Below, in pieces: positions 1-32,464 of a DNA stretch of 32,464 nt. Both the position numbers and the translations under genes were made by a program. Numbering within the stretch: the stretch's first letter is position 1; each line of letters starts with the position of its first letter. The notes beneath the pieces were generated by a model, which saw only the letters and a list, made by a program, of their open reading frames with translations, made no database searches and had not been told where the DNA came from. The stretch is from Spirochaetaceae bacterium (GTDB lineage: Bacteria > Spirochaetota > Spirochaetia > Treponematales > Treponemataceae). The stretch lies in assembly GCA_017614995.1 (NCBI GenBank), contig JAGAAX010000058.1:1-32464 (forward strand), read 5' to 3'.

Positions 1-291
1 AACCGGCTGGGGCATATAACTAAGCAGGGAAATTCACTCTTAAGGTCACTGCTTGTTCAGGCTGCATGGTCGTGTGTGCGCTCGAAAAACGGAGGGGCTT
101 TGAAAGATAAATATAATTATATGTCGGCAATTCGTGGTATTGGAAAAGGCAAATCCATAGTCACAATTGCCAGAAAAATGGGAGAGCTTCTTTATACTCT
201 TTTGAAAAATAATCAGAGCTATGAACCTAAAAAATTCATTCCATCAGATGGACGAATTTCAAAAATTGCAGAAGAAGCTTTAGGTGCGTGA
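1..291 (+). CDS. IS110-family transposase, C-terminal part (5' end outside window)
   Basis: The frame is open from base 1, so the gene runs off the left edge; the ATG at 76 is internal and not the start. The visible 96 residues contain a GHITKQGNSLLRSLLVQAAW segment followed about 30 residues later by GKGKSIVTIARKMGELLYTLL. This is the typical ending of the IS116/IS110/IS902 transposase C-terminal domain (helix-hairpin-helix and the serine-containing catalytic half). IS110 enzymes have an N-terminal RuvC-like DEDD domain, which would lie outside the window, and in studied members use a bridge RNA from a non-coding end of the element. Whether this copy is complete cannot be judged from its last 96 residues. 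Confidence 0.85.
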   Translation, partial: NRLGHITKQGNSLLRSLLVQAAWSCVRSKNGGALKDKYNYMSAIRGIGKGKSIVTIARKMGELLYTLLKNNQSYEPKKFIPSDGRISKIAEEALGA

Positions 292-439
292 ATAAGAGGG
301 CTGGGAATAAAATTAATCTAACTTGCTCTTGACAAAAAACATAGGAGAAACTCCCTTTGTAAATTACACAATCCTCTTTATTCATAGAGATATTGTATCA
401 CAAAAGTGTCACGCGGTCAAATTTGTTATTTTAATCTAA
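292..439. mobile_element. Probable right end of the IS110 element and spacer
   Basis: Non-coding spacer between the transposase stop and the convergent XRE gene. A CTTGACAAAAAACATAGGAG segment at about 328-347, followed by a small GGAG-aaa-CTCC palindrome (344-354), resembles the kind of sequence seen at IS110-type right ends. These elements lack terminal inverted repeats, so the exact boundary cannot be set here. If the element belongs to the IS1111 subgroup its guide RNA would lie in this downstream spacer. Nothing else is recognisable. Confidence 0.35.
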
Positions 440-769
440 TTAATCAACTTTGTGACAGACTTTGACCAAATCTTTGAGAAGCTCTTTTAAGTATCTGGTT
501 TGCGGAGAGGAAAGTTGTCTGATATATGTCTCAATCTCATTTACATCGGTAATGGAATTATTTACACATGTACTGAAAAAATCGGCAGGCGAAATCTGTA
601 AAAAGTCGCAGATGTTAAGAAAAGATGCTATAGAAGTTGAAGTTTTTCCTGTTTCAAGCTTATTGATATATGATTCGTTCTGACCAAGCTCAATGCTCAT
701 TTCTCTTGCAGAAATGCCGCGCTCGTTCCTTAAAAATCTAAGTCTGTCACGAAAAAAATCTTCAGTCAT
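440..769 (-). CDS. XRE-family helix-turn-helix regulator
   Basis: A 109-residue protein with an HTH_3/cro-C1 domain at about residues 8-64: RFLRNERGISAREMSIELG, then NESYINKLETGKTSTSIASF, where the recognition helix and the LETGKT turn are typical. The tail (about 70-109) is helical and charged and may dimerise. The ATG at 769 is preceded by AGAGGA at 6-7 nt spacing. It is transcribed away from the lipoprotein gene at 1002, so it could repress itself and perhaps that gene through palindromes in the shared upstream region. Target unknown. It could also be the lone antitoxin-like regulator of a lost element. Confidence 0.85.
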   Translation of the reverse strand: MTEDFFRDRLRFLRNERGISAREMSIELGQNESYINKLETGKTSTSIASFLNICDFLQISPADFFSTCVNNSITDVNEIETYIRQLSSPQTRYLKELLKDLVKVCHKVD

Positions 770-1001
770 TAAATCCTCTTAAACTTTTTACTGAATCTTT
801 CTATGACATGATAAACCATAAAAAACTTGATTTATTGCTTTATATACTATATTCTTTATTATATATTGCTTAAATTGCTTTACTTTGTATTTTGATAGCT
901 CTAAAAGCTATAAACATTGTATGCAATGTTCACTGAAAATTATCTACTCTGCAAAAGAAGCATTACAGGGTGTGAAAAAAAAATAACGGAGAATACCGAA
1001 T
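770..1001. promoter_or_regulatory. Divergent upstream region with two palindromes
   Basis: Very AT-rich spacer between the XRE gene (minus) and the lipoprotein gene (plus). It contains TAGCT-ctaaa-AGCTA at 896-910 and, 2 bp further, a perfect AACATTG-TATG-CAATGTT palindrome at 913-930, a plausible operator for a dimeric HTH protein. TTGCTTTA-like motifs recur at about 835-885. The lipoprotein start at 1002 has a CGGAG ribosome site about 10 nt upstream. No confident -35/-10 pair was identified. Confidence 0.4.
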
Positions 1002-2381
1002 ATGAAAAAAAATTTTATAGCAATAATTATTATTTTTCTGTCATTTTTTGCTTTTTATAATTGCACTAACAAACAAAAAAATGATACACCGGGCGTCAAA
1101 GTCGGCAAAAAAGTATACAAAGAAGTATCCGTAAACAATGAAACTGTTAATAAACGATTGCGTGTTTCTAGTATCTCTGAATACGACGAAAAAGGAAACG
1201 AGATTCATTACAAAAACAGCAACGGCGATGAAAGATGGACTGAATACGACAACAATGGAAATAAGATTCGTTACAAAACAAGCGGCTACGGTGGCGGCAG
1301 TCAAGAAACAGAATACGACAGCAAGGGGAATGCGATTCATACCAAAATCAGCAACGGCAAAGACTATGAATTTGAAACGTGGAATGAATACGACAACAAT
1401 GGAAATTTGATTCATTACAAAACCAGCGAAGGCAATGAAGCATGGGTTGTATGCGAATACGACAATAATGGTAATTTGATTCATTCTAAAGACATCAAGG
1501 GCAATGAATTTTGGCATGAATACGACAGCAAGGGGAATGCGATTCATACCAAAATCAGCAACGGCAAAGACTATGAATTTGAACAGTGGTACGAATACGA
1601 CAGCAATGGACATGAAATTTATTCCAAAGACAGCGAAGGTATTGAGAGCTGGACTGAATACGACAGCAATGGAAATAAAATTCATTCCAAATATAGCAAC
1701 GGCAATGAAACATGGACTGAATACGACGAAAAAGGAAACGAGATTCATTACAAAAACAGCAACGGCAAGGAAACATGGACTGAATACGACGATCAGGGAA
1801 ATATGATTCATATCAAAGACAGCGAAGGCAATGAATGGGGTGTACGCGAATACGACGATAATGGTAATTTGATTTATTCTAAAAACTTCGGTGGCGATGA
1901 ATTTTGGTATGAATACGACAGCAAGGGAAATTTGATATATTCAAAATCTAAATGGAAAGCGGTCAGCACAGTTCCAGAAGAAACATGGTACGAATACGAC
2001 AACAATGGAAACAAAATTCTTCACTCCAAAGACAGCGAAGGCAAGGAAGAGTGGTATGAATACGACAGCAATGGACATGAAATTTATTCCAAAGACAGCA
2101 AAGGTATTGAGAGCTGGACTGAATACGACAGCAATGGAAATAAAATTCATTCCAAAGAAAATAATGGTATTGAATTATGGTATGAATATACTTTCTGGGA
2201 AAATGGTAATAAAAAAAGCAGCGTTATCTACGAGCACATAAACTTGTTAAAAATGGTAATAAGATTTGTCGCGTCATCTACGAGTCCCCATACAGGAGAA
2301 ATAAAAATTAGATATGAAAAGATTTGTCTTAATAATTATAATTATTTCACTGGCTTTTGTTGCTTGCAGTACAGGAAGTAA
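1002..2381 (+). CDS. Repeat-rich surface lipoprotein (EYD.xGN repeats), altered 3' end
   Basis: Residues 1-21 form a signal peptide ending in FFAFYNC, a relaxed spirochaetal lipobox with Cys21, so the protein is probably lipidated and exported. From about residue 65 the chain is 15 imperfect copies of a unit of about 21 residues, consensus W-x-EYD-x-x-GN-x-I-H-x-K-x-S-x-G-x-E. The unit resembles YD/RHS and MORN-like beta repeats and ends in a YEYTFWENGNKK cap. The paralogue at 2314 ends soon after the same cap. Here a duplicated segment shifts the frame, and translation continues through about 45 unrelated residues that overlap the start of the next gene by 68 bp. The function is unknown; surface exposure is inferred from the signal and repeats. 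Confidence 0.8.
   Translation: MKKNFIAIIIIFLSFFAFYNCTNKQKNDTPGVKVGKKVYKEVSVNNETVNKRLRVSSISEYDEKGNEIHYKNSNGDERWTEYDNNGNKIRYKTSGYGGGSQETEYDSKGNAIHTKISNGKDYEFETWNEYDNNGNLIHYKTSEGNEAWVVCEYDNNGNLIHSKDIKGNEFWHEYDSKGNAIHTKISNGKDYEFEQWYEYDSNGHEIYSKDSEGIESWTEYDSNGNKIHSKYSNGNETWTEYDEKGNEIHYKNSNGKETWTEYDDQGNMIHIKDSEGNEWGVREYDDNGNLIYSKNFGGDEFWYEYDSKGNLIYSKSKWKAVSTVPEETWYEYDNNGNKILHSKDSEGKEEWYEYDSNGHEIYSKDSKGIESWTEYDSNGNKIHSKENNGIELWYEYTFWENGNKKSSVIYEHINLLKMVIRFVASSTSPHTGEIKIRYEKICLNNYNYFTGFCCLQYRK
1311..1583 (+). repeat. 66-bp identical in-frame repeat pair
   Basis: Positions 1311-1376 and 1518-1583 are identical over 66 bp and 207 bp (69 codons) apart. They encode the same stretch, EYDSKGNAIHTKISNG plus KDYEFE. 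Recombination between them would remove or add 69 codons without a frameshift. Confidence 0.85.
1593..2156 (+). repeat. 99-bp near-identical in-frame repeat pair
   Basis: Positions 1593-1691 and 2058-2156 match over 99 bp with one visible difference (GCGAAGG against GCAAAGG). The offset is 465 bp, 155 codons. Each encodes EYDSNGHEIYSKDS followed by IESWTEYDSNGNKIHSK. Such recent identity suggests ongoing gene conversion or slippage. Confidence 0.85.
2201..2284 (+). repeat. Short out-of-frame duplication at the lipoprotein 3' end
   Basis: AAATGGTAATAA...TCTACGAG occurs at 2201-2234 and again at 2251-2284. The 50-bp offset is not a multiple of three. In its own frame the second copy reads KNGNKICRVIYE and stops at TAG 2309-2311, just before the next gene. 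In the actual reading frame it is read as unrelated sequence, and translation runs on to 2381. Confidence 0.75.
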
Positions 2382-2994
2382 ATCGCCCCTGAAAATGCAG
2401 AATGCCAATGTTGGCGAAAAAGTATACAAAGAAGTATCTGTAAATGGTGAAACTATTTCAAAATGGTTGATTGTTTCTAGTGTTACCGAATACGACAATA
2501 AGGGAAATAAGATTCATTACAAAGACACTACCGGCTATAAAGAGCAGTGGGAATATGATATTAACGGTAATAATATTCATTACAAAGACACCACCGGCTA
2601 TGAAAAATGGATGGAATATGACAGTAAAGGAAATATGATATATTCAAAAAACAGTAACAACGATGAATGGTGGAATGAATATGACACTAAAGGTAATATG
2701 ATTCATTCAAAAATAAGTAATGGCATTGAATTCTGGTTTGAATATGAATATGACAATAAAGGTAATGAAATCAGTATAAAAGACAACTTTGGCTCTCAAA
2801 AATGGCTGGAATACGATAGTCAGGGTAATAAAATTCATGAAAAAGACAACTACGGCTATGAAGTATGGTATGAATACGACAGCAAGGGAAATATGATTCA
2901 TTACAAAAGAAGTGGAAGTACCGAAGAATGGTACGAATACACTTTCTGGAAAGACGGCACTAAAAAAAGCTGTGTTGTTTATAGGACAGAGTAG
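2314..2994 (+). CDS. Paralogous repeat lipoprotein (7 EYD.xGN units)
   Basis: A 226-residue paralogue of the preceding gene. The signal peptide ends FVAC with the lipobox Cys at about residue 18. The segment KVYKEVSVNGETISKWL is nearly the same as in the larger protein, followed by seven units of about 21 residues (EYDxxGNxIHYKD...W) and the cap EYTFWKDGTKKSCVVY. The ATG at 2314 follows AGGAGA at 2294-2299, a rather long 14-nt spacing. Co-transcription with the larger gene is likely, since that reading frame overlaps this start. Its DNA repeats are more diverged from one another than those of the upstream gene. Function unknown; a secreted beta-repeat surface protein is the best description. 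Confidence 0.8.
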   Translation: MKRFVLIIIIISLAFVACSTGSKSPLKMQNANVGEKVYKEVSVNGETISKWLIVSSVTEYDNKGNKIHYKDTTGYKEQWEYDINGNNIHYKDTTGYEKWMEYDSKGNMIYSKNSNNDEWWNEYDTKGNMIHSKISNGIEFWFEYEYDNKGNEISIKDNFGSQKWLEYDSQGNKIHEKDNYGYEVWYEYDSKGNMIHYKRSGSTEEWYEYTFWKDGTKKSCVVYRTE

Positions 2995-3034
2995 ACTATA
3001 CTTTTCAAACTGTGTATTTCAAAAATCATCGATG

Positions 3035-3106
3035 TTACCGAACGGTAAAAAAGACTGACAAATCGGCTTTATCTCACTAGATTTTCCCTATCGGGAATGT
3101 TATATT
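3035..3106 (+). promoter_or_regulatory. hipBA promoter with two candidate HipB operators
   Basis: Two palindromes precede hipB: TTACCG-AA-CGGTAA at 3035-3048 and TTCCC-TATC-GGGAA at 3084-3097. A TATATT at 3101-3106 could be the -10 element, with a weak TAGATT 17 bp upstream (3078-3083). The second palindrome then sits exactly between -35 and -10, the classical place for autorepression. Start-point spacing would put transcription at or next to the hipB ATG (3113), and no Shine-Dalgarno sequence is visible, so the transcript may be leaderless. Confidence 0.5.
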
Positions 3107-3112
3107 GTTGTT

Positions 3113-3340
3113 ATGAAGATTTTGTCCGTTGATTCAATATCAAAACTCGTAAGACAACGCCGTATTGATTTGGGACTTACACAGGCAGAAACTGCTGCAA
3201 TGTGTAATGTAGGCATACGATTTTTCTCTGAACTTGAAAATGGAAAAACAACGCTGCAAATCGGAAAAGTTTTGCATTGCTTTGAAATGCTTGGAATAAA
3301 TCTACATGCTGTAAACCGCGAGAACGATTCAGAGGCATAA
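3113..3340 (+). CDS. hipB: HipB-type antitoxin/autorepressor
   Basis: A 75-residue HTH_3 protein (helices at about 8-62): LVRQRRIDLGLTQAETAAMC followed by NVGIRFFSELENGKTTLQIG, typical of HipB. HipB binds operators as a dimer and sequesters the HipA kinase. The stop at 3338-3340 is one base before the hipA ATG, so the pair is translationally coupled. It is slightly shorter than E. coli HipB (88 residues). Assignment rests on the HTH sequence plus adjacency to hipA. Confidence 0.9.
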   Translation: MKILSVDSISKLVRQRRIDLGLTQAETAAMCNVGIRFFSELENGKTTLQIGKVLHCFEMLGINLHAVNRENDSEA

Positions 3341-3341
3341 A

Positions 3342-4580
3342 ATGACACTTGATGTTTATTTTGGGAACAAACTTGCCGGTTTTTTGCAATCTACAGACAA
3401 CCGTGGTGTTGTTTTTTATTATGAAGAAAAATACATCGCAGATAAAAATGCAGTTCCGCTTTCTGCTTCACTTCCTCTTAGAAAAGAAGAATTCAGCCAA
3501 ATAGAAGCTATTCCTTTTTTTTCAGGTCTTTTGCCTGAAGAAGCTTCCCGTAAAAAAATTGCGGATTTTCTTCATATTTCAGAAACAAGCACATTCAAAC
3601 TGCTTGAGGCTTTGGGCGGAGAATGTGCTGGTCTTATAACAATCACAGCAAGCGGAAATCCAGACTTGCCAAAAGATACTTATTATTTCAATTCTGACAA
3701 TTATGAGCTGCTTGACGAAAATCGTTTGGCAGACTTTATAAAAAAAATGGACTTGCGTCCTCTTATGAAAGCTGATGACAAACTCCGACTTTCGCTTGCA
3801 GGAGCCCAAGAAAAGCTTGCGCTTGCCAAAATCGACAGCAAATGGTATTTGCCTTTGAACGGTGCACCGTCTACGCATATTCTGAAACCAACACGAAAAG
3901 GTTCTCTTTCTTCTCTTGCAATGAACGAATACATTTGCATGAAACTTGCAGCTAATCTTGGTTTGCCTGCACCGGACGTTGATTTAATTAATATTGCAGA
4001 CAGAGACGTTTTTGTAGTTGAGCGTTACGACAGAATAAAAAATAAAAGTTCAATCCAGCGGCTTCATCAGGAAGATTTTTGTCAGGCTATGGGGCTTATG
4101 AATACTTCAAAATATCAAAGCGACGGCGGTCCCGGAATTTTTGATATTTTTTCAGTCATAAAATCAAACTGCTCTGTACCAGCCCTAGAAATTCAAAAAT
4201 TTTTGAAATATATCGTTTTTAATTATTTAATCGGTAACTGTGACAGCCACGGAAAGAATTATTCAATACTTTACAGAAATAGAACAGTAGAACTAGCCCC
4301 TTTATATGATTCTGTTTCTACCTTGATTTATTCTGAACTTACAGAAAAACTTTCTATGAAAATCGGCAGTCATTATGAAATTCGAAAAGTTTCAAAATCA
4401 GATTTTTATAATCTTGCCCAATCTTTAAATATAAAACCGTTTGTAATTTCCAAATTATTCGAAGAATTCAAAAGAAACAGCTGCAAAGCGTTTGATGAAT
4501 TAAAAAACGACCCCAAAATTTCAAAAGAAGTTTTGGAAAAGATTATTTCTGTTTTTCAAGATTTGTGTATACACTTTTAA
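3342..4580 (+). CDS. hipA: HipA serine/threonine kinase toxin
   Basis: 412 residues, close to E. coli HipA (440). The N-terminal HipA_N domain (about 1-110) includes PLSASLPLRKEEF and FFSGLLPEE. The kinase body has LSLAGAQEKLALAK with Ser151 in the place of the E. coli autophosphorylation serine (Ser150). The catalytic loop is GNCDSHGKNYSIL (Asp301) and the metal-binding motif LAPLYDSVS (Asp323). All key residues are present, so the kinase is probably active. Known HipA proteins phosphorylate glutamyl-tRNA synthetase or related targets, halting translation and promoting persistence; the target here is not known. No terminator is obvious downstream, where remnants of other toxin-antitoxin genes begin. 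Confidence 0.92.
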   Translation: MTLDVYFGNKLAGFLQSTDNRGVVFYYEEKYIADKNAVPLSASLPLRKEEFSQIEAIPFFSGLLPEEASRKKIADFLHISETSTFKLLEALGGECAGLITITASGNPDLPKDTYYFNSDNYELLDENRLADFIKKMDLRPLMKADDKLRLSLAGAQEKLALAKIDSKWYLPLNGAPSTHILKPTRKGSLSSLAMNEYICMKLAANLGLPAPDVDLINIADRDVFVVERYDRIKNKSSIQRLHQEDFCQAMGLMNTSKYQSDGGPGIFDIFSVIKSNCSVPALEIQKFLKYIVFNYLIGNCDSHGKNYSILYRNRTVELAPLYDSVSTLIYSELTEKLSMKIGSHYEIRKVSKSDFYNLAQSLNIKPFVISKLFEEFKRNSCKAFDELKNDPKISKEVLEKIISVFQDLCIHF

Positions 4581-4599
4581 TTCTTTTTATGTAATTGTT

Positions 4600-4689
4600 G
4601 ATTATAACCACATTGTTTACAAAATTGTTGAAGAAAATGGGAAAAAACATGTTGAGATTCTGCAATGTGGACATCATTATGATAACTAA
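4600..4689 (+). pseudogene. C-terminal remnant of a YoeB/Txe-family toxin
   Basis: One plus-strand frame reads DYNHIVYKIVEENGKKHVEI followed by LQCGHHYDN and a stop at 4687-4689. This matches the end of YoeB/Txe mRNA interferases, whose C-termini read like HRLVYKI...I.I..C..HYD. The YoeB catalytic His and terminal Tyr lie in this kind of segment. There is no start codon in frame before it and it directly follows hipA, so only about 30 codons of the toxin survive. The match is by eye and short. Confidence 0.6.
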
Positions 4690-4866
4690 CTGCCTTTTTC
4701 GAGTATTTAATATTCGGTCTTTACCGATATCTTTATACCGATCAACAAAAATAACAAGCAAAAAATATTTCCGATTGCCTATGTTAAAAAGTAGCTAGAA
4801 ACAAAAACAAGCATGAATCTTAAATGTTTGATATAATTTGATATAATACGAAACAATAGGTGCATT

Positions 4867-4950
4867 ATGGAATACAAAATAAACTTTTCATGGGATGATG
4901 AAGCAGGGGGTTGGATTGCACAGAGTGATGATATTCCTATTTCAGCTTAA
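4867..4950 (+). pseudogene. Truncated DUF1902 (antitoxin-like) gene, 27 codons left
   Basis: The start region reads MEYKINFSWDDEAGGWIA then QSDDIP, the typical N-terminus of DUF1902 proteins (small RHH/HicB-like fold, often near toxin genes). After IP the similarity ends and a stop follows at 4948-4950, 16 bp from the end of the convergent ATPase gene. Expression signals look intact: duplicated TATAAT boxes at 4832-4837 and 4842-4847 and an AGG ribosome site about 7 nt before ATG. Full members are about 70 or more residues, so this is a 3'-deleted gene. Confidence 0.6.
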
Positions 4951-4966
4951 GGTTAGAGTAAAAAAC

Positions 4967-6301
4967 TCATAATAACATTGCCATGTAATATGGAATAGTA
5001 ATTCTGTTATCAGTAATACCAACATTGTTTTCAGAAAGCTTGTAGCAGACATCTACATCATACTGAGGGTTCTTCAGAACTGTATTTGCTGATTTTGTGT
5101 TTCCAGTTGTAGCTTTAACTTCGATAAGGGAGATTTCATTCTTTACCTTAGAAACAAAATCAATTTCAAGGCCGGAATCTTTATGGAAGTAATACAGTTT
5201 TCTGTCCTGTTTAGAAAAACAATCGGCTATGATATTTTCAAAGATTGCGCCTTTGTAAAATCCTAAATCACCGGAAAGAATTTTTGCTGCACTGTCGCGG
5301 TCAAGCATAGAAATAAAAAGACCCGAATCCTGCATGTAAATCTTAAAGACATTATCAATCTTATTTCCTTCAAGTGGATCAGAAATGCTTGTAAGATTGT
5401 AGCACAGATTTATGATTCCAAAATCACAGAGCCATTGAATTGCAGGAAGATAGTTTTCAGAACGTCCTTTTTTTTCAAGGCTGGAGAAAACGAACTTCTT
5501 ATTTTCTTTTGCAAGCTGAGCAGGAATAGATTCAAATACTCTGTTTATTCTTCCAAGAAGGGCAAGGTCAATTTCCTCGTTTTCATTTTCATCAAGATGC
5601 TTACCAAAGTCATCCCTGTATTCTTCAATAATATCATGCTGTTCCTGCCAGACAATATTCATATCATTTGTTGAAATAAATCTGTCAACGATGTACGGAA
5701 GCCCGCCAACGCAGATGTATTCCTTAAAGTATCTGAGCATTGCTGTATGTGTGGCTTCACTTACAGGAGTTTTGTTTTCATAACATTCACGAAGATAATT
5801 AATTACATCTTCGCCAATTCCTTTAGCCCAAAGGAACTCTTCAAAGTCCATTGGTTTCATGTAAAGTATGCGCTCAAAGCCAGTTGGAACACCTTTACTT
5901 TTTTTCTTGTTATAACCTTTAATTCCAAGAAGGGAACCTGTTGCGATTATGTCAAAGCGGCCGTCTTCGCAGAAAGGTTTTATACTTGAACGTGCATTTG
6001 CACATTCCTGAATCTCATCAAAAATGATTACTGTGTTGCCTGGTTCAAAATGAGAGCCAGGAATAATGGCAGAAAGGTCTATAATCATTCTATCTACATT
6101 CAGGTCTGCATCAAAAATCTTTTTTGCGTTTTCATTTTCCTTAAAGTTTACATATACGATGTTTTTATAGTTTGCTTTTGCAAATTCACATACACTGCAG
6201 GTCTTTCCAATCTGGCGAAGGCCTTTTACAACAAGAGCTTTCTTTTTTCCGCCTGTATTTTTCCAAGCTTCAAATTCAGACATAATTTTTCTTTTGAACA
6301 T
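4967..6301 (-). CDS. AAA ATPase with C-terminal DUF4143 domain (copy 1)
   Basis: An AAA_14/DUF4143 protein of about 444 residues. Near the N-terminus is the Walker A LVVKGLRQIGKTCS, then Walker B TVIIFDEIQEC and sensor-like DIIATGSLLG. The C-terminal DUF4143 half has LEIDFVSKVKNEISLIEVKA, an E-x-D...E-V-K arrangement reminiscent of PD-(D/E)xK nuclease folds. Such ATPases are numerous and mobile in spirochaetes and anaerobes; their role is undetermined. I prefer the ATG at 6301 (MFKRKIMSEF), 10-12 nt after CGAGG, over the GTG at 6331, which lies inside an upstream repeat. The nearest repeat begins 27 bp upstream of this ATG. A paralogue lies at 24669-25988. Confidence 0.88.
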   Translation of the reverse strand: MFKRKIMSEFEAWKNTGGKKKALVVKGLRQIGKTCSVCEFAKANYKNIVYVNFKENENAKKIFDADLNVDRMIIDLSAIIPGSHFEPGNTVIIFDEIQECANARSSIKPFCEDGRFDIIATGSLLGIKGYNKKKSKGVPTGFERILYMKPMDFEEFLWAKGIGEDVINYLRECYENKTPVSEATHTAMLRYFKEYICVGGLPYIVDRFISTNDMNIVWQEQHDIIEEYRDDFGKHLDENENEEIDLALLGRINRVFESIPAQLAKENKKFVFSSLEKKGRSENYLPAIQWLCDFGIINLCYNLTSISDPLEGNKIDNVFKIYMQDSGLFISMLDRDSAAKILSGDLGFYKGAIFENIIADCFSKQDRKLYYFHKDSGLEIDFVSKVKNEISLIEVKATTGNTKSANTVLKNPQYDVDVCYKLSENNVGITDNRITIPYYMAMLL

Positions 6302-6327
6302 AAAAAACCTCGTATTTCCAGTACGTC

Positions 6328-6418
6328 GCACTTTTTCAATGGAGTTTTTATCACTTTACTGCACTTTTTCAAGCGACTTTTCACTTAAAGAATACACTTT
6401 TTCAAACGACTTTTTCAA
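6328..6418 (-). repeat. 33-bp-spaced direct repeats upstream of ATPase copy 1
   Basis: On the plus strand GCACTTTTTCAA occurs at 6328 and 6361 and ACACTTTTTCAA at 6394, exactly 33 bp apart each time; a fourth CGACTTTTTCAA is at 6407. The first repeats are followed by related CGACTTTT(T)CA half-sites. On the transcribed strand the core is TTGAAAAAGTG. One TTGAAA copy with TATTCT 18 bp downstream could form a promoter. The array fills the gap between the ATPase gene and recO and could affect both. Confidence 0.75.
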
Positions 6419-6452
6419 GACAACACCGCGCCTTTTGTGCTATAGTTTAGGC

Positions 6453-7223
6453 ATGAACCGCAATTCTGAGACAGAGGCTACAGTGCTTGCGTTAAAGCAG
6501 ATTGGCGAGCAGAACAGGCTTGTTACGCTTTTTACGCCAAAAGACGGCGTGATTACGGCTGTGCTTTACGGCGGGCCAAAAAGCAAGCTTAGGGCGATGG
6601 TGTCGCCGTATCACAGGGGAAGAATCTGGCTTTACACAGACACTGTGCGGAAATCATGCAAAATTTCAGACTTTGACGTTCAGAATTTCCGCCCGGGAAT
6701 AAGAGAAAGTCTTTTTAAGACTTGGGCGGCTTCACTATGTTCAGAACTTATAATTAAGACTTATGCGCAGGGCGAAAGCACTTACAAGCTTGTGCAAGGC
6801 TTTCTTGACGGACTTGATATTGCGCAGGAACAGCAGGCAAAGCTCGGGCTGCTGCGCTTTTTATGGCGCTATCAGTGCGAGCTTGGGCTTCAATATAATA
6901 CGGCGACATGCATTCAGTGCGGTGCGCTCTTGAGCGGCTTTAAGAGTGAAGAACAGGCTGTGCCTCTGCAAAGCGGCGGCGGCTTTCTCTGCCCCGACTG
7001 CTGCAAAAACGCCGGAAAAGACACCGTTCTTATGAATTCAATTTCAATCGAAGGCATTTTATATCTTCAGGCAATTGAAAACGCCACACCACAGGAAGTG
7101 CGCCTGCTCAAAATATCGCAGGACACATTCAGCAGTTTGCAGGGCTTTTTATTTGAGCGCACAAACAAGACAACAGAGAACCGCCTTAAAACCCTTGAAA
7201 CTTCAAGCCTGATATTCAGATAG
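6453..7223 (+). CDS. recO: DNA repair protein RecO
   Basis: 256 residues. The N-terminal OB fold includes TEATVLALKQIGEQNRLVTL, FTPKDG and VLYGGPKSKLRA. A zinc-binding four-cysteine site is formed by CIQCG (about residues 151-154) and CPDC (about 180-183). RecO works with RecF and RecR to load RecA on SSB-coated single-stranded gaps. I start at the ATG at 6453; an upstream extension to 6294 runs through the repeat array and has no family similarity. TATAGT at 6441-6446 could be a -10 box, which would make the leader very short. recJ follows after 49 bp on the same strand, a sensible pairing in the RecFOR pathway. Confidence 0.88.
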   Translation: MNRNSETEATVLALKQIGEQNRLVTLFTPKDGVITAVLYGGPKSKLRAMVSPYHRGRIWLYTDTVRKSCKISDFDVQNFRPGIRESLFKTWAASLCSELIIKTYAQGESTYKLVQGFLDGLDIAQEQQAKLGLLRFLWRYQCELGLQYNTATCIQCGALLSGFKSEEQAVPLQSGGGFLCPDCCKNAGKDTVLMNSISIEGILYLQAIENATPQEVRLLKISQDTFSSLQGFLFERTNKTTENRLKTLETSSLIFR

Positions 7224-7272
7224 ATTCCGGTTAAAATTGCTTTTTTTAGTAATATCCATTATAGTTTAATTC

Positions 7273-9402
7273 ATGAAAATTTGGGAAAAGAAAGAAGTAG
7301 CGAGAGAGGTCGTCAAAGAAATACACGACCGCTACAATTGCGATACATTGACCGCCGCAATTCTTGCAAGACGCGGAATTACAAGCGGAAACGATATACT
7401 TTATTACCTTGAAGACGATGCACGCTATCTGCACAGCCCTTTCTGTTTTGCCGCAATGGAAGATGCCGTAGACAGAGTGCTTGACGCCGCAGAAGAAGGC
7501 GAAAAAGTGCTTATCTTCGGCGACAGAGACGCTGACGGAATTACAAGTACCACAATACTTTATGAAGTCTTAAAAGAAATGAAAATCGACGTCCGCTGGC
7601 GCATACCGACCGGCGACGACCCGTATGGACTTACGGTTGAGGCTGTAGACGAATTTGCCGCCGATTACGGCACTTTAATCATTACAGTTGACTGCGGAAT
7701 TGCAAACAATGCTGAAATTGCCCATGCGGCAGAGCTCGGCATCGATGTAATCGTACTTGATCACCACAATCCGCAGGAAGAGCTGCCATCGCCTGCAATT
7801 ATAATTAATCCGAAAGTGCCTTCGTGCAGCTACCCTTTTGACGGACTTTCGGGCTGCGGCGTTGCTTACAAATTTATAAGCGCGCTGCGCTTTGCAAAAA
7901 ACGAGCTTTACAAGCAGCAGATTTGTCTTTTGAACGTAAGACCTGTAAATGACGCTTATGTAATAGAAGCCGTCAAAATCATCAACTGCTGCGAGACAGA
8001 GCGCATAACAGAGACTGTCGTTTCTGGGCTTGTTTCAATAACACAGACAAGACTTCTGCCCTTTCTTCAGGGTCAGCAGATTTTTGTCTGGGACGCGCCT
8101 CTTCAGAAAAAGCTGCTTTCAAAGGTTTTCGGCAACGGCGTTGAATTCAACATGCTCGACATACGCCCTGAAATTGCAAAAATAATTCCAAGTGTGGCAA
8201 ACTTAAGCCTGCTGCGGCTTGCCCCAATGTCTAAAATTGCCAAATTTTCTGAAAAAGAAGCAACCGAGCTTGATGGCTTTTTCAATATTTTTGTCACGTT
8301 TGTTCACAAAAAAATCGCGCTATATTCGCCAAGAGACGAACAGGACTTGCAGCTTGTGGCTTTGTCAACTCTTGCAGACTTAATGCCGCTCAAAAACGAA
8401 AACCGCATTCTCGTGCGGCTTGGGCTTAGCGCAATGAACAAAGGCAAAATCCGCTACGGCTTGTCTGAACTTTTTGCAAGACAGAACATGCTCGGCAAGC
8501 ACATCTGCACAACAGACCTTGCCTGGAACATTACGCCGGTCTTAAATGCAGGCGGAAGGCTCGGCCACCCGGAAACCGGAGTGGAGCTTTTTCTTGAGCA
8601 GGATCCGCTTAAGCGCGGTGAAATTGCCGACAAGATGATTCAGTACAACAAAGAGCGCAAGCAGCTTGGGCTTGACGCATGGCCTATTGTCGAAAAAGCG
8701 GCGTATGAATCTCTTGAGAATTTCAGCGGCAATCTTGCTGTTGCCGTTGACGAGCATGTGCACCGCGGCGTAACCGGCATTCTTGCGACAAAGCTTGTTC
8801 AGCATTTTAAAATACCTTCAATTGTCATTGCTTTTCTTGACGAGAACAATGCGGTTGGCTCTATACGCTCAACCCGCGGCTACGATGTTTCTTCGCTTCT
8901 TGAGCAGTGCGCGGAGCATCTGACAAACCATGGCGGCCACACTTATGCCGCCGGTTTCAGTCTTGAACGCGCTAAACTTCCCGCTTTTTTGGAATCTCTC
9001 AAGCATATTGCCAGTGCAATTGAATTTACGCAGGACGCTGACGAAGAAATCCTAGATATTGACGCGGAGCTTCCGCATAATTATATGACACCGGATTTGC
9101 TCAATCTTATTGACCGCTTTGAACCTTATGGTGAAGCTAACGCCGGGCTGTGCTTTATGGCGAAAAAGCTTAAAATTCTTGGGGCGGACATTATGGGCAA
9201 AGTTGAGGCAAAACACCTTAAACTTACGCTCGGTGCAGGCGCGCATAAATGGCCTGCGCTCTACTGGAATGCTGCCGATAAGCTTAAGAATGAATTTGAC
9301 ATAGGCGACAGCGTCGATGCTGTTTTTTCAGTAGGAAGAAACTGCTTTAACGGCACAGAAACAGCCCAGCTTGTTATTACAGACCTGCACAAGTCTAACT
9401 GA
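7273..9402 (+). CDS. recJ: Single-stranded-DNA exonuclease RecJ, with internal insertion
   Basis: 709 residues. The DHH phosphoesterase motifs are seen in order: IFGDRDADGITST (Asp84, 86, 88; the family usually has DxDxDG), ITVDCGIAN (Asp140), VLDHHNP (Asp163-His165). The DHHA1 domain includes NHGGHTYAAGF. RecJ degrades single-stranded DNA 5' to 3' in recombination and mismatch repair. Between LSGCGVAYKFISAL (about residue 205) and LVALSTLADLMPLKNENRIL (about 360) there is an insertion of about 130 residues, including DIRPEIAKIIPSVANLSLLR, which common RecJ proteins lack; it accounts for the length above E. coli RecJ (577). TTATAGT about 10 bp before the ATG may be a promoter element. Confidence 0.92.
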   Translation: MKIWEKKEVAREVVKEIHDRYNCDTLTAAILARRGITSGNDILYYLEDDARYLHSPFCFAAMEDAVDRVLDAAEEGEKVLIFGDRDADGITSTTILYEVLKEMKIDVRWRIPTGDDPYGLTVEAVDEFAADYGTLIITVDCGIANNAEIAHAAELGIDVIVLDHHNPQEELPSPAIIINPKVPSCSYPFDGLSGCGVAYKFISALRFAKNELYKQQICLLNVRPVNDAYVIEAVKIINCCETERITETVVSGLVSITQTRLLPFLQGQQIFVWDAPLQKKLLSKVFGNGVEFNMLDIRPEIAKIIPSVANLSLLRLAPMSKIAKFSEKEATELDGFFNIFVTFVHKKIALYSPRDEQDLQLVALSTLADLMPLKNENRILVRLGLSAMNKGKIRYGLSELFARQNMLGKHICTTDLAWNITPVLNAGGRLGHPETGVELFLEQDPLKRGEIADKMIQYNKERKQLGLDAWPIVEKAAYESLENFSGNLAVAVDEHVHRGVTGILATKLVQHFKIPSIVIAFLDENNAVGSIRSTRGYDVSSLLEQCAEHLTNHGGHTYAAGFSLERAKLPAFLESLKHIASAIEFTQDADEEILDIDAELPHNYMTPDLLNLIDRFEPYGEANAGLCFMAKKLKILGADIMGKVEAKHLKLTLGAGAHKWPALYWNAADKLKNEFDIGDSVDAVFSVGRNCFNGTETAQLVITDLHKSN

Positions 9403-9417
9403 ATTTAGGAGTTTTTC

Positions 9418-10377
9418 ATGTTTAAGTTTTATAAAAAATCTTTGGCTTTGCTTTTTATTTTCAGCCTTTCATTCTGTGTTTTTGCGGAAGATTTAGTCTG
9501 CAAGACTAAGAACGGCTCTCTTTATATAAGCTACACTGCTTCTGCACGTCAAGGCGACATATTTTCAATTAAGCTTATTGCTAAAAAAGAGCCGCGCGCC
9601 AATGCTTTGTGCAAGGTCTCTGACGCAAAAGCTTCTATTGTGCGCGTGGGCTACACAAAAAGCCCTGCATCAGGCGACTGCTACGCATTAAAAGACAAGA
9701 CTGACACTTACTTGTGCCTGCTTCCTATAGATTCAATGCTTAAGCCGGGCGATTTTAACCTTAAGGTTTCGGGCAACTTTGACGGAGTAGACTTCTCAAA
9801 AGAATATCCTGTTTCGGTTTTGGAAAAAGACTTTTTAAGCGAAACTATAGAGCTGAATGCGTCTAATACGGCAATTAAGACTAACACTTCAGAGAAGCGT
9901 ATGGCTCAGATTGACAAGCTCAATAAGATTCTGTTTTCCGTAAATAAAGACGCACAATATGCTGCCGGAACTTTTAAGCCGCCTGTTACATCAACACGCC
10001 GCACCGCTTTTTTTGGCGACCGCCGCGTTTATGCTTATTCAAACGGCAAAAACTCAACCAGCGCGCATTACGGCCACGATTACGGCGTTCCGACCGGCAC
10101 TGTTGTTTCAGCGTGTGCCGACGGCAAAGTTGTAATGGCAGAAGACCGAATCTCTACCGGCTGGTCTGTAGTTATCGAGCACATGCCGGGCTTATATTCG
10201 CTTTATTATCACATGAGCAAGCTTGAGGTTGAAGTGGGTCAGTCTGTAAAACAGGGCGAAAGGCTCGGTCTTTCCGGCTCAACTGGTCTTGCCACAGGGC
10301 CTCACCTTCACTGGGAAGTGCGTCTTTTAGGCGTGGCAATTGACCCGGACTTTTTTGTAGCAAATAAGCTGTACTAA
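9418..10377 (+). CDS. Secreted M23-family metallopeptidase (LytM type)
   Basis: 319 residues with an N-terminal signal peptide (MFKFYKKSLALLFIFSLSF, cleavage after about CVFAE). The C-terminal domain is peptidase M23: HYGHDYGVPTG gives His and Asp zinc ligands and GPHLHWEVR the HxH pair. Both halves of the site are present, so it is likely an active peptidoglycan endopeptidase in the periplasm. The middle part (about 25-170) is a beta-rich region without a recognised name. An AGGAG site lies in the 15-bp gap after recJ, so it is probably co-transcribed with that gene, although the functions differ. Confidence 0.88.
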   Translation: MFKFYKKSLALLFIFSLSFCVFAEDLVCKTKNGSLYISYTASARQGDIFSIKLIAKKEPRANALCKVSDAKASIVRVGYTKSPASGDCYALKDKTDTYLCLLPIDSMLKPGDFNLKVSGNFDGVDFSKEYPVSVLEKDFLSETIELNASNTAIKTNTSEKRMAQIDKLNKILFSVNKDAQYAAGTFKPPVTSTRRTAFFGDRRVYAYSNGKNSTSAHYGHDYGVPTGTVVSACADGKVVMAEDRISTGWSVVIEHMPGLYSLYYHMSKLEVEVGQSVKQGERLGLSGSTGLATGPHLHWEVRLLGVAIDPDFFVANKLY

Positions 10378-10400
10378 GCAGATAAAGCACCTGACACGCG

Positions 10401-10430
10401 AACTGCTCACATAGCAGACAATGAGCAGTT
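10401..10430. terminator. Hairpin between convergent genes
   Basis: AACTGCTCA at 10401-10409 pairs with TGAGCAGTT at 10422-10430 (9-bp stem, 12-nt loop). It lies between the M23 gene (plus) and the minus-strand gene ending at 10458, where a bidirectional terminator is expected. There is no long T run directly after it. Confidence 0.55.
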
Positions 10431-10457
10431 TGCATGATCTGCATTTTATAGCTTAAT

Positions 10458-10886
10458 CTACTCTCCGAGATAGACCTCATAAGGTTCTTTCTCGATAATA
10501 TTTTCTTGAGAATCTCTTTGAAAAATTTCATAGACTTCGCCATTTTCTAAAAAAACAAAGTTCTGAACCGTATCTACATCAAGATTCAATTGCAATCTGC
10601 AAGTTCCATCTATAAGCACAAATGAAATGCTACGGCTATCCACAGATTCTATGAACATATTATATCTAGTTTCATCATCATCAAGCCTTGCTCTTATATC
10701 TGTTTCAGTAAAATACGGCATCTGCTTTAATTGCTCTATATCACTTGGAAATGATGAATTACGCATATAATAAGTGCTCAAGTACAGTCCTATTACATAC
10801 AGTTCATGTTTGCCTGTTATAATCTTTGCAAACAAAGGATTTGTTACCAAAAATATAATCAGAATTACAATTGCAATTTTTTTCAT
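10458..10886 (-). CDS. Small secreted protein, function unknown
   Basis: 142 residues beginning with a clear signal peptide (MKKIAIVILIIFLVTNPLFA) and no lipobox, so it is probably periplasmic. The mature part has MRNSSFPSDIEQLKQMPYF and an acidic, beta-rich remainder (LIDGTCRLQLNLDVDTVQNF). The pattern of a hydrophobic start, a short conserved helix and FPSDIEQLK slightly recalls type II secretion pseudopilin-like sequences, but there is no prepilin peptidase site. No family recognised. It lies 25 bp downstream of the next minus-strand gene and has its own AGGAG at start. Confidence 0.7.
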   Translation of the reverse strand: MKKIAIVILIIFLVTNPLFAKIITGKHELYVIGLYLSTYYMRNSSFPSDIEQLKQMPYFTETDIRARLDDDETRYNMFIESVDSRSISFVLIDGTCRLQLNLDVDTVQNFVFLENGEVYEIFQRDSQENIIEKEPYEVYLGE

Positions 10887-10911
10887 GCGTACTCTCCTTT
10901 TTTGGCTTGGT

Positions 10912-11502
10912 CTAATCAGGCAGAATCGTTATGTTGCCGTCTGTGCTGATGTAGATTGCGGAAATTCTGCCCATAGGGACAGACGTGAGGCGGACGGTTC
11001 TGATGTTTATGTATTTCTTATAGAATGGCAGTTTAGAGGCTGAAAAGGCAAATGTGCAGAGCCTGTGTATTTTTTTGATTTCTTCGGGGTCTTCGCCAAA
11101 AATCGAATATATAGTGCAAATGTCGTGATGCATATAATATCTTTTAAGCTGAACGCCTTCTTCAGAATAATCTGAATAAAGCCGCAATGGAAGCTGAAGA
11201 ACGGTCTTGCCGAAGCGCACTGTGGCAAAATCAACGTAGAGCGCGCCGCCGTTCCAAGAACGCTCAATAGAGGCTATTTCTCTTGCATTGCGGTCATAAA
11301 GCGAAAAATGACAGCTTACTGTTCCGGGGCTTGAGCCGTAAACCAAATATCTTGCAGGCTTTATTGCAGGAAGCTGCCCCAAATCTTCTGCGGCGGCTTT
11401 GCATGAAAAAAACTGATAGCTGTATGCAAAACCCGCGCCGAGCATAACCGAAATAAAGAGAAAAGCTGCAAATATCAAGGCGGTTTTTACATAAGAATTC
11501 AT
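10912..11502 (-). CDS. Membrane-anchored protein of unknown function
   Basis: I start at the ATG at 11502 (MNSYVKTALIF), which overlaps the ligA stop by 4 nt in an ATGA arrangement; an upstream extension inside ligA is a shadow. The 196-residue product has one N-terminal membrane span (about 7-28) and a soluble extracytoplasmic part rich in beta-strand-like stretches (ARYLVYGSSPGTVSCHFSLY, RISAIYISTDGNITILPD). No catalytic motif is visible. Translational coupling to ligA indicates the same operon, though a link in function is not evident. Confidence 0.75.
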   Translation of the reverse strand: MNSYVKTALIFAAFLFISVMLGAGFAYSYQFFSCKAAAEDLGQLPAIKPARYLVYGSSPGTVSCHFSLYDRNAREIASIERSWNGGALYVDFATVRFGKTVLQLPLRLYSDYSEEGVQLKRYYMHHDICTIYSIFGEDPEEIKKIHRLCTFAFSASKLPFYKKYINIRTVRLTSVPMGRISAIYISTDGNITILPD

Positions 11503-13454
11503 CCGTTTACCATAGCAAGAAAGGCTTCTTCGTCGATAATCGCAATTCCATAAGACGCCGCCTTTTGATTCTTTGAAGAGCCGGAAGTCGTATCGTTTGT
11601 CACAAGATAGGTCAAATCTTTTGTAACAGAAGACTTGCATGAACCGCCGTTGTCTTTTACAAGCGCTTCTGCCTGCGCCCTCTTCATTGAATGAAGCTCG
11701 CCTGTAAAGCAGAAAGACTTGCCTGCAAGTTTCTGGCTTGCTTTTTGCGCAGTCTGAATTGTTATAGTGCCGCTTTCAACAAGAGAAAGCATTTCTTCTT
11801 TGTTTTCGGCAAGACCGCTTACTAGCGTGTGCGCCGTAATAAGTGCAAAACCAAAAACAGCGGCAATCTGCTCTTCTGTTGCATTCAAGAATGAATCTAA
11901 TGTGTCAAAGCCAGCCGCAACAAGCTTTTCAACCATTGTTGCGCCGATTCCTTCAATGTCAAAGCCGGCAATAAAGGTTTCAAGGCTCATGCTGCGGCTT
12001 TTTTCAATTGCGGCAAGAACCTTCTTTGCACCAAGAGACTCTTTTTCTTTTTCGCGGCTTTCTTCATTGAGAAAATGCTTTACAAGCACCTGCTCATTAA
12101 GTTTGTACAAATCTGAAATTGACTTTACATCGCCGCTTTCAAAAAGGCTTCTTATAAGCGTAAAACCTATATCTCTTATTTTTGCAGAATCAATCCATTT
12201 TTCAAGCTGATGAAGCACACGCTTGGCGCACTGCTTATTCGGGCAGTAAAGCCTTGTGCCCTCGTTTACAAGCTTTGAACCGCAAGTTCCGCAAGTTTCG
12301 GGCAGCTTTACCGGCGTTGTTGAAGCAAACAGCATACCGTCTTCTGCTTTTTGCGGAACAACCGACTCAATCTTTGGAATTATCTCGCCGCGTTTGGTAA
12401 CAACCACATGGCTTCCGATTTCAACGCCGAGCTCTTTCATCGTATTCGGGTTTGCAAGGCTTGCCCGCGAAACTTTTGTGCCTGCAAGCTCTACTGTGTC
12501 AAATTCTGCAACAGGCGTGTAAGTCGCGCCGTTCTCGTTCCAGATTACGCGACGGAGAATTGACACAGCTTCTTCAAGATTGAACTTAAACGCAATCTGC
12601 TTGTCAGGGCGGTTGCGGCGTGCGTCTTCCATGTCAATCTGTCTGTTTTTTATTACAAGACCGTCAATGTCAAACGGCAGTGTCTTTCTAAGCTCCATCA
12701 CTTCGGCGCGGTAATCTATTACCTCTTTTGCGTTTTTGCAAATCTTTACAGGCACAGTCTGAAAACCGGCTTTTTTAAGCCACGCCATTTTTTCAAGCTC
12801 GTCGCCAAAAGGCGCGGCACTTCCGCCAAAGTCTGTAAAAAACGCGTCATAGCAGATAATCTCAAGATATTCAGAGCCTTCGCCGTCCTTGCGCTTCATT
12901 AGTCCGTTGGCGGCATTGCGGCAGTTTGCTTTATCAGAAAAATACTGCTTATGCACGTCATGGCTCATGATTACTTCGCCGCGCACACCGCCTGTATATG
13001 CTCCGTCAAGCTCTTTTACAAGACCTTTCATCTTGAGCACATTCTTTGTAATGTCGTCGCCTATTGTGCCGTCACCGCGCGTAACAGCTTTTAAGAACCG
13101 GCCGTTCTCATACTGAAGCTCAAGGCTCGCGCCGTCAAGCTTGTACTCAACAAGATATTCTTCATATTTGTGTTTGTCTGCCCATTCAGTGAACTGCTCC
13201 GCGTCAGCGGCTTTTTCCTGGCTGCCCATCGGAATCAAGTGACGGGCTTTTTCAAAGATGCCGCCTGAAACAATCTGGTCAGACGTGTCAGAGCCGATTT
13301 TCTGAAGCAGCGGATGTTTCGGCGACAAAAGTTTAAGCTCGTCCCACAGCGCGTCAAATTCCGCGTCAGAGATTTCAGCCTCACCTGTATAATAAGACTT
13401 CTGATATTTTTCAATGAGTTCAGCAAGCTCGTTTATCCGTTTTGTGTCTGCCAT
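11499..13454 (-). CDS. ligA: NAD+-dependent DNA ligase
   Basis: 651 residues from ATG 13454, which follows a GCGGAG site; an in-frame TTG at 13472 lies inside trmB and is less likely. Order: domain Ia (KYQKSYYTGEAEISDAEFD), adenylation site EYKLDGAS with Lys105, TRGDGTIGDD, OB fold, zinc finger CGTCG...CPNKQC, helix-hairpin-helix repeats (FDIEGIGATMVEKLVAAGF) and a C-terminal BRCT domain (LAGKSFCFTGELHSM to the end). It seals nicks in replication and repair using NAD+. The usual PMLSL element is replaced by HLIPMGSQEKA, a divergent form. It is one base downstream of trmB and overlaps the following gene by 4 nt. Confidence 0.95.
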   Translation of the reverse strand: MADTKRINELAELIEKYQKSYYTGEAEISDAEFDALWDELKLLSPKHPLLQKIGSDTSDQIVSGGIFEKARHLIPMGSQEKAADAEQFTEWADKHKYEEYLVEYKLDGASLELQYENGRFLKAVTRGDGTIGDDITKNVLKMKGLVKELDGAYTGGVRGEVIMSHDVHKQYFSDKANCRNAANGLMKRKDGEGSEYLEIICYDAFFTDFGGSAAPFGDELEKMAWLKKAGFQTVPVKICKNAKEVIDYRAEVMELRKTLPFDIDGLVIKNRQIDMEDARRNRPDKQIAFKFNLEEAVSILRRVIWNENGATYTPVAEFDTVELAGTKVSRASLANPNTMKELGVEIGSHVVVTKRGEIIPKIESVVPQKAEDGMLFASTTPVKLPETCGTCGSKLVNEGTRLYCPNKQCAKRVLHQLEKWIDSAKIRDIGFTLIRSLFESGDVKSISDLYKLNEQVLVKHFLNEESREKEKESLGAKKVLAAIEKSRSMSLETFIAGFDIEGIGATMVEKLVAAGFDTLDSFLNATEEQIAAVFGFALITAHTLVSGLAENKEEMLSLVESGTITIQTAQKASQKLAGKSFCFTGELHSMKRAQAEALVKDNGGSCKSSVTKDLTYLVTNDTTSGSSKNQKAASYGIAIIDEEAFLAMVNG

Positions 13455-13455
13455 A

Positions 13456-14145
13456 TTACTCCGCTTTTTCAAATATTAGTTCGCGTATTTCGCGCTCGGC
13501 AGAAAGCCCTTTCTGCTCAAAACGCGTTTCAGGCCGCCATTCCTGATGCGGCGCATAAGACTCGTAGCGGTTTACAAGCCCTTCTGTCAGCGAAAGCTCT
13601 TCAAGGGCAAATTCCGCATAAGGCACCCAGTCTGTCGCCATGTAGATATAGCCGCCGGGAGCAAGCTTTGAGGCAAGCAGGTTTGTTCTAGGTCTTTGCA
13701 TAAGGCGGCGTTTGTGGTGCTTCTTTTTTGGCCATGGATCAGGAAAAAAAACATGAAACGCCGCAACTGAATTGTCCGGCAGCATTGTCTCAAGCACTTC
13801 TATTGCGTCATGCTGAATTATATAAAGGTTGTGCAAGTCTTTATTGCGAATCTCGCCGAGCAGTTTGCCCACGCCCGGTGTATGAACCTCAATGCCGAGG
13901 TAATTCTTATCAGGATTTTGTTCCGCGATGATTGCGGTTGCCTTGCCCATACCGAAGCCAATTTCAACAATTACTGGATTTGTATTGTCAAAAACGTCTA
14001 TAAAGTTAAGCTTAGTCTGCATATAAGGAATGCACCAGTGCCCGGACAATTCATCATAATCACGCTGCTGGGCTTCTGTCATGCGTCCCTGACGGAGCAC
14101 AAAAGTTTTGATTGCTCGGTGAACAGGCTGTTGACTTTCTTCCAT
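13456..14145 (-). CDS. trmB: tRNA (guanine-N7-)-methyltransferase
   Basis: 229 residues from ATG 14145, which has AAGGA about 5 nt upstream; the longer frame to 14247 has no similarity. The SAM-binding glycine loop is [12 protein letters not shown], followed by [12 protein letters not shown] and the family signature [15 protein letters not shown]. TrmB makes m7G46 in the tRNA variable loop. The sequence is well conserved throughout. Downstream, the stop lies one base before the ligA ATG; upstream, a 26-bp gap separates it from the lipoprotein gene, so a minus-strand operon is likely. Confidence 0.94.
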
Positions 14146-14171
14146 AGTTTTCCTTAAAAGAATAAATCCTT

Positions 14172-14819
14172 TTATTTTTTTTGAGTTTTTCCGGCTAAAG
14201 CAAGCGGAGGCGAAAGAACGGCAAATGACTTGTCTTTTGCAAACCACAAAGTTCTGGCTGTTACCGCATTCTGTATGGTCTTTGCATACCCGTTTATGTC
14301 AGGAACATCAGCTTGCAGCGTGCAATTAAGCAGCGTACCGTCCTTATCATAGAACACTATATACTGTTGCGAAACTTTTTGATAGTCCTCTGCATTTAAA
14401 AAGGACTTGTAATCAAGTGTCAAAAGCTTTTTAGGATAAGACAAATTGAAGGTTCGCTCTACTGTCTGCGAGTCAGCATTTACAGCAGTCAGCTTTATTC
14501 TTCCGTTTGGCAGAATTAACCTGCCCGGCACGCACAAAGCCGAAGAGCCTGCCCACTTTCCGTTAGAAGAATAAACATACTGAAAGTCGGTAACTGTCCA
14601 GGTGAAACCGCCCGTTTCTGAATTAATCTGCAAAAGCTTAAGATAGCCCGGCTCTGTAGAAGTTCTTACATAAGCCCCAAGATGAAACGAAGGGCTTCCG
14701 CTTTCCGTCCCATAAGAGAAAACCGGGCAGACTATAGAGTTGACAATTTCCAGCTTGCTCTGTGTGCAGGAAACCATGCACAGCACACACGCACACAAAA
14801 CATATATGGAATTACGCAT
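14172..14819 (-). CDS. Putative lipoprotein of unknown function
   Basis: 215 residues with a short signal peptide and lipobox LCMVSC (Cys18), so it is probably an outer- or inner-membrane lipoprotein. The mature chain is mostly predicted beta ([35 protein letters not shown]) and ends in a basic KTQKK tail. No catalytic motif. Its ATG abuts the stop of the 389-residue gene (TAAATG), so the two are translationally coupled and may act together. No family recognised. Confidence 0.75.
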
Positions 14820-15989
14820 TTAGAAGTTAAAGCTCAACGTAATAACAGTCAAATCGTTTGTAGAAAACTGATTAACGATAGAATCAAATTTTACGTTTAC
14901 TTTCTGACAGGCTTCGCTCAAATAAGAAAGATAATACAAACCAAGACTTGTATCGTCCTGACCTGTAGCATCGCTGTTATAGAAATCTATAAGTGACTTA
15001 TCTTTTGAAGCAGCTACTTTTGTCTTGTCTACGTTCTGCTTGATTTCGTCGTAGACATCTTCTTTGTTGTAAAGCGTAATCTGAAGACGGTTCTGCATAC
15101 CGATAGAGTTAGACGAACCGCCGCCGAAACGCCATGAAATAGAAACAAATTCGTGTTTACGGGTTATTTCGCTGATAATCTTCTTTCTGATTTCAGGGTC
15201 ATAAATCGCGGTAGTTTCGTCCATAATGCCACGGTACATAACCTTAGCTTCTTTTCTAAAGTTGTTGTTCTCGCTGTTAATGGCAAGTTCCATCAACATG
15301 AGCGCAATGTATTCTGCAATCTGGCTCTTTTCCATAAAGTCCTGCAATGCAGGCTGAACAATTTTCTGAATAATCGCAAAATCATCGCCTTTAAAGAAGC
15401 GCAGAATCAGATACCACGAATAAAGGCTCAAGTTGTCAAGATATTTCTCTGAAAGAAGCAGGTACACATTCTTTTCTTCGATTGTAATGTCCTTGCGTGC
15501 CATAATCTTGGCGCGTACCGGCTTTAAGAGTTCTTCTTTTGCTGTCTGATACTGTTTTTCCATTACGAGCATTTTGGCACGCAATGTAGCGATAGGCATT
15601 TCAGTCTTAGAATCGAACATGTGAGAAGGATTCAGTCTGTTATATTTTTTAATTACTTCTGTTTCAAAGATTTGGCTTAGAACAAGCTTGTCCATCTGCT
15701 TGTACAAAACGCCATAAACAGTCAGCTTAGACAAGTCAAGAATATCCTGCCTTGAAGAAGAAAATTCCGGCATAGATATTTCGAGCTGCTTGATATAATC
15801 TGCAAGAAACATACGCTGCAAAATTGACGGTGAAATTGTAGATGTTTCAATACCGAATTCTTCAGTATTATCAGCTAAACGCATTCGCTTCAGCTTGGTT
15901 CTTTTGTTGATAAACTGACTTGAACCTTCCTGTGTAAAAATAATGCGTAAAGGTAAAGATAAAGTAGCTTTTTTTGACGCTGCAGACAT
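14820..15989 (-). CDS. Conserved 389-residue protein, function unknown
   Basis: No signal peptide or membrane span is visible. The central part (about 60-280) is strongly helical with many charged residues (LRAKMLVMEKQYQTAKEELL, IAEYIALMLMELAINSEN), resembling helical-repeat scaffolds, and the C-terminus is beta-like. The start is ATG 15989 with AGGA about 7 nt before; TATAAA at 16011-16016 on the minus strand may be the -10. It heads the minus-strand operon with the lipoprotein, trmB and ligA. I do not recognise a named domain; it is likely restricted to spirochaetes. Confidence 0.75.
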   Translation of the reverse strand: MSAASKKATLSLPLRIIFTQEGSSQFINKRTKLKRMRLADNTEEFGIETSTISPSILQRMFLADYIKQLEISMPEFSSSRQDILDLSKLTVYGVLYKQMDKLVLSQIFETEVIKKYNRLNPSHMFDSKTEMPIATLRAKMLVMEKQYQTAKEELLKPVRAKIMARKDITIEEKNVYLLLSEKYLDNLSLYSWYLILRFFKGDDFAIIQKIVQPALQDFMEKSQIAEYIALMLMELAINSENNNFRKEAKVMYRGIMDETTAIYDPEIRKKIISEITRKHEFVSISWRFGGGSSNSIGMQNRLQITLYNKEDVYDEIKQNVDKTKVAASKDKSLIDFYNSDATGQDDTSLGLYYLSYLSEACQKVNVKFDSIVNQFSTNDLTVITLSFNF

Positions 15990-16147
15990 TTGAAATCCTA
16001 AAATATTATTTTTATAAGCGGCAGAAATAACATATTGCCTTAATTATTGCCTAAAGTAATAATACACCATTTTCTCCATTTTGAAAACAAGTTTTTAATA
16101 ATTTTGATTGTATTGAAAGTAGTTTCACATTTTGATATGTTTTAAAT
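15990..16147. promoter_or_regulatory. Divergent intergenic region
   Basis: AT-rich spacer serving two divergent transcription units. Apart from the TATAAA noted for the minus gene, ATTATT-9-AATAAT (16043-16063) is a small inverted repeat and ATTGCCT occurs twice (16034 and 16045). The plus-strand ATG at 16148 has no evident Shine-Dalgarno sequence. Nothing else is supported. Confidence 0.3.
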
Positions 16148-18136
16148 ATGCTTATGACACAATTCAAACGGCTGTTATTCTGTTTTATTGTTTCTTTTAT
16201 CCTTTTTAATTCCAGCATATTTCCTCAAATGAGAACCTCTCACATAGACTCAGACAGCATATACAGTTTTTTTGAAACAAAAGGCATAAAGCCAGAAATT
16301 CTTCCGAATAAATCCAAAAACACAGTTTTTCCATACAACATAATTCTTGATTTTCCAAATAAAGAGGCGCTTCTCTCACCGGATTCTGAAAACGGGAAAG
16401 AGAGCAAAACATTGATAATTGCGGCAGCACAGGAAGACATTCCGCTGTTTTTAGACGAACTTTCTTCATACGTGGAATATCTGAAAAGTGCCCCGCTCCC
16501 AATTAACGTGAAAATAGTGCTTACCGCAGGCGATACTTCGGCAGTAAGACAGCCCGGCGCATTGCAGACACAAACTCTAGAAGGAACAAACGTGTTTCTT
16601 GCAAGTCTTGATTCATCAAAGCAGTACACTGCACTTCTTTTGAACATAAGAAACATAATGATGACAAGAACCAGAAACATTCTGGTTACGCCCGGCATTC
16701 CGTATAAAGCAGCACCTTCATGGCTGCTTGAATCAATAATTGAGTCCTGCAAAAAAAAGGATATTCCGCTTAAAGTTGACGGACTTTTCATTTCATTTTA
16801 CCGCGCAGGCTTAATACAGGCAAACCCCAAACTCGAGGCATATTTCAACGAAAACATACCGGCTGTTCTTATAGAAAGCTCATCTACAGACATTTTTGAC
16901 GCGCTTCCGGCTCTTACACAGTCTATATCTGAATCTGCCCAAAAAGAATGGGATTATCACTACAGTATGATTACAGCCGGAGAAAAGACCGTCTTTATTC
17001 CTGAAATTGTTCTTTTAATTATTCTGCTTGTAACAACCGCCGCTACTTTATTATATTTGTGTATTTTTTCGCTCTTTTTAAGAAAAAACATTATGACGCA
17101 CATAAGTGCAATGAAAAAATCATGGTATCTTCTGCCATTGATGATTGTCATTACATGGCTTTTGTTCTATGCGGCACAGCTTCTTGCAAAGCAATTATAC
17201 CCAAACTGGTTCTTTCATCTTTTTGCGGCAAGCATTCTGAAAGCTTCGCTTGCATTTCTGCTCTTTGCTATTCTGGCTTTATTCCACAGGCTGATTCCGC
17301 TGCCTACAAATGATTTTGCTTATGCGTGGCTTCTGGTAATAATCTGTCTGGCAAATCTTTTCATTTTTTCGTCTTTCGACCTTTCGCTGCTTTTGATTTT
17401 TGATACTGAGCTGATAATATCTTTGATTTTCTTGAAAATTAAGCATATCTTTCCGATGCTCATAATCGGTTTAATAATGGTTCTTCCGATTGCGTTTATT
17501 GCATTTGCAATTTTTACCATGCCGAGACAGAACATTCTTTACAGATTTTTTAATGCATCGCTGGCTGAAAACGCACTGACTGCATTTTTGATTCTTCCTG
17601 TTGAATTCACATGGGTACGCATAATTGCAAAGTTCGGCATTTTAGGGAAAAACCTGCGCAACAGGCATTTCCCATATATCATAAGTGTTGCAATATTTTT
17701 GACGGCGGCTGTCTCTGCGGTGATTATCTTTCAAAACAACCGCAGTCAGAGGTTTGCATTTTCTTCTCAGACAAGAACCGGATTTCCGCAAACTAACGCT
17801 CTTGACTTTAATGTTTCGCGCTCAAAAATCATGAACCGGAACAGAATTGACCTTGAGATAAACTCAAGCGAAATGTTCCTCAAGCTGGATATAAAGGTTT
17901 CAGCCGAAAACGGAATTGCAATCTACGATGCGAATTTTCCGTTTCAGGCGTTGAACGGCAACCATGAAGCTTCGTTTATTTTAGGCGATTATCCGCCGAA
18001 TCCGTTCATCGTTCAGTTTACATGCGAAAGCGGCATTCCAATAACAATTGAAGTAACCGCCTACTTAAAGACGAAAGAATCCGGCACTGTGCAGGAAACA
18101 AAGACATTGACAGTTGAGCCAACCGGAGAAAACTGA
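16148..18136 (+). CDS. Large multi-pass membrane protein, function unknown
   Basis: 662 residues. A signal-like start (about 1-26) is followed by a soluble extracytoplasmic domain (about 27-280) with an alternating strand-helix pattern (KTLIIAAAQEDIPLFLDELS, PINVKIVLTAGDTS, ILVTPGIPYKAAPSWLLE). About eight hydrophobic segments (about 283-550) come next, then a C-terminal soluble beta domain. The N-terminal part faintly recalls the M28/GAA1 peptidase-like fold by its strand order, but none of the zinc ligands of M28 is visible, so any such domain would be non-catalytic. The TGA overlaps the dinB ATG by one base, showing co-translation. Confidence 0.75.
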   Translation: MLMTQFKRLLFCFIVSFILFNSSIFPQMRTSHIDSDSIYSFFETKGIKPEILPNKSKNTVFPYNIILDFPNKEALLSPDSENGKESKTLIIAAAQEDIPLFLDELSSYVEYLKSAPLPINVKIVLTAGDTSAVRQPGALQTQTLEGTNVFLASLDSSKQYTALLLNIRNIMMTRTRNILVTPGIPYKAAPSWLLESIIESCKKKDIPLKVDGLFISFYRAGLIQANPKLEAYFNENIPAVLIESSSTDIFDALPALTQSISESAQKEWDYHYSMITAGEKTVFIPEIVLLIILLVTTAATLLYLCIFSLFLRKNIMTHISAMKKSWYLLPLMIVITWLLFYAAQLLAKQLYPNWFFHLFAASILKASLAFLLFAILALFHRLIPLPTNDFAYAWLLVIICLANLFIFSSFDLSLLLIFDTELIISLIFLKIKHIFPMLIIGLIMVLPIAFIAFAIFTMPRQNILYRFFNASLAENALTAFLILPVEFTWVRIIAKFGILGKNLRNRHFPYIISVAIFLTAAVSAVIIFQNNRSQRFAFSSQTRTGFPQTNALDFNVSRSKIMNRNRIDLEINSSEMFLKLDIKVSAENGIAIYDANFPFQALNGNHEASFILGDYPPNPFIVQFTCESGIPITIEVTAYLKTKESGTVQETKTLTVEPTGEN

Positions 18137-19314
18137 TGTTTCTTCATGTAGACCTTGACGCATTTTTTGCGTCTGTCGAGCAGCTTGATTTTCCGCAATA
18201 CAGAGGCAAGCCCGTAATAGTCGGCGGCGACCCGGATTCGCGCCGTAGTATTGTCTCAACCTGCTCGTATGAGGCACGTAAATTCGGCGTACACTCGGCA
18301 ATGAGCGCGGCACAGGCAAAGCTTCTCTGCCCGGACGGCATCTTTTTGAGGGTGCGCATGAGCCGCTACCACGAAAAATCGAAAGAAGTTATGAGCATTT
18401 TTGACGAGTTTTCACCCGATGTTCAACAGATGTCAATCGATGAAGCTTTTATCGACTTAACCGGAACGGAGCGGCTTTTCGGGCCGCCTGAAAAAACGGC
18501 GGTGAGGCTAAAAGACGAGGTAAAAAAACGCACAGGGCTTACTGTCTCTGTCGGGCTTGCGTCAAACAAATATGTTGCAAAAGTCGCTTCCGGGATTTCA
18601 AAGCCGGACGGTTTCTGCTACGTCAAAAGCGGCGGTGAAGCTGAATTTATGCAGTCGCTTCCTTTAGAAAAACTTTGGGGTGCAGGGCCTAAAACATTGA
18701 GCAGGCTGCGCGATTCGGGCTTTTTTTCTATAAGGGAAATTGCGAACGTCTCAGAAGAAGCGCTTCAAAAAGTGTTCGGCAATTCGGGCGGTACATTTCT
18801 CTTTAATGCAAGTCATGGGCTTGCGGCAGAGACTTTTAACACAGAAACCAAGAACCACTCAATAAGCGCGGAGCACACCTACCCCTACGATTTGACCGAC
18901 CCATACATTATAGAAACCGCATTAATGCAGCTCTGCGAAGAAGTGCGCTACAGAACAGAGACAGAAGGCTTTTACAGCAAGACGGTTCACTTGAAAATAC
19001 GCTACGGAGATTTTTCCACAACTGGAATTCAAAAAACCTTTCAGTCTGATGTAGACACTTTTGATTTTCTTTTTAAGGCGGTTAAAGAGCTTTTTTATTC
19101 AAAATGGCATCAAGGCTACGGAATAAGGCTGCTCGGCGTGTGTATGCAGAACTGCTCAAAAACGCCCGACACACAGGGCGAGCTTTTCGATTTTGGCAGC
19201 GACAACCTTCGCAAGCTTGAAAAGACAATTATAAGCCACAACTCAAAAAAGAATGTGCCGAAGATTCAGAAAGCGCGCCTGCTTCCGCAGGCACTGCCCA
19301 AAACCGATGAATGA
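18136..19314 (+). CDS. dinB: DNA polymerase IV (Y family)
   Basis: 392 residues. The N-terminal HVDLDAFFASVE carries Asp6 and the steric-gate Phe11, and MSIDEAFIDLTG carries Asp102/Glu103, completing the metal site. TVSVGLASNKYVAKVASGIS is the usual palm motif; a helix-hairpin-helix and little-finger domain follow. Near the C-terminus TQGELFDF fits the beta-clamp-binding pattern QxxLF. Pol IV performs translesion synthesis and is error-prone. It is translated from an ATG overlapping the stop of the upstream membrane protein, unusual company for a polymerase. No LexA-like site was noticed in front, but the promoter would lie before the upstream gene. Confidence 0.95.
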   Translation: MFLHVDLDAFFASVEQLDFPQYRGKPVIVGGDPDSRRSIVSTCSYEARKFGVHSAMSAAQAKLLCPDGIFLRVRMSRYHEKSKEVMSIFDEFSPDVQQMSIDEAFIDLTGTERLFGPPEKTAVRLKDEVKKRTGLTVSVGLASNKYVAKVASGISKPDGFCYVKSGGEAEFMQSLPLEKLWGAGPKTLSRLRDSGFFSIREIANVSEEALQKVFGNSGGTFLFNASHGLAAETFNTETKNHSISAEHTYPYDLTDPYIIETALMQLCEEVRYRTETEGFYSKTVHLKIRYGDFSTTGIQKTFQSDVDTFDFLFKAVKELFYSKWHQGYGIRLLGVCMQNCSKTPDTQGELFDFGSDNLRKLEKTIISHNSKKNVPKIQKARLLPQALPKTDE

Positions 19315-19329
19315 GCAGCTTTAGTCCAA

Positions 19330-19368
19330 TAAAAAAGGGAATGTCTAAAATAGATTCCGTACTTTTTT
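19330..19368. terminator. Imperfect hairpin with A/T tracts after dinB
   Basis: AAAAAAGGGAATGTCTA and TAGATTCCGTACTTTTTT can pair around a 3-nt loop with small bulges, leaving a T tract on the plus strand (19363-19368) and on the minus strand. This suits termination of dinB, and of the convergent lipoprotein gene in the other direction. Confidence 0.45.
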
Positions 19369-19372
19369 AGCG

Positions 19373-19491
19373 AAAATCGGTTATTGAGCGGAGTCGAAAT
19401 AACCGATTTTATTGTGGCTTCGACTACGCTCAGCCACCGCGCAATCTGCTAATATTTTATGTCATTGCCGTGCTTGACACGGCAATCTGCT
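19373..19491. repeat. Cluster of three intergenic hairpins (repeat-element-like)
   Basis: Hairpin 1: AAAATCGGTTATT (19373-19385) pairs perfectly with AATAACCGATTTT (19398-19410) around a 12-nt loop. Hairpin 2: GTGGCT (19414-19419) with AGCCAC (19432-19437), also a 12-nt loop. Hairpin 3: ATTGCCGTG (19464-19472) with CACGGCAAT (19478-19486), 5-nt loop. GCAATCTGCT is directly repeated at 19441 and 19482. Loop 1 (GAGCGGAGTCGA) is complementary at 11 of 12 positions to loop 2. The compact palindromes in a convergent spacer look like a REP- or MITE-type interspersed repeat. Confidence 0.7.
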
Positions 19492-19493
19492 GA

Positions 19494-21281
19494 TTATCTG
19501 ATTTTGAAGTAATATCTGTCGATGTACAAAATTCTGTTGTTCGCCTTTTTCCACAATGTGCTTGAAGGGTATCTGTCAACAAGCACCTGATAAGACTCTC
19601 TTGATGTGCGGATATTTCTGAAAGGCGCATTCGGCGACTCGTAGAGCTGACCTTTTAAGTACCAGCCCTCGTCTAATTGAGAAGTAGCCTTTTCAAAGAA
19701 GAGATCCAGCATAGAAAGAGATTCTTCATATTTTTTGGTTTCGTACGCCTTTTTTGCAGCTTCCAAAAGCTGTTCTGCCGAATAATCGTTTATGTTGGCA
19801 GGCAGAGACGGAATGCTGGCAGATGCAGTTTCTTTTTTCTCCTGAACTTTGGCAGAAGGCGAAGATTCGTCAATCTGAATTGTTCTGTTTACAGTCTTTT
19901 CAGCCTGTGTCTTCTGTACAGCAACAGTCTGCTCAGGCTCAATCTGCGGCAGCTCTTCGTAAAACAAATCAGGCTGTTCCACAGTCTCTTCTTTGCCGGC
20001 AGAATCTGTCTGCATAGTTTTTGCATAATCGCTCTGAGAATTTGTGTTGCGTCTTGCAGTGTATTTTCTCTGGTTAGGCGGAACAATCTCGCTGTAAAGC
20101 GGTGCAGTCTGGTGCTCGTTGCCCTTGTACTGCTGCGGCAATACTACAACTTCAAGAAAATCGTCTATATAAGTGCCTGTAAGCACGTCCTGCTTATAAA
20201 AGTGAAGAACGGCTGTTCCAGACTGAATTGCCCTCAAAGTAAAGCATGTATCAGCGTTGTCAAGCTCGCGGTTGGCAAAGCTTATCAAATTCTGCGACTC
20301 ATCAACCTCGCCAAGATAAACCCAGCCTGCACCCGGATAGGCAACATCAAGATACTGGTTTACAAGCACTCTAACAGAGCGCGACGGCGTTTTATCAAGC
20401 GTTTCTATTGTATAAGGCGCATCTTCAATGGCAGGTGTCACTTTTGCGGCATCAATTGCAGCCTGACGCTCAAGTGCCTCGCGTCTTGCGGCAGCTTCTG
20501 CAAGAATGCGCTCTTCTTCAGCTTTTTTTGCTTCTTCTCTGCGCTTCTGCTCTGCCTCTTCTTTGCGTTTGCGCTCGGCTTCGTCACGAGCAAGTTTTGC
20601 GGCTTTTTCTTCTTTTTCTTTAGCGCGCTTTGCTTCGGCTTCTGCCTTTTCTTTAGCCTTGCGTTCGTCCTCAGCTTTTTTTGCAGCGGCGCGTTCAGCT
20701 TCTCTGCGCTCGGCTTCAGCCTTGCGTGCGGCGGCAGCTTTTGCCTTGCGCTCTTCTTCAGCCTGTCTTGCAGCCTGACGCTCGGCTTCTCTCTGCTCTG
20801 CCTTTGCCTTTTTTTCAGCTTCGGCAACAGCCTTCTTGCGTTCTTCTTCTAGTTTTTGAGCCGCAATTTTGTCAGCCTTTTCTTTTTCTTCCTGAGCTTT
20901 TTTAGCTTCTGCGGCTTTTGCAGCCTGCTCTTCAGCAGCTTTTTTAGCGGCTAAGCGTTCAGCTTCTCTGCGCTCGGCTTCCTGCTTTTCAATAAGCTCT
21001 CTCTGCTCTCTTGCAGCCTTTGTTTCAGGCGTTTCTCCATGAACTTCTTCATAAGCCGCAATTTCTTCAGGCTCCTGCGGATCAGGAACGGCAAAATCCG
21101 AGTCGGTCTTCAACCAGTCATCGCTCTTTTCGGCAGGCTGTGTCTCGGTCTTTGTGCTTACAGGCTCATCCGAAGTTATTTGAGCTGTTTCTGATGTTCC
21201 CTGCGGCAAAGAAATTTTGCTTGTCTTACATGAAACGATTAACAACGCTATAACAGCAGTTAAAATCAATACTTTTTTCAT
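19494..21281 (-). CDS. TolA-like lipoprotein with long charged helix and TPR-like C-terminus
   Basis: 595 residues. The signal peptide ends LLIVSC, with a lipobox Cys at 18. Residues about 85-290 are almost pure Ala/Glu/Lys/Arg (KKAEEERKAKAAAARKAEAE style), predicted to form a very long single helix or coiled coil like TolA domain II that could span the periplasm. After about 300 a beta-rich domain follows, and the last 100 residues (YSAEQLLEAAKKAYETKKYE, YQVLVDRYPSSTLWKKA) resemble TPR units of the YbgF/BamD type. It overlaps the upstream membrane-protein gene by 4 nt. A role in envelope organisation or cell division is inferred from architecture. Confidence 0.8.
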   Translation of the reverse strand: MKKVLILTAVIALLIVSCKTSKISLPQGTSETAQITSDEPVSTKTETQPAEKSDDWLKTDSDFAVPDPQEPEEIAAYEEVHGETPETKAAREQRELIEKQEAERREAERLAAKKAAEEQAAKAAEAKKAQEEKEKADKIAAQKLEEERKKAVAEAEKKAKAEQREAERQAARQAEEERKAKAAAARKAEAERREAERAAAKKAEDERKAKEKAEAEAKRAKEKEEKAAKLARDEAERKRKEEAEQKRREEAKKAEEERILAEAAARREALERQAAIDAAKVTPAIEDAPYTIETLDKTPSRSVRVLVNQYLDVAYPGAGWVYLGEVDESQNLISFANRELDNADTCFTLRAIQSGTAVLHFYKQDVLTGTYIDDFLEVVVLPQQYKGNEHQTAPLYSEIVPPNQRKYTARRNTNSQSDYAKTMQTDSAGKEETVEQPDLFYEELPQIEPEQTVAVQKTQAEKTVNRTIQIDESSPSAKVQEKKETASASIPSLPANINDYSAEQLLEAAKKAYETKKYEESLSMLDLFFEKATSQLDEGWYLKGQLYESPNAPFRNIRTSRESYQVLVDRYPSSTLWKKANNRILYIDRYYFKIR

Positions 21282-21697
21282 GGAGCAACTCCTAAAATAT
21301 CAGAGATTATTGTATTGTTAGCTTCTTCAATTTCTACAATCATCGAGTCATCGGGCGCTACAAACCATCTATCAACATCTTCTTTAGTCCATGCGTCCTT
21401 CTGTTCTCTATAATACTGAAAAGAATCGCTTATTCCGGGTTCTTTCGGCATTATAAGCGGTTCTTCAAGCGGGGGAATTATATTTTCAAGCTTATTAGTT
21501 TTTGGCTTTGATGAAACCGAAAGTATAACTGAAAGTAACAGCATGACAACAACAAAACCGCAGATACTTCCACAAAGCGTCAGCATTTGCGGCTTGTGAT
21601 TTTGAGAAAATTCCTTAAGATTTCCATGACCGATTGCAAAAGACAAATCGGAGAAGAAATTCTTAACATCATCAAAAACAGTCAGTATACTCTTCAT
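21278..21697 (-). CDS. Small single-span membrane protein
   Basis: 139 residues. A cytoplasmic N-terminus (about 1-37) is followed by one span (about 39-62, LCGSICGFVVVMLLLSVILS) and an acidic extracytoplasmic tail with PPLEEPLIMPKEP and a helical DAWTKEDVDRWFV. No family recognised. It sits 3 bp after smc and overlaps the TolA-like lipoprotein gene by 4 nt (ATGA), so the three form one operon; it may partner the lipoprotein across the envelope. Confidence 0.75.
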   Translation of the reverse strand: MKSILTVFDDVKNFFSDLSFAIGHGNLKEFSQNHKPQMLTLCGSICGFVVVMLLLSVILSVSSKPKTNKLENIIPPLEEPLIMPKEPGISDSFQYYREQKDAWTKEDVDRWFVAPDDSMIVEIEEANNTIISDILGVAP

Positions 21698-21700
21698 AAT

Positions 21701-24604
21701 TTATACTTCCTCTTTTTTTCTTTTCGGCGGGTGCGGCGGAATATATACATTTTCTTCAGGCGGAACATCTTCTTCTATAAAAGGTTCAGCTTCCGCATCC
21801 TGAATAATATTCACCGTACCGGCTTCATTCTCAAGCTTAATGGCAACAGCCTTTGTAACGCCGGATTCTTCCATTGTTATACCGAGCAAAGTGCCTGCGC
21901 CGGTAACTGTCTTTTTGTTATGCGTAATTACAATGTACTGGCTGACATTTGCAAATTCGCGCAATGTCTGCACAAAGCGGATAACATTGTGCTCGTCAAG
22001 CGCGGCATCAATCTCGTCAAGCAGACAGAACGGGCTTGGGCGCACCATGTACGTTGCAAACAGCAGGGCTACAGCCGTCATTGTCTTTTCACCGCCGGAA
22101 CGGAGCGCAATATTCTCAAGCTTCTTTCCTGGCGGCTGCGCCAGAATGTCGATGCCAGACTCAAGCACATTCTGAGGATCTATCAGGCGGAGTTCCGCAC
22201 GTCCACCACCGAATAGACGGCGGAACATATTGTGGAAATTCTTCTTGATAGTGTTGTATGTAGCCAGAAACAATTCTGTAGCTTCTGCCCTTATTTCCTC
22301 TGTAATTCTATTTAAATCATCGCGCGCTTTTTGCAAATCTGCAAGCTGATTATTCAAAAAATCATAGCGTTCTTTTGCGTCGGCGAATTCTTCAACAGCC
22401 ATAAAGTTGACGCTGCCAAGCTCTTTTAAGTGCTGCTTTGCGCTGCTGAGTTTTTCGCGCAAATCTGCCGCCGGAGCAAGTATAGTATACATGCGCTCCT
22501 CAAATTCCATTAAATCGCGTGCATGATTTTCGCGGAAATTTTCTTTTATGTTCTGAATCTTTGTGTCGGCAGTTGCAACTTCAAGCGAAATCTTCTCAAA
22601 CTGAACCTGAACTTTTGAAAGTTCTTCAGTCTTTTTCTTAAGTTCCATCTGACGGCTTGAAACGTCTGAACTTCTGTTCTTTCTGTCGTTTTCGAGCGCG
22701 TCAATCTGCTTTACAAGGCTCTGTCCTTTATGCTCAATTGAAGCCATCTCGCTTTCAATGTCGCAGACCTGCTCGGTTATGTCCTCAAGCCGTTTCTGCT
22801 CGTTGAACAGATCGTTCTCAATATTGTGCAGTTCAGACTGCTTTGCGGTAAGCTCGCGCCTGATAAGTTTAAGCTGGTCTTCTGCAGCCTGAACCTGAGC
22901 ATTCATTTCAGCCTGATTTATGCGCAGATTTTCAAGCGTTTTTCTGTATTCGGCAACTTTCTTAACAAGGTCAGAATTTTCAGAATGAAGAGAAGTAATT
23001 GCCTCGCGTTTTTGCTGAACCTTGTTTTTGTTTTCTGTAATCTTTTGATCCACATGCCGCTTTTTAGTGATAATACCTTCAGGCGACAAAAACTCATCGA
23101 TGAATTCAGGCGAAGTCTTTGCCCAAGCGTCAACTGCTTCAGAAAGCTTTTCTGTCAGTTTTTCAGTTTCTTCAAAAGCGGCAACCGCATTGTCTGCAAA
23201 TTTTTTGATGTCTTCCGCAGAATGGTCTTTAATTGAAGCAAAGTCGCTGAAAATGTTCTTTCTGCCCTGCGCCAGAACCTTAAGCTGACTTACAAGATTG
23301 TTTACCTTGTTTTTTGCCTCTTCGTGAGCAGAAGACGAATAACCTGCGTCTTTAAGCTTTAAGTCAAGTTCTGTAACAATGTCCTCAGTAACAGATTCAA
23401 GCTCCTGCTCAAGCTTAAGCCGTTCAGCGTCAAATTCTGTAATCTCATTCTCATATCTTGCGGCAGTATTGTCGTTTTCAGTTATGCGTGCTTCTGCATT
23501 TGTAATGTTTTCTTCAAATGAAACAATGTTCTGCCGGCTTTCTTCAAGGCGCTTTGTCCTGTCGTGGACAACAGCTTCCTGCTCGTCAACGTCTTCCTGC
23601 AAAGAGTCAATCTGGCTTTCCATTGAAGATTTTCTGCTTTCAAGCACGCTCAAATTGTGCTTTGATTCGTTCTGCCTTTCTACAAGAACTTTTACAAGCT
23701 TTTCTTTTTCGTTCTTCTCAATCTGCAAAGCCAATGCTTCTCTATTCAGGTCGTTAATCGAATTCTGCATTTCATTGACTTCGTCCATGTGCTCTTCAAG
23801 AAGGGCGTTTATGTCTTCAATCTGTGTGCGGATGTCATTTCTTTTTGCTGTTAATGTTTCAAGCTCTTTCTTGTAGCGGTCGCTGTCCTGCGTAACATTT
23901 TTTAAATTTATAAGCTGAATATCAAGCTCATAAGAGAATATTTCATCTTTTAACTGGCGGTACTTTGTCGTTTTTTCAGCCTGAACTTTTAAACTCTCGT
24001 AAGAGCGCTTTACTTCGCCTAAAATGCCCTCAATCTGGCGCATATTTTCTTCGGTGCGCTCAAGCTTGTGTTCTGCCTCGGCTCTCTTTACCTTGAATCT
24101 GGTAATTCCGGCAGCTTCTTCAAAAAGATAGCGGCGGTCTTCAGGCTTAGACGACAAAACCTGGTCGATTTTGCCCTGCTCCATTACTGAATACGCAGCC
24201 TTGCCGACACCTGTATCCCAGAAAAGCTCCTGCACTTCTTTCAGGCGTGCGGGCACATTATTGATAAAATATTCGCCTTCGCCTGAACGGTAAAGACGTC
24301 TTTTTATGGTTATTTCGCTTACATCAAGCGGCAGCAGGTTCTTTTCATTTGAAATTGTGAGTGATACTTCGGCGACATTCAATGCAGGGCGTTTTTCTGT
24401 GCCGTTAAAGATGATATCTTCTCTTTTTTCGGCGCGCATACTTTTGGCAGACTGCTCGCCCAAAACCCATTTTATAGCGTCAACAACATTAGATTTTCCA
24501 CATCCGTTTGGGCCTAATAAGGCAGTTATACCGTCTGCAAACTCAAAATGAGTTTTATCTGCAAAAGATTTAAATCCAAATATATCAAGATACTTTAAAA
24601 ACAC
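21701..24604 (-). CDS. smc: SMC chromosome-segregation ATPase, short form without a recognisable hinge
   Basis: 967 residues against about 1150-1200 for typical bacterial SMC. Head part 1: Walker A LLGPNGCGKSNVVDAI (about 29-44) and the FEEAAGI segment near 161-167. Coiled coils run from about 170 to 410 and 515 to 740. Head part 2: signature LRSGGEKTM (834-842), Walker B CLLDEIDAALDE (Asp863, Glu864) and VITHNKKTV. The central 410-515 is helical and lacks the glycine-rich hinge seen in other SMC proteins. GTG start with AGGG 6 nt upstream. The C-terminus is extended and acidic then basic (PPHPPKRKK). It organises and segregates the chromosome, usually with ScpA/B. Confidence 0.93.
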   Translation of the reverse strand: MFLKYLDIFGFKSFADKTHFEFADGITALLGPNGCGKSNVVDAIKWVLGEQSAKSMRAEKREDIIFNGTEKRPALNVAEVSLTISNEKNLLPLDVSEITIKRRLYRSGEGEYFINNVPARLKEVQELFWDTGVGKAAYSVMEQGKIDQVLSSKPEDRRYLFEEAAGITRFKVKRAEAEHKLERTEENMRQIEGILGEVKRSYESLKVQAEKTTKYRQLKDEIFSYELDIQLINLKNVTQDSDRYKKELETLTAKRNDIRTQIEDINALLEEHMDEVNEMQNSINDLNREALALQIEKNEKEKLVKVLVERQNESKHNLSVLESRKSSMESQIDSLQEDVDEQEAVVHDRTKRLEESRQNIVSFEENITNAEARITENDNTAARYENEITEFDAERLKLEQELESVTEDIVTELDLKLKDAGYSSSAHEEAKNKVNNLVSQLKVLAQGRKNIFSDFASIKDHSAEDIKKFADNAVAAFEETEKLTEKLSEAVDAWAKTSPEFIDEFLSPEGIITKKRHVDQKITENKNKVQQKREAITSLHSENSDLVKKVAEYRKTLENLRINQAEMNAQVQAAEDQLKLIRRELTAKQSELHNIENDLFNEQKRLEDITEQVCDIESEMASIEHKGQSLVKQIDALENDRKNRSSDVSSRQMELKKKTEELSKVQVQFEKISLEVATADTKIQNIKENFRENHARDLMEFEERMYTILAPAADLREKLSSAKQHLKELGSVNFMAVEEFADAKERYDFLNNQLADLQKARDDLNRITEEIRAEATELFLATYNTIKKNFHNMFRRLFGGGRAELRLIDPQNVLESGIDILAQPPGKKLENIALRSGGEKTMTAVALLFATYMVRPSPFCLLDEIDAALDEHNVIRFVQTLREFANVSQYIVITHNKKTVTGAGTLLGITMEESGVTKAVAIKLENEAGTVNIIQDAEAEPFIEEDVPPEENVYIPPHPPKRKKEEV

Positions 24605-24643
24605 AACAAACCCTAATATTTACTTAATGTACACGTATTTAAC

Positions 24644-24672
24644 ATTATAACCTTTTTTTCTGCTTACATCAA
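24644..24672 (-). promoter_or_regulatory. Promoter of smc operon
   Basis: On the minus strand TTGATG, a 17-bp spacer and a perfect TATAAT (24644-24649) lie about 40 bp before the smc GTG. The -35 overlaps the stop region of the upstream ATPase gene, so smc can be transcribed independently of it. Confidence 0.65.
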
Positions 24673-25988
24673 CCCAGCAAAGAAGCTGCCGTACCGGTTG
24701 GCAGTCTCTTAATTTGACCTGCTAAATAAAGAGGAACATTTATCATGTTTTCCTGCTTTTTATACTCAAGAGTAGAAAATCTGATGGCAATTTCCGGATT
24801 ATTTTCCCTTCTGAATCTTTTAAAACTTGCAGACGTTACGTTTCCACCAGCTTTGCACTCTACAGGAATAATCTGCATTCCGTTCTGCAATAAAAAATCA
24901 ACTTCATAATTTCTGACTGGAGAATAATAATGAGGAGCTGCATCAAAAAGGGTACGGAGCTGCTGTACAGTGTAATTTTCTGTAAGAGCTCCTTTGAATT
25001 GAAAATCCTTGTTCAGAATAATTGCTTCATTTGTTACTTCGGCAGCACATTTTGCAAGCCCTACATCAAAATAAAACAGCTTAAAGCTTGATAAATCTTC
25101 AAAGGCTTTAAGCGGATGTTCCGGCTTTGTTACATCATAAATGCGAATCACCAGCCCTGCACTTACAAGCCATTCTATTGCTTCTTCAAATTCTCTTGCC
25201 CGAGCCCCCTTCTTTACACAACCATAAATAAATTTTTCGTTTTCTTTAGAAAGCTGGCTTACAAGACTTCTGAAAACAAGAAGAATTCTTCCTGCATTGA
25301 TTTTTCCGCTGTGTTTAGAAATATCATTTTCATACAGCTCTAACAGTTCTTTTTGCAGTTTAAGGACTATTCCTGTATTTTTTTCTGTCATCCATGAATA
25401 AACACAAGAAGGCATTCCGCCAATAATGAGATAATTTCTGTATTGCTCAATCAACTTATCATGCTGAATCTTTAATATTTCTTCTGGTGGCGTTTCAATC
25501 ATGTATTTATAAAGGCCTGGTGCCAAAGCATTTAAAAATTCTTCAAAATCCATTGGATAAATATTTAAAAGGTTTACTTTTCCAACAGGAAAACTCATTG
25601 GCTGAGCCAGAAGCGTTCCCAATAAACTGCCGGCTGCAATGACATGATATTGATTTGCTTCTTCATTAAAATACTTCAGCGTATTAAGTGCTTCCGGACA
25701 TTCCTGTATTTCATCAAAAACAATTAAATGCTCTTCTGGAAGTATTTTATCTTCTCTAATTGAACCTAAATTTTCAATAATTCTGTAAGGGTCTTTATTT
25801 ACCTTAAAAATTTCGTGAAGGGACTCTTCTTTATCAAAAGAAAAATAGAATGTTTTTTTATAATATTCTTTACCAAATTCTTTCATAAGCCAGGTTTTTC
25901 CAACCTGTCTTGCCCCTTTTAGTATCAAGGGTTTTCTTCCTGATGAGACTTTCCATTCTTTTAATTCGTCTAATGCTTTACGGTACAT
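24669..25988 (-). CDS. AAA ATPase with C-terminal DUF4143 domain (copy 2)
   Basis: 439 residues, same architecture as the protein at 4967-6301 but clearly diverged. Walker A is LILKGARQVGKTWL (about 22-35) and Walker B is HLIVFDEIQECPEA, then HVIAAGSLLG. The segment VGKVNLLNIYPMDFEEFLNA is shared by the family, and the DUF4143 C-terminus has YEVDFLLQNGMQIIPVECKA (E-x-D...E-C-K, nuclease-like). ATG 25988 was chosen as start; a TAGAAT box lies on the same strand just upstream (about 25999-26004). The first of a set of 33-bp-spaced repeats begins 25 bp before this ATG. Function of the family is unsettled; defence or mobile-element roles have been suspected. Confidence 0.88.
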   Translation of the reverse strand: MYRKALDELKEWKVSSGRKPLILKGARQVGKTWLMKEFGKEYYKKTFYFSFDKEESLHEIFKVNKDPYRIIENLGSIREDKILPEEHLIVFDEIQECPEALNTLKYFNEEANQYHVIAAGSLLGTLLAQPMSFPVGKVNLLNIYPMDFEEFLNALAPGLYKYMIETPPEEILKIQHDKLIEQYRNYLIIGGMPSCVYSWMTEKNTGIVLKLQKELLELYENDISKHSGKINAGRILLVFRSLVSQLSKENEKFIYGCVKKGARAREFEEAIEWLVSAGLVIRIYDVTKPEHPLKAFEDLSSFKLFYFDVGLAKCAAEVTNEAIILNKDFQFKGALTENYTVQQLRTLFDAAPHYYSPVRNYEVDFLLQNGMQIIPVECKAGGNVTSASFKRFRRENNPEIAIRFSTLEYKKQENMINVPLYLAGQIKRLPTGTAASLLG

Positions 25989-26000
25989 ATTGTCTAATTT

Positions 26001-26120
26001 ATTCTAACACAGATTACACATTTTTACACTAATTATTTCGAATAAATTACACATTTTTGTAAATAAAACTGTTAGAATTTCACAAGTTTGCAAGGAAAAT
26101 TAGTCATTTTTACACATTTT
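26001..26120 (-). repeat. 33-bp-spaced direct repeats upstream of ATPase copy 2
   Basis: On the plus strand ATTACACATTTTT occurs at 26013 and 26046, exactly 33 bp apart. A degenerate TTCACAAGTTTG lies near 26079, and TTTACACATTTT at 26109, 63 bp from the second copy. The two exact copies are bracketed by inverted arms ATTCTAACA (26001-26009) and TGTTAGAAT (26070-26078). On the transcribed strand the core is AAAAATGTGTAAT. Confidence 0.7.
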
Positions 26121-26263
26121 CGCATAAACAATCTCCCAATGTGTTTTATATCAAGCTTCCTCGGCTTCAATTCGTCGCTCCGCTCCTCATTTCCGGCTAC
26201 CACCACTGCGGGCTCAAACGCTGCCCACAATGCTGGCTTTATTTTCTCAAAAAGCAAATGACG
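26121..26263. other. GC-richer spacer without a supported gene
   Basis: This stretch is distinctly richer in G and C than the sequence around it. It contains GAGGAGCGGAGCGACG on the minus strand, similar to the GAGCGGAGTCGA loop at 19386. A 61-codon frame crosses it, but its product has no recognisable fold and the codons look non-coding. It is best regarded as part of an interspersed repeat or decayed sequence. Confidence 0.3.
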
Positions 26264-26425
26264 AGCAAGTAAGAATCAACTTGCCATCAACTTAAATCTT
26301 AATTATCAATCCATATCTAGTGTTGTTTTTAGTCGAATTTCTTGAAAACGACACTAGATAGTTATAATCACTATTTGCAAGCAAGTTACTAGCAAGTTAG
26401 AATCAACTTGCCATCAACTTAAATC
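26264..26425. repeat. 35-bp direct repeats flanking a 16-bp-stem hairpin
   Basis: AGCAAGT(A/T)AGAATCAACTTG followed by CCATCAACTTAAATC occurs at 26264-26298 and 26391-26425 with one difference. The second copy ends within the stop codon of the AlbA_2 gene. Between them TATCTAGTGTTGTTTT (26314-26329) pairs with AAAACGACACTAGATA (26345-26360), one G-T pair, 15-nt loop. Each repeat also contains a GCAAGTT-AACTTGC palindrome, imperfect in the first copy. The hairpin may terminate the operon on its right, or the whole unit may be a small mobile repeat. Confidence 0.75.
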
Positions 26426-27872
26426 ATGCCCAAACTGGTATATAACTCATATATCTTGGAGCTGTATCTTTATCGAAAGGTTTTATCAGATTTTCTTTTA
26501 TGGCTTCTGATATTAGCCTTGAAATTGCTGCTTTATTTTTTTCTTCTATGTGCATTCGGCTTCTAAGCGACAAATTTGTCATTCTTTCACCCATTACATA
26601 CTTTATACATGCATGAAGATAGCAAGACCACAATTTTTCTTCATGTGGAATATGAGCATACGGCATTTCGGAGAACATAATTATTTTTGTGTTTTCCTCA
26701 TAAAGCACAATTTTTGGTGCCGGAAGCTGCTTTAACTCACATTCAATTACAATTCTGTCCCAGCCAGAACCAAGTTCCTCACACATTTTTAAACGGCGCA
26801 TTAAAGACGAAAGTGCTTCATTTCTTGACTTGGGCGGATTATCAATAAATCTGTTAATATCCACCAGAGGTATTCCAGGATTGGTAACTTCTATTCGTGA
26901 TTGAAATATTTCTACCAATGGACTTGAACCTGGAATTGTAAAGTCCTGATGAATCAGAGCATTTGCAATAATTTCACGAAGGGCTATCATAGGGTATTTT
27001 GTTATAGTCTTGCGGACTGTTTCAGTAATCACTTCTTCAGATGGCAGCAAAGCTTCTAAAAATCCCATTAAGCCTTCAAAGCCTACTGCATAACCTTTGG
27101 TTCCATTATACTCTTTTAGAATCTTTAGCTTTGTATCGTCTTCATATTGAACTACACGAATTGCCTTTCTTGCAACAGAAGGAAAATCATTTATTCTTTT
27201 TGCAAACAGAATTGCTCCAAGATTTGTGATTGAATAAAGACCGTTATCCTGTTTTCTGACAATATCATCTTCAAGAATGTAGTGGAGAATACCATCTTGA
27301 TTTGTTGGAACTGGGATATTCTCTAAATCAAAGTAACAGCCGAAATCCAGATATTGAAAGATATCACTTTTCTGTAAATCAGATTTCGCCTCAATCTTTT
27401 CAAAATTATTCAGACGTAGTTTATCCCAGAGTTGTGCTTCCATGGAAGGATAATCTTTTAGTGGTTTTGTATAAGAACCAATTCTTATATATGCTTCTTT
27501 TTTAGAAGTAACAGGCTGACCGATAGCTTTTTGAATGATTAGGATGACAAGCTTTTTCGCGTCAATTTCTACATCATAAAAATCAAAGTCTGCATTTTTA
27601 GAAACCGTATTTTTTAGCCAACTACCAATTTCTTGATTTTTTACTATCTTTGAAAAACGGTTATAGTTTGTCCCTAAAATTTCATGCGTTTCATTATGAA
27701 TGCCCCAGACCATATATGCCTGATTCTTTCCTCTGTAAGTTGCAGAGTTTGCAAGCGCACTGATATCAGAGGCAATCATTTCAGGATCTAAATTATTATG
27801 CTTAAATTCAACGCATTCTGTTTCATTGGGAAGTTTTATAAGTTCTTTTATTAACAGTTCTAGATTTTGCAT
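26424..27872 (-). CDS. AlbA_2 (Schlafen-like) domain / HATPase_c_4 protein
   Basis: 482 residues. The N-terminal AlbA_2 domain (about 15-130) includes ETECVEFKHNNLDPEMIASD, ISALANSATYRG and AYMVWGIHNETHEILG. The C-terminal HATPase_c_4 region includes LREIIANALIHQDFTIPGSS (N-box), RIEVTNPGIPLVDINRF and CEELGSGWDRIV, followed by a possible winged helix (ISRLISEAIKENLIKP). These proteins are usually called putative transcriptional regulators or RecG-like and are common in accessory islands; nucleic-acid binding is inferred. It is downstream of the PHP and methylase-like genes on the same strand with 104 bp between, partly filled by a short reading frame, and may be the third gene of that operon. 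Confidence 0.85.
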   Translation of the reverse strand: MQNLELLIKELIKLPNETECVEFKHNNLDPEMIASDISALANSATYRGKNQAYMVWGIHNETHEILGTNYNRFSKIVKNQEIGSWLKNTVSKNADFDFYDVEIDAKKLVILIIQKAIGQPVTSKKEAYIRIGSYTKPLKDYPSMEAQLWDKLRLNNFEKIEAKSDLQKSDIFQYLDFGCYFDLENIPVPTNQDGILHYILEDDIVRKQDNGLYSITNLGAILFAKRINDFPSVARKAIRVVQYEDDTKLKILKEYNGTKGYAVGFEGLMGFLEALLPSEEVITETVRKTITKYPMIALREIIANALIHQDFTIPGSSPLVEIFQSRIEVTNPGIPLVDINRFIDNPPKSRNEALSSLMRRLKMCEELGSGWDRIVIECELKQLPAPKIVLYEENTKIIMFSEMPYAHIPHEEKLWSCYLHACIKYVMGERMTNLSLRSRMHIEEKNKAAISRLISEAIKENLIKPFDKDTAPRYMSYIPVWA

Positions 27873-27993
27873 ATTGTTTTTCCATCCTCAATATATTTTC
27901 CTTGTATAATTTTTCAATATTACAAGTCTTGTTTCGTCTGCCGTATTTGTCGGTTACGAAAACAATGTCGTGAAGGTCAGCAGTCTGAATCAT
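27823..27993 (-). CDS. Short 56-codon frame bridging two genes (uncertain)
   Basis: An ATG at 27993, within the last codons of the methylase-like gene, opens a frame that reads MIQTADLHDIVFVTDKYGRR, continues NKTCNIEKLYKENILRMEKQ, and ends at a TGA (27823-27825) inside the AlbA_2 gene. DIVFVTDKYGR looks like protein rather than chance sequence, and the frame overlaps both neighbours, which would couple their translation. It may be a real small protein, or the N-terminal stub of a gene lost when the AlbA_2 gene arrived. No clear ribosome site. Confidence 0.35.
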   Translation of the reverse strand: MIQTADLHDIVFVTDKYGRRNKTCNIEKLYKENILRMEKQYAKSRTVNKRTYKTSQ

Positions 27994-29713
27994 CTTTTAT
28001 ATCTTTCTTGTACTTTAATACAGCTATTAATTTATTCCGAATCAAATCCGTACTTGGTGTGATATCTGTCTGTTCTATCAGTCGTGGGTGTGCACAATCA
28101 TTTCTTAATTTATTAATATTATTAAAATTTTCTAAGAAACCAAGTGTAAAGAATACATCATCAAAAGAGTTTCTTAGGTAAGTCTTATAATCATTTATCA
28201 CCTGATGTTTACAATCTTTCTCAAGTGTCAATTCCAAAATAAACTTCATCTTACCAATTTCAAGTTTCCATCTATCCGGTTTATTCTTATTTTTCTTACA
28301 AAATTTCAAAAACTCAATAAATATATTTACCGTAGTCTCTTCTGGAGTTAAAGCTGAATTATCTGTGACTTCAATTTTTGAAGGAATTTCATAATCATTT
28401 TTGATAACAAAATCTGCGTAGTCTTTGAACATCTTCATAAATAGTTCTCGTTCAAAGCTCTTACAGTATTCAATTAAGACTGGAGCCATATCGGCTTTAG
28501 AAGAAAGACCTAGTTGTTCTGCCAATAAAATTCCAGTAGGAATAAAACTTTGAGATTCAATTTCTAGCTTATTCCAATATGGATTTATCCATTCCTTCGC
28601 TGCTTCCTGATATGATTCATAATCGTAGTTTCGTTGAATAATTGTTTTATGTATCTTATCTAAAACAGTTTCAATATCTTCTTCTGTGTTAGCATTAAGT
28701 CCCATGGTTTCCTGTATAGAATGAATATCATCCACAAGTCTTTTCATCTCTTCTTTCATTCGGTTTATATCACCAGGTCCAGCTACAATTTCAGAATATT
28801 CAATTGAATTTTTCAACTCAGCAATCTGTTCTCTTATTACATAGGCATCTTTGGGAATTCGTTCAAAATTTTTGTCGAACCAAACTGTTTCAACATTTGT
28901 TTTTGCTGAAATCCAATTAATACCATAATTATTACAAAAACGAGAAAAACAACCATCAATTTCAAAAGGACAGAATACTAGAGCATTCTCTTCAAAAAAG
29001 AGTTCCGCTAATCTGTTTAAAACTAAATCTGATAAAAATCCTGTAGTTTGTATGTTCTTCCAGATATTTGAAACAGGAACTTTAGATTCATTCCAATAGA
29101 CTTTTTGATACCATTTTTTATTTTTAAGGACTAGACGATTATCTGAAAATAATTCACATCTCTTTTCAAGACTATATCTCCAAACCTTACCAGATTCTGG
29201 TGTAATACCCATCCATTCTGCTTTATCGTGTCCCACTCGCTCAGGCATAGTCATTGGTATTAATCTATAATAATCAATCTCATCTTTTTCTATATAAGAA
29301 TCTTTTGGTGCTAACTCAAATAAAGGCTTTAGTTCATAGTCTGGATTACTCGAACAAAAATACAAATAATCGATATTGTTTTTTGTTATTGCTCTAGTAG
29401 GTCTTTCAAGTGTAATTTCATAAACAAAAGGAAAAAGCTGATCCAAAAGAAGTTTGTAATTACAGTCTTTCATTCCATTACTAGGAACAAGGATAGAACC
29501 TGCTTTACTATCTTTTAAGATTCTTTTTGTATTTTCAAAAACCTTTTTTATATATTCAATATATTCCTGGCTCTGTTCTTGTTCATTCTGATTACTAAGA
29601 AAATCAAAACGTGTATTGTACGGAGGATTAATAAAGATGAAATCAAAGGACTTATCTCTCTGTAGTTCCATAAGTTTGAGGTTATCAATATTTTTGTACA
29701 ATACATTTCTCAT
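27977..29713 (-). CDS. Methyltransferase-like protein with C-terminal HEPN-type domain
   Basis: 578 residues from ATG 29713 (GGAG 10 nt upstream); a TTG two codons earlier is possible. Near the N-terminus, DNLKLMELQ...FDFIFINPPYNTRFDF resembles the catalytic motif IV of beta-class (type III Mod-like) adenine methyltransferases (D/NPPY). The matching SAM motif, normally DPFxGSGTT, reads CPFEIDGCFS (about 248-257), so cofactor binding is doubtful. After a helical linker, the last 200 residues contain APVLIEYCKSFERELFMKMF and KLRNDCAHPRL; Arg537 and His542 fit the HEPN RNxxxH (Rx4H) motif. The N-terminal domain found ahead of motif IV in type III Mod is missing. Probably a defence component acting with the PHP-SMC protein. 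Confidence 0.75.
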   Translation of the reverse strand: MRNVLYKNIDNLKLMELQRDKSFDFIFINPPYNTRFDFLSNQNEQEQSQEYIEYIKKVFENTKRILKDSKAGSILVPSNGMKDCNYKLLLDQLFPFVYEITLERPTRAITKNNIDYLYFCSSNPDYELKPLFELAPKDSYIEKDEIDYYRLIPMTMPERVGHDKAEWMGITPESGKVWRYSLEKRCELFSDNRLVLKNKKWYQKVYWNESKVPVSNIWKNIQTTGFLSDLVLNRLAELFFEENALVFCPFEIDGCFSRFCNNYGINWISAKTNVETVWFDKNFERIPKDAYVIREQIAELKNSIEYSEIVAGPGDINRMKEEMKRLVDDIHSIQETMGLNANTEEDIETVLDKIHKTIIQRNYDYESYQEAAKEWINPYWNKLEIESQSFIPTGILLAEQLGLSSKADMAPVLIEYCKSFERELFMKMFKDYADFVIKNDYEIPSKIEVTDNSALTPEETTVNIFIEFLKFCKKNKNKPDRWKLEIGKMKFILELTLEKDCKHQVINDYKTYLRNSFDDVFFTLGFLENFNNINKLRNDCAHPRLIEQTDITPSTDLIRNKLIAVLKYKKDIKDDSDC

Positions 29714-29720
29714 TCCCAAA

Positions 29721-29804
29721 TCACTCCTCTACTATAAGTAAATCAATCTGAAGCATTTCTTCTAGACCTTTTCTCTGAATATTTTTAGTTTGTCGTATAT
29801 CCAT
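29721..29804 (-). CDS. Possible 27-codon leader frame between PHP and Mod-like genes
   Basis: An ATG at 29804 inside the last codons of the PHP-SMC gene opens MDIRQTKNIQRKGLEEMLQI followed by DLLIVEE, and stops at TGA 29721-29723, which abuts the start region of the next gene; the GAGGAG ribosome site lies in its last codons. It could be a coupling leader peptide or the relic of a lost N-terminus. No strong ribosome site. Confidence 0.25.
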   Translation of the reverse strand: MDIRQTKNIQRKGLEEMLQIDLLIVEE

Positions 29805-32406
29805 ATTTCTTTTCGCGAATTTGGAAAGCAGTATTTCCTCCTTCAAGAATTTCACAAATATGTTCTCTTATACCCTTAGACAATAATATTGTTTCACAAT
29901 TTTTGTCTTCAAAAGTATCCTCTATACTATTTCCATAGTATTCAAATTTTAGGTTATCCTGATTTTTATTATCTAATCCGTTTTGATTAGCAACAATAAC
30001 AAGTTCTGCATCAGCACCAACAACCACATTTGGATTGTGTGTAGCAAGAATTATTTGTCTGTTTTTTTTCTGCTTTCGTAGATATTCAACTAACTTATCA
30101 TAGATTGCTCTGTTATCGAGGTCATCTTCTGGCTGGTCTATAATAATAGGACACTTACTATCATCAAAATCAAGAAGTAATCTCAATGCAATAAAAGCTT
30201 TTTTTCCTTCTGACATTGTCTCAAAGCTGTCTCCATCAAATGTTACATCATAAGACAATTTATAATAATTATTTGAAAATAGATTTATTAAAGTTTGTCT
30301 GAGGTCTTTCTTCAATGGCAGTTTTCCATTTACTATACCGTCAAATATTTCTTTTACCCACTTTAATCTTTCTTCTGAGTTTTTATCTTCGAAAGTATCA
30401 TATTTTTTTACACTTTTTTCTTTCCTGTTCAAAGCTTCAAGTGCATTTTCAAAGAAATCCTTATACAAAAAAGTTGACTTAGTTTTTATTTCTACTTCAT
30501 CTTTTTGAATTGATAAAAAATCTGCTAATATTTGGGTGTTTGTACTATATTTCTCAAATAATTTCCAAAGGTTTTCAATGCAATTCTTCTTTGCACTATT
30601 TAATTCTCTTATTTCTTGTTCGAGTTTTTCTATTTTGTATTTTTTTTCTTTTTCTTCCTTAAGAGTCTTTTCTTTATTAGATAATTGTTCATTACTAGTC
30701 TGAAAAGATTCCCCTCTTTTGTATAAATCAGAATTAGTAATATCGCTTAACTTATCTGTAGTTGCTTTGCTTTCTTGATTTTTTAATTCGATTTGATTAG
30801 TAACGAATGCTTTCCATTTTTCTTTTGTTTCAGTTTTTAATGATTCATAGAATTGAGTTATTTGTTCTTTTGTTGATGATGAAAAACTTGAAAGTAAAGA
30901 ATCTATCGAAACAAATAGTTCTGTGTCCATAGCGATATTTAATTGGTCGACATCAGATCTTAATAACCTGACTTTTTGTTCTTCTTTTACTACTTGTTCC
31001 TTGTTTCTCTTATACTTTTTATCTTCATCTTCAGTTAAATATCCAACTATAGACTTCTTTATGCTATCTATTTCGTTTTGTATTTTTTCAATTTCAATGA
31101 TAATACCAGCCTTATTACCTATATCCGCGATTTGATTATTTTTTTCATCAATCTGATTTTGAAGCTCTGTATAATCATTAATTTTTGTATTTATTTCTGT
31201 TCTATTAGCTCCCATAACAGAATCGTATTTCTGTAGTTCTGGAGATTTATCGGTATCTTTTTTAATTATATCTTGAACTAATTCATTTATACCTGAAATA
31301 CCATATTCGTCAGGACGCACTCTTTCACTAATAGATGATTGAGAATAATAAATAATTTTTCTTGTTTTGGTTGTATTATCACGCCAAGTTACTGTGGCAT
31401 CCTTATTTATTTTTTTTACAAGAGAATTATATTTCTCATTATAGGAAGTATCTTCTTTTGCATTTAATGTTTTATCTATAGTTGTTGCTAAACAACCAAG
31501 TAAAATTGATTTTCCGGAAGAACGTCCTCCAATAATAGTATTTAGATTTTGATTAAAAATAATCTTCTGGTTTCCCATTACTGAATTATTAAATTCAATG
31601 GAATCGATTATCTGATAATCATTCTTTGGTTCTGGTTTGTCTGATTGGACCCTTACTCTATCATCTGGTTCATAAATAATTTGTTTTAAACCTTCAAATG
31701 TTAGATTAGATTTTATCCAACAATTTTGCCTTACTTCATAATTCTTTATATCATGATTATCAGAACAGATTATAATTGGAAGCTTTTTCCCGATTGATTT
31801 TTCTATGGCAGGATTGACATATTTCTTATAATCATTAACATCCTTTTCTTTTGCAACTTCAAATACATCAACAATTCCTGCAATATCATTTTTTTGTGCA
31901 TCACCCTGCGGAATAGTATGTGGGATAGTTTCCATAGAATTACTCTTATGTCCGGCATGTATAGTTACAATTCCACCCAATTCATGTATTAATTTAACTG
32001 TGTCTGGCAAAACGCAATAAACTTCATTTTCTTTTTTGTGTTCTCCCTGAATTTTACTTATATTTGTTTTCGCTTGTAATTGTGACCAAATATACTCTAG
32101 ATTTCCCTCTGGAGAAAAAATTCCAATAATATGTATTGGTTCGCTACCTCTTGCATCTGATAAAATTTCAATTCCTGGAAAAACAACCATATCTTTTTCT
32201 TTTGTAATTTTTTGAATAGACCTAATTCTTTCGATATCAATAATATGATGGTCTGTTATAGCTATGGCAGATATATTATTGTCTGCTAATTTATTGATAA
32301 ATTCTTCGTTTGATACAGTTTTATCTTTATAATCATAAGATGAAGGTGTATGTATATGTAAATCCCATTTTCTCCATTCAGAACCACGTGTACTTTTATT
32401 ATTCAT
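29785..32406 (-). CDS. PHP-domain / SMC-like AAA (ABC-type) ATPase, TrlF-like
   Basis: 873 residues from ATG 32406, which has GGAG 7 nt upstream; the ATG at 32430 has none. The N-terminal PHP domain has all four metal-site motifs: DLHIHT (His17, His19), AITDHH (Asp52, His53) with FPGIEI (Glu80), GIVTIHAGH (His150) and IICSDNHD (Asp216, His218). It should therefore bind metals and hydrolyse a phosphoester. The ATPase has Walker A IIGGRSSGKS (Lys299), about 300 residues of coiled coil, the signature FETMSEGKKAFIALRLLLDF, Walker B PIIIDQPEDDLDN (Asp757) and ATHNPNVVVG. The combination resembles TrlF-family PHP-SMC proteins found in accessory islands. Heads the right-hand operon. Confidence 0.88.
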   Translation of the reverse strand: MNNKSTRGSEWRKWDLHIHTPSSYDYKDKTVSNEEFINKLADNNISAIAITDHHIIDIERIRSIQKITKEKDMVVFPGIEILSDARGSEPIHIIGIFSPEGNLEYIWSQLQAKTNISKIQGEHKKENEVYCVLPDTVKLIHELGGIVTIHAGHKSNSMETIPHTIPQGDAQKNDIAGIVDVFEVAKEKDVNDYKKYVNPAIEKSIGKKLPIIICSDNHDIKNYEVRQNCWIKSNLTFEGLKQIIYEPDDRVRVQSDKPEPKNDYQIIDSIEFNNSVMGNQKIIFNQNLNTIIGGRSSGKSILLGCLATTIDKTLNAKEDTSYNEKYNSLVKKINKDATVTWRDNTTKTRKIIYYSQSSISERVRPDEYGISGINELVQDIIKKDTDKSPELQKYDSVMGANRTEINTKINDYTELQNQIDEKNNQIADIGNKAGIIIEIEKIQNEIDSIKKSIVGYLTEDEDKKYKRNKEQVVKEEQKVRLLRSDVDQLNIAMDTELFVSIDSLLSSFSSSTKEQITQFYESLKTETKEKWKAFVTNQIELKNQESKATTDKLSDITNSDLYKRGESFQTSNEQLSNKEKTLKEEKEKKYKIEKLEQEIRELNSAKKNCIENLWKLFEKYSTNTQILADFLSIQKDEVEIKTKSTFLYKDFFENALEALNRKEKSVKKYDTFEDKNSEERLKWVKEIFDGIVNGKLPLKKDLRQTLINLFSNNYYKLSYDVTFDGDSFETMSEGKKAFIALRLLLDFDDSKCPIIIDQPEDDLDNRAIYDKLVEYLRKQKKNRQIILATHNPNVVVGADAELVIVANQNGLDNKNQDNLKFEYYGNSIEDTFEDKNCETILLSKGIREHICEILEGGNTAFQIREKKYGYTTN

Positions 32407-32464
32407 TTTTAAGCTCCATTTTTTATGCATTATTTTTTATTTATTTTGTTTAAATTTACCCTTC
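32407..32464 (-). promoter_or_regulatory. Start region of the PHP operon
   Basis: Only 58 bp upstream of the PHP start are in the window. They contain the Shine-Dalgarno GGAG and an A/T-rich run; any promoter is at or beyond the edge. Confidence 0.25.

Follow-up and report, generated by a model that had tools for sequence, protein, structure and literature searches.

The window analysed here, a stretch of 32,464 nucleotides that is one entire contig from a 3.0 Mb draft genome, ends in a cluster of three genes, the second of which (gene 2) joins a degenerate type III Mod-like methylase, a coiled coil and a predicted HEPN-type ribonuclease domain in a single protein. Our preferred reading, held with moderate confidence, is that gene 2 is a sensor-ribonuclease that has arisen from an R-M enzyme and that resides in an acquired cluster together with a separately acting TrlF protein and a Schlafen effector. 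TrlF is already known; what appears to be new is the methylase-HEPN fusion, which seems to exist in the window and in one other genome (G967), the methylase being apparently dead in both. Two further genomes have a separate HEPN-type gene whose neighbour encodes a TRD protein in which the methylase is degraded or absent. The sequences themselves give the domain make-up of gene 2, the loss of its motif I, the conserved RNxxxH family, its recurrent association with degraded methylase/TRD proteins, and the lack of a fixed link to TrlF.

Organization of the locus

The genes for TrlF (gene 1), for the fusion protein (gene 2) and for a Schlafen/HATPase protein (gene 3) form a co-directional minus-strand trio at the contig end (Table 1). 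The contig stops at position 32464, about 60 bases upstream of the TrlF gene start, and anything beyond is off the contig. The original prediction had described genes 1 and 2 as two adjacent minus-strand genes whose parts are each typical of conflict systems; both ORFs proved intact, with a spacing of about 70 bases, and the description of their parts was upheld. It had overlooked gene 3, the degenerate SAM motif of gene 2 and the nearby end of the contig. A GGAG ribosome-binding site precedes the ATG of gene 1, and the likeliest start of gene 2 is the ATG located ten bases past a GAGGAG, a TTG at 29719 being less likely. No terminator-like site was detected on the coding strand of the cluster, and none between genes 1 and 2, and the promoter-like site seen immediately upstream of the third gene is of a kind no commoner here than in shuffled sequence. 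The small ORF overlapping the end of gene 2 may be no gene at all, and a search for its relatives returned none. The GC content is 28.6% in the TrlF gene, 30.3% in gene 2 and 34.6% in the Schlafen/HATPase gene, against 43-47% in recJ, ligA and smc of the same window. Because of this low GC relative to core genes the three-gene cluster looks horizontally acquired, and its composition points to an acquired defence island.

Elsewhere in the window there are a HipA-like kinase gene (3342-4580), a separate HTH gene on the other strand (440-769), two minus-strand AAA_14/DUF4143 ATPase genes (4967-6331 and 24669-25988), and two predicted lipoproteins made of EYDxxGNxIHxK repeats (1002-2994), the first of which is overlain by a long antisense ORF that is probably a repeat artefact. 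The contig start (1-291) carries a fragment resembling, by eye, an IS110-type transposase at its 3' end.

Table 1. Positions of the genes and motifs discussed in the text (window coordinates).
Feature	Position	Strand	Basis or remark
Gene 1, TrlF family PHP + ABC/SMC ATPase, 873 aa	29785..32406	-	NF045780 match, motifs, alignment
PHP motif 1 DLHIHTPSS (H17, H19)	32338..32364	-	
Walker A GGRSSGKS (residues 293-300)	31507..31530	-	
Walker B CPIIIDQPEDDLDN (also given as IIIDQPEDDLD)	30112..30153	-	
Gene 2, degenerate (probably dead) Mod-like methylase + coiled coil + predicted C-terminal HEPN-type domain, 578 aa	27977..29713	-	PF01555, alignments
Methylase motif IV FIFINPPYNT, kept	29612..29641	-	Alignment
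Degenerate SAM motif I NALVFCPFEIDGCF	28946..28987	-	Relatives have LVLDPFxGSGTT
Predicted HEPN upstream acidic motif SFERELFMK (Ex3K)	28433..28459	-	
Predicted HEPN active-site motif KLRNDCAH (RNxxxH); RNDCAH = residues 537-542	28088..28111	-	R, N, H invariant in family
Possible small ORF, 56 codons	27826..27993	-	Overlaps gene 2 end and Schlafen gene start
Gene 3, Schlafen/AlbA_2 + HATPase_c_4 protein, 482 aa	26424..27872	-	Pfam

The Mod-like half of gene 2

The earlier designation of gene 2 as a Mod-like protein stands insofar as the protein matches PF01555 (N6_N4_Mtase, E 3.5e-7) and has kept motif IV, but the SAM motif is degenerate. In an alignment with plasmid methylases, LVLDPFxGSGTT is replaced by LVFCPFEIDGCF, the DPFxGSG of the SAM-binding motif having become CPFEIDG, and after the next strand WIGxDxS has become WISAKTN, with the acidic residue for the SAM ribose gone. 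Among methylase relatives from the same bacterial family DPPY is present in 26/26 and FxGSG in 24/26. Of the two elements used to define a type III Mod, FxGxG plus a DPPY-type motif, gene 2 thus has the second, as NPPY, and has lost the first. Since both motif I and the SAM-ribose acidic residue are lost, SAM binding by gene 2 is unlikely, and on these motifs its Mod-like half is probably a dead methylase. One could still suppose that gene 2 methylates by means of an unusual SAM-binding loop and that its HEPN-type domain is an ordinary toxin held in check by methylation, as the retained motif IV NPPY and fold core would allow; with FxGxG missing where 24 of 26 relatives have it, and the SAM-ribose acidic residue also gone, we regard this as very improbable.

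Close full-length relatives of gene 2 were not found by a pattern scan of genome contigs and viral contigs, nor was any such relative found among 296 sampled genomes of the phylum at E 1e-10. Plasmids gave matches to the methylase domain only and phages gave none, and the search of 274 genomes of the family returned methylase-domain matches, one relative of the C-terminus and nothing else. The Mod-HEPN fusion is a singleton across everything searched, and a literature search, outside which most subscription papers fell, found it nowhere described.

The C-terminal domain of gene 2

The presence of an RNxxxH motif is in itself weak evidence, because it is as frequent in shuffled ORFs: it occurs in the last 150 residues of 11/911 ORFs and of 10/911 shuffled ones. 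The first relative of the gene 2 C-terminus was a 305-aa protein from the same bacterial family (genome G354), with RNPSAH near its end, and a profile then retrieved members in other phyla. About a dozen relatives of this coiled-coil/RNxxxH family were found, spread over Spirochaetota, Bacteroidota and Bacillota plus a single phage contig; the plasmid and phage searches yielded none, and neither did 239 genomes of Pseudidiomarina's phylum, a set that came without a positive control. In an alignment of eight members with about 20% identity, eight residues are invariant, including the R, N and H of the motif and an upstream acidic pair; R, N, H and the upstream acidic residue are also kept in TPR-like forms of the family, and the histidine is lost in two family members. 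Being conserved in eight aligned homologues at such low identity, the RNDCAH motif of gene 2 is above chance, and the HEPN-type motif claimed for the C-terminus in the original prediction was thus corroborated by comparison with relatives.

The HEPN signature consists of Rx4-6H, with a polar residue (N) after the R, and Ex3[KR] (PMC3710099), and RNDCAH together with ERELFMK of gene 2 fits it. Curated HEPN profiles matched below threshold only (HEPN_RiboL-PSP, 0.0087 to 0.034; HEPN_Swt1, 0.062; Pfam), and sequence searches of the PDB gave nothing useful. AlphaFold models were poor, with a pLDDT of 36 without relatives and of 47, all-helical, with one relative, and Foldseek with the model of pLDDT 47 as query found no match, so that the HEPN fold is putative. 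From the motifs and their conservation we infer a HEPN-type ribonuclease domain at the C-terminus of gene 2.

Partners of the RNxxxH domain

The partners of the RNxxxH domain are ATPases, a helicase and TPRs; in four cases, of which the window is one, they are methylase/TRD proteins. The nearest relative of the gene 2 C-terminus (E 1e-12) is the fusion in G967, a single protein of 763 aa (L183:7891-10182) made up of an HsdM-like part, a TRD, a coiled coil and the RNxxxH domain, in which the methylase motif NPPF has changed to CLPF; it is followed by a DEAD-box helicase gene and an SNF2-like helicase gene. In G810, a TRD protein with only the back half of N6_Mtase and with an HsdR_N-type nuclease domain is encoded next to a separate RNxxxH gene, the pair lying beside a type I R-M system, and in G354 a TRD protein without a detectable methylase domain adjoins a separate RNxxxH gene. 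Other members are fused to AAA ATPases (two in G932), to an SF1 helicase (G100) or to TPR-like regions (G919 and G827, one beside a SIR2-like gene), or lie beside a McrC-like gene (G1053), the TPR-like, SIR2-like and McrC-like assignments being made by eye. The defence loci in which family members are found thus include type I R-M, McrC-like and SIR2-like genes and DEAD plus SNF2-like helicases.

A two-gene cassette, in which the gene of a TRD protein with a methylase remnant directly adjoins a coiled-coil RNxxxH gene, was seen in two phyla (L180:8209-10568 and L079:7797-10158); at least in the former, the TRD protein has a nuclease-like end, and the RNxxxH gene of the former has no PADLOC model. 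A coiled-coil TPR-like RNxxxH protein adjoins a SIR2-like gene at L178:421-3146. On the phage contig (L187:191-1297) a TPR-like RNxxxH gene immediately precedes the portal and capsid genes and is possibly a phage-borne defence gene.

All methylase parts found linked to the RNxxxH domain look methylation-dead, with lesions that differ between the cases. That the linked methylases all look dead is, with four cases, the strongest reason for preferring a sensor-effector to a decaying Mod as the reading of gene 2. A decaying type III Mod, its methylase half being a pseudogene in progress, would account for the loss of motif I, for the lack of known close relatives and for the fact that no Res gene was seen on the contig (the genome has 19 ResIII matches, none of them on this contig, on which the side upstream of TrlF is missing). 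We nevertheless judge such decay improbable: the 578 codons form an open frame, conservation of the C-terminal domain does not depend on Mod, and three other genomes pair this domain with degraded methylases belonging to another class.

TrlF and its neighborhoods

Gene 1 matches NF045780 (TrlF family AAA-like ATPase) with 564 bits, against a cut-off of 350, over its full length (residues 15-877 of the 881-aa ORF). Motif inspection confirmed that the PHP metal ligands and Walker motifs are all present, as had been claimed: the ligands H17/H19, D52/H53, E80, H150/H153 and D216/H218 are intact, and the ATPase part further has a signature-like MSEGKKA (731) and an H-loop ATHN. In 26/85 aligned TrlFs all six scored PHP positions are identical to those of the window protein. 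The Walker residues, E80 and D216 are nearly or fully invariant across the alignment, and H53, the histidine of the second motif, is a tyrosine in 47/85 (loci L090-L169); the PHP chemistry may differ between TrlF clades. The original prediction knew of no named system with this pair; gene 1 by itself belongs to a named family, and the pair of genes 1 and 2 did not recur at the other loci examined.

We surveyed 97 other TrlF loci, namely 80 from genome contigs, a sample skewed to close relatives of the window TrlF, 15 from the phylum and two from plasmids. Gene 2 occurred in the neighborhood of none of them (0/97); within 4 kb, type I R-M genes were present at 17/97 loci and a TrlG-like gene at 9/97. 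The nearest TrlFs, from Leeuwenhoekiella, Tenacibaculum, Flavobacterium and Pedobacter (Bacteroidota; 40-42% identity), are all solitary. Since the nearest TrlFs are solitary and none of the other loci surveyed carries gene 2, TrlF would act as an independent module here. The original prediction was of a dedicated two-gene system, and it had named rare adjacency of the partners' homologues as the outcome that would speak against it; that is the outcome the survey gave. Genes 1 and 2 could in principle form one two-component system, TrlF sensing infection via its ATPase and PHP domains and gene 2 supplying the toxic HEPN ribonuclease, and the shared strand, short spacing, comparably low GC and absence of a terminator-like site between them would agree with this. 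However, neither survey paired them: gene 2 is missing from the other TrlF loci, the nearest TrlFs stand alone, and TrlF is absent from all other HEPN-type-domain loci examined. Joint action is thus unlikely, and the two-gene system was dropped as the main model, neither partner recurring with the other.

The Schlafen/HATPase gene

TrlF was named in the Temperature Restricting Locus of Photorhabdus, where it stands beside TrlG, an AlbA_2/HATPase_c_4 protein (PMC7554251). In the window, gene 3 is one gene away from trlF and has the domains of TrlG, but apparently belongs to a different subfamily: it shares its architecture with trlG-like genes adjoining trlF at only about 24% identity, compared with 44-48% to plasmid homologues, one of them encoded in a type I R-M operon with HsdM and HsdS on either side. 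This subfamily mismatch weakened the exact Temperature Restricting Locus as a candidate. In that locus (trlR-trlF-trlG) a further gene, trlR, precedes trlF, at a place that in the window falls past the end of the contig. A variant of that locus into which gene 2 has been inserted, with TrlF and the AlbA/HATPase protein arresting growth jointly, would be in keeping with the Pfam domains of gene 3 being those found in the Photorhabdus locus (PMC7554251) and with a trlG-like gene lying directly after trlF in 7/15 loci of the phylum, but it too is unlikely, gene 3 being closer to proteins that are solitary or in R-M operons. Schlafen-histidine-kinase-like proteins have been described as a second line of effectors, kept as a backup, in BREX loci and their kin (PMC12839542), and gene 3 is probably an auxiliary effector of the same cluster as genes 1 and 2.

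Proposed mechanism

For gene 2 as a sensor-ribonuclease, we infer DNA sensing, RNase activity, an activation logic and a defence phenotype along the following lines. The type III Mod-like domain, unable to bind SAM or to methylate, would recognise DNA by sequence or modification state, and the coiled coil would relay the signal and thereby control the C-terminal HEPN ribonuclease. When DNA that is foreign or carries the wrong modification is encountered, the active site of the HEPN domain (Ex3K plus RNxxxH) would be released and RNA cut, and this cleavage may stop the infection through dormancy or cell death. TrlF probably acts alone, in the manner of Ppl, with its ATPase gating the PHP nuclease, so that TrlF and the Schlafen/HATPase protein would be parallel defences.

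More tentatively, and with the balance slightly against it, gene 2 may exemplify a recurring 'reader without writer' class, in which the DNA-recognition part of a methylase, having lost methylation several times over in independent events, triggers a fused or adjacent HEPN RNase; the window would represent a type III (Mod-derived) form and G967, G810 and G354 type I-derived forms. If this is true, wrong DNA would be answered by RNA cleavage and not by DNA cutting, and methylases could be converted to proteins that do nothing but read DNA and direct the cleavage of RNA.

Comparison with known systems

The window TrlF resembles the rest of its family in having a full-length PHP plus ABC ATPase arrangement with all key motifs kept, and differs in its Mod-HEPN companion, which is absent from the other TrlF loci examined. 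Gene 1 has a PHP domain on an SMC-like ATPase, as does the anti-phage protein Ppl, which is described as a one-gene system, a 3'-5' exonuclease of ssDNA that responds to NTP depletion and to 3' ends (PMC12904381); the similarity is partial and weak, the Ppl model NF042955 (cut-off 1000) giving 117.6 bits, and gene 1 is a distant relative of Ppl. Gene 3 has the same architecture as the Schlafen-HATPase proteins that serve R-M and BREX loci as auxiliary effectors, but adjoins a Mod-HEPN gene in a cluster with TrlF. The HsdM-like and TRD parts of G967, G810 and G354 are most similar to MAD2 or MAD5 of MADS (PADLOC), although they lie far below the NCBI cut-offs (59.9 bits versus 400 at best) and the HEPN gene of G810 matches no PADLOC model; gene 2, by contrast, is Mod-like and not HsdM-like, and the window protein has no MADS match.

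DndH, with its inactive DAM domain, likewise retains a methylase fold after loss of catalysis (PMC10853773) and offers, by analogy, a precedent for an inactive methylase in a defence protein, but it lacks HEPN, being an ATPase-nuclease, and the methylase domain in it comes from a different group. In the anticodon nucleases PrrC and RloC, control of the HEPN ribonuclease lies with an R-M system or with an ABC ATPase (PMC3710099), whereas the HEPN-type domain of gene 2 is fused to a methylase-derived module. According to the 2013 survey of HEPN domains, those linked to R-M systems have nucleases, helicases and ATPases as fusion partners, 'but not [...] the methylases' (PMC3710099). On its predicted domains, gene 2 would contradict the letter of this statement, but would fit its spirit, because DNA modification by the methylase has probably been lost.
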